The notes beneath the pieces were generated by a model. It did no database searches. It saw only the letters and a list, made by a program, of their open reading frames with translations, and had not been told where the DNA came from. A stretch of 64,000 nt of DNA from Beverwykella pulmonaria (Eukaryota > Ascomycota > Dothideomycetes > Pleosporales > Melanommataceae). The DNA is taken from the NCBI GenBank assembly GCA_001599595.1, contig BCHH01000008.1, positions 2,637,563 to 2,701,562 on the forward strand, given 5' to 3'. Positions 1 to 64,000 of the stretch are shown one piece after another (positions within the stretch are counted from its first letter, which is position 1; the number at the start of each line of letters is the position of its first letter). Made by a program: the position numbers and the translations under genes.

Positions 1-950
1 CCTCGCCGGACGTATCTCCACATGTACGCGGGAGGGAGTGGCTATTGTATCGGCAGCCCCTCAGAAGAAATGAGGCACCAAAGTTTCATATCATCGTTCC
101 ACCGTTGCGCGCCAACCCCACTGCAGGGGATAAATGGCATCTTTGGGATGGTCGCTACTGGATACAGCTGAAAAACAACGGAGACGAGCCCCTAATAATC
201 CGCCACTTCATGCCAGAAGATATCCTCTCTCTCAACAGGGACGACTCGAAAGCATTAGACGTTGAACCCAGCCGTGTTCCGCCATCCTACTTCATCAAGG
301 CCACTCTCAACCTCATCAAACACAAAGACTTGCGTCGTGACTTCCCTGGCATATACCGGACCAACAAGGATGGCCGCGAGATCCTCGTGGCACTACCTAC
401 TTTCAACGCCACAATCGAGATTCCCACATGGACAACACAAGCACCAACGCGCTGTGACATTCGATACAAGAAAATCGATCTGGGACTTAGATCACCGGAT
501 GAGGTCATCGTGAAAGGCATTTCGAAAACCGACATTGTAAATGAAGCCAGGCAATTGTGGAAGGACGAGGTGGGTACCAGGAGACTCAAATTTGACCTGA
601 AACTCGTTGACCCCGACCCAAGTCCAGGAGCATATAAGAGGGTATACACCACGTCGGATGAGGTTGTAATTGTAAAGGGAAAGAAGAATAAGAAGAGGAG
701 GAAGGTCAGAAAGAGCGTAAGGGTCGAGAGTTCGAACGACCCTCTCGCCGAACATATCTGTCGGACGAACAATTCAACAGATCCAGAATTAGCGAAAGGA
801 ATGTCGAAGGTCTTGAGGCACTCGAAAGCGAAAGAGGTGGAGGTTATGGAGAGTAGGGCGATGTCCGAGGAGGAGAAGGGCGTAGTGAGAAAGATGGACA
901 TGCCCACGAAAGGTCCGCTTAACGAGTGGCGTAAGTGGGTCGAGTATTGA
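1..950 (+). CDS. C-terminal part of a TilS-like tRNA(Ile)-lysidine synthetase homologue (5' end outside window)
   Basis: The reading frame is open from the window edge (first full codon at base 3) to a TGA at 948-950, so the 5' part of the gene is missing. The visible ~315 residues begin with RGREWLLYRQP and contain DKWHLWDGRYWIQL followed by PLIIRHFMPEDI. I associate this arrangement with the C-terminal region of fungal PP-loop proteins annotated as tRNA(Ile)-lysidine synthetases. The ATP-binding SGGxDS loop that would settle the family lies upstream, outside the window. A basic stretch (KGKKNKKRRKVRKSVR) sits in the C-terminal third. If the assignment is right, the protein would modify the anticodon wobble cytidine of a mitochondrial tRNA-Ile. 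The family call rests on remembered resemblance; the open frame itself is secure. Confidence 0.55.
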   Translation, partial: SPDVSPHVRGREWLLYRQPLRRNEAPKFHIIVPPLRANPTAGDKWHLWDGRYWIQLKNNGDEPLIIRHFMPEDILSLNRDDSKALDVEPSRVPPSYFIKATLNLIKHKDLRRDFPGIYRTNKDGREILVALPTFNATIEIPTWTTQAPTRCDIRYKKIDLGLRSPDEVIVKGISKTDIVNEARQLWKDEVGTRRLKFDLKLVDPDPSPGAYKRVYTTSDEVVIVKGKKNKKRRKVRKSVRVESSNDPLAEHICRTNNSTDPELAKGMSKVLRHSKAKEVEVMESRAMSEEEKGVVRKMDMPTKGPLNEWRKWVEY

Positions 951-1806
951 TGACTATGTGAGAGATGATGGAGGAGCAGTGGTTCAACGGCTGCGTGATT
1001 GACAAGGAACGTTCCACACAGTCAACTAAACAGACAGGACAGACGAATCACCTCTTCAAACAATACAATACCCGCCACGTTGTTTGGAGAACAGTATTGT
1101 ACTGCTGGAGAAGACTACTGCATTCTCTAATTAAAGCGAGGTCTCGAACAACCAGGATAATGATGAAGATGTCTAATGCTACATCGTACCACTATGCCTT
1201 CTTCTTCTTTTAATAATGACCAAGTACTACTAAAGGCCATCAATAAGCATGTTCTAAATTCCCAGAGACCAGCTCACACTATTTGGCTGTTGCAAGAATC
1301 TGGGGTGGCAACTCGCATTCTGCTAGAGTGATAAGGAGTGTGATTGTAAATTTCCCTACCGGCTCTCGACAATAAGAATTCAGTCACGACCGAACGCAAA
1401 TTTAAGAGAATCATACGAAAATATTGTGCTATGTATTTCATACCTGTCTAAACTCCCGGTTAACTAATGCTCCGCGTCCTAGACGGTTTCTAACCTCCAG
1501 ACCGATGGGAACACGATGTAGCAACCATACAAAGTTAAGTGAAAGGGGGTATTCCTATGATCAAAGGCGCCCATGCCTACCCATAACCCCGCCCTGTATC
1601 TGAAACTCCGCTTGTGAAGACGAAAATAACAGGGACGTTCCATGATCTTGTTTTTGCTCCCGATATTGCGCCGTCCATGAACCCACTTTTCATTGAATAT
1701 TTTCGTAAATCGTACTACGATGCCTTGAATGCGTGTGCCACCTATTTAGTGCTGGCGAGAAGGAAAAACAGGGGTAAACCAGCCCTACATCTGTCATAAG
1801 AAGAGG
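951..1806. other. Intergenic, convergent 3' regions
   Basis: This stretch lies between the stop of the TilS-like gene on the plus strand and the stop of the RING gene on the minus strand. Open frames of 61-82 codons occur, but none has recognisable domains or good splice partners. I see no gene. Confidence 0.6.
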
Positions 1807-3437
1807 TTACAACTTCGTGTCCTGCCTGGTCGAGTCGCTTAGTCTCCTCAGCGGCGAGTGCAACGTGGCGCTGGCCCCCGATGGCCTGGAACCCATGCTG
1901 GAGCTAGACCCTTGCGTCGCGCTCGAATTAGAGGTTGTGTTACCTCCGGCTCTGCCAGTCGAACTGCCGGCAGAATTTGACGTTCCAGTACGCTGTTGTA
2001 AAGTCGCGCTCACCAGCCAATGCAATTGCATCCGCATTCCGTTGATGGCCGCATTAGTGTGTAGCATCTCATCTTTGACGCGTTGATTCTCGTTGATGAT
2101 CATCATGTTGGTCCGACCTTCGTGTTCCGTCAGAGCATTGGCGATGCGAGTTACCTCGTCTCGGAGCGAGCTATGGAGTGTAAGGAGGTGGTGGACTTGT
2201 GAGTCGAAAGGAGGGGTATGAGACGTATCCTGGCTTGGTGGAACAGGCGGAAATGAAGCTGGCGGTAAGCGGAAGTCTGGCGTGGGGACAAGAGGCGCGG
2301 GCGGAAAGGCATCAGAATTGGCATCCAAGGGATTGGTGACGGGAAAGGACGAGTCGTTGGCGTTGGTCGGATAGAGCATGTTGGTGATGTTGGAGAGGCC
2401 ATCTTCAAGTATGCCAACTTTCCTGGCCAATGGCTCCAAGCGAGCCTCAGTCCTCTCGATGCGGGCTTGCTGGTCCCGGAAATGAGGTGCCATGATTGCC
2501 ATGGAGCAAGCCTTCTCGTGTTCCACGAGGTCCTCCCGCTTGGCCGTGATGGTGCAACCAACAAGCGTGCCCTGACAAGGAACAATAGCCTTGGGGCATA
2601 TGTCTTTGACGTGAGCCTTGACATCAAGACGGAGAAGCTCGACGGAGCAGTGGGGGCACTCGGTGGCTCGGTTCGGACAGGTGGTCCTCTGGTGGTCCTG
2701 TAGGATCACAGTGTTTAGCAATGTCAACAGCGCACCGAAACAACAAGGCCTACCTCAAGATCCTTCTTCATCATGGAAGTGTGACAGTGCTCGCAGCCCA
2801 CAGTGTAGTGCAGACAGCCTTTGTGGAAGTCCTTCTGGGAGACGTGCAGGCGGCAATCGTAGTCCGGGCATTCCACGAGCGTGTACTCGCAGTACAGCAT
2901 GACGTGATCGTGGACGTTGACTCGCTGGTCGATCCAATCGCAGCCCGACTTCGTGTTGGGACACTTGACAACAAGCTCGTCAAGCATCGTCTCGAGGATC
3001 TTGGGGACGGGCAGCGGCTCCCTGGCGGTGTCGACCCTGCCTCGACATGTCGGACACGTCTTCTGGTTGTCCTGCTGGGCGTCCCAGGCGTGGCCCAGAC
3101 ATTCACGGCAGAAGTAGTGCTCGCAGGCGAGCTGGACGGGCTTGTCGAAGGGCGAGTGGCAGATGAGGCAGATGAGGTTGCTGTCGCAGGGGGACAGGTA
3201 CTCGAGCAGGTGGACGTCGGGGGGGAGCTTGGCGATGCGGCTCTTTCGACGCTTCGAAGAGGGTGAGTGGGAGGCTCTGAGCGCTAACGGTGAAGGACTG
3301 CTAGGAGGGCCACCGACCACGAGCAAGTCTGCCGGCCCTGCAGCGACGCTCAGACTCGGGCCCGCGAGACCTGCATTGCTGGAGGCCCGCGAGCTGCGCC
3401 GGTCATTTGGCGGGGGGATGGGTTCGGGCGACGACAT
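1807..3437 (-). CDS. RING finger / TRAF-type zinc finger protein (putative E3 ubiquitin ligase)
   Basis: Two exons, 3437-2754 and 2697-1807, are separated by a 56-nt GT-AG intron in phase 0 and give 524 aa. The N-terminus is Ser/Pro-rich. A C3HC4 RING finger follows at about residues 87-130 (CLICHSPFDKPVQLACEHYF, then CREC and CPTCRG). Cys/His repeats resembling TRAF-type zinc fingers come next (residues ~155-270; CPNTKSGCDW, CEYTLVECPDYDCR, CPNRATECPHC, CQGTLVGCTI). A predicted coiled coil (RIERTEARLEPLARKVGILE) precedes a long Pro/Ser-rich tail. Splicing falls exactly between two zinc-finger repeats, which supports the join. By family knowledge, such proteins act as cytosolic E3 ubiquitin ligases; the substrate is unknown. 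The start at 3437 is the first ATG in an open frame. Confidence 0.88.
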
Positions 3438-4037
3438 GATGAGCGGGCAGGCGAGAGAATTGGCAGGATGGAATGTCTCTGTTCGCGTAGCTGGCCAGCG
3501 AGTGGTGCTGCGGTCAGACTATGGGAACGACGGCGGCGGCGGCGGTAGTGGGAGCGGTGGAGGAGAGGAGCAGACGGGTGAGGTGTGGTCGCTCTGGCCT
3601 TTGGGTAGAGCGACGGGCGGGTTTATATATCAGGCTTTCGCTCAACAGTGGGCGCATGCTCCCCTCTTAGGCAGGGAGTCGGCGTGTAGTGCTGTGTTGT
3701 GCAAATTTCAGACATTGAATGGCATGCGTGGTTGTGGACCTGCTGCGCTGTCGGAGAAGCGTCCGCCCCAGGCACGCATCACGGGATTGGCCTGCGAGAT
3801 GCCTGCGGCGTCGTCACCGCCGAACCAGTCGCCAGGCACTCGTCTTTTGGCGCTCTTCACTCCTGCAACTGTGTATAGCTTGTGTGAATTGTAGATACGT
3901 GCCTGTGCTAGCACCCACCGTTCCTTCTCCATCAACTGCGCTCGCTCTAGCGGCAGCCACTTGGGCTCCCACCTCCCTCCCTCTCTCCTCTCATCCCCTT
4001 CCCCGAACGCCCCCATCTCCATCCCACATCCACGGCC
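3438..4037. promoter_or_regulatory. Shared upstream region of divergent RING and SNARE genes
   Basis: The 600-bp stretch separates two divergently transcribed ATGs (3437 minus, 4038 plus), so it must carry both promoters. It is CT-rich just before the SNARE start. A TTTATATAT tract lies near 3620. No other gene is supported here. Confidence 0.5.
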
Positions 4038-4892
4038 ATGTCCACAACGAACCCTCCACAGCTATTCCTCCTCGCGGACCACATCAAGCTCTCGCTCCTG
4101 GAACGCCAGCGAGCCATCTCTCTTAACCTCTCTCCAAATTCACAGGATGGCCAGATATCGCGATCCCTGGAGTCTCTGCGCTCGGGCATCGAGTCTCTCG
4201 AGTCGCAAGTCGCAGACACAGCAGACGAGTAAGTTTGGTCTCTTCCTATTCACCCAATCCGAACACGGTCCTATCGGCCACACCGCCTGCTAACCACCCT
4301 TAGGGCCATCACATCACAGCTCCCCCGCCTGCGGTCCCAACTCGCCGAACTGACGTCGCAATTCACCACCCACACCACCAGTCCTCCCTCGCCCACCCTT
4401 ACCTCCCCCAACAACCCCTCACTAACCCCCGACTTCGCCGCAGCGCAAAAGAAATCCCGCTCTGTATCCAAATCCGTGCGCTTTACCGATGCCCCTTCCA
4501 GCGACCCGGACCATGACCCCAACCGCGCACAACTCTTCCCCTACCGCGACGACCCGTCCGACTCAGACATCCCCGACCAGTCCGAACTCTCAAACCAGCA
4601 GATCCACGCCTATCACAGCGAGGTGATCCGGGACCAGGATGAACAACTGGATAGACTGGGCCAGAGCATCGGACGGCAGCGGGAGCTAAGCATGCAGATT
4701 GGGGACGAGCTCGAGGGGCAGGTGCTGCTGCTGGATGAGGTGGAGGAGGGCGTTGATCGGCATACGGCGCAGTTTCGACGGGCGAGGGGGAGGTTGGATC
4801 GGTTCTCGAAGAAGGCCAAGGAGAATTGGAGTTTGACGATTATTGTAGTGTTGATTGTGATTCTGGTGCTGTTGATTGTGCTTACGAAATGA
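4038..4892 (+). CDS. Syntaxin-8/Syn8-type Qc-SNARE
   Basis: Exons 4038-4228 and 4304-4892 flank a 75-nt intron (GTAAGT...CTAAC...TTAG, phase 2) and encode 259 aa. The N-terminal half is a short helical region followed by a Pro/Ser/Thr linker. A SNARE coiled-coil domain follows at about residues 165-228 (starting YHSEVIRDQDEQLDRLGQSI), with a candidate central-layer Gln in the DELEGQVLLLDEV stretch. The protein ends in a single C-terminal membrane anchor (LTIIVVLIVILVLLIVLTK). This tail-anchored layout is standard for SNAREs of the endosomal/vacuolar fusion machinery. Assignment to the Syn8 subgroup is from general resemblance; the SNARE class is clear. Confidence 0.85.
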
Positions 4893-5398
4893 GTGGAGAG
4901 AGGAGATGGGATGGGAGGAGCATGGGCGAGATATCAAAGCATTCATGGCGTTTTTTGGGGTTTTTTTTTGGAGGCGTGTATGTTATGGATTCCACTTTTG
5001 TCTCGAGTCTTCGGACTTCTGGACCTCAACACCGTGGGCTTCTTGATGCGGAAGCCCCATCCGTGAGATCTTCTCTTATTTATGTACAGTTTCAATGTCA
5101 TATTTCTTATACATTAATCCGCTTCGTCGTAACACTTTGAGGTTGTCCAGATGGAAACATCTCGGAAACATCGAGTGCTTGAGCAATTGATATGTACGAA
5201 TAAATCCATTGTTCAAAGCATTGCAGTCGACTGAAGAAATGCTGCCAGGCGTTCTACACCCCTCTCATGTCTACCCCAGTAACACCATATGCCGTTCACC
5301 CACCCATCTTACCCCGTATTATACCATACCACTTCAGTCACTCCTGTCCCATTCAGCCCATGCCAAATCAAAGCACTTGCCAGAAACTCGCCGCACTA
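4893..5398. other. Convergent 3' flanks of SNARE and het-c genes
   Basis: This 506-bp stretch between two stop codons on opposite strands probably contains both polyadenylation regions. I see no gene. Confidence 0.5.
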
Positions 5399-8266
5399 CT
5401 ACCAACTCGTCCCACCATCCTCCCACTTCTTCCCCCCACCCTGCTGCTGCGGCGGCGGCTGGTTATACCCATCGTAGCCACCCTGATACCCTCCCTGTTG
5501 AGGCGGCGGCGGCTGCTGTCCATAACCCCCCTCATACCCTCCCTGAGGCTGCTGATACGGCTCTCCTCCCACACCACCTTGATAATTCTCATACCCCTGC
5601 TGGTACGCCGTCGGCACAGTGTAACTCGGATCTGAGCCCGCGCCCCCAGCAAATTGTCCGTGTCCGCCCCAGACATCAGAGGCCGGTGCTGCGCTGTACG
5701 TAGGGGCTTGATAATGGGCGTATTGCTCGGGCGGATTATACGGTTCTGTGGACCCACCGCCTGCGTAGGCGGATTGGTATGGCTGGAAGTTACCCCAGGG
5801 TTGTGGGGATGGGGGCGCCTGGTACGGGTCGCCGCCGGTAGAGGGGGGGAAATCGTCATCTAAGTCACGCTTTCCAAAGGCACCGAAACCGGAGATCTTG
5901 TTGCCCAGGCCTCCTGGAAGCGTGCCCGCAAAGTTGCCCAAAAGACCGCCAGAGCCGCCGCTGGAAGGAGGTTGCGAGTGTCCGTATCCGCTGCTGGAGC
6001 CGTAACCGCCATGTGCATGTCCTCCCTGAAAAGATTGAGCTCCTGCGGCGCCGTGGCCAGCCGCGCCGTGCGAATGGTCGTTGTGTCCACTGTGGTTCTT
6101 GCCCGCACGGACAGATGTAGAGCTGAGTAAATCGTTCAGGTCATGGCCGTGGTATCGGTCAGCCCAGGTTTTGACGGCTTCAAACATGTTCCTGTGGACT
6201 TCGTTGCGGGGGTCGCGAATCGCCGGGTGGTGGAACACGCTCATACAGTCGTTGAGGACTTGATCTACGGGGACATCGGGGTGATCCCAGGCATACACTA
6301 CACGCGGAGCAACGTACTGCAGGATTACGGTTGCTACCTGGCCTGCGGGTTCATTGAGAATGTTACTGAAGTGATCTTTTGAGAGCATGCTGTGCGTTGG
6401 GTCAGTGCTGTGCGGGTTCGTCCAGACTTCGAATTGATGTTTGGCGGCGGATTCGACGACGGCAGAGGACCCTTCTTTGAGCTGCTGTGACACAGCGTTG
6501 ATGACGGGCATGATGAAGGGAGCGAGCAGGGAAAGCACGAAGAGTGTCACACGCTCGGTGATAGTCTCGATGAGCTTTTCTAGTCCTGGAATCTTTGAAA
6601 TGATCGCGCTAATGGACTTGACCACTTTGTCCCGGAATTCGAGGATTGGGTAGATTCGTGGGATGATGGTTGAGGGGTCTATGTTCGTTCCTGGTATATC
6701 TGGGCCAGGAGGTCCGCCAACGGAGCCTGGAGGTGCACTAAAGGTCATGGGCTGTTGAGATTGTTGGCCGGGGCCGCCAGCGCGAGAACCGGTGTAGTCA
6801 TCCCAGCCTCCTCCTCCACCTCCACCTCGATGTCCATGGTTTGCAGCCGCCTGAGCATCTGAAGAAGCTTGTAGAGCCTGCGCTTCCTGAATGAGGCTAC
6901 CGGTTCCAGGGACCTTGCTAAGCACGTCAGTGAGCGCAGAACAGGCACTGCTTCCACCACCACCGCCTTTCGTTCCCGTCACGGCGTCTGCGAGAGCAGT
7001 GTTGACCTCGTCGATCTCAGACTGGGTGAAGTGGTCGGTTGCCTCTCCCAACACTGAGTGGAAGAAATCGACCCCTCCAAAAGTTCCAGTAACAAGCGGA
7101 TACACATGTTTCCCGCGAATGTTAATCTGGGTCTGGACCCCGGTATGGGGGAACACATTGCTGAAGCCCATTTCGCGGAGCACGAGTTCAGTGTAGTTAG
7201 TGTGCGCTCCAAAGTCTTCCAAACAATGCAGCCCTTGGCCCAGACATCGAAGAGCTTCGGAAAGATCCTCGTCACGTCCATTTTGACCCGAGGGACCATG
7301 CGTGTACAAACGTCCGAAATGTATGGCTCGCGCGAAGGAGTACTTCACATAGCCGGCTGATGTAGCCCATCCTCCGCGCTCGTTGGCGATGTAGTTCTTC
7401 ATGCCTGGAGACCATCAACTACTGCATAGGTATATTATCGCAGACCTGGGGAATTCCGCCTACCAGTGTCAAGATCAATGTCCAATTCGGCTTGCGAGAC
7501 AGGGCCACGTAGTCGAGGATCGAACTTGCGGGCGTCGACATTGTCGGCATAATCTTTCTACATCTGCTATGAGTACTCGATAGGAGATAAACAGTACAAC
7601 ATTTAACTTACAGGATTATCTACCCCCAAAATTAGTATGAGTAAAGCTTGGAAGACTAAAACTGCTTACCAATATGTTCTTCAGGTCTGTAAACACCAAG
7701 TCTATCCGAAGTGACCTCAAACTCGCCCGTGGCATAACCAAATGACATGAAGGACAGGATCCAGACGAGGACGCGTATTGTTTCAGCCTTGGCGGAGGTT
7801 AGGACTCGGATATGCGGCGCATGAGGAGGAAACTTACTTGAACCTTTGCCAAGGTCGCAGTGTCGACGGCCTTTCGTTTTCAGCGCGGTCCCTCTCTGGT
7901 TATGGAGTCATTCCTTACCTGGCTGTAGTCGCGAAGCCAGTTGCCAAAGTAAACGCGCTGGCCACAAGGGTCAGCTTGGGGACCTTGAAAGGCAAAGGGA
8001 GGTATCGATCACCTTGATCATTCTCGAGTTCCACTTGTGACCTCGCAGACAGGCAACGGTCGCGAGCATATCCTCGATGTCTCCATGCCTCCAATTTTTA
8101 CCTGCCCCGCGTCAGTTTCACATACAACAACAATACGCAGTTCGTACTTACCCTCGACCTTTGAGATACTCGCAATGTTACCCGCGCCAAACGCCGCCGC
8201 TTTGCCAGGCAAAAGCACAAGCGCGACGATGGCGACGAGCAGGAAGTATTTCGCTGATACAGCCAT
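5399..8266 (-). CDS. het-c: Heterokaryon incompatibility protein HET-C
   Basis: Eight exons give 833 aa: 8266-8152, 8101-8013, 7957-7919, 7870-7838, 7787-7670, 7619-7612, 7557-7464 and 7404-5399. All introns are GT-AG and all phases agree. Exon 1 encodes a signal-peptide-like segment (YFLLVAIVALVLLPGKAAAF) followed by GAGNIASISKVEG, typical of HET-C. The conserved N-terminal HET-C domain continues through NWRHGDIEDMLATVACLRGH, RVYFGNWLRDYSQ, the HIDNPKDYADN segment and GWATSAGYVKYSFARAIHFG to about residue 420. The C-terminal ~250 residues are Gly/Gln/Tyr/Pro-rich low complexity, as in the family. In Neurospora, het-c alleles trigger vegetative incompatibility together with the HET-domain gene pin-c. 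No HET-domain gene is adjacent here; the nearest is at 44.6 kb. Exon 6 is only 8 nt long. Confidence 0.95.
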
Positions 8267-9434
8267 ATTGCTTGCAGCGAGCGAAGGTGAGAAAGTGGGG
8301 TGTTTGAACGACGAAGCTGGCGAGCGAATCTGTACGAAGAAGCTGCCCTTGTCAAATTGGTCATTCGTTGATGACGTTAGGTGGGTAGGTGGCGCAGAAC
8401 GGCTGTGTGGCTATGTGGCGTCACGACAACCCCTGCCGGACGACCCATGCTGTGAATGCGGAAATGGAGCAAGCAGCCATTATTCCTTACTTGAAGCTGA
8501 ACTTTTAGTTTGATTGTCCTATCTCGATAGCCTCTCTGATACTGCAAGATGCCGGAAAGAGTTACATTGTGAGGCGGTGCTGTCACATGAAGCTTACCCC
8601 GCCACGATGTACCCCTCCATCAGCGCCCGAGGTGGGATGAACCGCGCTCTTGCGGACCATCACTGCGGTCTGGCAGAAGGGCAAATGTATCACTGTAGCT
8701 CATAGATTTGTGTTGCAGCTACCAAGAGGTAGTGGAGGCAAGAATTCAACGAGTCTGTGGCTTTCCATCATGTTTGAGCGTGTTCAGGGGGTGAGTACGA
8801 CCAGATGGGGTTAGATCAGACAAATCACACACTCTCTCAAAGCTGTTCTTCTGCTCAACTCACCACTGTCGACAAGGAGCGACTATTTCGCCTGTAATAG
8901 AGTAATAGACAAACGGTGACAAGAACAGGAGACTCGGTTGAGCCTGCTCTGCTCGACGAGGCTGTACAAGGAGCTAGTGGTTCAGCTGAATCGGCTGAGT
9001 GCTTTGCTTGGCATTTAGCTTGACCTCAATCATAGGAGGGTAGCTCTAGGCGGCCGCTTGCTGCTTTACAGCGTCTAAGCCTTCATATGAGAGCTCCTCC
9101 AAGCTCGGATGATCTCCTTCCACCATCACACTGATTCTCCTCATCTTCACTCTTCTCACGCAAAGCTTCATACTTGACTCCGCTAATCCAAGAAACAACA
9201 CCGGGCCAGGTGTCGGTGGCAGTTGTGGTCCGAAGACGAGATCGGCTCCCCGAGATACACGACAAGATCATCATTCGAGCAGAGCTAACCCTCTGTTTCC
9301 TTATTCCTCTCCACATCTCAGCGCATCGTGATATCGTATTTGGAATTTGAGAGCCAGCAGAGTACGACGTTGGCCGCTTCGTTCGGTAGGCTACAGTCTC
9401 AGCACGCTGCTCTTATATTTCCCTTTTCCACGCC
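8267..9434. promoter_or_regulatory. Divergent promoter region between het-c and ankyrin-repeat gene
   Basis: About 1.17 kb lies between two start codons facing away from each other. Short open frames occur on both strands without recognisable content. Both promoters must lie here. A TCTTATATTT tract just upstream of the ankyrin ATG (~9411-9420) is TATA-like. Confidence 0.5.
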
Positions 9435-12400
9435 ATGGCCCCCGCCTTGTTTGTCGAAGGAGACCCTGCCATTGAGCGTCTTCATGGCAATTCCACGAAC
9501 ATTTGGAGAAATCCTTTAGAAGCTGAGCCATCTCATCAACACCCAACAAGGCTGAGCGACATCGGCGAAGAGGAAGAAAGAGAGAAAGACGATGCCAGTT
9601 CAACTGGATCATGGGAAGCTGTATCTGAATCCGGCAGCGAGAAGCTCGACGACGCGTCAGGATATTGTACGGCGGATGAGACGAGACTCCCGTTTAGACG
9701 GGATTACACACAGTTCTACAGAGCCGCTGCACGTGGAGATATTGATATCCTCAATGAGAAGTTGGATGCAGGCGTGATTGTGGACCAAGAGACGTCTATA
9801 GGCTACACTGCGCTTGGTAAGTTGTTCTGGGATACTGCCTGGATGCCATATGCAACCATAATAACATTACTACCACCCCCTTCTTCGTGAAGAAGTATGC
9901 TGATATCTTCTCCCTGATTCTAGTCATCGCCATTTCAGAAATGCAAGTCGATGCCGTGAAGCTACTCCTCGGAAGAGGGGCCGACGTCCACCACCGCGTC
10001 AACGAAATGCCCCCCCTAGCCCACGCCGCCTCACGTTCCGAACACGGACCCGAACTCATCCAACTACTCTTAGATCACGGCGCAAATCTGAACACTGTAT
10101 CCAGGCCCGACTCCAGAAATGTTCTGCACTGTGCAGCGGCTATCGGCACTGCCGAGACCATCGAGCTGCTGGTTGCTAAGGGAATGGATCTGGAGAAGAG
10201 GTGTCAGAGAGGCTGTACGCCTCTTCTTGTCGCCGCCAGAGCGGGAAATATAGACAACGCGAAGGTCTTGTTGAAACTTGGTGCTAAGCTCCATGTTGTG
10301 AGTGAGAATGGTGGTGGGCCACTCATTTGGTCGAGCTGCTGGGAGAATGTAGAAGCTGTGAAGTTCTGGCTGGACCAAGGCGTTGATATAAATGCCAGAG
10401 ATTGCTACGGTCAAAGTAAGTCCAAATATTTCTCTTGGACATGCCCCGCCCCCAATCACCCATCTTCTTCCCGCAGATTGAACTCGCATCCTCTACGCTG
10501 AGACCATCACTGACCCAAAGAAGCATCATTGTTCCTCGCCTGCCATTATGGCTCTCTCGAGACAGTCAACGAACTCCTCGAAAATGGCGCCGACCCCTCC
10601 ATCCCGAGTACCAAACCCGACATCTCGCCCCTAATAGCTGCTGTCACTTCCGACCACGCCGGAATTGTCAAAGCGCTGGCTGCTCACGCCTGCGATCTTT
10701 ACCGCAAGAACAAAGCAGGCGAAACTGCTCTCGATGTTGCCATCATTGAACGGCGACTGAACGCCTTACCAGCGCTTTTAGAACTGATGGGCGGAGAGGC
10801 ATATCCTAAAGATAGCCCAGCGCTCCAGATTGCTCTGGCCAGCGGCCACAGAATGGTTAAATCGATCATGACTACCCTGTCTCTTGTATGGCCTTCTATT
10901 AGTCAAACAATACCCAGTGGACATGACTGGATCAAATGGGTTCTGGATGCAGGTGGAAATCTTGTGAAGCAGAGGGCGGCGTTCAAGATGCTGCATGTTG
11001 CGCTTGAAGAACAGGATGTAAGTTCTGCTCGCATGGACTCATGTTTCATCTCCAAAGTTCCGAGATTCTTGTGACTAATTATTCACAGATTGAAATGGTA
11101 AAGACCCTAGTCAAAGAAGGTTGTGACATTAACGTCTGCCTGGAATCCGGTCACACACCCCTTTCTTTCGCCGTCGGCCATCGCAACCTCGAGCTCATTC
11201 AAACTCTTCTGGACAACGGAGTGGACCCCAATATGAAACCAGCTAACAGAGGGAGCTACACTCCACTCGACGACGCCATCTTCGATATGGAGCATGGTGC
11301 GGACACCGAAGTCGTCAATCTCCTCCTCGAAACTGGACGCTGCCGCATCAATCATGGGAAAAATCCTGCAAACACAGCTTTCTCCCACGTCCTAAGTAAG
11401 GCAGTATTAGAGTGGCCTCAAGGACTCTGGACAGATCTCGCTATTCGCATGCTTGAGTCTATCTCGGACGTCAATAACGACAAGTGCGCCGTTGGCTGCA
11501 GTCTACTCCATATAGCTACACTCCGAAAGAGCGAACAGTTTATCGACCTCCTGCTTGCAAAAGGCGCAGATCTGGAGGCAAAAGATGAGCTTGGTGTTAC
11601 CCCTCTTATTATGGCATGCCAGCACGCTCCAAAGATGATACCTTTCCTCCTCGAAAGAGGTGCGAATATCAACGCAAAGTACAAAGCCAACGCCGGGGTC
11701 CTGGCTGCGGCCGCCTCACATGGAAACGTGGAGTCTCTGGTAGAATTAATCATCAATTTTGGGATGGACATCGAGGTTGAGACTGAGCAGGGATACACAC
11801 CGCTTGCTTGTGCGTTGACATGGGCTCAGGAGGAAGCAGCGCTGTACCTTATGTCTAGGGGCGCAAATGTGCATTGGAAGACACAACCCCGAAACCAGAC
11901 AGCTCTGCATTTTGCGGCAAAGTATAAATTAGAGGGTATCATGGAGGAACTGCTGAAGAAGGGCATGGATGTCAATGCCCGAGATAGCGAAGGGTGGACA
12001 CCGCTGCACGAGGTATGCTCATCCCCCTTTTCATGAACCAATGAGTGCCCTGTTAACCTACCCCTCTAGGCATGCGCCGTCGACAGCCCCCACCTCATCC
12101 GCATCCTCCTTGATGCAGGCGCAGACATCGAAGCCGAACTCCCAAACAAAGACCGGCCCCTGCACGTAGCCCTTATCAACGAGCAACAGTCCGTTGCGCA
12201 CTTGCTCATTACACGTGGCGCCTCACTCACCGCCCGCGCCTCCAAATTCCGCACTCCATTGCACATCTGCGCAGAATACGACCTCCCCTTCGCCGCCACC
12301 CTCCTCCTCGAACGTGGTGCCTCCACCGAAGACGTCGACGAAGAGACATGGACTCCTTTATGCTGCTGCGGCTCTCGATTTGCCGCTTTCCTCATCGACC

Positions 12401-12735
12401 GCGGCGCAAGTGTGAATTATTGCGATAGGGATAATTGGAGTCCGCTACACCAGGCGGTGCATAATGTGGATTTTGAGACTGCGGAGCTATTGTTGAGAAA
12501 CGGGGCTGAGATTGACGTTAGGACGACAGATGATGGGTTGAGTGTTATGGAGAGGGCGAAGGATTTGAAGAATAGGGAGGAGTGTGAGAAGTTTGTGAAG
12601 TTGTTGATGAAGATGGTGGCAAGTAGGCGGTTTGAGCGTGAAAGAAGGGAGGTTGTCGAGATTGAGGAGGTTGTTGAGATTGAGGAGGAGGAGATTGGGA
12701 GCGATGAGGTGGGTGGGAGGTTTGAGATTGTGTAA
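9435..12735 (+). CDS. Ankyrin-repeat protein (986 aa)
   Basis: Five exons (9435-9816, 9924-10415, 10521-11017, 11089-12012, 12070-12735) join in phase to 986 aa. After an acidic Ser-rich N-terminus of about 90 residues, ankyrin repeats follow almost to the end. Examples are VKLLLGRGADVHHRVNEMPP, LVAKGMDLEKRCQRGCTPLL, TPLIMACQHAPKMIPFLLER and NWSPLHQAVHNVDFETAELL. The last ~60 residues are Glu-rich and basic (ERERREVVEIEEVVEIEEEE). No catalytic or NLR-type domain is visible, so partner and role are unknown. At the first intron an alternative in-phase acceptor (exon start 9939) would remove five residues and shorten the first repeat, so I prefer 9924. It is transcribed away from het-c. Confidence 0.9.
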
Positions 12736-15228
12736 TTATTTGGGATATTATTAACGATCGATGGGGTTTTGGTGTTAACATTACGGACTTTCGCTATTCA
12801 CATTAATGAGGAGGTAGGGGGGAAAGGAGGTTGGATACGATATTCTCTCTTGTCTCGCCCTCAATAGTTACTGGGGTCAATGTTCGGTTTCCACAGTCAT
12901 CTATGATTCCCGCATCTTCTAGTGATATTTCGCCTGTGTATCAAATGCCAGCAATGGGATCAAAAGGTGGAGTATCGAGTGAAAGTGCCATCTCTTTGCT
13001 CGATTGCACGACTCCATGAGGTATGCTCACGCGATCCTGAACCATTCAAACGGGTTCCAATATGTAGGGCTTTGTGATGTACAGTCATGAGCTAGGTGGC
13101 AGGTTTGAGGTGACATATCTAGCTACAGGCTTCTGATGTTGATGTTAGTACGAATGCAGTATAGCTAAGAGTTGAGGTAACAACAGCGCCATACCATCGT
13201 CCTTGTTACAACCTAGTTTGTTCTTAAGGACCCAAGTTACTCACTTCTCACTCATTTCCATGGAAAGGTTTCAGTGCTATTCTGCCTGACCACGAGCCTA
13301 GTTCAACAAACGTTTCCATGGCGCTGTCGCATTAGGCCCCGCCTTTGCAAGAGCCAATCGACCGTTTCCTTGAAAGACGGACTCTGGAACTGGGTCAAAG
13401 GAATCGGGAAAAAGTGGCAGAATTCGAGCAAGAGAAAGCACAATTATTGAAAGATCAAGCGTGGATACACGATATCCAGGACGTGTGCCGATATGGACTC
13501 CCAGCACTGTGCGCCACTCCCCCGGAAGGCGAGTCCAGGAAAGGACGAGAGGAACGCGAACGAGGGAATGAGTTGGTTCGCATCCTTTCTGGATGAGGAC
13601 TAAGGAGGAGCGTTGAGTATGATGGTATCTGTCTATCTGTATTTGGAGGATGAGTTGTGTATGCGTTAAACAGTGTCTGTTGTTGGATAGAGGTTGGAAA
13701 GAATTACTGTCTCTGCTCTAGAAAGGGATAGGTAATAAAAGTGAGGTTTGTCTGCTGGGTGCTATTGTGTCTGTCTGACTGTATCCCGAGCATGTGTGAT
13801 GTATGTATGTGGTATTTGTCTTGTTTTGGATAAGGAGGATTAGATTTCTCGATCTGATCCAAAGCTCCTTTTCCATACCGGTAAATCTCGCGAAGTGGGC
13901 CGTAGGACCAAGCGAGGTCTGCCAAATACAGCTGTATTTATCTACCGCCGTTTCTCCAGTAAGGTAATGCCTGAAGTACTCAGCCCTGGACCTCGAAGCG
14001 AGCAAAACAGATCATAAGCCTTTGCCCAGCATGTCGTTTTACCAACTTCCCCTATCTCGATCGAGCCCGCGGACGCTGGTCATTGACTTTAAACTGTGAG
14101 GCAAACATGCATTACTCTTACCACTTGTTCAAATTAAGGGGCGAGAAGGGGGTCAAACTGCGATTTGGAGAATTTGCTTGCTGGAAGCAGGACAGTGACG
14201 GCGTGTGTTTATTGATGTAGCTCTAGCTTTCTCTGGAGACATGGCTGGAGTGTAGAATCAGTTGTGCGTCTACGTGCCCATCTGTCGTGTACAAGTCCAT
14301 CGCTCATTTGGCGGAGCCATATAGTCCGTCGTCCTGCTGTGGTCCATGTATGTATGCACCAAGAGCTCTCTTACTTATATCGTAGTGTGGTTTGTATCCT
14401 GCTATTATTTCAGCACGCTGCTGAAAGATATCACATCTAGACTACGGCATAAACAAAATCGTTCGTGGATCTTATGCGTGCTGTATGTTGTGTGCAATCA
14501 CACCGTCCTTCATCCAACTTCAACGTTTCGTAGAGTCGCAAATTCGCATTTTAATACTCTGCTAACAGGATTAGAGTTTTTCTTCCTGCAATCCCACGTT
14601 TACATAGACTAGTACGTAGGATCACAGTATCTGCAAGAGAACCGCTGTTAGTCTGTAGTATATTGTAGACACTAAGCGCCCTTTTCATTGTATGAAATAC
14701 GCCCTGGATATAATCTCTGCCGTCGTCACCGTAGCTCCTACTAACGCGCTTCAGGTCACACAAGTTCTCTCTGAACAACGTTTATAACCCTGAAGATTAT
14801 CATGAATATATAGAGAATCAGAATTACTACGCTGCAGCCAATCACACTTTGTTAATATCAGGTATCGAATGATGCATTTCCCCTGTACCCCTACCAAACC
14901 CAAGCTCAAACGCTCCCCGGTTAAGAATCCTAGCGCAAAAGAATGGAAAAGCACGCCCACGGAAGGAAAAAGGTAGAAAAAAAGGGGTATCTCGATATGT
15001 GACTGTGCTGACTGACTGACTAGGAATGAATAGCTGAAAAGGGCTGGGCTGGACCGCATTGAAAGAGATTGATTACATTGACCACGCGTATCCTCCTCTT
15101 CTCTCCCATCATCAAACCCCAGGCCTTCCAAACGGTAGTCCTTCAGATCGAGAAGAGAAAAAATAAGAATGCAGGTGCCGGGAATATTATAGAAGTAATG
15201 GAAACGAGATGAGGCTAGATGAGAGGTA
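12736..15228. other. Gene-poor intergenic stretch of 2.5 kb
   Basis: This stretch lies between the stop of the ankyrin gene and the stop of the UBTD gene. The only notable content is an orphan coiled-coil-like frame at 13336-13596, listed separately. The rest holds short frames with no recognisable product. Confidence 0.5.
13336..13596 (+). pseudogene. Orphan coding-like fragment, Glu/Arg-rich helical
   Basis: The frame is open from 13336, directly after an in-frame TAG (13333-13335), to the TGA at 13594-13596. It encodes about 86 residues with charged helical character (FLERRTLELGQRNREKVAEF, EREERERGNELVRILSG-like end). The TAG is also part of a possible acceptor (CATTAG), so this could be a last exon, but I found no convincing upstream exon. 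A short ATG frame at 13318 reads straight into the TAG. It may be a relic or a chance frame; I do not recognise a family. Confidence 0.25.
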
Positions 15229-16460
15229 CTATTCGAACACCATGACGTTAACAACGTCTTCCTTCTTCCAGTACGGATTCGACTCGAGGCTCTTATGCTC
15301 GTCGTAGAACTTGCCGCCGAAGGCGATGCGGAGGCGTGTTGTATTTTTCATCTATGCGCAGAAATTAGCATCTCTCCTATATATATGATGGGAGGTAGGT
15401 ATTGTGGGAAATAGGGCAGGAAAAAGCAAACTCACCCCTTCAACCTCCTTCACCTTCCTCACCAAACTCGCGACATGCTCCCCCTCAGACATGGTAACCA
15501 CAACATCCTTTTGATTCGAGCTCAAGCGACACTTTATTTGAAACAGCGAGCCTTCTGCCTTCGCCTTGCCCTTCCACAATCCTTCCTGCGCTCCGTCTCG
15601 ACCATCCACACTATCCTCCTCTTCCTCATGCACCTCCTCCTCCTCCCCCACCAATCCATCCGGCTCAACAACAACCCACTCAGGCACCCTATACCACTCC
15701 CCATGCTCATCGAATACGCCACGCCAGATCTCTCCAGTCGGACACGTGCACTCTGTCGCATCCAGCATTGCCTGTGCTTCCTGTATATCTCCATTCTGTA
15801 CAAGCTGTACCATCACGCGAATTGCGCTCCATATCTCTTGTTGGCCCGTAATCCGTGTATCCCACCAGTCATTGCGCTCGCGGTCTAGCCTGCGGCGAGT
15901 CCATTGTGAGGACGACGAGTTCGTGAGTGCGACTACGTGTGTGCTGTGGTGACGACGGGGACTGCTGCTCGGATTCGTGTTGTTCGAGGTGGGGGGTTGT
16001 GTGGCGGTTGGTGAACCGATTGTATTCGGTAGCGTAGAGCGGTAGGCGGGGTTTATGGGCTTCAGAGGCGCGTTCGGGCGTGTTTTGCGCTGGGAGACGT
16101 GCGAGGCGATGGAGGCGGGTTGCGCGGGGGAGCTGTGCGCAAGCGCTTGGCGCGATTGCGAGGCATCATGTGGAGCGTCGGCGTTGTTAGGGTTGGCGTT
16201 GTCCGCGGGAGCTTCGCGCGAGGTGCAGCAACCCTGCGTAGTGATGTGTTAGCTGGAGGTTGAGGGCGGGAGGGTTGAGGTCCCGCCACGCGGCCGAATG
16301 ACTAGACGTTGAGCTCCGGAGCTCTTGCTGAAGCCGTGGGACGCCCATAGCGTTCATCAAGTGAGAACCATCGCTCCTCAAGCCTTCATAAAAATAAGGC
16401 TCAAGGTATGTTCAGTGCTTAGGACCGAGGCAACGCAGCTGTGTGTGGATTAACATACCA
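15229..16460 (-). CDS. UBTD-type ubiquitin-domain protein, N-myristoylation-type start
   Basis: Three coding exons are proposed: 16460-16458 (the ATG alone), 16233-15436 and 15351-15229, giving 307 aa. The first intron is 224 nt (GTATGT...CTAAC...GCAG); the second is 84 nt and phase 0. The protein starts M-GCCTSRE, which resembles the acylated N-termini (Gly2 plus Cys) of UBTD1/2. After a Ser/Pro-rich linker comes the UBTD N-terminal ubiquitin-binding domain: QWTRRRLDRERNDWWDTRIT, GQQEIWSAIRVMVQLVQNGD and the CPTGE/CTCP region. Following an acidic insert is a C-terminal ubiquitin-like fold (FQIKCRLSSNQKDVVVTMSE through RLRIAFGGKFYDEH to NVMVFE). It has no terminal Gly-Gly, so it is not conjugated. 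By family knowledge these proteins act as ubiquitin-system adaptors. Confidence 0.82.
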
Positions 16461-17385
16461 TGATGCGGGGCCCTGGATCGCCTCAGTGCGAGGTTATTAT
16501 GGAATGTCTGGTGATAATAGAGTGAGTGACGACCGTGGTGGGCAAAAATATGGACATTAAGAAGAAAGGTGTCGAGCGAGTTAACAAGGGAAAGAAGGCC
16601 GAGGTTTTGGAAAGGTCGCGATTTCACTCGACCATGTAGCACAGCAGTTGCCGCTTCTAATGGACGCATCATCCATCCAGACTCCGCCACATCTGCAGCT
16701 AGGAGTCTCGGGAGCTTCGTTTGGCGCGGTTGACGGGTCATGGTGTAATTTAATGCACGTTATGCTTGGTGAATACGCGTCGAAACACCTTACCCGTGTT
16801 TTTTCGAAGGACTTGGGAACGGGAGCTCGAACATGCATTCATAACGAATTTCACTTCACGCAAGCTGACCAGATTCAAATCAAGAAAACCACATTTTCTA
16901 TTAGATATTATTACGTGGATGAGATTCCGCTGTACATCTCCTAATAAGGAGGTGCGTACGCAGGGTATCGGGGTATTGCGCAGAGAAAACAGATAAACGA
17001 CAGCCAGGACTAAACTTGGTATCAAAATGAGAGAAACAAGTGCAGAGTGGTATCAATCTAGACAAAAAGGAAAGCGGGCATAAACACTGAATAGGCCAAA
17101 TAGACACCACTAAGATGTTGCATGCCGCAGATCATAACCCACGATACCGTGAGAGCGAGCGACGAGGGTTGGTCCAATGTAAACGAAAATGGGTATGAGA
17201 GTAGTTATGAGAGAAAGCTCGATCCAAAACCTGCAAAGGAATCCGTAAGAAAGATCCAAAGCATAACTTTGGGGGTATTTTGTCGTCGTGGGCCGTGCGG
17301 TCAAACAAGGGAGTTGCGATGCATTTGCTTTTCCGTCATTCCCTCATGGTTGTCGTCGTTAAACGTGGGATCTTCCCACCATACT
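16461..17385. other. Upstream region of UBTD gene and 3' flank of PH-domain gene
   Basis: The region lies between the UBTD start and the stop of the next minus-strand gene. Frames of 60-110 codons overlap on both strands, which is not coding-like. I see no gene. Confidence 0.45.
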
Positions 17386-19600
17386 TTATGCAGTGGTAGC
17401 GACTTCGGGGGTGCTTTTTGGAGCCTGCCCTACTGTAACCGCATCCGGAACGACGTCGCCAATGCTCTGGGGTTCAGCGGCAGCCGGCGTCTCCTCCTTC
17501 TTGGCTTCGGCGACAGGCGCCTCTTCCTTCGGCTCAGTTGTCTCCTCGACCTTGGCAGGGGGAGTCGGTGCCTTCTCCTCCTTCTTGGTCTTGGTAGCCT
17601 TGGAGGCGCTGCGGAAAAGGCCAGAAAGACCCTTAGGCTTCTCGGAAGCCTCGCCATCCTTCTCCTTCTTGACGGAACCACCGGTCAAGTTACCGAAGAT
17701 GGAGCCACGCTTTTTCTGGGTCGGCGTGGTAGCGCTAGCGGTGCTAGTAACACCAATTGGCGCTTCCTCCTCTTTGGGGACCTCAGCAACGGGCTCGGCC
17801 GGCTCAGCAGGAGCAGCGACGGGAGCCTCGTCAGCCTTCAGCGGGTCCTCAAGCTTGGGAGCCTCAGAAGACGGGGCCTTCTCTGTAGTAGGAGACTTGA
17901 CCTTCTCCTTCGAACCACCGAGGAATTTGCCAAAAGAGAAGTGGGTCTTCTCCTTGTGGGGGGTGGTTGCGGAAACGGGTTTGGCCTCCTCAGCTTTAGG
18001 CGCCTCGGTCGCGCCATCAACAACTGGAGCAACAGGCTCCTCCACCTTGGGAGCTTCAGCGGCAACCTCTGGCTCCTTTGAAATGGGAGCAGGTACAATC
18101 TCCGCCTCCTTCTTCTCCGTGGTAGGGCTCTTCAGTTTCTCCACAAAATTACCGAAGATGGATCCGCGCTTGGTGGGCTTGGGCTTCTCCTCAGCAACTG
18201 GAGCAACGACAGGAGCAGTCTCATCGGCAGGCTTGGCCTCCTCAACGGGCTTGGGGAGGTCTGTGACGATGACAGGGGCGGTGACAGTAGAGGCTGGGTT
18301 CCCTGTTAGCTAGATTTCAATTGCCCACAGGATAATGAACGAACCTTCAGCGGCCGGAGCAGCAGCAGCCTCCTCCTCCTTCTTAGCCTCAACTTCTTCC
18401 TCCTTCTTTTCCTCGGCCTTCTCCTCCTTCTTCTCCTCAGCCTTCTCCTTCTTTCCAAGGAGACCACCAAAGAGGGAGGCACGCTTGCCGCGAGAGACAG
18501 ATCGGCTCTTGCTCTTGGCTGCCTTCTTCTTCTTCTTTTTCTCCTCGTCGGAAGAGCTACTAGACGAAGAACCAGTGCGGGCGGGAGCGGGAGTGGAACC
18601 TTCAGCAACCACAGGAGCTTCGGTATCCGCTAGCTTTGGCGTAGCGTCAATGCTCTTTTTGGGTGCGGTACTCTCCTTAGCGGCGGTAGCTGCTAGCGTG
18701 GCGGGTTTGCCTTCGGTTGATGTCAGCGATCCTGCAGCGGGAACAAGCGAGCGTAGCAAAAAAAATAATTTAATATCGGCGCGTCGCGACACGCGCGACT
18801 CATGAAATGATAATCACTTACTAAGTTTCGCAAGCTGCTCGGTGTAGGTTTCATTGGCAACGATTGTCTCGGCGGAAGCCTTAGCCTCCTCAATAGCCTT
18901 CTCAAAGGCGACGAACCATCCATTTCGCTCGGGCGTTGTCTGGGCCTCGAAGGCGTGCTTGTGTCCGTTGAGCTTGAAAAAGAAGACAACGGAGCCGTCC
19001 TTGGTAAGATCGGTCGCATCCGCCTGCACAAACAGGTTAGCATCATGTTCCCTAGGAACTGGGGCATGTGTATACGCACCAATTTCAAAACACCAGCGGG
19101 CGCCTCCTTCTGGTCCGCGTGCTTGACAAAGTAGAGTAGACCCTTTCCGGTTACGCTCGACCAGGCAGCAACCGTGTGCGCATGCTCAGCGTCCTTCTCG
19201 CCTCGCAGGAACTGGCCAAGGCTGGAGGCTGGGACAGGCTCCTCCTCACCGAACCAGAAATACTTCTTCGAGAATCGGAGAATGCTGCAAATGTAATTAG
19301 CGACATGTTTCTGATAACTCTCATGCTAGGTGAAGCTCACTTCTTGAGGCCTGGAGCCTTGTAACCCAGGGCACCGCTGTAGATTGGCTCCACAGGCTTC
19401 TCTTCTTTCTTTTCTTCTTTTTTCTCCTCAGCTGGAGCAACGGCCTCGCCCTCCGTTTTTGCGGGTTCCTCAACGGCGGCGGGCACAACAGGCTCCACAG
19501 CCTCGGCGGGCTTGTCGGCGGTCAGCGCGACAGCGGGCGCCGGTGTAGGCTCAACAACACCGGCCTCGGTGGTGACGGCGGGCTTCTGTTCTTCGGCCAT
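17386..19600 (-). CDS. PH-domain protein, Meu6-like, with long Lys/Glu/Ala/Pro-rich tail
   Basis: Five exons (19600-19341, 19284-19080, 19023-18822, 18731-18345, 18302-17386) join in phase to 656 aa. Residues 1-85 are Ala/Pro/Glu-rich. A pleckstrin-homology fold follows at about 87-215, starting NILRFSKKYFWFGEEEPVPA and ending with FFFKLNGHKHAFEAQTTPER then GWFVAFEKAIEEA, the PH C-terminal helix with its Trp. The remaining two thirds are low complexity, Lys/Glu/Ala-rich, with repeated RGSIFGNF/RGSIFGNL/HFSFGKFLGG/RASLFGGLLG motifs. These short repeated motifs are a striking feature and look like a linear binding motif. I recall a fungal PH family around fission-yeast Meu6 with this layout. 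The role is unknown; PH suggests membrane recruitment. Long frames on the opposite strand are composition shadows. Confidence 0.85.
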
Positions 19601-22600
19601 TTTGCTAAAGTGGGTGTGCTGGCAGTGGGATTGTTGTGGAGGGAGGGGCAGACACAGCTGAACACAGGATGCACAAGAGAAGGGGTATTACAAAAGGCGT
19701 ATGGAAGAATAAGGCTCTGTGCCGGCAGGTGACAGTGGGAGACGAGGTGCAAGCTCTGTCTGGTGAAGAAAAGAGAGCAGGAGTGGTGTGAGGGAGGGAA
19801 ACAAAGGACGGCGAGCGGCCAAGGGCTGCGACAGCTTTAAGGTAATAAGGTTGCTAGGGGCCCTTTGGAACAGGGATTATCGAAATTGGACGTGACTGGC
19901 AGCCGCTGCTGGACCCGCTTGGTGCACCCTCCATGTCCTTTCGCCAGCGCGCGGCGTCGAATTAACGCGACTCGACTGTTATGCACCGGGCCCGCGCTGA
20001 AACAACGCCCGTGTGCATCTGGCGGCACCCAACATATCCACAACGTCCAGTGCGGATGAGCAGAGGCAGATATGGAGAGTTCTGGATTGGGTTTTGGAGA
20101 GCCACCACTGGACAGCCTGGGGGCGCCTTTTCCTGCATGCCTGCTGCTTTGATATCTCGCCGCAGCAGGGTCATGCGACCCCTCCTCCTCTCCGCAATAC
20201 TCCGCGGCTTTGCCTCTCGATCGTCCAACATATGCTGAATGGGCTCCTCACGAGACAGCACGAGACAGGCAAGGAAACCGCCGGGCTTGACCGCCGTCCA
20301 TCCAGCGCGCTGGGACGAGCAACGGGCGATGGAGCGATAGGACCATTCCATGACTGTCGGCTGTGACTGGTCGTGTCTGCGCTGAGGAGGACGACGATTG
20401 TACCATCCTGCAGCCGTCTTCCCTCATACAGACGGATATGGCACATCATGCCATGTCGTGTGTGTGCTGCCTAGGTATCTTGCATCTTGCATCCTGCCGG
20501 TGCAGCAGCAGCATGGCAATTTGCCCTGTTTCCATTTGCAGGCACCGATTCTTTTCGCGGCTCATGGTCTGTCTCCCTCGCTCTCCGGTCCACAGCAGTG
20601 CATTTATCCCAGCGCTCACCGTCCGTCCTGGGTGTGCACAACTCTAGCCTCTGGCAAGCCTCTCGCGTCGTGCACATCACAACATGCACGAGTATGCCAA
20701 GGTATTGGCCCGAGCGCGCGAGGCTAGACGAAAGAGGGGCAAGCGTTGGTGCTACCGCTTACCGCACAGCGAATCGCATGCTGCTCAGGCCGTCGATCCC
20801 CGTTTACCTTCTTGGATCCTGACGCCTAAAACACTCTGCGAAATTGGCGACAGGTAAGGCGAGCGGGCGACCAAATGGTAGCTCCCGGTCGCCCAACCTC
20901 ACATTGTCATCCCCGCGCGCGGCTGCTCTGTGGGCTTGCGTCCAGGTCCAGCTCACTGCTGAGCATGAACTGCCTGCGTCGATGCCAGAATTCTGAAACA
21001 CTTCTGACATGCCGACCACCACAGCCTAGCACCTTGTGGTTGGGCGACACGAACCTGCACCATGACCAAAACGTGCGCCCGATATATTGCCCATCGTGAG
21101 GAGCTTCTCCAAATCAAGCACCGGAGAAGCATGGACGCAGATGCTGATTTGAAGAAAATTGCCAAAAAGTCCGACTGCACGCTGGGCCCGCCCGGCTGAT
21201 CTGAGGGCAACCATGGCCGTGCGGTGAAGCGAGCGAGACGCCTGCTTCACGTGAATAGGGGCACCTCAACTTCCAAAGGCCGTTTGACACCAGAATCCAT
21301 AACCATGGTCCGGCCTGCCTCACCAAACCGCGCTGTTGCGTATCACTCCACTCGCCCAATATCATCCATCCTGTCATCTTGTCATGCTGTTTTCCCCCGA
21401 ATAGAAAAAAAAAACCAACTCTAACGTAAAATTCTGTGGGCATCATCCCTTCGTCTCTTGTGGTTCGCAAGCGCGATAAGATCTATTGAAGGATCCCTAG
21501 ACGGTTCGCCCAATCAGCCATCCCGAACTGCCCTGCACGTTCTCACCGCCACCAGGTGGAGAATGAAGAAAAAAAAAACCCCTATTCCCTGTCGTGCACG
21601 GCAAAACGGCCTGGTACGGAGTTGTGGTGGGGCGGCGTCAAGTTGCGCAACTTTCATAACTTCAGGGCGTTTTTTCCATGCCTAAGGTTCCTTGCCGCTG
21701 CCAATTTCTCACGCCACAAAGTCATCAGCGCCACGCCGAATCAACGGCCGGCCGATGTCTTAGAATCTGCAACCAAACATCGTGAAGACGCGAGCTCATG
21801 AGATGGAACGGTGGATCGAGGCTCCTGGAATTTCGTGAACCCGGGGAATATGTACGTGCCGAGCCGCCAGTAATTTGTCTCGTGCAAGCCACGGCTCCAC
21901 AGTTTTGATATCAATGTTTCCCTAACAGCGAGTTGGGATGAGAACGGGGACGCGTACCTACTTGACAATGAGCCCCTGGAACAGAGATGCCGAGGTTTTT
22001 CACGATTTATCCTCTTCATTTTGTAATTATAGAGTGAAGCCTTTTGGATGCTGTACTTCTGTCAACACAAGAACGATTTAAATAAGAGGTCGCTAAACCA
22101 CCAGGGTCTACTCACAATTTAGAAAAAACAATGAACTCCCAAAATAAGAGCGTTTCGTCACTTCTTGTCCTACCAACTACGACATACCATCCTCAGCATA
22201 CATCATTCTTTCTTCTGGAAGCCAGTTTGAGAACAGGTCGACGGTCTCATATATTTCGAGAGGTGTGGTCAAAATAAGCTCAGAATGACATTACCTACGA
22301 AAGGAAGGAGGGCGCAAAACTGGTCACATTGACGCCAATTTCAGAACGAATCAAAATGTGTCAGTTCGACCACTCACCTTCTAGGCTTTCGGAATAATTG
22401 ATACTGCAGAACGGAGCATACCGTTTGAATGATCAGCACTTTCTTTTCCAACAATTGCAAGTGGTCGAGCAAGAAAGGTAAAGGCTTCATTTTCTTTCAA
22501 TTTCAAGACGGTTCGCTTCACGAGGACTATCGCATCCCACAGACGAAAGAAAATTCTCAATAATTTTCTCTTCTTTATGTCTATCTCTCATGATCATATC

Positions 22601-24192
22601 GCCCTCAATTCCTACATAGGTCATCATGTCCTATTTTGATAGTCAGAACAACGCACTCATTGTTATTGTTGCATGGATACACCCTCTCCAGTCCCATTTT
22701 ATACTTATAATCCTTGTGTGACCCTGTTGAGCGGTCTATCAGGCATCATGCATGAGGCATGAATACGTCTACAACTTTCTATCGTCGATCCTAGTCATTC
22801 CTGCACAGGATGCAAGGACATCCCTTCCGTTTACCCCAGAATCTACCACAATATCTTCCCGGGCTTCCAAGATCTTCGTGCCATGGACATGCTTCCCCCT
22901 CTACGACCACGAGCCACGTCATCGTCATCACCATCTTCGGGCCGCTTTATCAATCGATCATGAGAACGACGTCATACCTCGTATGGCTCGCCGTTGAACA
23001 GAACACTTACGAGTAAATGTTGTTTCCACAACCTCAAAATCTTCATAGATCGACTAGGACGTTATATTCGACCCTTCAACTACACTTAAAACGCCTTCCT
23101 GTTCGCGTCCACATTTCGAATATACCCATGGAGTCTAATTGTTTTATCTCGGCATCAATGCTGCTGGTATTGGCAGTGACGTTAACAGTCTAGAACACGC
23201 TCTGCTATCTACTCTTCCTTTCAATATCGGCGTGCTATAGAAGGGAGAAGCACCCCCTTTCCTTCTTCCGCCCTACGCGACCAAAGTCACCATCGTGTTC
23301 TATTTCCCATTCCATCTGCTTGACATAATCTCCACAGCAGCTTCAAAAGCCTCTCCGAAAACAACAGTATCTACTACATCGCACATATGATCCTTGCAAT
23401 TTTCCTTAGATCATACTCCTCATGAGCAGGTCCCGCGAAATCTACAAATCACATCGATATTGCCCGCCAATTTCCAACCAGTACCACGTTCTCCTACCCA
23501 TCGTCAATGTCCGACAAATAGATAACATGCTTTCTTCCTCGCTTCCTCTGTCTCATTATACCATTTGCGCTCGTGTCGGTCATTTGTATATGAACGCGCT
23601 CCTTTCATGTCTGCACACAATAGTTTTACTTGTGCTCTCGTCGATTTGTAATGCGAACGAGGCACGTTGACGGGTGTATAGCTACTTACTCACTGCTGTT
23701 TCTCGTGGGAATCAAGGGATTGCGTTTTGCCGCGGGCGGGAGATCTGGATTCTAGCTTTGGGTGCAACGAGAGGAGCAGGACGTCAACCGTGGTGCATGT
23801 TAGATGTCGAGCGTTCTCTATCTGTAATCACTCGACATGGATTTCAGAATGTTCATTGAAGACGATGATATGATATTTCGTTCCTTTTCTCTCTCTCTCT
23901 CTCTCTTCATATCATCCTCACAATTCAAGTCACCGTCTGTTTGTCTCGCACCAAATCCAGCCTGGAACCTTCTCCACCATCTTCCTGGTCCCTATTTTCG
24001 GATCGCCAAATGAAATTTTTATGTACCCATCAAAGCAAAACATACACGAAGAAAAAAGCGAGGCAAGGACAGCGAAATCGATTGGGTACACGTTGTGCAA
24101 TCAAAATACCCAAAACTGCATCCAGAGCCCCCTATTCCCAAATCCCCTTATTGAGCAATGGGGAATGGTCGTCAGAGAAAAATGACCACAAC
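19601..24192. other. 4.6-kb intergenic desert
   Basis: This stretch runs from the PH gene start (minus) to the stop of the SulP gene (minus). The 19.9-21.3 kb part is GC-rich with overlapping short frames on both strands. The 22.0-24.1 kb part is more AT-rich. I see no domain, no convincing splice-joined gene and no repeat, apart from a (CT)n run near 23.89 kb. It may hold regulatory sequence, a long UTR or a non-coding transcript. Confidence 0.45.
23889..23906. repeat. (TC)n microsatellite
   Basis: About nine uninterrupted TC dinucleotides lie in the 3' flank of the SulP transporter gene. Confidence 0.8.
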
Positions 24193-27100
24193 CTAAGAAG
24201 CAGTTACAAGAACGTATCTGCAAGTCTGTATTAGCACCGCTCCCACATCCTCTCGCCAATCAAGGAATACGTACGAAGTGATAGCATCCATCCTCTCCTT
24301 GGTCAACTTTAATCCCACCTTTAACAACTCGCTCGCCACGTCCCTATTCTTCTCCTCCAACTCTTTGTACTTCTCCCTCGTCAACAGCCACGCAACCGAA
24401 TCATTCTCCGCCGCCACAGTCCCTGTGCGATCCGTCTCCGAAAAGAACGGAAGTTCACCGCACGTCGTGCCCGGCAAAATGACCTCATAGAACCGTCCCT
24501 GATCGAGTTCATACTCCGTCCTGAATCGGCCCCGTTCGAGAATGTAGAACCCATTCGGCTCGTCGCCACGCGAGTATAGCACGGTGCCGGCAGGATACTC
24601 TTTGCGATGGAAGTAAGGAGCTGCGATGTGCCAGAAGTCTTCGTTTCTGTCGCTGACGTCTTCAAAGGTTTGGAGAATGATTTTGATAGGCTGGGCGAAA
24701 TTCTTCCATTTCGATGGCACGACCGAGGCCGTTTCTCGGTCATGTTCGGGGAGAGAGGATGTTTCGGCGCCCTGCTCGCGCATTGTAGTTGCCGCGGCGA
24801 GGAATTGGGCGCCACGGCGGGGGGATGCGAGGTTTGGATCCAGGGGATTTGCCTGCAGAGACGATGCAGGCGAAGAGTTGGGTGATTGTTGATTGCCATT
24901 CTTTGTGAGGCGAGAAGATGGTCCGGCACCATGTATCGATAATGGGGGGGTCTTTTGTCGCTTGGCATTCGGGGAACTATAGTGTCCATAGAAGGCTTCC
25001 AGGAGCTCATTCTCACAGGCTTCTAGCGCCATGTTTAAGTCCTCGAATACCTGTGGGGGAGGACAAGCATCGTCGCCTTTCTCCACGTCCAAGAGCCCGA
25101 CGTTCTGCAGAGCCTGGCCGACCTTACTTGTGAAAGAGACGCCGGAAATGATCATTCTGACGTTCTTGCGGCTGAGTATTCGATTGATGCGCTGAAACCC
25201 CTCTGAGCCGGAGAAATCGACATCCGTGACATGGGAGAAGTCGACGATGATGAAACTTATCGGCTGCTTCCGGAAGTTGTCTTCTTTGATCAAGGAACGC
25301 ATATACTCTTCTACCGAGACGATGGTTCCGAAGAAGAGGAAGCCGCTAAGTTTAATGAGCTGGATTTGGCCACGCACTCGGCTAAGATACCGACGGTCGG
25401 CTCGGGGGCGGCGGACGGTCGACTCGGCAATATCTCCGCTGTATGATGCTCGAACTGCTGGGTTGCGGGAGCTCTGAATGACGTAGCTGAGGCATGCCAA
25501 TACGATACCTGTGAAGATGCCGACAACGAAGTCATAGACGCCCATTATGAGGACGATAGCGACGATGGTGAGATACTCGAGCCTGTGGCACTTGCCATAT
25601 GTGTCCCAGATAGCCTCTTCCATGAGCTCGATGCCGAGTAGGAAGATCAAGGCACCAACAAGGCAGACTGGAATGTATCCAATCATTGCAGGACCAGCCA
25701 CCCAGACAGCAGTGGTCGCTACTGCGAGTAGAATCCCCGCGACACGACTATTGCCTCCGTTTTCGATAAAGAGAATACTGTTGGCGTAAACAAGGTAATT
25801 CTAAGTATGGTAAGTGATGACCTCCCAAGCGGCTGGTGATTTGACATACTTGAATGCTACCAACGCACCCAGACAAGGTATTCGAGATACCGTGAGCGAT
25901 GAGTTCTCGGTTCACGTCGACGTTGTCTTCCTTGACTGCAGCACCAAGTGCTGGAACGTTAATCGGCACATGAATGATGCCAAAGAACGACAAGGCAAAC
26001 ATGGTAGGAATGGTGCTGGCCAGAGCTTTGACATCTACACTTCCAAATTCTACGTACCGTCAGTATAAGCGCTCGGAAAATAGTGTAATGGCATAAACTC
26101 ACTGAAGTAAGAGTAGAATCGATAAAACGGAACCCCCGCTTCAGGCTTCTCAAAGACCCATCCTGAATCGCGTACGACGTCCAAGTCCAGCCTAAGTATG
26201 CCTTTGACGACGATGTAGAAGACAGCGAATATGAGAATGAAGAATCCAGGGAGAACAAAGGGACTTTTCATCATGCGCCGTAAAACCAGAACGATGACTG
26301 CGAGGACCAATGGAAGGATCCAGAGGTATACAGTGTCGCGACTAAACAGCTTATGTAGAGTGGGAAGATCATAGTTCAGATTGCCTTCCAAACGAGCCGA
26401 CACCTCGATACCAGTCACGACAAGGAAAAATCCTACACCTCCGATGCATCCTATCAATATGTGTCTCGGGAAGAAGCTGACTAGGTTGCCCAGCTTGAAG
26501 CCCCCAAGGGCGAGGAATATAAGGCCGGTGACAACCGAACTTAGACAGTAAGCCACAATGACGGTCGCTATTATGGCCTCGGGGCTCTCCCCCTTCATCC
26601 TACCCATGATTTGAAAAGCCATTTTGTGGAAAAACGGAACCACTTCGATCATTTCCGACCCAACACCACCTTTGAAGACGGAGAGCCCAAGCGAATAGCT
26701 GAGCTGAGAGACAATACAGCTGACGAAGAAGATGGAGATGCCGTCCGGACCAGTTCGGCTGAATATGGAGCTTCCAAGGGGAAATAGAATGTATCCATAG
26801 GAAAGTGCATCGAGGATGTTTAGTAGGAGGCCCAGGAAGACAGCCGAAAGGGTTTGCAAGCTTGCTACCGCACCTGCAGCGGCGGCATCCCTGGTGTAAT
26901 TTTTCGGGTTCAGAAAGGCGCGCTTAGCCCCAGCTAGATTTTCTCGTGCCGCTGTGAAAATCCGCGCAACCTGTGTCTTAGGCCTCGTTGTGCTTGGGAG
27001 ATTCGGTGATGGTGATGCCTTTGCTGATTTCTGGTGCGGATGCGACTCGGGTCGGGAAAGCCTAGCTTTTGGTAGCAGCAGCGGAGTGTTCTCGCTGGAT

Positions 27101-27594
27101 GGCTCGGTATCCTCAACCACAACCTCTGGAACAGTTGATCCAGAAGAGGTTGCATATATGCTATAGTCGTGTCCCTCGTCCTGGGAATGGCGTGATGAAT
27201 GGAAGAAGCCCTGGCCGTCGTTTCTCGATGCGCCAACCACGGTTTCCGGCGTCTCTGGCTCTGTGTCTTCTCCAATGACATCAGGCTCCAAGGAATCCAA
27301 AGAGGTCCTCCCCTCGCCGTATTCTGTGTTCAAGCCTGTGTACCGGCTCGAGATGGTGTCTGTGTCGGTGAAGCTGGATCGGTCGCGCTGGCCTTGATAG
27401 ACCTCCGACTCAAGCGCGTAGGATGCCAACTCTTGGGTTCTCTCACGGACGCCGTGGGACGAATATTGGGGGGCATCTATGGATCGGTTAGCTCAAGTGC
27501 GGGTCAAGTGGGAGAGTGCTACGAATACACTACCACATGCGACGGAGCAGTGCGGGAGCTTCGGGCGGAACAAGAGACAGCAACCGTCTACCAT
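24193..27594 (-). CDS. SulP-family transporter with STAS and cyclic-nucleotide-binding domains (yeast YGR125W/Vsb1-like)
   Basis: Five exons are proposed (27594-27534, 27476-26103, 26049-25850, 25800-24275, 24217-24193), giving 1061 aa. The first exon is inferred from phase, an ATG and a CTAAC branch, and is the weakest part. About 190 hydrophilic residues precede a multi-pass SulP membrane domain ([20 protein letters not shown] ... [17 protein letters not shown] ... [20 protein letters not shown]). Next comes a STAS domain (~residues 660-780; [20 protein letters not shown]). A C-terminal cNMP-binding fold has the signature [20 protein letters not shown] and [20 protein letters not shown]. 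This domain order matches yeast Vsb1 (YGR125W), linked to vacuolar basic amino-acid storage, so a vacuolar membrane role is likely by homology. The last intron (24274-24218) is 57 nt, in frame and stop-free, so it could also be retained. Confidence 0.88.
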
Positions 27595-29158
27595 GTTTTC
27601 TTCGCGCCATCCAGCCTAGATGATGCCATCTCATAGTTTGTGCCATGCCCTAGTCCGTCCCATGTGCTAGTATGCGTTCCCAGAGGTGTGTCGCGTACCG
27701 TTGATGGAGTGGGATGCGTGATGGGCGAAGGACCGGACGGGGTTTCTCTGCGTGTAGGACCCCGAGTGTGTCAGATTGGGCGCGGCAGAGGGGGCTCTTA
27801 TGGGACGCGATCGAGGGAGGGTGCTGGACCCGTGGTCTGGCTGTGCGGGCGGGTCCCTTGAAAAGTCGCCATCATGGACATGGTCGCCTGTGAACGGGAG
27901 TGGTTGCTGTGTAGAATTCGAGTCTGCGCGTCGTCTCGGGAGGCGACCGGGCATGATGACGGCGGGAGGGGAGCTACGACGGTGCAATTCAGCTTCCAGC
28001 GTCCAGTTGGGCATACACGACGGGTTGGCGGAGGGCACGGAGGGGCACGCAGAGCTGCTGTTGGTGTCGCGGGCAATTGTAGGACGGCGGGATCGCCGGA
28101 CAGGGCGGATTTAGGGGGCGAGGCTGCTGCAAGCATTTTGTCCCGCATGATAGTGAAATGCGGGACGCGGCAAGGGCCTCGAAGGCAAGGCAGGGCCCGC
28201 TTGAGAGGGGGCAACATGATTCTGTGCGGCGGGCGTTGGGAAAACTTTCCCTGAGCTCGCGCCAGGGCCGCCGCACGGCAACGTCATCGGCCAAGGCACC
28301 CATCCAGCAGTTCACTTGCGCCATTCTCCGCCCAATGGCTTCAACAATAGGCAGCATTCCATCATTTCGTCTGCTACATTGCAGCTCCATCATGGGCCGT
28401 GAGATTGCGAGCTATCACACCACACACGCTTGCAATGGCAACAGGCAATTCCAAAACATGTGAGTTGCAAGCATTCCCACCTGCAGGCCGGTCCGCCGTT
28501 AAGCCGTTAAAGTGCTTAGCGACCGCTGCGGAGAGCTTCCTGGCAAATCACGGCAGACCAGACGCGCAGAGGGCTAAGTTTGCTCCACCCTGGAGTGAAC
28601 GTGCACCGTGCCTCGACTCGATGAAATTTTGCTCGTCTTTCGCTCGTGGCCTAGGTGATGGGCAGAAGACTGTCCCGCAACCACCCACACCCAGATTCGA
28701 ACAGAACACCTTTGCTGGTTTATGCCCGTGTGCGATTTCAATTCTCGTACGGTACACAGAACAACACGCCCATGCCTGAGCAATACCGTACCCCTCTCGA
28801 TGCACGCCCAGCATCCACTGGTCTGACTTCTCCGCATTTGAGCGTGTCCAATAAAAAGTACCCTTGATGCAGCTGCATCGTGCCATCAGATTTTTGGTCT
28901 TCGCGTGATCCGGCCCCTGGCTGTTGGGGCTGAAAACCCCCACGGGAATGCCGGCTCGATGGGATCGTGGCCCTACACCCTGGCAACCCTACATAGAAAT
29001 TTGAGTCGTCAGGGTGCACCGCAAAGCCGAAATTCGGACGCAAATCGCTGAATGTGTTGCAACGACGTCGATCCAAACCCTAATCGTTACACGACATGCC
29101 ATGCTCGGATCCACGTCTGTTGTTCTTCGCGATCCATGCGAGAACGAGAGGACCCTCA
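27595..29158. promoter_or_regulatory. Upstream region of SulP gene and 3' flank of PSF1
   Basis: This 1.56-kb GC-rich stretch shows overlapping frames on both strands but no recognisable product. It should contain the SulP promoter. I see no gene. Confidence 0.45.
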
Positions 29159-29906
29159 TCAGCTCAGGCGCTGGAGATAGCCTTGCGAGATGAGACGCTC
29201 GACATCGCCTTGACGTACGTAGAATTGGCTGTTCTTCGTCAAGATGATTGCTCTATATGAGGTTAGCTTCTGCTGCTGCTCCGGGTGGCAGAGGCTGCAC
29301 TTGCCCGTATTCCGTTTGGATCTCCCCCGCGTCTTTGAGCACCCGCACGTCAATAAAAAGGTCTTTGGGCGGCTCTAGACTGCCCGTGAGATCAATGTCT
29401 GTCCATTGCCCCTTGTACGCGGAGAGTAGATCGCCGTATTGCCGGACGTATTCCTCCTCCTCCGGGCTAAGACTGCTCGCGTTGCCGTCAACGCCCATGG
29501 ACGCTGCTCCTTCCCCGCCAGCCCTGTTGGCCTGTTGCTGCTGCCTCTCGAGCACGTCGATACCGCTCCAGCACATCTCTTCTAGCTTATCAGACCGCAC
29601 GCGGTGGTAGGCTAGTAAGCAGCGCTTATTCCTCCGCATGCACAGATGGTTCACCAGGAGCGCGCAGGCGGTGGCGGGCTCGGTGGAGGGGTTGAACGAC
29701 CCCGCAAAGGGCTCGAGAATCGTTGCAACGTCCTTGTCCAGATCGCGGACTTCTCGCGTGACGGCTCGTATCATTTCTGTCTGGTATGGCGGCAGGTGGG
29801 CCAGAGACTGGGTCCGTTTGGCGTGTTGGACCTGTACGTGGTTAGAAATGCACAGCGTGTTGGGTGCGGGTTTACGTGCCAACTTGTTCCCGATTTCGCC
29901 ATACAT
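29159..29906 (-). CDS. PSF1: GINS complex subunit Psf1
   Basis: Three exons (29906-29880, 29831-29305, 29252-29159) give 215 aa, close to the usual ~200 residues. The protein runs MYGEIGNKL|VQHAKRTQ, then LAHLPPYQTEMIRAVTREVR, ACALLVNHLCMRRNKRCLLA and YKGQWTDIDLTGSLEPPKDL. It ends with FYVRQGDVERLISQGYLQRL, the conserved Psf1 C-terminal domain. GINS (Sld5-Psf1-Psf2-Psf3) joins Cdc45 and Mcm2-7 to form the CMG replicative helicase in the nucleus. Both introns appear to start with GC rather than GT. The second is a textbook GCAAGT donor. The first (GCACGT, 48 nt) is in frame, so reading through would insert 16 residues that break the conserved NKLVQHAKRT stretch. Confidence 0.93.
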
Positions 29907-30604
29907 GATGATGCAGTGGAAGTCAGTGGGGACGGTCCTTGAAGATTCCCGTACAAGCTGCAGGCCTAAAATATCGCTCGCATGTCGAAGGTGAAGTCGG
30001 AGCTTTCGGACAGTTTCTGAAGTCGACAATTGGGCAATCGCATCCTCCCGGAGTAGACTAGCTTAAACAGACTAGCGCAGAGCGCGGCTCAACAGCTCCT
30101 ACCTTCCTTCCATCCTTATATCTACCTTTCGCCGACCGGGTACCAGAGCTGTTGGTCGCTTTCCCTCATTGGAAATCCACATATGAAGAAAATAGTCTTG
30201 CCACCGCTTAGATCGTACCTTCGGTAGCCAAGTTTCTCAGAGACGAGCAGACATGATCGCCCGCAAGCTGAGACCCGACACCAGCAGCTGTGTCACAACT
30301 CTACGAAGCGAGAGGGCATTCATTGTCTAAACGTGGAATATTGTTTTGACTAACTAATGTGGGTGAACACTGGATTACGAACAGCTAAAAGGAACGTTTG
30401 TCAAACTACCGCCCAAACCTGCCACAGGACAACGGGTATTTCCCCTACAAGTTCATACTAACTTCAATATACTCGAACGAGAATTCGACAGTACTTCTCT
30501 GTACATATGATACAGTAAACTGTTCACTAGCACCATAGCCATGTTGCGTGATCGTTCATCCCAAGCCCGCTCTATGTCACGTCAAAGCTGCCCTTTCCTC
30601 AAGG
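29907..30604. other. Intergenic between PSF1 promoter and HMG gene 3' end
   Basis: About 700 bp with no supported gene. It contains the PSF1 upstream region. Confidence 0.5.
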
Positions 30605-32332
30605 CTACGCATGTTGGTCGTCCATCCACTTTTCAAACTCCGAGCCTTGCTCCATTGGTACCATGGTCGGATCGGGTTGCCATGTCCCGGAGTGGAAGTC
30701 TTCGTGCAAGGGGGGCGTTCCGAGCAGACTGTGGATGCTCTCCTGATCGAGCTTTCTGTCCATCATGCTTATATATCCATTGCGAAATTCCGGATGCTGC
30801 GCCATCCCAGAATGGTCCATGCCATGATGGTAACCACCGTCGATAGCCAAGAGCATTGGATCAACTTGTGGCTCTTCACCAAGTGGCGTACCTTTGTGTG
30901 AGTGCAGTTGCTGGATGAGGTCGGGGGTATAGCCTCCAGGTAAACCCAACAGTGAATGTCCAGGTGAGAACTGCATTGAAGATCCCGGCGTGTCGACTCT
31001 TCGTATTCGCATGTCCTCCATAATGGCAGGACCCATACCCATGTTAGGATGAACAGTGGTCTGGAAATATTGGCTGTACAGATCGCCTTCACCCATGGAC
31101 ATTGGCATCGGCCTGCCTTCGTTGGTCATTTCCCAGCTCGACTTGTTCATCCCGTTACCGTTTGGCCCAAATCGGTGACCGAAGAACTCCGGATGCATAG
31201 TATTCCTTGCGTAGCTAAGCTCCCTGTCCAGGCTCCTGTCCGGTTTCCTCGAGTGCCTTATTCTTGGTCTACCATGTCCGGGTGCCCATTCACCATCATA
31301 GAGGTCGCTCGCGTTTTCGTCATCGGAGAACTCGCCTTTCCGCTTCCGGGTTGGGGCCCCTGTTTTACTCGGAGAGAACTTGTACGTTGGGTGCGCGTTC
31401 TGGTGGTTGATTCTTTCGATTTTAGCGTACTCATTGTACAATTCCCGGATTTCTGAAGGCTCCAGTGGCCAGCTCTCTCCTGAGACCGAAGATACGATCT
31501 GGTGGTTGTTCTGTAAGCACCATTGCTTGGTTCTTTCTGCGTACGCAGACCGATATAGCATGAACGAGTTCATGGGCCTTGTGACATATCCATTTCGCAT
31601 TTCGACCTCTTTCCTCCTCACCTCCGCCGATCGGTTCACCCACTCCTCCATGTTGCGAACCGGTATGAGAGAAAAATCTTTCGTCAAAACACTCAATGGT
31701 GCAGTCAACTTCGGAGTTTTTAGCTTCTCACTTTTTCCGGCTTTCGCCTTTTTAGGCTTTGGGCAAGCTTTGGGTTTGGATTTGGTGTCGCCTTGTGAAG
31801 GACTGGAAGCTACGATCGGCCGGCCGCTTCGTGTTCGTCGTGCGGTATCGTCGTTATCAGTAGCGGATCTTGGTGCAGGAGGCGAAACGGAGAAGATGGC
31901 CCGGTTGCCCTGCTATGCATCAGCTGTGCTTACTCCTCCTCGTTATGAAGCTTAACCTACTGGCATTTCGTTGTATTGCCCCTCCGGGTCGTACACACCA
32001 CCCTGCCCATACCCATCCTACGTCTTCTGTTAGTATGGACAGTTGCTGACATCGGCAGAACTTCTTCTTACATATTGAATACCGAACCCAAATTCTAGAT
32101 TGGTATGGCTTTCAATGCTCGAAGCCTGGAAGGGCTGCGTAGAGTGGTGAGGAATACCTTCGTGAACCACAGGTTCAGGGGACCCGTACGCCGACCCAGG
32201 GTGATGAGGCTCATCGAAGGGGTAAGAGTGGTCCGCCACGTATTGCGCTACCTGGTGGAGACCAGAGTGCAGCTCAGAGCCGAAATTGGGCAGTACGGAA
32301 GGATGCTGCTGAACAAGTGTCTCAGACTTCAT
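30605..32332 (-). CDS. HMG-box transcription factor, FMF-1/Ste11-like
   Basis: Exons 32332-32072, 32017-31961 and 31912-30605 join in phase 0 and give 541 aa. The first ~110 residues are acidic/His/Pro-rich. A basic patch (KPKACPKPKKAKAGKSEK) precedes the HMG box at about residues 205-275: VTRPMNSFMLYRSAYAERTK, QWCLQNNHQIVSSVSGESWP and YNEYAKIERINHQNAHPTYK. A second basic stretch follows (APTRKRKGEFSDDENAS), then a long Met/Gly/His-rich tail ending FEKWMDDQHA. The box resembles fission-yeast Ste11 and Neurospora FMF-1, nuclear regulators of mating and fertility, more than MAT1-2-1. The exact orthology is from memory and less certain than the HMG assignment. Confidence 0.85.
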
Positions 32333-35300
32333 GGCGGCAAAACGCTACAATAGAAGACTTCTATTGCAGTGGATCTGAAAGGCGTTGGGATCCTTCGGTA
32401 ACAATGTGGCCTGAACTCAGTGTCCCCGACTCACTGCGAAACAAACAGCAAACACGATGATTTATCCACGGAGAGAAATCGGAAAAGCAATGTGGTAGCT
32501 GATGGTCGCGTCCTGGATAGTGGCGAGTGGTCGAGAGATCGATCTACAAAACGTCGAGTTTCGGTGCAAGAACGAGTCAATCAACTTTCGCTCGCCTTCT
32601 GGAAGGCTTTTAGAACGGAAGATTATGTCTCGATGTGGGCCTGAATGTGTGTGTCAGTACCATGCCGTAGTATGCTGCTAGATGTGTGGGTTTGCTTCCG
32701 CCGCAATGTTGCTAACAGTTCTCAAAGACTTCGGTGACGAACCTATTGCAAACACTAACTTCTCATCAGAGGTTTCTTTTGCGTCCAAGCAATCAATTCG
32801 AGCGGTAGGGAGACACAGAAGAATACCTCAGACAGAACGTGGCGTGTCTGAGTTTTGGTGGTTCGCGTGTTTCTTTGTCGGGGGTCTACCACTTGGGCAA
32901 ACGTGAGGCAAATCGGCTGGCAACGATTCTTTGTCTGATGATGTGAGTCTCCAGCAGGTATTTGTAGCGACTGCTGGGTCTCGACGTCGACTGCTCACGT
33001 ACAGTGTAGACCACCTGGTCGCTGAAGACGGACAAAGAACACCGGATCCGTGATGGCCTCTGGAGTTTGCCACATTTGGATACCAGCGCTGTTTCTGGAA
33101 TTAGAAGACTCGGCGAGCAAGAACGTAAAAAAGGGAGGTTTCCAGTCTGGTCGAGTGTCCATCCAAAGTATAAGATGTCGCTAGAGCTGTGTGATTGAAA
33201 ACAGCCGCCATTATCCTCCATGAGACACGCAATGGCCGACGAGCGCCACTATTCTCTTGCCGTCACCACCATACCTGATTGGGTTCCAATGGCTGTCTGC
33301 CGATCTCGATAGCTCTGCCCAATGACATGGAGAAGTCATGTAGACTTGATGCTCATCATAGCAAGAAGCAGATCCTCATGTACTCGTTGGTATGGCTTCT
33401 CAGAGGACTTGCTGTTACACCAAAATTGAGGTCCACATTCCTCGCGGCAATGCCCATCGCCGGTCACCACACTTTGGCAGTGAGGCGGTCAGTACGGCCA
33501 CTGTCTCTCGCCCCAAGATTAATTCCGGCCAGTCGAAAGCGGTAAGTTTAGCTTCCCATGGGTACTTAGCTTAGCCCGAGCTCTCACCCTGCAGCGGAAA
33601 GCTGCATTGCAGTCAGGTCAGCACCCTGGAAGTATGGCAAGGCTATCACCGGTCGGAGGTTCATCTTACCTCTGAAGCTACCCTCTACAGTTCGTCTTAG
33701 ATAAATGCAGTTCACCCATAGACTTCGAGTCTTGCCCTGCAATACAGCGTTGCATGATATTTAGTCGATCAGTTCTATGGGTCGATGCATACATATGATG
33801 CCTGCACTCCATACCCGACCACCTGGGTGCGCTTCTCCTCCCAGTGCAGTTTCCTGAGCTCACTTAACTAAGGTTCCGGAGCTGAAGAGCTCCATGGTCG
33901 GTTCTCAATATTCCTGCCAGCTCTAAACTGAAGTTTCTCTTCTTGCACGGAGAAATGTTCATGGTATTTTGATCCTCTCAGCATGTCTATTATGATAGAC
34001 TAACGCCTCGGAACATAGTAACAGCACGCACATGCATCGCGTCAGACGTAACGTCCCTGTACCCATCGCATGCAGCGACATGTCGGCTGCTTCCGGTTGA
34101 CCGTTGAGGAATCTGCGTTGGGACACACTTCCCTGTCCGGTCTGTGCAAGGAATGCATACTGCAGCTCGAAGTGGATGACAACCAAACACTGTTTAGACG
34201 TGGTGTAACAAACTGTGGGTCCATCGCGAGAGCTCCGATAAATGATTGGGCCAGCAAACGACAAAAGGGCTACAAGTGGTGTGCCTCACTTGCATTTATT
34301 TTGAGAGTGAATCAGGGGCTGCTTGATATGTGGGGGTTGTGAGTTGACCGGATGGCTCAGGTAAAAGACAAACGGATTCAGGAAGCTGTACGGCGCTGTC
34401 CACCTCCAGCAGGATGACGTCTAAGTTACAAATCCTTTCGAAACACAAATGTGCAGGCAGATTAGAGGAGCTTGAGGTCGAAGTCGACGGCACGCGAGCG
34501 GACGACGAACAGGGGTGTCGCGAGGGACGTCGAATCTGTACCCGGGTACCGCTGCGGCCACTACTGCCGCTGTCACTGTACGCCCCCACTGCACCAGTAC
34601 ATTACTCGCCCAGCGTGGTATCATCTGCATCAACCTGAAAGTTTCTCAGCCCATCTGCTTTACGTTCCGCTCAGTCTCCTAATACCATGATGCCTCAACC
34701 TTTAACTAATACTTTAGCTTCCATAGGCCTTCATTGGACAACACTCGTCTTCGTGCCTCGGGCGTACGTATTCACATTCTCACCCCTTATTCTCTCATTA
34801 TTCTCACGTCCTCCCGTCAAGGAACGCCACATTCATCGTTGCACCAATCTCGCTCCTCATATTTCGGACCCACGGACGCTGAAGTCGCACGTTCGTTTGC
34901 CTTGCGACCTCTCATCGTCAACGGAAACCCTTGCCTAGACATCTGCCCTACATTGCAAACTACGTAGACCACAACCACGATACTGTACCAAGCCATGGTA
35001 TGGGCAATCCCGCCCATAGTTTGGCCAATCTCGACTTGGCATATATTTAAAGCCAAGCAAACTTGCCGGGTCATCTCGTGCCTCTTACTCACCACACCAC
35101 GCAGCACGAACATACCGCCGTCAGCTACCGACATCGTCTCTCCTATCTCCCAAGTGACAGCGTTCGGATAGAGTTGGGCAATAATGGTCCTCACTTGTTC
35201 TTAATATGATGGAGCGGACCAAATGTCTATTATGGACTGGGGAGTGGATTTTAGAACGCTATATGCGGGATGTGGGTAGGCTCAACTGTCATCTCAGCTG

Positions 35301-37086
35301 GAGAAAGGAGACAGGTGAAGGCCAGGGCGGGGTTGGAGGTGTATATACAGCTGTAGGCTGAGTTTGGGGGAGCTCCAAAGGGAAGGGAAAAGAATAGCTT
35401 TCTGAGGAAAAGTGACAAGACGAAGAACTGCTCCTCTTTTATCTTGTGTACGACCTCTTGGTCTACGGCCGCTGACTACCTTTTAGGCCACCATTAAGCA
35501 AACTGAATGACAGCCCAGTGAACTTCGCCCTCCACATACTCCTTCTTATCAGCTTCCAGTGAACATTCCAGGAAAGCAATAAATACCAAAGTATGATCAT
35601 ATAGACAAAACTCCCAAGTCTACACTTTGATCGGAAAAGTGTCCCCATTTGGGGCTTGGGTTCGAATGCTTAAAATACATGTTCTTCATAAGTACAGGAA
35701 TGATTATAGCTTGCTACGTTCTCGAAATATATCTACGCCCGGTGTCACGGTCGTATTGTTGTTTCTAATGTGGAGTTCTTTTGCTCAATTGAACGAACGT
35801 CATAAAACTTCACGCGCCAAGAACCCTTAAGCGAGAATTTCCAGTGATCTCACGCCACGTGATGTACTGCCTTCTTTCTCTTGGTGTTGCGAATGTGTAG
35901 GACCCAAAGCGGTTAGCTGCCCTACCGAGGGTGTTCGAAAATCGTCTGCCATCAACACCTTTACCTGAATTTCCTAATCCGGAATATTCGCTTCCCCCAG
36001 CCTTCAGCCTCGCCAATCCCTCTTCGACATTGACTGCTCCACAGCGCTTCCATGACCAATGAATCCAATGTATACACTCTCTACATGCGCTCTTGTTATA
36101 TCTTTTGGAAGCTCAGGTCACAGACCGCATTCGCTCCCTTGTTGCCTCAACGCTAAGATGGAGTGGACGGGCTGGCACTGTTACTACGACGTGGATGTAA
36201 ATAAAAGAGCTCCATCTCAAGAACCTCAGGAAAGGATTGGTGTCCAAATTCTCAGGCCTTCGTTGAAGTTGATCTAGCCTCCCAACCCCAACAATCATGA
36301 CAACGATCCAAAATGTACAGGCTGTGCTCGCATACGTGATGGTGGAGCTGCAAGACCCGTGGAATAATTACTACGTGAGATATGGTGAATAGTTAAGTCT
36401 GCAACGGGGGCTAGATAGTTTTTTTTGGTGTCGTGCCAGAGTTTTGGAGAGCACTGCTGACGGGATGTCGGAACTTGGACTCGCAAGCGTGTATGTGATG
36501 GAGGAAGGGTGAAGGCGTTGTGCAGATTGGAGGTAGGTTGAAGATGATTGGGGATGACACGAGGTTTGAGGGGAGAGGCTTGTATATGGATAGCGCATTA
36601 AGATTAGATAAGAGGTGTATCTTCTCGCTTTTGTTCTTTTCCCTAATCTAACACCTTTTTTTTTATATATGCCTTCTAGACTCCCTCTTTTCGTCTCATC
36701 CACCTCAGAACAAGTGTCAATATCCCCCTTTAAATTCTCCAGAGCACACAAAGTTCTGTCGCTAGATAGGAATACAATGCTTATTATTTGAGCCTCTTCT
36801 ATCCCCTTACAGATGAAGAATTTGACTAGGATGCATGCCTAGCTAATTGTATTAGTGCTGTAGCGTAGATTTCTCTTTTCTCCATCTTAGCTTAATATTA
36901 GTAGCATACTGTGAGTTAAATAATACTATTGTTGCATATAACGCACAGTTTCTAATTGGAGATCTAAGCTACCCTGTGTTGCTAACAGTTGCTGGGAGCC
37001 CACCCTTCACAAACAGGGCAGATATGCTGACCTAGATTGGCAGCAGAAGGTGCGTAACTATGGCAGCTAGGATGGGTCTTGTAACC

Positions 37087-37200
37087 TTTGTGACAATGGC
37101 GACTCGCGCGGACTCTGGCAACTGCGCTTTTAGTGGCAGGTCGCGCGACTGTTGCGACTCTGGCGACTGTTGCGACCGACGCAACTCTGGCGACCAGCGC
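37087..37200. repeat. GCGAC-type minisatellite
   Basis: Imperfect tandem units built around GCGACTCTGGCGACTGTT recur several times over about 110 bp. They make all frames open on the minus strand with Ala/Val/Arg repeats, so the frames there are not genes. Confidence 0.7.
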
Positions 37201-37448
37201 CACCCGACGGTGGATTGACGGTCAAATTTTTTTGAGTGGCGTGAATATGGCGAATCGCCTGGTCGCCCTGGCATACACCTGCCAGACAAATTCCCTGCTA
37301 TTTCGAGTAGGAATTTCAAAATGTACTTTTCCTGACGACGGCTGGGACCGTTCTAGCCGTATTCATCGGTGAGGATCGATCCGTGCCCCATCTTAGGTTA
37401 CCCGGGTAAATTAATACGAACCGGTTTGAAAAGAAGCGAATATGAATG

Positions 37449-37506
37449 GATGTGGTGTGCTGCAGCTGAGATCTGGAGATGTGGTGTGCTGCAGCCGAGG
37501 TCTCGA
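37449..37506. repeat. 29-bp tandem duplication
   Basis: GATGTGGTGTGCTGCAG occurs at 37449 and again at 37478. The following bases (CTGAGATCTGGA versus CCGAGGTCTCGA) are similar, giving two diverged 29-bp units. Confidence 0.75.
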
Positions 37507-37598
37507 GATGCTGTGTAACCATGAGCTTACGGGGAATCGTCAGCATTGTGAAGCTCGTTATGACCTCGCAAAAGAGAAAAACGATGAAGGATGGTGGC

Positions 37599-37794
37599 TG
37601 TTGGTCTCACAGGGCTATTGCAATAGCAATGGGTGGGTTCTAAGCAAAGTAATGATTCGTGTATGTGTCTATCTGAGGTGAGGCTTAGGAGGTTGTATCA
37701 TCCCTTTGTCGCCAAGCATCGCTAGTGTCTCATGTGATAAACACGTGATCACAACATCACCACGTGATCACAACGTTCTATATATATTCCAACA
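37599..37794 (+). mobile_element. LTR-like element copy 1 (196 bp) with 5-bp TSD
   Basis: The element begins TGTTGG and ends CCAACA, an LTR-like 6-bp terminal inverted repeat. It is flanked on both sides by GTGGC, a perfect 5-bp target-site duplication. Inside are CACAGGGCTATTGCAATAGC near the left end and two CACGTGAT boxes. TTCTATATATATT lies near the right end. Copy 2 at 51899-52155 shares the ends and these landmarks in reverse orientation. It is best read as a solo LTR, or otherwise a small non-autonomous element with 5-bp TSDs. Confidence 0.85.
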
Positions 37795-38265
37795 GTGGCG
37801 GTTAGTGGATGTCCAATCTACTACCTCAGGTAAGAGCCCTTTGATAACTTTTCGCTGGATTCGTCATTCGTTATAGATGCATGGATGGTTCTGGATACTA
37901 ATGACATGACAAGCAGGAGTCCTCAGCTCACAGAGTTCTTTCGGATCTCGCCAGTGAGGCAAAGAGTTTGTTGGCAGAATAACCTCGACACAGTTCCAGG
38001 TTACAAACTCATTTAAATTGCTAAAGATGATAGAAGTGCTGGGTGGGTTAATATCAAAAATAAACTTACGGCCCCAGGACGTGGTCTGTTACGATTCGGC
38101 TTTGCATGTGTCTTGACCGGTTTCAATTTCCAAAATTGCCACCCTTTTTCTTAAATGCTCGACATTGCAATAGAAAGAAACATTGAAACCTCATCCAGGT
38201 TGCTCCACAGTCTTAGCCAAAAGCTTTCGCAATCGCACATCAACATTCATCACACACAAATCGCA

Positions 38266-38672
38266 ATGAAGATCCCCACCTTACTCATGGCTGCGGTTCC
38301 ATCCCTCGTCTCTGGGTGGTAAGATCTAGCTTCCTGTAACCCTGCATTAGGAAGAAATCGATCGAGGCATTTTGACTAACAGTCCCAAAAAGGCACCTCC
38401 AACTCTACGCAGACCCACACTACAAGAACATCATCGAGAATCGCGAGGGCACCTTAGGCCAACCTTGCAAGAACCTCGCCCAAAAAGACGTTGTCTCCTC
38501 CATGCATTGGTACGCGGGGAGCTTGGGATGTGGCGTTGCTTTGTACAACGATGACAACTGCAAAAAAGTCCTTTATAATACTGGAGGCTGGGATACGCAT
38601 TTGGAGGATATCGGGAATATGGACGGGAGGTTTGATAATCAGGTCAACTCTTACGAAATTAGTTGCTTCTAG
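38266..38672 (+). CDS. Small secreted cysteine protein (110 aa), candidate effector-type
   Basis: Exons 38266-38318 and 38393-38672 flank a 74-nt intron (GTAAGA...CTAAC...AAAAAG, phase 2). The join across a Trp codon gives 110 aa. Residues 1-17 (MKIPTLLMAAVPSLVSG) form a signal peptide. The mature part has four cysteines (GQPCKNL, SLGCGVALY, DDNCKKV, EISCF), consistent with two disulfides, and the motifs SSMHWYAGSLGCGVALYNDD and GGWDTHLEDIGN. I recall this type as small secreted proteins common in plant-associated ascomycetes, but have no functional assignment. Using the earlier AG at 38381-38382 would give a different, cysteine-poor frame. It sits 470 bp downstream of LTR-like copy 1. Confidence 0.78.
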
Positions 38673-39264
38673 TGATTTGTCTGCCGCTGGGTTCGTTGGT
38701 CGGATTTGGGGTTCGTTCTTTTGGTTCGATCAGATATGGGGGTTGAATTGCTACCTTACTTCAGTCAGTAGTTTACAATGAAAATCGGGATGCTTTCGTC
38801 TTCTTGGGAAGTGAGATCCCGCAATATGCAGAGATTTTGAATACAGCATTGGGCACAGGACAAACAGAAATTCGATTGGACCTTCTTACCCCAGCCTTAC
38901 GTATATTGACATCGGCCGTGAGCATTTGTGGCGTGTTGCGGCTGAAGCTTAGACTCGCGAAATCGCGTGTAACTGTCGTCCGCAAAAGCTCGTATATGAT
39001 GCGAGGTACGATGGAAGCGAGAACTCATATCGTTTCTTCGGGTTTTCTGGCTTGACATGAGCGAGGCCATATGCTGTCAAAAGATTGTTCAGTTTCCATG
39101 AGTAAGATGCATGAGAGCCTCCGGGACTGATCCTTGCAGATCGGCTGATCCATCTGCAACTCTGCAATGAATTTAGGTAGTCATTTCTTGAAGGAATAGT
39201 ATGAGCTTGATCGAAAAATTGGAGCAATTCGCTGTTCTCGCGTGTTATCGGAAGTTCTTGATTG

Positions 39265-39780
39265 ATCTTAGGTTTTGAATTCATGATGCGCTGCAATTCC
39301 CCACTAACAAGCATAGCTTTGCTGGCATCCGGTGCGTATGTGAAAATAGAACCTGCAATCTGCGACCTTGAAATGAGGCTAACGAAGCAGATATAGAACT
39401 AGAAGATGGAGTATTCTTGGTCAGCGATCAGTGTTCCACCGTACCAGAAAGCCAGTGCGGCACAAAGATACACGAGAGATTGGGAAGCAGCATAGAGACT
39501 AGACGCGGACAGGATGGAGCGGAGAGACTTGGCCGCCTGCTTGGCTAGGAGCCCGTCATAGCGTTCTAGTCTATACTCCTCGATTCCAAGGGGCGCGACC
39601 GTACGGACTGAGCGGACTAACTCTCCTGCATAAGCTGCTGAGTCTAGTCGCTCTGTCTGATTTTGGAGTCGAAGGCCGAAAGCATCTGCAGTCGGAGCCA
39701 GCCGCAGGCCACCATAACAGGTATAGTAGCGGTACATACGAGAGCCAGCTTCCATCCATGTACATTTCTTGCATTGCGTG
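39265..39780 (-). pseudogene. Decayed fragment of an MDR-type ABC transporter membrane domain
   Basis: Reading the minus strand, GWKLALVCTATIPVMVACGW appears in one frame. A frameshift near 39.68 kb leads into AAYAGELVRSVRTVAPLGIE, SASSLYAASQSLVYLCAALA and FWYGGTLIADQEYSIF. Then comes an in-frame TAG (39401-39399), and the homology resumes with FYICFVSLISRSQIAGSIFT and YAPDASKA. This is the transmembrane domain of a fungal full-length MDR/ABCB-type exporter, without either nucleotide-binding domain. The stop sits where the family has Gln (CAG), so it is a CpA-to-TpA change. The upstream ~110 codons of the same open frame (to 40136) do not look like transporter and are not counted. Confidence 0.8.
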
Positions 39781-41959
39781 TCTGATGCGCTTGTTTCAGT
39801 TGCAGACACAGTCATGTCTCTGGAGACTAAACCACGTACTACAACTTTGGGCCCAGTCTCATTTTCATCAGACAGGACAATATCGCCCACGGTATCGCCC
39901 GACGATTCCCGGTACCCTTTGGAGTATCCCAGTAATTCGGAACCAGGAGCTGTGGGTATGTCTGATGCCACGAAAACACTGGCAATTGAGACTGGGATCA
40001 GTGATTCTTCGCAAGACAAAGAGTGAAGATAGCCGAAAGTGTGAATGTGAAAGAATGAGTCAAGCGTGCAGGCGTGTATGAGATGCGGATACTCATACTT
40101 TGCAGGCATAATCGATTTCGTGTCTGGAATTCGCACGGGGGAAAGAAGTCGATCAGCCGCCGATAGGGCACGGTTATGTTCTATGGAGTGAAGTCATCCT
40201 CTCCAGCGGCGAGGATAAAGCAAGCGGAGCAAATACGACTTGTGGGTCTATGAATGGCAGCGGAGCCCACCTAGATAGCTGTCTTGAGCTGACGTGGGGC
40301 TCTACATAGGCACTCACGTTGATTACTAAATCACCCCACGCTCTCACAGACTGATATAGAGTAGCAGTGACTTCCCTGGTGAGATATGATGCTGAGCAGC
40401 GGCCACGGTGTCTGTCGAAAAACCGTCGATGATGAGAGCATCATAATTGGGTTATGATGCTAGCCCTTGCTACGTAGAAGATTCGTGGTCACAAGCAATC
40501 CATACTCTTTCTGCCATACTTGCGCTCTTGCACCACCGTGGATTAGCGTTCCGCGAAACCCACGGGCAGTCGACTAACACCGTCCAAAATACCTTCCCAT
40601 TTCACGGGCGGGTATACCGACAAAATTAGTATTAGTTGTAAGAGGGCAAATCGCAAGGACTGGACCAAGGTATACCAAAGAAGTTATATTCGATGAAGAG
40701 GTATCTACGGATATAGGGGATGAATTTTTATTAGGGGTTGTCTGGCTGCTTGGTGTTGCTTAGGGGTGGCCACGGTGATGCGCGGTCGGCGCGCAGCCGT
40801 GTGACAGGGTTTGTGTATAGGTCATTTAGGCAGTGGATAACAATTGGTAGAACAAAGATGGTATGTATTCGTGGCAACAAGACGAATCGCTGCCTAGTAT
40901 GACTAGCAGAGGGAGGGATTGATATACCCCTCGCCACCTGGCCCAGAATGGCCCAGAATGGCGCAATAGAACCTGTGCGCTTTACGCATAGAGCAATAGA
41001 AGCTAAATATTAATGTAGTTAGGGCTACTATTAAATTTTCAAAAGATACTAGATAGCTATAGGAAAGCACCCCAGCCTGTAGAAAACACGCTAATGCAGC
41101 AGTGAAATACCGCTGCCTCTAATCGGAAGTCGCATATGTCCACACTGCCCAGGTGCTATAGTCGCCTTCATCTAAGTTGGAATCAGAGACCTAAAATGGT
41201 CCAGAATGTAATAGGTATACTCCTTTAATGCATGAGCAATAATGGATATGCGAAGTTCACCTCTCACGTTTCGTTTCTGATCCAGGCTTGCCCTCGATAG
41301 ACGTCACAACGGAGCAAATATGATATGTTATTTATCCCTGCTAGATTCTTCACTTGATTTCTTCTTAAATGTACCTTTTGTCTTATGTTACCTTGTACTA
41401 AGTTTTTATGGGAGGTTTTGTAGGCAACTTTTGCAAATCCACTCTGGCTTTGCTCTATTATAGCGTAGTAACGCACACAGGTTTTTCTCTCAAATTGGTA
41501 TAGGAGCATTTTCTAATAGAGGAGAAGAAATTCTATTAGTCCGAAGTAAAGATATCTCTTTTTTTCCAAGTTAAAAAAGGATGACGATGGGGGAACTGGA
41601 GGAAGTGCGAAGTTGATTAACTGGTCTAGCAAATCCCCGTATTTCCGCTCTAGCGGTAATTAGTATAGTATTAATTTGCACTATTGCACCGCTCATATAG
41701 AAGCAGATTAAAGGTAGGGTATCACGACAAAATCATGTTACATTCGCGTGGAAGAATGCGAATCCTACCCTCAGAAAGGTTCGCGAATGCAGATACACGG
41801 TGAGAATATTTACACTAGGTGTGTGTAATGCGACATTCCACTATTAGTGTTGTGCGGCTATTTTAGGGTAATATATGGAAGGAGAGAACATTTAAGGACA
41901 GTATAGTCTCCGCAAAAATCGCTTGAAATTGTCGCACCAAAACTGAGTCGCACTTCAAG
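39781..41959. other. Intergenic, AT-rich
   Basis: This 2.2-kb stretch lies between the ABC relic and the AA9 gene. From 40.9 kb on it is strongly AT-rich, with many TA-containing stops, suggesting old mutated sequence. A short direct repeat CCCAGAATGG occurs at about 40941-40961. No gene is supported. Confidence 0.45.
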
Positions 41960-43351
41960 ATGAAATCAACATATCTTTTAGTAATTGGATTAATGCTGAT
42001 GAGCGCTAGTGCTCACTGTATGTCTCTGATTCCGGTCATTGATACCCTCTATTTCAATTTTCTCTCTCCCCCTTCTCCCAAACCGTGCATCCGCAGAATA
42101 CAAACAAGCGCTAAAGACTATAGATTTCTTCGACCGCTTGCTTCTGAATAACACTTGGTCCGAACCATGGGAATACATCCGGTGCGCGAATCCGCACATC
42201 TATTCCTTTTCCGTCAAAAGACTTGCTTACCAGTTTACATCCTAGACGGATCAGTCCTCAGCAAACAGGGAGCGATATCAAAACTGACTATGACTACATA
42301 ATCCCTGTCGTAGACCCAACCTCTCTCGACTTGCGGTGCGGCCGCAATGCATCGACTGCGTGGTCGAACCCGAAGACTGCGATAATACATGCTGGTGATA
42401 CCGTTGGCTTTGCAGTGAATACTTCGGTTGGGTTGCCGATAGTAGGCGCTCCGGTGATGCCATGGGATGTAGGTATTACCGATCTGATTTCTCCTGTCCA
42501 GCTTATCTCTACTCGACCTATTCTTCTCTATGATATGATTCCAAATCTCCTCCTTCTCACCCTAACTTTCTACACAGCGTTGGCCAAACCTATACCACCC
42601 TGGCCCTGCAACCGCATGGCTCTCCGCATCCCCCGGTCCTTTATCTGAGTACACAGGCGATGGGGGTTGGTTTAAGATTTTAAGCGTTGTAGGGAGGACA
42701 GAACAATCTGAGCCTCCCAATGATGAATACTACTGGAAGCATCAATGGGGCACCTATCAAGCAAAGAGTGTGAGTCTTCCTGTTAGACCTTCTATCCGTG
42801 CACATCCAGCTGCTACATTAGGTACATATAGATCGGTACTAACGTGCGTCTGTAATATTGTAGTGGCATTTTACTATACCCGCTTCCACACCACCTGGAA
42901 ACTACCTTCTCCGCTTCGAGCATATATATCCGCTGCCTGTAGACTCGCTGTACGTACCCTCCCGAAACCGCGTTGAAAACTCCCAAGCCTGGGATTACGC
43001 ATCGACAGCCCCTTGTAATGAGCTTGTTCATTTTGAATTGGTTTTCCCTTCACTGACTTTACACCGTTACATTTAGTCAGGGTTCGCAATTTTACGCCAA
43101 TTGCGCCCACATCAAGATTATCAACTCTAACGTCCGCGTCGGCACGCCAGGGCCGCTAGTCAATATTCCAGGTGTATACACGTTTGGACAGAAAGGTATT
43201 TGAAATATCAGGAGCGAATAAAACGTAAACCAGCTAACTAGGTGATTGTATGATAGAAATTTACTTTTATGCTGATGTCGGTAATGAGACGTATGATATC
43301 AGGGACTTTGTTGAGCCAAAGCCAGTAGTATGGACTGGCGAAGGGATCTAA
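41960..43351 (+). CDS. AA9 lytic polysaccharide monooxygenase (secreted, no CBM)
   Basis: Seven exons (41960-42017, 42124-42181, 42246-42468, 42578-42769, 42864-42949, 43077-43195, 43242-43351) join in phase to 281 aa with no internal stop. An 18-residue signal peptide (MKSTYLLVIGLMLMSASA) leaves His19 as mature N-terminus, the first copper ligand. The second His is H120 in YHPGPATAWLSASPGPLSEY and the axial Tyr is Y212 in QGSQFYANCAHI. Cys70 (DLRCG) and Cys215 (NCAH) would form the usual disulfide. Other AA9 landmarks are PWEYIRR, IIPVVDPTSLDLRCG, WHFTIPASTPPGNYLLRFEH, the GTPGPLVNIPGVY loop and the VVWTGEGI end. By family knowledge it oxidatively cleaves cellulose or related glucans outside the cell. 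No CBM1 follows. Confidence 0.92.
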
Positions 43352-44616
43352 CAGAAATGAGATTCTTAGTAGTTACAGAAGTTCGGTGTCGCTACAGAGC
43401 TGGCAACGCATCCTACGGAACATTGCGATCTTGTTCGTGTGTACTCTGGCCTAACCATACAACGTACATATGATAAAGCTCTTGCGCATGGTTCCTCACA
43501 TTCATTTATGCGTCATTTCAATGTTTCTTCGTCATTATAACACTACGATTACTACATGACGACAAAAGGTGTTGACTACATTCATACAAAACTTTCGGAG
43601 GCGTGTACAGGAAAGGTTTTCGGAGCTAGTCAGCGTTCATGTATGGAGGGATAGTACGTAAATCACAGTGCAGAGCCCGGCTTTGCTTGCGTTCACAGTA
43701 TTGGCGGGTCTATTCATTGTGTCACGGTTGATCGTGTTCCACACGGTGTTCCCTTTTGAGGTGTTATTTTGTAACGGTGTTATATATGGCGGACAGGGTG
43801 AGATGAAGGCTATCTATTGCAAGTTTGTGGGCACAAAGGTTTTGCCCACCTTCCAGGATTTTACGTATCAGATGGCGATCAACACGGCAGCTATGTCCAA
43901 GTGCAACCACACACACCACATTACCAACCCAACAGAATAACCACACAGGTCCCCCATAACACAGTATCCCGCACAGCCCAGTCGGTACGAATCGCGGTGA
44001 TAGTGATTATGGAAGCCTTCGTGGGAGTGGGAGTGGGAGGCCTGGTGCGATGGAAATTTACAGTGGAGAGATCTACGAGAAGGAATCAAAGATGGCTACG
44101 GTGGGGGAGTTGGGCGGAGACGTGAAACACGAGGTTGGACGGAATGGATATGGGAGTTCTTGGGAGGCTGGCGGAAGCGAGAGATATGAAGGTGGGACGT
44201 TAGGAGATGGGTGCGTCGTAACCGTATATTGTTCCTTTTGTCAACGAACTGACGTGGTCGAAAGTGCAAGAATACTGTGTCAGAAACAGATGGGACTGAG
44301 GTGTTAGACTCACAGCGTTCACGGAGCGTCCCGGTGGCGAAGATGTATTAATTCTTTCTAGTGTCAGTTAGCTTTAAGATGGATAAGTTATACACTACAG
44401 AATAATATCGTCGTCTAAATTAGAAAAGCGAGTGCGACTTCAGTGTCATACAAACAAGGCTGCTAATCAGAAAATCGGGTGCCACTCGCTAAATTATGGT
44501 GAGATTGCGCTAAATTTTTCCCAATGTCCTGTCGCCAGAGGACTGCTGCCTTGGCTTTCTAAGTCCCTCTCTGATTTTCCGAACTACATTCTCCAAAAAC
44601 TGCTTCTACGGCAAAG
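43352..44616. other. Intergenic between AA9 and HET-domain gene
   Basis: Frames at 43668-43940 and 43817-44125 include short hydrophobic segments but no recognisable domain or clean gene structure. The region also contains the HET gene promoter. I see no supported gene. Confidence 0.4.
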
Positions 44617-46299
44617 ATGCAGCGCAACATGCCAACCCTTCAACACACCTTGTTCGAGCCATTAGATCGAAATTCTCGTAGCATCAGACTTATCAAGATA
44701 ATACCTGGAAAGGGCCGATTAGTTCGCTGTAGCCTTACAACCTTCGAGCTCTCTGAGTGCCCTTCATTCATCGCTCTATCCTACGTTTGGGGGCCACCTG
44801 CTCCTACTGCCAGGGTCCGAGTAAATGACAAGTTATTGTCCGTGCGCAAGAATCTTCAACAAGCTCTTATTGCGATTAGGGATCAGATCAATACCGCGAA
44901 GGCCGACGCCAGGGCCAGAGCTGCTGTGGCCGAAAATGAACACTGGCCGCTTGCTTTTCGCATGGCCCTGGCCGAGAGTGACTGGTTCAAAGATGCCATA
45001 GATAGGTATCGGCCAGTCGCGGACAGGAAAGATGCGAGCACCTGGACATATTTCTGGATCGATGCCATCTGCATCAACCAACGGAATACAAAGGAAAAAT
45101 CTCACCAAGTTAGTCTCATGAGCACAATCTTCCTTCAAGCCGAGTTCGCCATCGTCTGGCTTGGCGATGCGGACGAAACCGACGCTCGCGCATTAGATTT
45201 CTTCCAACTGGCAAATAAATTGCTCATGACCTCTGATGCAGATTATTATATTTCACGGGACCCAAACTATCTCGCCGACTTGAGAGACCTCTGGAACCCG
45301 GCCATGAAAGAATCTCTTCAAAATCTCTACAATCGTCCATACTGGTCCAGACTCTGGGTCGTCCAAGAGTTTATGCGTGCCAGAGATCTCTTAATTCTCT
45401 ACGGCAACCGAACTTCCCCTTGGGAACCTCTCAATATAAGTCTATACAATCTCATAGAGGCCCCTGGTTTTGAGACATTGTCGGAACAGTACTGGGATTC
45501 ATTATGGAACAATCAAGCCCAGACACTCTTACGCACCAAACCGGGATGGCATTCTGGTGTCAGTGTGACCCTCTATGAGGCAATTAACTACTGGGGAAAT
45601 TGCGAATGTACAGACCCAAGAGACAAGATTTATGGACTTTTAAGCGTTGTACGCTTACGCACTACACATGTTCAACCAGACTACTCCAAGACTGTACCAG
45701 ATCTCTTCAGAGACGTTCTTTTAGAAGTCAACGAGAATTATTTTTTTCTTTGGGAAAAGGAGAGGTTCGAATTCGTCTGCAGACTGGTTGTCACGCTTAG
45801 GCTGGAACCTGGCATTAATTACGTCAGGAGCCGTGTCGCCCAGGCTTTCATCTCTGGGGATATGGAGAAAATCGCCCGCACCCCAACTCATAACAAGAAC
45901 TGGTTCAAATCCTCTAGTACCAGAGTTCCAGCTTTAAGTCAGGCGGTTCTCCACATGAATTCGTCTGGACTCACCCAAAACGCTGCCCTCCCCTGCTCAT
46001 TCAACCATTTCACGATACAGCCAACCTCAACCAGGATCAGCACTCAGGGGATAGTGAGAGAAGTAGCGGACGCAACGCTCAAAAGCACTAATAACATCAG
46101 AATGGTGCTACAGCGGTTTACGATTGTGTGTGGGCTCGCGAGCGCCATACTTGTAGTAGTCATCGCATTGGTGAAGGTTACGCCTAAGATGCTTATTACC
46201 GCGCCATTATCAAGATATGCGAACATCGTTCTCCCCATTATCCCGTCGCCATCCAAACTCATGTTTCTCCAAGAAATTGATCAATCCGAGAGTCTATAA
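44617..46299 (+). CDS. HET-domain protein (560 aa, single exon)
   Basis: An uninterrupted frame from ATG 44617 encodes 560 aa. The HET domain lies at about residues 48-215, with all three hallmark blocks: FIALSYVWGPP, then WIDAICINQRN followed by SLMSTIFLQAEFAIVWLGDA, and YNRPYWSRLWVVQEF. The middle region carries the usual downstream helices (CECTDPRDKIYGLLSVVRLR). A hydrophobic segment near residues 500-520 (VCGLASAILVVVIALV) could be a membrane helix, which I do not expect in most HET proteins. HET-domain proteins act in non-self recognition and trigger cell death during heterokaryon incompatibility. It is intact although it lies in a decayed neighbourhood, between two LPMO genes. Confidence 0.92.
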   Translation: MQRNMPTLQHTLFEPLDRNSRSIRLIKIIPGKGRLVRCSLTTFELSECPSFIALSYVWGPPAPTARVRVNDKLLSVRKNLQQALIAIRDQINTAKADARARAAVAENEHWPLAFRMALAESDWFKDAIDRYRPVADRKDASTWTYFWIDAICINQRNTKEKSHQVSLMSTIFLQAEFAIVWLGDADETDARALDFFQLANKLLMTSDADYYISRDPNYLADLRDLWNPAMKESLQNLYNRPYWSRLWVVQEFMRARDLLILYGNRTSPWEPLNISLYNLIEAPGFETLSEQYWDSLWNNQAQTLLRTKPGWHSGVSVTLYEAINYWGNCECTDPRDKIYGLLSVVRLRTTHVQPDYSKTVPDLFRDVLLEVNENYFFLWEKERFEFVCRLVVTLRLEPGINYVRSRVAQAFISGDMEKIARTPTHNKNWFKSSSTRVPALSQAVLHMNSSGLTQNAALPCSFNHFTIQPTSTRISTQGIVREVADATLKSTNNIRMVLQRFTIVCGLASAILVVVIALVKVTPKMLITAPLSRYANIVLPIIPSPSKLMFLQEIDQSESL

Positions 46300-47172
46300 A
46301 GCCACAAGCTGACAGCTGATGAGCTTGGCGGCACTGACATAAGCAGACTCAATCTAACCGGATATGGAAAGCTGCTTTGAGCGAAGTACCGACCGGGGTG
46401 GCGAGACCGCATGAATCCTCGCGCCACGCCAGCCATGAACCTGATGTTAGCTTAACTTCATTAGAACCGGTTTCTAAGAGCTAGGAACGATCTTTGGCAT
46501 GGAATTTGGCTAGTAAGTGTATATAGAAACGACTAGTTTGGCCATGAAAAGAAGGCTCATCGTGCCCAAGGCTAAAAAGTAACAAAGCGATTGTAATTCT
46601 TGGATTAAACAGAGCGTAGAGTATTACAAGAAGGTGCAGAAATTATTCCGGTATAAGTACTGCAAATATCAGCTTTTTGGGAAAGACTATTGTCTTCTAA
46701 AGTCAAAGTACCTACGCTTTGTCCCACAACACCGTGCGTCCCGCGACACCGGGATTGACCTTACACATAACAACGCACTGCAGATGTCTCCTACATATCA
46801 TCAGACATTTTACTACAATATCATGAAGTTCGAAAATCACATCAGAACTAAATCAAAGTTTTTGTTTCCCAAAGCAAATTCTTTATTATCAATATGTACT
46901 CAAATGGGTGTCTATGTGCTTTCCCGCCGTGGGGCCAACAAGTTAAGCAAAATCTTCAATTACAAATCAAACATATGCTGTGCTCCACCGTAAGGGGTCG
47001 AATGCATATCCAAATGCCAGCGCGGAGGAAATCGGATAGGAGCGCCCCAATTTAGTCTAGTCCTCCCTCCGCCAAATATCAATCTAATATTCTTTTCAGT
47101 TCAACTCCACATCCTAACAGTTAACCACTTCCAACAACCCCAACTTCAACATTAGACATCGAGAAGAGGTGG
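46300..47172. other. Intergenic, AT-rich
   Basis: The stretch lies between the stops of the HET gene (plus) and the AA11 gene (minus). A Lys/Tyr-rich frame of 119 codons at 46634-46993 matches nothing I know and looks like AT-rich chance sequence. Confidence 0.45.
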
Positions 47173-48252
47173 TTAGACAATGGTACGCTGCGCACGGTGC
47201 ATAAAGTCGCGCTTCGCAATCGCACCGTCCCGGCACTTGGTGCCGGCAGCGACGGGCTGGAAGACGACTTTACCGTGATTACAAAGGCCGAACTGTGACT
47301 CGCCGTTGCAGATTACCACACCTTCAGGTGAGCAGGGAGCGTCGCCACCTGGAGCCGGAGCTTGAGAAGGAGGCGGCGCCTGAGAAGAAACCGGAGCCTG
47401 TGGGGCGGCTGGCGCGGTGGAAACTGGGCCTGAGGGAGCGGTGACGGTGATCATGACGCGGATGGTAGACGTGATCTGAGGGGCTGTGGGAGTATCTGTC
47501 ATCTGGCCCGGAGCTGGAGCGACTGTAGAAGCCATACCAGGAGCAGGCTGAGCAGGAGGACCAGCCGGAGCCGCAGCGCCATTGCAAAGAGCAACGAAAG
47601 GACCGTTGCCAATCTTAGTCATGTACTTTCCCGGGTTCTCAAACGTGAAATCCGAAGATTCAGATGTATGACAAGTGCTCGGGGCGATGTTGGCGATGGC
47701 CATGTCTGGGAGAGACTCAAACGCCGCCTTATCATCAGCGCCACCGCTCACATTGATATGAGCGCAGTTCATGTACATCTCCCTGTTGCCGATCTTGTTG
47801 AACCATGTCCAAGCCATCGTAGCCTTACCGTTAGGGAGTTCTTTTGGAACGGTAAAGGGGAAGGTGCTTGCTGCGTTGGCGGTTGGGTCGTTGCCAAGGT
47901 TGCCTACAGCGGCTGCTGGGCAACCACCTTCGATGCTGTAGATGACTTTGAATTTCGAATTCTTCGTAGGAGGATTGTCGAGAGTTACCGACACTTGACA
48001 AGAACCACCGCCGTGTGTAGCAGACCCCGTAAACGACAAGGTCTGTTGACTACCAACGGCAAAGTCGTTCATCTTGCCTTCTGTGCTAGACGAGGAGCCC
48101 ATTTTGCACGGAAAGTCGGAACCTGAAGAGTCAAGTGGCGAGTTGTTCGGGTTGCCAAAAGGCACTGGGTTTGCGAGAATCATGTGCGCCGAGGCAATAG
48201 CTGCCAGAGCGAAGATAGAAGTGACAAGAATGGAAACTTTAGTGAATAACAT
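47173..48252 (-). CDS. AA11-type lytic polysaccharide monooxygenase with C-terminal Cys-rich module
   Basis: A single-exon frame encodes 359 aa. The signal peptide (MLFTKVSILVTSIFALAAIASA) leaves His23 as mature N-terminus. His80 lies in THGGGSCQVSV and Tyr160 in REMYMNCAHINV, giving the copper site of AA11. Other marks are NNSPLDSSGSDFPCKMG and FTVPKELPNGKATMAWTWFN. After a long Pro/Ala/Ser linker, a small Cys-rich domain closes the protein (PCSPEGVVICNGESQFGLCN ... GTKCRDG), a module often attached to AA11 enzymes. Characterised AA11 members cleave chitin, so chitin (own wall, fungal or arthropod) is the expected substrate. A TTTATAAA box lies about 145 bp upstream of the ATG on the minus strand. 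Confidence 0.92.
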   Translation of the reverse strand: MLFTKVSILVTSIFALAAIASAHMILANPVPFGNPNNSPLDSSGSDFPCKMGSSSSTEGKMNDFAVGSQQTLSFTGSATHGGGSCQVSVTLDNPPTKNSKFKVIYSIEGGCPAAAVGNLGNDPTANAASTFPFTVPKELPNGKATMAWTWFNKIGNREMYMNCAHINVSGGADDKAAFESLPDMAIANIAPSTCHTSESSDFTFENPGKYMTKIGNGPFVALCNGAAAPAGPPAQPAPGMASTVAPAPGQMTDTPTAPQITSTIRVMITVTAPSGPVSTAPAAPQAPVSSQAPPPSQAPAPGGDAPCSPEGVVICNGESQFGLCNHGKVVFQPVAAGTKCRDGAIAKRDFMHRAQRTIV

Positions 48253-49853
48253 TCTTCCAAGGCCTGCTGGAATCTTGCTAGTAAATGCAGTATGTTGGTG
48301 ATGCGCTTTAAGCTGGACTTGTGATACTCTGAATGCTTGAAAGTCGTAGTTGATGTGTGTATGATGAGAAGAGCGGAAGGGAACAAGAAGGCGTGTTTAT
48401 AAAGTGTCTCCGAAGGGGGAACTGAGAGACATTATTGGAAGTACAATACTGCTGTTGATTCACAATGACGCACCAATAGGGCAATGGGTGAATTCATGAA
48501 CAAGCCGCAAAGTGAATCAGTGATATTGAACGCACACAATGTTATTGTTTTGACATAGAATAGAAACAATATGGAAGGGATCTAAATGTGAAATTGAGAG
48601 GAATTTATGGGTGGACAATGAGACGTGGGCTTTTGTGCTCTTTTGCTCTTTTGCTATTGTGTAGGTTTGAGCTTCGGTAATAGGAGAAAATTTAAGAAAA
48701 CAAAGTCTACGACGAATGACTGGAAATAAGCGCAAACAGAAAGAAAGATATTCAACTCAGATCAAGGGCTCAAAATATCTGTCTAGTTTGAGAATCCAGC
48801 AAGCCATACGCTTGAATTCATTGGTCTACGTTAGTTAAATACGTTGTACGCCAGGACATCTGCGCTGTGGGTAGTGAATGTATGCAAGCGACTTGTTCAT
48901 CTAGAGTAGTGAAAGGGTGCAACATGTCCAGCTGCGATTTCAAGGCCACTAATATGCTAAGGCAGGGTGCTAAACGCGATCGTGGTGTGAGGGTGAAGAT
49001 TCCAGTGATGTGGAGATGGTGAAAGGTGGTACAATTCTCACTCCTTGGAGGAAAATGTTCACACGACAACTGGCTTTGCCCACCATCTGGCATGTCGCAA
49101 CAGAACGTACCACGGTGGTGCCTGCCAGGAGCAACAGCGGTGCTAGGAGAACACAAAGGACGAATCCTATATACAAGAGAGACATCACCATCAACAGCAA
49201 ACGTGACTGGGTGGCCGGTCGAGGCCTGGTGGACAACAGCAACTTACAGGTGCAGGCCTCACGCCTGCGCCTGTCTAGAGACGCACGTAAGGCACAAACA
49301 GAGACAGGTGTTTTTCCCCCAGTCCAGGAAAACCTTCGGGAGCTGCTTCTACGCATGGCCAACAGGGGGGTTTTTTGTTTGTTCATCTGGTGTAAATAGT
49401 GGCAGTTATCTACATAGCTCCAGCTAAAGGTCGGTACTGGACAGTAAAATAGATTAATTATTATTATTAATTTATCGTTGAGTTATGATTTATTGTTGAG
49501 CTCGTCGGGCCCGTGCGGAACATAGGCCTTTTTGGGAACAAAAACTGAGAATCAACCAGTAGGAGGCCGGGTAGTGATGCGTGTGGGTCCCCAAGATGGT
49601 ACTTTCCTAAACGAAATGCCCAACTATGGTATCAGCTTCTCTTAATATACCGAGACTAGAATGATCTTCCAGACTTAGCCCCTCAATTCTTTAGGTCTGA
49701 CACTAACAAAAGTAGAACACAGCCCAAATTTGAAAATATATTTTTGATCGTAGTCTTGAAACACAGTGCTGGAAGTCACATATACGAAGTACAGGCCCGA
49801 TGAAACCAGTATATCAAACCAGTTCTTTGAGCAATCCACATATCCTCATATAC
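48253..49853. other. Intergenic, upstream of AA11 gene
   Basis: The first few hundred bases are the AA11 promoter. At 48970-49430 three overlapping frames of 129-138 codons on both strands are open, but none matches a known family. The part at 49.44-49.5 kb is very AT-rich (ATTATTATTATTAA). Confidence 0.4.
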
Positions 49854-51298
49854 CTAAGGACAGTCGTCAAGTTTAAATTCCGTATACACAGAGATGTTCG
49901 TATCCTCTCGCACACTAAGAAAAGGCGGAGCTCGGGGCGGATTCAAATCCGTGTTCCAAGGGTAACCATACCTATATTCAGGCACACACATTAACGCTTG
50001 ATTCACTCACGAGACAGTAGTACTTACGGATAGAAGTCCTTCTTATGTATGATGTACTGGGCGAGAGCGTAGTAGGCGTAATTCTGGACACTGTAGCAAG
50101 TCAGCGAGAAGTTCAATGTCGTTCCGTCCCATCGCAGTTTAGGGCTTACTTATTGATATGGTTGTCCTTCTCTTCAATCTCGGGGAAGGTCAGATATTTT
50201 GTATCGGAGGTTCGATATGCACCCCCACCCCAGGGCATCGGAATGTCCTGCATATAAGGACTGGTATTTGGCGCGATCGCTTTACCAACCCACGAGACGT
50301 GCATCAGCTCATGTGCTATAGTAAAGGCTATAGATAGTTAGGCATTTTGTACGTGGATTATACCGGTAGGATCTCACCTCTGCTTCTGTAGATCTCCAAA
50401 TTGTTCCGAAGGCTTGCGTATTGGGATATTTTTTCAATTTGGTCGTCCATCTTAGGTCGCCGGAAGAAGCTACAACCCCTATCGTCAGAAGCCGATGCCA
50501 AAATCCTGCAAAACTATTTTAGGACAAAACTTACGCTGGACAGAAGTTGATGTGATCTTTGTCGGGGCCATCTATGATGGTCTATGATATGCTTGTCAGT
50601 CCGACACGTACATTTCCGATGGAGATGTGGCCACGGGAAATGGTCTTACATATGCAATGACGGGGTTCTGGTTTGGGGGGTTTGCAGGATCGCATGGATC
50701 GCCTGTGCACTAAACGAAGTCTTAGTATGTACAGATATGGATAAATATTATGATTGTGTACTTACCCTACGGAGGGGATCATCACACCGCACATTCAGTG
50801 TCCAGAACGTGAATGAACCTCTGCGAATGGAGGCAAGCTTGTCCATATTAGCTGCGCTGGTTAGTAACTTCCGGTACAAAATGAAGAAGACCGACTTGAA
50901 CAAACCTTTGATAGCTTCCCTGTTCCAAACCCTATCGGCAGGACCGAAGAATTCGATGCCCGGGGCACTCTTCCAATCCTTTGACGTGAGCCATGGGTAC
51001 TCATAAAGAGGTCTGGACAGCCAACGAGGTTAGTTCTAAAATATCGAGAAAGGTCAATATAGGTTACTAACTCTCCTGTATCAAATTGCTCTTCTGGCAC
51101 CATCCTCTCGAATTCGTCCCAGGCATCGTAGATGAATTGTTTGTCTGCGCAAGAGCTGTGGATGATTAGTCGTACTGCTTCTTCTGATGCCGTTGGTGAA
51201 GGTGGAAGGACAGCTGTTCCGGTGGGGATCGTAGAATTTTGCGCCACAGTGGTGCCGACTACACCGAGAAAAACAAAGGCTTTGAAAATAGTCCACAT
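49854..51298 (-). CDS. Secreted HEXXH zinc metalloprotease (M35-like), multi-exon
   Basis: Eight exons (51298-51072, 51012-50906, 50851-50766, 50709-50650, 50581-50535, 50469-50378, 50327-50150, 50090-50024) join in phase to 287 aa. A 56-nt intron (50027-49972) could instead skip the stop and add a ninth exon to 49854. The signal peptide is MWTIFKAFVFLGVVGTTVA. The catalytic zinc motif is HELMH at residues 212-216 (FTIAHELMHVSWVG). A downstream NNVQNYAYYALAQYIIH helix resembles the segment that follows the metal site in deuterolysin/Lys-endopeptidase relatives. Cysteines occur in SSCADK, VRCDD, CTGDPCDP and NFCPA. It probably degrades extracellular protein. Its paralogue lies 1.2 kb away on the plus strand. 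Confidence 0.82.
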
Positions 51299-51898
51299 AT
51301 TGGCGATGAGACGGTGCAAACGAAGATGGGAATAACCTCAATATATTCAATGCGATAGATTTCATAAGCCGTAGACTATGAAGATCAGGTGAAACGACAG
51401 CTAAGATTGGCTAGGCAGATTCGCCTACACCAATTACTGAAATAGTGTTTACTTTAACCTTTTCGCGTATATGTGTCAATTATCCCAACAATAAGATGGG
51501 AATAACTTTGACTTATTCAAAGCGACAGGTCTTAGAGATTTTTCAGTCAACACCATTTCGGAATTTGGTGTACTAGGTACTGAGACATCTAAAACCCTCG
51601 GTTTACGACAGCAATCCCAAACGCCTGGCTGCACATGGCTTTGATGGATGAATAGTCAATGATTCAGAAACGACGCCGATCCTTTCATTTGTCCCATTAT
51701 CCAGAACTGCTTGCAATTTTCAGTCGCCCCTGGAGTTTGATGGTCCATGATACAGGTACACGGGTCCGTGTTGAGCGGACTCCGTGTAAGGATTGCACCT
51801 TGAGCCGACCATGGACTAGTATATCGCGGTCTGTACACTAGAAAAGTTTGGCATGCGGGCGCATCCGTAAGAGATAGATTTGGCAGAGCCTCTAATAT

Positions 51899-52155
51899 TG
51901 TTGGGAGTATATAGAACGTGGGAATCACGTGTTGATGTGTAGATCACGTGTAGATCACGTGGAATGTATGGATCACGTGTGGAGGTACCAATCACGTGTG
52001 GACACGTGGGGCACTAGCCATACTCGGCTAGTGCACGCGACGGTGAGGTGGATGGTATTCCCTCTGCTGCACCGCTTCAAGATAGAAAGACACAACGATT
52101 TATTACCACCTTTGAGAACCCCCATTGCTATTGCAATAGCCCTGTGAAACCAACA
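51899..52155 (-). mobile_element. LTR-like element copy 2 (257 bp) with 5-bp TSD
   Basis: Read on the minus strand, it begins TGTTGGTTTCACAGGGCTAT and ends CTCCCAACA, matching copy 1 at 37.6 kb. Both flanks are AATAT, a perfect 5-bp target-site duplication. It carries five ATCACGTG boxes plus one ACACGTG, against two boxes in copy 1. It also carries a hairpin GCACTAGCC/GGCTAGTGC at about 52011-52034. It lies about 350 bp upstream of the pseudoprotease start codon. Confidence 0.87.
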
Positions 52156-52502
52156 AATATGATATCTCTCTCCTGATTGGACGCCATCTCTGAAATGATT
52201 GTCCAGGAACGAATGAATACCAGGTGACAGAGCCAATGACATCGAAGTCTGTGACTTGGCAATTATCGTGAATCAATTGAACACGTGAGAAGGTAAAATT
52301 ATCAGGACCAGGGAAGAGATGAGCAAGGCAGAGTTTGAATGTCAGGAGAGAAGTTCTAGAATCGGAATATGCATTTCTTCTGAGCCCAACATGGATCAAC
52401 CACTGCGACTACAATCTTCCGGAAGTGAGAGTGCGTTATAAAGTGCCACGACTACCCGGTAGGAGTTCTTATCGACTACGTTCTCGACTGTCGTATGCCA
52501 AT

Positions 52503-53590
52503 ATGCATATATTCGCCTTATTATCTGTTGTGGTGTCAGTTATTGCACAAAATTCTACGATTCCTACCCCCCCTCCAGTTCCATTTCCAACTGGCAATGC
52601 TTCCGCAGAGTACACGCTATACGGGTGGCATGACTGCAGCTCAGACCAGAAGCAAGCTATCCGCGATGCCCTCGCGGAGAAAGATGCCATAACGGGGAGT
52701 GAGAGCGTTTTTCACATAGACTGGCATAGCGCAGCCGCGATTGATTATTTTGGGTATGTCCCCCTTGCACGACGTGGTTCTAAACCAGGATAGCCAGCTG
52801 ACTTGTGTCTTGAGGGATCCGTCCGTATTTTGGTCAGCAGGAGTTCGTGACCAGGTACAGGCCAACCTACACAATGTGTACTATTACGGCAATGGATTTT
52901 TCTCAAGGAACGACCTCGAGATATTCTGTGAAACAAACTCCATCAAGGCGGAGTACAGTGGTTACTGCAGAGATAAGCCGGGCACGGTACATCTCATCAA
53001 CAAATACTCCGATCACGATGCGCTGTTGTTCTGCGAAGGGTAAGCCTATTGACCACCCACTCGCCCTCTTCTCGACTAAATAATTTGACACTAAGTATCA
53101 AAAAAGATGGTTTCAATATAGCACACTTGACGCTGCGGTGGCGAGCGGGAAGGCGGTCCAAGAAATGGATCTGACCGTATATGAGAACCGCGCTCGGCAT
53201 TGGATCTCCGCCCTAATGATGAAAGAAGGCATTCCAGTCTGGCCAATAGACGCTTCTGGAAAGCCGGACATCGATCGACGCTCGTACGACTTTGGGCCGC
53301 AGTATGGCGGTAAGAAGTGGTTGACCTCGGCAAGCTCTATCAAGATGGTGGCGAAGAATTATGATGCTGGGGATGCTATTGTGCGCCATTTGGCCTCGAA
53401 CGCAGATACATGGTCGTGGTAAGTGTGTTCTGAAACACGCATCCAAGTTGCAGTTCGCTAACTTCAGTGTGTCTGTAGGTTTGCCATGGCCGGGTATATC
53501 CAGGACAAAGCTCAGCTTGATGAATACCCTGCAAAGCCTTACGTCCCCCAGTTCTTGAATTTTGACTGGGAGAATATTATACCTAGCTAA
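52503..53590 (+). CDS. Secreted metalloprotease paralogue lacking the HEXXH motif (putative pseudoprotease)
   Basis: Four exons (52503-52753, 52815-53039, 53107-53418, 53479-53590) join in phase to 299 aa without stops. The signal peptide (MHIFALLSVVVSVIA) and following QNSTIPT are nearly the same as in the protease at 49.9-51.3 kb. Both proteins share the plan: an HDCSSDQKQ/HSSCADKQ block, a DYFGDPSVFW/EFFGPADRVW block, a VYENRA/IYRSRA block and an FAMAGYIQDK/YALAQYIIHK end. Where the paralogue has HELMH, this protein reads SALMM (residues ~193-197), so both zinc His and the catalytic Glu are absent. The frame is intact, so it is not simply dead; it may be a regulator, decoy or inhibitor. 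The exon C acceptor is a poor AAAAAAG but the only one that keeps homology. Confidence 0.75.
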
Positions 53591-54023
53591 AGTAGCTGCT
53601 GGAGCCATGTGAAGACCGAATGGTGAGAAGGAAGGTGGGGTAAGAAGGGACCATGTGAGACATACGTAGCATACGTATGAGCCATTTCTAGCAGATCTAG
53701 TGAAATAAATCTGTTCATTGAGAGTTGAACTCTCGTTATGCGCTAGCGTAAGCGCGGTCGGGCACCATAAACCTTCCCGTTATCGCTACAACTCAGCAAC
53801 AACTTATACCGCGAACGAGCTCACCCAGGCACCGCCATAACACACCAGCCGCCTTCCCAGCCTTCCGAGGCGGCGCCAAAATATCCTTAACCACTTGTAA
53901 GTATGCATGAAATCGTCCACATTAATTTCAATACCTCTTCACTCTCGACCCTGTCCATTCATGGTACAAATGCTTGAATTTTCCCTCGATTAGGCTAAGA
54001 GAGATACAAAATCGGATCTACGG
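53591..54023. other. Intergenic
   Basis: About 430 bp without a supported gene. Confidence 0.5.
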
Positions 54024-54550
54024 CTAAGCCCTCACTTTCGATGATGGACTTCACTACAGCCACGACGCCAAGACACCCACACGCGCAAGGTTCCTTCTCA
54101 CCTATAACGACTGCTCGTGCGAAGAGACGGATGTGCTCCAGTTCGTCTACCGCCAACTCTGCTACGAGACGGCCCGATTTGAACTGCGTTACAACTCCTT
54201 ACACTTCACCCATGTGCACGAAGGCGAAAATGGACGCTTACGTTCAGTTTCGGAAATTCTACGACCTCTGCTTACCAGCAACCGTAAACCGCATCCGATG
54301 AGTCGAGCTAGATAGAACATTACCCCCAGCAGCAGCCAAAATCAGGAGAGACGAACCAATCAAGGACTTCTTCAACGTCAAAGCGCTGGCAGCAATCTGC
54401 GTTCAATACCTTCGCATGGTTCTGACGTACAAGATACCGTTTCTCCGCCCGGATCAGGACCTGAGCACATTCACCACCACCGGTGTCGCGTACAGCATGG
54501 CCTTCCGCGCAACATTGTTGTACCAGACCAGGGTTCCACGTGAGATCTAA
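54024..54550 (+). pseudogene. Decayed hypothetical fungal protein
   Basis: Coding-like sequence starts in one frame (FDDGLHYSHDAKTPTRARFL, then FVYRQLCYETARFELRYNSL). It shifts near 54.22 kb to another (FRKFYDLCLPATVNRIR), meets TGA at 54299-54301 and resumes with VELDRTLPPAAAKIRRDEPI and YKIPFLRPDQDLSTFTTTGV up to TAA at 54550. The stop fits a TGG-to-TGA change (RIR-W-VELD), that is G-to-A. The intact form would be a hypothetical fungal protein whose function I do not know. Confidence 0.6.
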
Positions 54551-56832
54551 CCCGCAATTCGACCGCGTCCGAGGTACCCCAACATACCCAACTTCCGAAT
54601 GTTTGCCCTTGGCGAATTCGATGAGGCCGCTCTACGCGCGTCTCATGATGCCATGATGGTTCGTACTAGGCTGAGCTTTAATGAGCATGAATGATTTCGT
54701 GGCCATTATCAAGCACTGGTACATGTGTGGCGTTAAGTAGCACAGCCATGGCGAGTCAAACAGAATGGTGGGCGTCCTCTTTATGTTGGCAAAATTTTCC
54801 AACTAAATTTTGCTATACTTGTGGTAGTTGGGTTGGCAACTCTGCTAGTGAGAAGTTAGTTCCGACATGCGCAGCAACCGAGCAATGGGTACGTCTGTCG
54901 TGCGGAACGGATATGATTGGAGTTATGGTATGGAGTTCTTTAGCTTTGGCCGAAGAGTACACTGCTCCAAGTTCTTCAGCGTGGCTCAAGAGGTGTTGGA
55001 GGCGGAAGCAAGCCCGGGAGTGGAGGTAGCTGTTGGAAATCCGTGATACACGGTCACACCTACCGATCTTGTTATTCTTCGACCTGAGGCTAGTTGGAAG
55101 AGTACTGTGTTTCGGTATATCAATATCGTATGGCAGGATGTGACGCAGAGCTTGGCGAACTAAAAGTGTATTGGGGTTGGCATTCTCTCCTGGCATTGTG
55201 TATTCTTTCACCAGCCTTTGAGGTTCGCCTCTACAATATGTGTTGATATGTTATCCTAAGTTGCCCTGAACCCATTCTTGGTACGCAAAATTATCCCTCT
55301 TGATAATATTATCCATTCACCAGTACAAAGAAAAATGATACCGCTAGGTTATTAAAATTGATATTAGATTTTTCTAGCACTCTTCCGCAGTTATCATAAA
55401 GACATAGCTCCGTGTTCAGACCACAGCACTCCGAAATGCGCAATTAAACCAACAAAAACATTCAAATTTGCTCGACTTGACTTTCTAACTCATCCTTAAA
55501 CATATTCCGGGCCACAAAATACACTATTAGATCTCTTATAATATATTACTAGCATCCCTACTATAAAAAAATGTACTATATATTAACTTACTTATATAAC
55601 GTCATAAAAATTTTAGGTAAAGGAAAAAATGTTGTTTCTATATCACGTGGTTGATGCCAAGTCCCGACACGGGTCTTGGTGCCTCAGGGCAGAACTTCCT
55701 CGTCCTTCTCCTCCACCTTGTCCATCTCTCCTCAGCCATCATCAACAGCCTCATTGTACGCTCAATAGGCTAATATGGCTCGATTTCTATCCCCACCCAC
55801 CATCCCAACAAGTTCGACACGAACCCAAACCACTTGCGTTGTTTTTTGCATTTATTTCGATTCTTTGCTTTTCTGTATATAGTCCGAAGCCGGGTGGCCA
55901 GCTCCCACTCAGAGTACTACGTACTACGTACTCTCCAATATCTGTAGGCCCCTGAGTACCCCCGGAGGGTATCTCATCGCTCGCACGTGACTGGGCCATG
56001 AGAGTTCTCACACGAGACTCAACTACGGGAGCTGCCCCTGAGCTTACGCCCCCAAATCAAGCGTTACAAACAAGATAAACAACTACTTCCCTGATGATGA
56101 TGCGTGAGAGATAGATAGAGTTTATAGCCTAGTAAGAGTCTTCTTCTAATAGTTATAAAGGAAGATACCCTTATAATAGAAGCAACTTGAAAGTAGAAGG
56201 TTCAAGAGAGAGTATGTTACCTTCTGTACGAACTCCAGATCTCGTTCATCCCTTTAAACTCGACGCCGAGTTCCGTCCCCGGGCAGCAGATCTTGAAGTT
56301 TTTGGCTGAAAGTATAGATTTTGAACAAAGAGTTGTTGTTGTATAAATGTTAACCAGCTCTAGCGCACGGCTTTGTGAAAACGAAGAATATCTACACGAA
56401 CTCGACACCTGTGCATTTGAGGACATTTTCACGGCTGCGTCCCTAGCAATAATAACAATTCCCACGCCGCTGAAGTGTGAATTGAGCAAGCAATGACCTG
56501 TACGAGTACTGTCTAGGAGAAGAGAAATAAAAAGTCTCATTATAAAAGTCTTATTTTGCCACGTATTTCATGGACGTTACTAGTTTCTTTGCTTTATTCC
56601 TTTTGATATTAGATCTAAATTAAGCAGGAACAATTCTAACTTCTAAAGGACACTTCCTAGAGCTTTTCTATCCGTTAATATTTGCGTTTGTTTTGATTCA
56701 TGACGTGAGAAAAATGAGTGCTAGAACCCAAATTTTGTATCAACTCATTTTCATTACAAAGAAAATATATGGACACACATACACGTTTATACAAGTTTCA
56801 TTCCCAGACTTCATCCTATGAAGTCTATTGAC
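54551..56832. other. Gene-poor, partly AT-rich stretch
   Basis: The 55.26-55.63 kb and 56.1-56.8 kb parts are strongly AT-rich. A short palindromic run (TACTACGTACTACGTA) lies near 55.91-55.93 kb. Frames at 54.69-55.2 kb and 55.6-56.5 kb show no recognisable product. Confidence 0.45.
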
Positions 56833-59800
56833 CTAGGCAATCCCTGACCGCAACGCAGAATAGGCGCTCTTCATAGCAGACTCAATATCTTTTCTCCTTG
56901 GCGGAGTTGCATTCTGCGCAAAGATGAACACGTATCGCACAGCAACCATTCGTTCATTTGGAACTACATAGTAAGACGACGGTATTAATGACTGTGGTCC
57001 AATGAGCTCACAGCCTAACAGAACGCGGATGTTTGAGAATGAGCTCCCCGCCCAGCCGTTGATAAATGGGGGTGCGTAGCTCATAGACATAGCTGGTTCG
57101 TCTGCGAGGTAAATGCCTCGGCCGCCACATGCACCATTCTTTTGCAGCGGTGTGTGGCTCAAGTTCTTCAGGCCGTCACACAGGATTGCGTACAGTCTAT
57201 CAAGTGATGTGCCGTGGAATACAACGCGCCCGAGTTGTGCTGACTGAGAAAATGCAGAGTGATGCTCTGGGTTCTGGTTCGCAAGGACGAATTGGGTCAC
57301 GCCAGGCATGTTCGGAATTTTGAAATCGCCCGTCGCGCAAGCGAGAAACCCTCTGTAATTATGGGTGACCCACGAGAGAATCTTCTCCACTGATGTACCA
57401 AGATTCCTCACGGCTGCTCCCATATCAGGAGCGCTTTGCAGAGTTGGCAGCGCTGGTATGAACCTGAGCGTCTGCACGACACTTCCGGCATTGACAGGGC
57501 AACCGCGCAAAAGTGCCCCTGAACCAGAACTTGCAGCACCATAGATCATAGTGATAAGTAGATCTAAGACCAAGTGGTCATTTCGTAAGTCGATGAGACG
57601 AACTTGAAGGGAAGAGCGCCTCCAGAGGAGGCTGCAGCTGACTTGACAGGTTGTGGACCGCCAGAGGGCGGAGCATGTGTTTCCGCATACAATGCAACAA
57701 TTTGCAAAATTTCCAATCTCGGCTAGCATGACGTTATATAAATGCTCGAGGCTGCATGTGTGGCTTCTTTTGGCAAGGTAACGGTGAAGTGTCCGGCTCA
57801 ACTGATAGTTTATTCGCTCCGGTTTTCCATAACAGATGGGACCATCAGGAGCATTTTCGTCAGTAGAGTGTCTTACAACACTCCAGGGCCGATGGCTTTC
57901 ATGCTCCTTTGGTCTAGGATTATTGTCCGGATGCAGATGCATGCAAAATGAGGACTCGCCGCTCGCCGGATTGAGTAGCACCCGAACGATCAGAGCACGT
58001 GCGCTGCCAATGGCCATGGCAATGCGCTGAAGCGGTTTAAGGTGTGTGAGCGGGTAAAGTAATTCAAATTCGCACTCTCCAACCCTCTCTACGACGTTGA
58101 TGAGGGAAGGGGGGAACTCCGAACCACTGTATGGTGAGATTGAAACACTGATGCCTATTTGCTGAACGAGTGCAGATGTTTTCCTGGCGTTATGTAATTG
58201 GAGTACCCGTCGAGAAGCTTCAATTGACTCTACCTCAGATATGATAGTCTTGAAGCTAGATCTAAGGAGCGCAGTAGCAGCATCCATACGGGAAAGAACC
58301 GTTTTTCCGTCGAGGTCGAGCTGTAGCCCCAAAGCCCTTGCATAACCTCTTACTGCGTGCTTGTCTAGAACTTCTATGTCATCGCGTTTTAGCCAAGAGT
58401 TGACGAAGTACTCTGCTGCAGCTTTCTTGGAGTCTTTATACATTCCCAACACGCGCAGGCAGAGGTGGGCCCCTTCTTCAGACATTTGGTTCAAAAGGGC
58501 GAGCGTTTTGCAGAACCTGGCAATGTTGGATCCATTCGAATCCAAAGAGTCAAATACCGACTCAATGACCGGATCGAGTGTCCGCGTCACAGAGGGGTTC
58601 ATCAACTCGAGGCAAGGGATTATTGTGCTGTGGTGCTGCAGGCCTCTTAGTATCCACTGTAAGCCTACGCTGCCGATCAAGTGTTTCTGGAGCCTACGTA
58701 GCGCTGGCAGGTGCTTCTCTGCCAGATTATGCATCCAAGATAACATCTTAGGCTGCAGAAGGACGTTATTACATGGGAGTTGTCCTTTCCACATGTCCGC
58801 AACCTTGGTTAAATCATCCAACCAGGCAAACCACTCATCGACCGAGCTTACTGTGTAACCGAGCTTGTCCCTTTGTTCTTCAAATATCCAGTGCAGCATG
58901 TGATGCCAGCACCCATATGAAGCGTTTAGTGGGATGTTCCTAGAAACAATCAGACGCGCAAGCGGAACGCAGTTTTTATCCGAAGCCACGCCGATTATGC
59001 TCCAGAGGTCTCGCATCAGCTGGTCAGGCGTGTCCATCATACCCTGGAGACACTCAGCGCGAACGGTCAGGGGCATAGCAACCGTTGTCACAATGCCATA
59101 GGCGAGTTCACGGCGCTCACGATCGACGGGAGCGCTCCAAATGGAGACAAGAGAGTCGACAATTTTATCGACGCTTGAGGGACAGGAACGGCCGCCGAAG
59201 CGGCCAAGGAAGTATTTGTTGAGGATCTCCACAAGTGGAGAGGGTGTGTTTGTTGGGAGTCCAGAATACCGCTCACGCAATTTGAAGAGGGTGTTGATGC
59301 TGTTACCATCAGGCATCTGGCTAATGGTCACCTTAGTTCCTGGAGATAGATGATCGGTGAACCATTCAGCCTTGGACAAGCTCATTGCGATGCTGGAGAT
59401 ACGATTTATAACTTCCATTGGGTGTCTCTTGATTTTTATGGTTTCACGCAGTCGTTGCTGCAGCTGCCTTAAGTTATCCTCTATGATCTGCACAAACTTG
59501 GGTGCCATCCTCTGGCGCAAGCCTGCATCACACGTGTCGGATAATATAGGGAGCAATAGTATCGTACTCGTAAGCTGGACACCATTGCTAGCTGAACATA
59601 CTGCCTGGGAGAAACCACAGAAGATATCCAGTTCTTGCGTCCCTGCTGCCGCAGCCATTCCATCAATGCTCTCAACATCGATAGGTTTGTGGCTGTAAAA
59701 CTCTCGGAAAGAAATCAAAGCTTTGGGCGGCATGAGGAGAACTTTGTCGAGAATAGCTAACATCTGCTCCAATATCTCGTCGACGCGAAGGTTGTCATAG

Positions 59801-60789
59801 TCTTCATGGCCTGTAATCAAAGTAGAGATATGAGCACAGCCGGAGCGGGTATTGGAAGTATCAACATTGTAGGCTAGGCTTTTGTGTAGCGTAGGGTAAG
59901 ACCCGCTTTCGAAATCGGGCCCTTCAAGCTCAAGAAGTTCTTTGAGTTCGATGCGTTCATCGTTGGATAGGCAGGTCCAAGTTTGTAGACGGATTCGATC
60001 TGGCTGCCATGAGGCCCAGCTTGGCCAATCTTCACACAAGTTGGCGAGCATGGGAGAGAGTGTGGAGCCAGCGACATTGAAGAGGTAAGTAGAGGTGGCA
60101 GCCCGGTTGATCCATGTAAGATCCATTCGAGAGGATTTTAATCCAGCTACAAAAGCTGCACAGGAGCGTTGCTGGATTGTTGAGGTCAACGGGAGGAGAA
60201 GTGATGGATCGGGAAGAGTCCTGATGAGGAGTTGGTCGAGGGCGATTGGCCGCGGCGGTTGTTGTTCTAATGTAGATTGGATGTAGTTCCTAAGACCCAT
60301 AGCCCAGCTGATTTCGGTGTCATCAATGGCTGTGGGATTTGCCTCTCGCACTTGTGGGAGGATAGCAAGGAAGGCCAGTGCTCTGGCATTGGAGTGCTCT
60401 GCGTCGAGCATCGAACGGAGTAATATTCGGACATCATTTCGCTCAAGCATGTGCACGCATGAGAGGATATGCGTCGGTCCCAAGACTTTATTCGTTATCA
60501 GACTGCTTAGGTGCTTGCTCCATTGTGTCTGTGTGAGTTCTTCGCTCTTCACCAGGTAGAGGTTGGCAAGAGCTTGGAGATGTGAGAGTGACAAATCTTC
60601 TCCGTGTCTTGACGCATGGCTTTCGAAGGACTGTACTTCTTTCGCCCACGCTTCGGTGGGTATGAGAGATGTCTGGTGGACGGCAGGAGTGTTGGTGGTG
60701 ACCGGTGTGTTTAAACGAGGCAGAGTGGATTTTCCAAACAATTTCCGCAATCGAGCACCCGCCGAGGGCCTCTCCCCTGTGACTTCCAT
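56833..60789 (-). CDS. Large intronless protein with C-terminal PARP-type ADP-ribosyltransferase domain
   Basis: A single frame of 3.96 kb from ATG 60789 encodes 1318 aa. About 980 N-terminal residues appear helical, with no domain I recognise. A possible zinc-binding cluster (CCIVCGNTCSALW ... CQVSCSLLW) comes near residue 1060. The segment LIDLRNDHLVLDLLITMIYG follows. The ART core spans ~1187-1290: VVFHGTSLDRLYAI (His1192), GRGIYLADEPAMSMSYA (Tyr1227), then VLLGCELIG and VVPNERMVAVRYVFIF. The third catalytic position is not a clear Glu, so mono-ADP-ribosylation, as in the PARP6/8/16 group, is more likely than polymer synthesis. Fungal relatives that I recall can carry an E2 ubiquitin-conjugating domain after the ART core; this one ends 30 residues after it. 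Confidence 0.87.
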   Translation of the reverse strand: MEVTGERPSAGARLRKLFGKSTLPRLNTPVTTNTPAVHQTSLIPTEAWAKEVQSFESHASRHGEDLSLSHLQALANLYLVKSEELTQTQWSKHLSSLITNKVLGPTHILSCVHMLERNDVRILLRSMLDAEHSNARALAFLAILPQVREANPTAIDDTEISWAMGLRNYIQSTLEQQPPRPIALDQLLIRTLPDPSLLLPLTSTIQQRSCAAFVAGLKSSRMDLTWINRAATSTYLFNVAGSTLSPMLANLCEDWPSWASWQPDRIRLQTWTCLSNDERIELKELLELEGPDFESGSYPTLHKSLAYNVDTSNTRSGCAHISTLITGHEDYDNLRVDEILEQMLAILDKVLLMPPKALISFREFYSHKPIDVESIDGMAAAAGTQELDIFCGFSQAVCSASNGVQLTSTILLLPILSDTCDAGLRQRMAPKFVQIIEDNLRQLQQRLRETIKIKRHPMEVINRISSIAMSLSKAEWFTDHLSPGTKVTISQMPDGNSINTLFKLRERYSGLPTNTPSPLVEILNKYFLGRFGGRSCPSSVDKIVDSLVSIWSAPVDRERRELAYGIVTTVAMPLTVRAECLQGMMDTPDQLMRDLWSIIGVASDKNCVPLARLIVSRNIPLNASYGCWHHMLHWIFEEQRDKLGYTVSSVDEWFAWLDDLTKVADMWKGQLPCNNVLLQPKMLSWMHNLAEKHLPALRRLQKHLIGSVGLQWILRGLQHHSTIIPCLELMNPSVTRTLDPVIESVFDSLDSNGSNIARFCKTLALLNQMSEEGAHLCLRVLGMYKDSKKAAAEYFVNSWLKRDDIEVLDKHAVRGYARALGLQLDLDGKTVLSRMDAATALLRSSFKTIISEVESIEASRRVLQLHNARKTSALVQQIGISVSISPYSGSEFPPSLINVVERVGECEFELLYPLTHLKPLQRIAMAIGSARALIVRVLLNPASGESSFCMHLHPDNNPRPKEHESHRPWSVVRHSTDENAPDGPICYGKPERINYQLSRTLHRYLAKRSHTCSLEHLYNVMLAEIGNFANCCIVCGNTCSALWRSTTCQVSCSLLWRRSSLQVRLIDLRNDHLVLDLLITMIYGAASSGSGALLRGCPVNAGSVVQTLRFIPALPTLQSAPDMGAAVRNLGTSVEKILSWVTHNYRGFLACATGDFKIPNMPGVTQFVLANQNPEHHSAFSQSAQLGRVVFHGTSLDRLYAILCDGLKNLSHTPLQKNGACGGRGIYLADEPAMSMSYAPPFINGWAGSSFSNIRVLLGCELIGPQSLIPSSYYVVPNERMVAVRYVFIFAQNATPPRRKDIESAMKSAYSALRSGIA

Positions 60790-61160
60790 AGCTTTACCAA
60801 ATCCCCAACCCAGCGGATTCTAGGATGAGAGGTTGGTTTGGTAGTTTTGACAGTTAAGCCGAGTAGAGCTAAGCGTAGAATTTAATACTGTTACAAACCT
60901 TGCGGACCACCCAAGAGAGCAAGGCTGTATCCAAGGCATAAAGGGTAGCGTACATGCTCTTTTTCGTCTGTGCTAGAATGCAAGTCGACCACCCGGATAC
61001 TGGTTTCCCAAAGCAATGAGACCGCAGTGGAACCATGTCGCCAAGAACATCATCTGTCGTAGGGAAGGCGTCGGAAAAGGAAAAAAAAAAAGAGGACGAA
61101 GCCCTCGGACCAGTTACGCCGACCAGTTACGCCAACCAGTACACATTCTCGACCAGATAT
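60790..61160. other. Short intergenic region
   Basis: The region between the PARP start and the stop of the next minus-strand gene contains a run of A (61080-61090). No gene is seen. Confidence 0.5.
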
Positions 61161-62507
61161 TTACTTTATCGTGCCCAGATAACGCGCAGCCTGCCCAATG
61201 AGGTCGCCCGCTTTATGCACGCATGTGCGATTAGCAATGGCATCTCTCACGACATCGCCAATGGAGCAGTCGAATGGTTGTCTTGTGACGCTGTCTGTTG
61301 CCGGTACGCGGAGTCCATCGAGCGCGCGCTGCTCTGCCGCTGGTAATGTGGCTGCGTACTGGCCGAATTCGTCCAACACTTGCCGACTTGGCACCTGGTC
61401 AGCCGTCTGGTCGGCGAGCAAAACAGTCGACAAGTTCTGCAGCTTGGTAATAGTTGCTGGCCTGATTCCCAGGGCCATAGTGCGCTGCTCTACCTGTTGT
61501 GCAGCCAAGGATCGTCCTAGCGGGTGCTGTACCAGAGTCTGGACGTCGTCGGCGCTGAACATGGCTTTAGTTACTGGGTTCCGCATTACACCGCCAGTCA
61601 CGCGTAGACACTTGACCAGTTCGGTCAGGTCCCACGCATAATTGTCCTGTGATACCCAGAAATGGGAACGCGGGATGTCTGCAACGGCATCGCCATACAT
61701 GGTTTCGCTATTTGCGTATGCCTTGTTGAGTTGCTCGTGCTCGATGTGCATTAGTGCTATGGCCGGGCGAGAGTGCAGCGGCGCGGAGAGTGCCGCGGCC
61801 ATGGCCTGCACCCGCTGCACAAGAACATCTCTGATGGCATCCCCGTCGCCGCTTGCAGAGGGAGGATTCAAACTCCGCCACCACTGTACAACCAATGCCA
61901 GGTCATCTATCGCGATATCGACCGCTTCATCCGGCTGTGCCTCCATCAATTCTGCCACGTGGCGAGCACTTGGAGGTGCTGATGGCTCCTGCACAGACGA
62001 GAAACGCCCGTCAACAATCGCCTGAAGTTTGTCGAGTTGCTCCGTCCAGACGGCGATGTCGTCGTCGTTAGCGTCTCCAAGAGCCTGGTGGTACAGCACA
62101 TCTGTATCTGCCAGCAGGTTGCTGGCTCGCCATCGTACAGCTGCAATATCGCTGACGAGTTTCTGCTCCATCTTTGTCCGCTCATCGTCCGTCTGGGGCA
62201 TTCTTGGGGCGGCATTCTGAGATGTGGCTTTGGCCTTGGATGTCGATCTCGATGTCGGGGATTGCACTTTGCTGTTGTATGTTGGCAGTGATGAGAGCAG
62301 TTCCTGGGCCTCGACGGACTCAGGACAAAGTCGCAGTACTTCCTTTGCCATATCCACGGCCTCTGAAGTCCATCCGATGGTCACATAGTGTTGCATCAGG
62401 ATTGTGCTCGCCGTGATAGCCGGTGGATGCAGTGCGATAGTTTCCCAAAGCTCACCGATGAGTGAGGAGGAATGTGTTTGGGGTGAGAAGGGCCGGCCGA
62501 ACCGCAT
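61161..62507 (-). CDS. Uncharacterised fungal protein with TPR-like N-terminus (448 aa)
   Basis: A single frame from ATG 62507 encodes 448 aa. A TPR-like helical pair sits near residues 28-75 (ILMQHYVTIGWTSEAVDMAK, EVLRLCPESVEAQELLSSL). A charged Ser-rich linker is followed by a predicted helical middle. The C-terminal domain contains GGVMRNPVTKAMFSADDVQT, VQHPLGRSLAAQQVEQ and DSVTRQPFDCSIGDVVRDAI. The two NPVTK/DSVTRQPF segments look like a repeated U-box-like pattern without cysteines, but I cannot assign a domain. I recall similar proteins as hypothetical in other fungi. It is co-oriented with the PARP gene, 372 bp upstream of it. Confidence 0.72.
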   Translation of the reverse strand: MRFGRPFSPQTHSSSLIGELWETIALHPPAITASTILMQHYVTIGWTSEAVDMAKEVLRLCPESVEAQELLSSLPTYNSKVQSPTSRSTSKAKATSQNAAPRMPQTDDERTKMEQKLVSDIAAVRWRASNLLADTDVLYHQALGDANDDDIAVWTEQLDKLQAIVDGRFSSVQEPSAPPSARHVAELMEAQPDEAVDIAIDDLALVVQWWRSLNPPSASGDGDAIRDVLVQRVQAMAAALSAPLHSRPAIALMHIEHEQLNKAYANSETMYGDAVADIPRSHFWVSQDNYAWDLTELVKCLRVTGGVMRNPVTKAMFSADDVQTLVQHPLGRSLAAQQVEQRTMALGIRPATITKLQNLSTVLLADQTADQVPSRQVLDEFGQYAATLPAAEQRALDGLRVPATDSVTRQPFDCSIGDVVRDAIANRTCVHKAGDLIGQAARYLGTIK

Positions 62508-62855
62508 TTTAGAAGCAACAGATTACCTGAAGCAGATAGAAGAAGGAATGAATCGTCTGCGTAAGAGATTGATGGATCGGTTGATGAATAGATTGGCAGA
62601 GTCCAAAAGCAGTTTATACTAGGGGAAGAAATGATGTTGGGTTGAGAAAAGGAACTAAGGGGTTTCCATCCAATAATGTGAGTTCCTACTTGCCGAGCTT
62701 CCTGGCCTCGACTTCATCTCAGAATCATGCACTACGGATCTGACAGCATGAATGAGCATCGAAAAATGGTGAGTAGGAGTACTGCATACTCCTATATGAT
62801 CTAAATTATAAGGCATATTGAGGCAGTACGTCATCGAACACAAGTGAACAAGTTC

Positions 62856-63359
62856 TCAAAGTTCCGCCGTCTCGCTCCTCCCCGTCCCATCGTCTAATAC
62901 AGGCGATACTGGTTGCAGCCCTTCGATTCTGTGGTGAATTTCCAACAGAATTGCCATCTCCGATGGCTCCCACTCCCCCTTGGCCTCCATCCAGCCCTGA
63001 ACGATGTTGCGAATATCCAACAGTGCACCGGCCGCTTGTCGCTCCTTTTGTAGCACGATCGGTTTGTTGACCTCAAAAACGTCCCCCAGGTTCGAAATAT
63101 AAACGTTGAGTGCGTAGATCTCGCGCAATAGCTGTCGGCACGCTCGTGGTTCCTCGGGTGTGATAACGTCACCTGGTTCGCGCGAGACCGCCTCGGGGTA
63201 TGAAACCAGCGGCTGGCGGATGAGTCTCCCTTGGATTTGCGGGACCAAGTCCTCGAGAGGCTTGACACGGGTAAAATATTGAACCACTCTATCTTTTAAG
63301 GAACGTTTTGGGGATGGCGGATGGTGTTTTCGCGAACTAGGCGTTGTTGTGGTGTCCAT
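62856..63359 (-). CDS. Small uncharacterised protein (167 aa)
   Basis: A single frame from ATG 63359 encodes 167 aa. A basic, Ser/Pro-rich N-terminus (SSRKHHPPSPKRSLKDRVVQ) is followed by helices (LLREIYALNVYISNLGDVFE, EWEPSEMAILLEIHHRIEGL). There is no signal peptide, membrane segment or known domain. Composition looks coding-like and the frame is well defined, but I cannot name a family. Confidence 0.6.
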   Translation of the reverse strand: MDTTTTPSSRKHHPPSPKRSLKDRVVQYFTRVKPLEDLVPQIQGRLIRQPLVSYPEAVSREPGDVITPEEPRACRQLLREIYALNVYISNLGDVFEVNKPIVLQKERQAAGALLDIRNIVQGWMEAKGEWEPSEMAILLEIHHRIEGLQPVSPVLDDGTGRSETAEL

Positions 63360-63668
63360 ATTATCCGTGGCACGAACAATGACTATCGGAGCTGTTTCTC
63401 TGCTGGCTACCCTAGTTTTGCCTATCTAGGTTGAGAGTTTATTTAGGGTATTTGTATGTGCAAATTGTGGGGAAATAGATCGAAACGAATGATCTTCGCG
63501 GGAGAAACCGCGGTCTCTGATGCTGAAGCGGGGGATTCCTCGCTCCCGTGAGTCATTTTCGACCCAGCGGAAAGATCCGTCAGAATGACAAATAAATGGC
63601 TGGTCGAAAATCTGCCTTCCAAAATGATTGGTACAGTCTCGTTAGCAACCCTTGCTATTCGAGAGACT

Positions 63669-64000
63669 GGTTACATCGGCAAAATGTAAATTAGCATCTG
63701 GTTACTGTGGTTAACCATGGTTAACCATGGTTAGCTAGGTTAGTGAGATTTGGTGGTTAGTGAGATTACGAGAGCCTCATTTGGCGAGTCGCGATTACCG
63801 TGATTAGCTATGGTTACCAGGAGCAATCTATACTAGTATCTGGTTACCCTGATTACTTAGGTTACATCGGCAAAATGTAAATTAGAATCTGGTTGTTGTG
63901 GTTAACCATGGTTAACCATGGTTAGCTAGGTTAGTGAGATTTGGTGGTTAGTGAGATTACGAGAGCCTCATTTGGCGGGTCGCGATTACCGTGATTAGCT
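63669..64000. repeat. 191-bp tandem repeat, truncated by window edge
   Basis: GGTTACATCGGCAAAATG occurs at 63669 and again at 63860, followed by nearly identical sequence to the window end. The period is 191 bp with about 1.7 units visible. Each unit contains the palindromic run GGTTAACCATGGTTAACCAT and several GGTTAG/GGTTAC words. It continues outside the window, so total length is unknown. Confidence 0.9.

Follow-up and report, generated by a model that had tools for sequence, protein, structure and literature searches.

Two short repeats in opposite orientation, each carrying a row of CACGTG boxes, lie in the 64,000-nucleotide stretch of Beverwykella pulmonaria DNA analysed here (hereafter, the window), which belongs to a 45.6-Mb assembly of 31 contigs. 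What kind of mobile element left them behind, and what are the boxes for? We put the probability at roughly 85% that both are solo long terminal repeats (LTRs) of a GalEa-kind copia retrotransposon, inserted independently, with a putative bHLH-driven enhancer in U3 and a hairpin that replaces the primer site; the figure refers to these parts taken jointly.

Two LTR subfamilies in the window

The features of the two copies are given below by position in the window.

37594..37598: left target-site duplication, GTGGC
37599..37794, minus strand: solo LTR of the two-box subfamily, 196 bp (paired relative: L022)
37610..37627: core block CAGGGCTATTGCAATAGC, including the U5 palindrome
37731-37736: third, altered box of the two-box copy (CATGTG on the plus strand, CACATG in element sense)
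37742..37768, minus strand: two boxes of the two-box copy, with CACGTG at 37742-37747 and 37761-37766
37795..37799: right target-site duplication, GTGGC
51894..51898: left target-site duplication, AATAT
51899..52155, plus strand: solo LTR of the six-box subfamily, 257 bp, with its U3 end at 51899 in element sense (paired relatives: L009, L010, L011, L012/L013)
51924..52008, plus strand: box array of the six-box copy, five ATCACGTG and one further CACGTG
51926-51931, 51945-51950, 51956-51961, 51974-51979 and 51993-51998, plus strand: the CACGTG boxes of the form ATCACGTG
52003-52008, plus strand: sixth CACGTG
52011..52034, plus strand: hairpin GCACTAGCC / GGCTAGTGC, directly 3' of the box array (DNA folding)
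52127..52140: U5 palindrome GCTATTGCAATAGC, common to both subfamilies
52156..52160: right target-site duplication, AATAT

An earlier note on this DNA had described the two copies as one family of LTR-like elements with variable arrays, and most of its description was borne out on reading the sequence. The TGTTGG/CCAACA ends and the core block are found in both copies in opposite orientation, the 5-bp duplications are perfect, and the boxes that it had counted as two versus about six are two in the 196-bp copy and six in the 257-bp copy. Read in the same sense, both copies start with TGTTGG, continue with a TATATAGAAC stretch followed by the CACGTG row, and end in GCTATTGCAATAGCCCTGTGARACCAACA. 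The claim of a single family held insofar as both belong to the same Ty1/copia family, but only 130 of the 195 columns occupied by a letter in both copies are identical (alignment of 258 columns), and they thus represent two LTR subfamilies rather than one LTR in which the box number alone has changed. Box number does vary, both between the subfamilies and through tandem copying of a ~19-bp unit, as seen in a three-box copy (L031). Since the two copies differ in their duplications as well as in subfamily, they go back to two independent insertions. The hairpin beside the six-box array had a z of -3.77, and an equally good fold was reached by 2/200 shuffles (folded as DNA). The window also encodes a HET protein with 24 relatives (26–32% identical), of which those with an organism name are fungal.

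Paired elements and their coding capacity

The genome-wide search that the earlier note had proposed recovered paired-LTR copies with a copia-type interior. Five paired-LTR elements were read, all five with 5-bp duplications.

L009: duplication GTCAG, 6073 bp, LTRs identical
L010: duplication CAAAA, 6073 bp, LTRs differing at one N only
L011: duplication ATACA, interior shortened to 2596 bp, LTRs identical
L022: duplication GTAGG, interior shortened to 2554 bp, LTRs differing at one N only
L012/L013: duplication CTTAT, LTRs differing by two bases; carries an insert and is itself nested in an older copy

The paired direct LTRs around copia-type coding regions confirmed the LTR identity, and the duplications around these elements support the past mobility that the note had read from the two window copies. 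The short length and high number of copies would also suit MITEs or some other DNA transposon; however, the terminal copies are direct rather than inverted, they enclose copia coding regions and each element has one duplication, which rules this candidate out (we give it a probability of virtually nil).

While the coding frame of L009 and L010 has many stops, at least one genome copy holds an open frame of 1722 codons. One piece of this frame matched RVT_2 (E 6.1e-12), and a piece upstream of it matched gag_pre-integrase with E 1.5e-05 and 25.1 bits, below the cut-off of 28.4. DTG lies at residue 10 of the L088 piece, ahead of the gag_pre-integrase match, and QTDD and CQPEA lie at residues 327 and 419 of the L087 piece; the succession of DTG, gag_pre-integrase and RVT_2 fits the Copia order. 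Loose H..H and C..C words were also seen in the L088 piece. The word K[SA]RLV, used to search for KSRLVI, was not found in the two frame pieces (866 residues in total), nor was AD..TK, the word for ADxxTK, in the same 866 residues, outside which the frame end lies. A protein search with the frame returned 310 relatives at <=1e-10 among 7996 scored candidates. Among the 120 matches listed, relatives with an organism name, from fungi that we take to be Pezizomycotina, were 41–56% identical, and several were labelled Ty1/copia-type. No useful match came from a Pfam search with seven short frames of L009–L011 or from a search of solved structures, and a protein search of viral contigs found no relatives. 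Ten viral-contig stretches with the exact 16-base junction word were set aside, as this is about the number expected by chance by our own estimate.

Copy number and solo state

The absence of further copies had been named as a refutation of the family, and copies proved plentiful. With up to one mismatch, the LTR core block had 182 matches in the genome, versus none for a reversed control. At least 40 full or nearly full-length genome matches (95–100% identity), plus one partial match, were obtained with the 257-bp copy, and at least 40 matches (93–100% identity, one covering 176 bases) with the 196-bp copy. The six-box array word was found 69 times (<=1 mismatch) and the two-box array word 105 times (<=3 mismatches; a three-box copy is counted twice). 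LTR/leader junctions numbered only 18 at <=3 mismatches, a search that decayed junctions escape. Considering the 182 LTR cores against these 18 junctions, most copies of the family appear to be solo LTRs.

For a survey of copies, 86 loci gave 78 full-length LTR places, which were reduced to 61 by leaving out those near a locus end and duplicates; 37 of these LTRs are of the six-box type and 24 of the two-box type. Eleven of the 61 belong to paired elements or adjoin interior sequence (L008, both of L009, L010, both of L011, L012, L013, both of L022, and L047). The target-site survey suggested in the earlier note gave an exact 5-bp duplication in 46 of the other 50 LTRs, a duplication of 6 in one (L068) and none in three (L030, L051, L056); the aligned ends are trimmed in L051, L056 and L068. 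Six boxes were counted in 34 of the 37 six-box-type LTRs, five in 2 and four in 1, and the 24 two-box-type LTRs had two boxes in 22 cases and one in 2. The three-box copy L031 is of the 196-bp type and lies outside the set of 61.

Fungal GalEa identity and the leader hairpin

Judged by its LTR, duplication, motif and leader features, the family is assigned to the fungal GalEa Copia elements as a new member. GalEa LTRs are described as 138–311 bp long (average 235 bp) and bordered by TGT..CA, in elements of 5428–7018 bp with one large frame and 5-bp duplications (PMC5445492). Likewise, the TGT..CA LTRs here measure 196–257 bp, the duplication is 5 bp, the element is 6.07 kb long and at least one copy has a long single frame. 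Of the protein motifs given for GalEa (a gag zinc finger C2C4C4H, DTG in protease, HHCC/DD35E in integrase, QTDD and KSRLVI in reverse transcriptase, CQPEA opening RNase H and ADxxTK closing it; PMC5445492), DTG, QTDD and CQPEA were recognised in the two frame pieces.

The leader adds a further likeness. In fungal GalEa Copia, a Conserved Hairpin Site was proposed to replace the primer site (Donnart et al. 2017, PMC5445492); its first half, CHSeq1, reads CTGATCAGT or CTAATTAGT in 85% of families, and CHSeq2 is the inverse complement of CHSeq1, 12–41 bp downstream. Here, the same words stand directly after the 5' LTR, CTGATCAGT in L009, L010, L011 and L022 and CTAATTAGT in L012 (4 and 1 of 5 junctions), and the 22-base junction search word is exact in 12/18 genome junctions. 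In L009, ACAGACAG follows ~20 bp downstream of CHSeq1, one base short of the expected CHSeq2 match (by eye). Inspecting the leader by eye, we assigned no tRNA primer site; the leader suits the GalEa hairpin instead, which, placed after the 5' LTR, would take over the role of the usual primer site.

The last LTR bases also pair with the leader around the CHSeq1 word (-12.5 to -15.3 kcal/mol, z about -2.5). This differs from PMC5445492, which describes for 5/8 elements a larger hairpin whose bulge or loop falls at the LTR junction, but no inverted repeat in U5 that would be complementary to the Conserved Hairpin Site. In the outer stem, the base pair lying furthest inside is G-C in L009/L010, A-U in L011/L022 and G-U in L012. 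Such changes may be a hint of kept pairing but are not proof, given that there are three distinct sequences and that C-to-T mutation alone could give the same changes.

Enrichment and conservation of the CACGTG boxes

The window holds 9 ATCACGTG against 1.89 expected, a number reached by 0/100 shuffles. Seven of the 9 fall inside the two LTR copies, and the 2 in the window outside the two LTRs are not above expectation. The excess of TCACGTG was weaker (14 in the window versus 7.8 expected; reached by 5/100 shuffles). Genome-wide, ATCACGTG occurs 3020 times versus 730 for the reversed word, which is a loose control because it lacks CpG. By extrapolation, the family would contribute ~540 ATCACGTG, near 18% of those in the genome, from about 0.08% of its length; this multiplies per-copy means of 4.89 and 1.92, from a partly biased sample, by the array counts of 69 and 105. 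With the LTR oriented by the coding frame, the boxes fall within its first half, i.e. in U3.

Conservation was counted in 30 copies whose loci were all fetched by the core word alone, with the window copies rather than the majority as reference. In the six-box type (16 copies), 2/531 box cells had changed versus 146/3162 elsewhere (P 5e-8), and in the two-box type (14 copies) 1/168 versus 131/2302 (P 0.002), with related cells taken to be independent in both P values. Gaps or Ns took up 45/576 box cells of the six-box arrays versus 86/3248 cells elsewhere; in these arrays a box disappears as a whole through deletion and not through point changes. A subset of 19 loci (the core-word loci minus duplicates of best-match loci and losses to the full-length filter) gave 2/282 versus 66/1612 for 8 six-box copies (P 0.0026) and 1/132 versus 97/1803 for 11 two-box copies (P 0.012). 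In block permutations of this subset, 1002 and 1798 of 20000 sets were as low (~0.05 and ~0.09), which is marginal. For all 61 copies the counts were 7/1320 versus 248/8132 (37 six-box-type) and 2/288 versus 147/4392 (24 two-box-type), a comparison biased by the 30 loci (L057–L086) that were fetched by a word within the array and by others fetched as best matches.

What the boxes may do

Most likely, the boxes would serve a host bHLH factor as enhancer sites, and the bHLH idea is plausible. The CACGTG row, placed in U3 and thus probably ahead of the transcribed part, would act as the enhancer; a bHLH protein of the host, of Cbf1, Pho4 or SREBP type, would bind to it and so drive element RNA. 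Established LTR biology would have the element interior lost later by LTR–LTR recombination, and each solo LTR would leave two to six candidate bHLH sites behind, which may, as the earlier note proposed, be delivered to genes close by. The host genome has 11 HLH-domain matches, all above the Pfam cut-off. A literature search for CACGTG, E-box or bHLH sites in fungal LTRs found nothing pertinent, and the words CACGTG, E-box and bHLH are absent from the main text of the GalEa paper (PMC5445492).

A comparable case may be found in fission yeast. The Sre1/SREBP factor belongs to the bHLH class, and Tf2 is a Ty3-type element, of a superfamily other than that of the family here. Tf2 is activated by Sre1/SREBP via sites in its LTR (PMC4981269). 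Both are thus fungal LTR retrotransposons, and there the LTR answers to a host factor as the boxes here may do; however, Tf2 uses sterol-response sites and its activation was shown experimentally (PMC4981269).

Two other accounts of the boxes need to be weighed. They might be mere decaying units of a ~19-bp minisatellite in U3, without a binding role. The ~19-bp repeat spacing and the three-box copy of the two-box type fit tandem slippage, and the arrays gain and lose units. Box number also does not track an intact frame: the LTRs of the copy with the 1722-codon frame are of the two-box kind, and the search word spans two boxes, one of which reads CACATG there, so more boxes are not tied to an intact frame. 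On the other hand, surviving box positions in the 30 core-word copies change ~10–12 times less than other LTR positions, and the boxes are kept even though CACGTG holds CpA and CpG, the most mutable dinucleotides inside the family; we therefore regard a minisatellite alone as possible but rather unlikely. The boxes might instead silence or insulate the LTRs by attracting a Cbf1-like protein, rather than activate them, and ATCACGTG fits the Cbf1 site RTCACRTG. Against this, an element lineage should not retain sites that silence it, and paired copies whose LTRs are identical or nearly so still have their arrays, which makes silencing improbable compared with activation by a bHLH factor.

RIP-like mutation and the spared LTRs

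Relative to the open L087 stretch, L009 showed 105 C-to-T or G-to-A changes versus 13 of the reverse kind, and L010 showed 96 versus 18. These changes are mostly at CpG and CpA and are thus RIP-like. The interiors of L009 and L010 differ at 318 positions (N left out), 314 of which are transitions at CpA/CpG, whereas the first 395 and last 342 of their 6073 bases show zero differences. At the internal CpA/CpG rate ~18 differences would be expected per LTR; the nominal P for a single LTR without any is 1e-9. In L012/L013, 287/653 CpA/CpG sites have changed (comparing three stretches of its own interior), whereas its LTRs differ at two. Stops shared by L009 and L010 stand at 13/59 convertible codons (5.8 expected, P 3e-5). 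This suggests a common, already broken parent that would have been mobilised in trans; however, such stops could also arise from gene conversion or from mutation hot spots common to both copies.

Several processes could spare the LTRs. RIP may fade at repeat edges, and selection on cis parts during mobilisation in trans could act in the same direction. Homogenisation of the LTRs is a further possible explanation, and assembly collapse could also be responsible, with which the lone N found in an LTR of L010 and another in an LTR of L022 would agree. Since the spared zone extends past the LTR, edge fading and selection on cis parts fit best. It is also conceivable, but in our view very improbable, that a bHLH protein on the CACGTG array shields the LTR and the hairpin leader from RIP-like mutation, with coding-dead copies mobilised in trans. 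As to edge fading, no passage was found for boundary terms in the available text of PMC4858203, and nothing in that of PMC12543289.

A comparison is offered by crapaud of Podospora, which likewise has U3 regions that differ between LTR subfamilies, many solo LTRs and RIP in full copies (PMC10787394). There, however, RIP also strikes the LTRs of full copies (PMC10787394), whereas the LTRs of mutated copies here were spared.

Implications

The contrast between a mutated interior and untouched LTRs raises the question of how repeat-directed mutation comes to a halt at the edge of an element, and of whether dead elements may survive by keeping their cis parts alone. If shielding were true, coding-dead copies would keep working cis parts and could be mobilised by intact relatives. 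With many copies of one transcription-factor site spread across a fungal genome, the family would offer a testable case of transposon-borne regulation.

Neighbouring frames and related sites

Four open frames with domain matches accompany the solo LTRs in the window:
39399-40136, ABC transporter, membrane part
44617-46299, HET domain
47173-48252, AA9 and CBM19 matches, both under their cut-offs
56833-60789, PARP catalytic domain

Elsewhere in the assembly, ATCACGTG recurs with identical spacings (48 and 76 bp) in G000:C1:662079-662212 and C1:1585880-1586011, which apparently represent a further repeat family bearing these sites. A reverse transcriptase match at G000:C9:2273817-2274104 was reported inside an open frame of 5267 codons, which is perhaps a run of N.

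Paired-LTR elements

The two 6073-bp elements, L009 (L009:501-6573) and L010, differed at 318 positions when compared in element sense. All of these differences were internal, and the interior was full of RIP-like CpA/CpG transitions. The outermost 395 bases at the start and 342 at the end, which include the LTRs, had none. A further element, represented by L012:396-652 and L013:4408-4664 and flanked by the duplication CTTAT, has a large insert of its own and is nested within an older member of its family.

At the LTR/leader junctions of L009, L010, L011, L012 and L022, the final LTR bases pair with leader sequence surrounding the GalEa CTGATCAGT word. These five junctions comprise three distinct sequences, which have G-C, A-U or G-U at one position of the stem.
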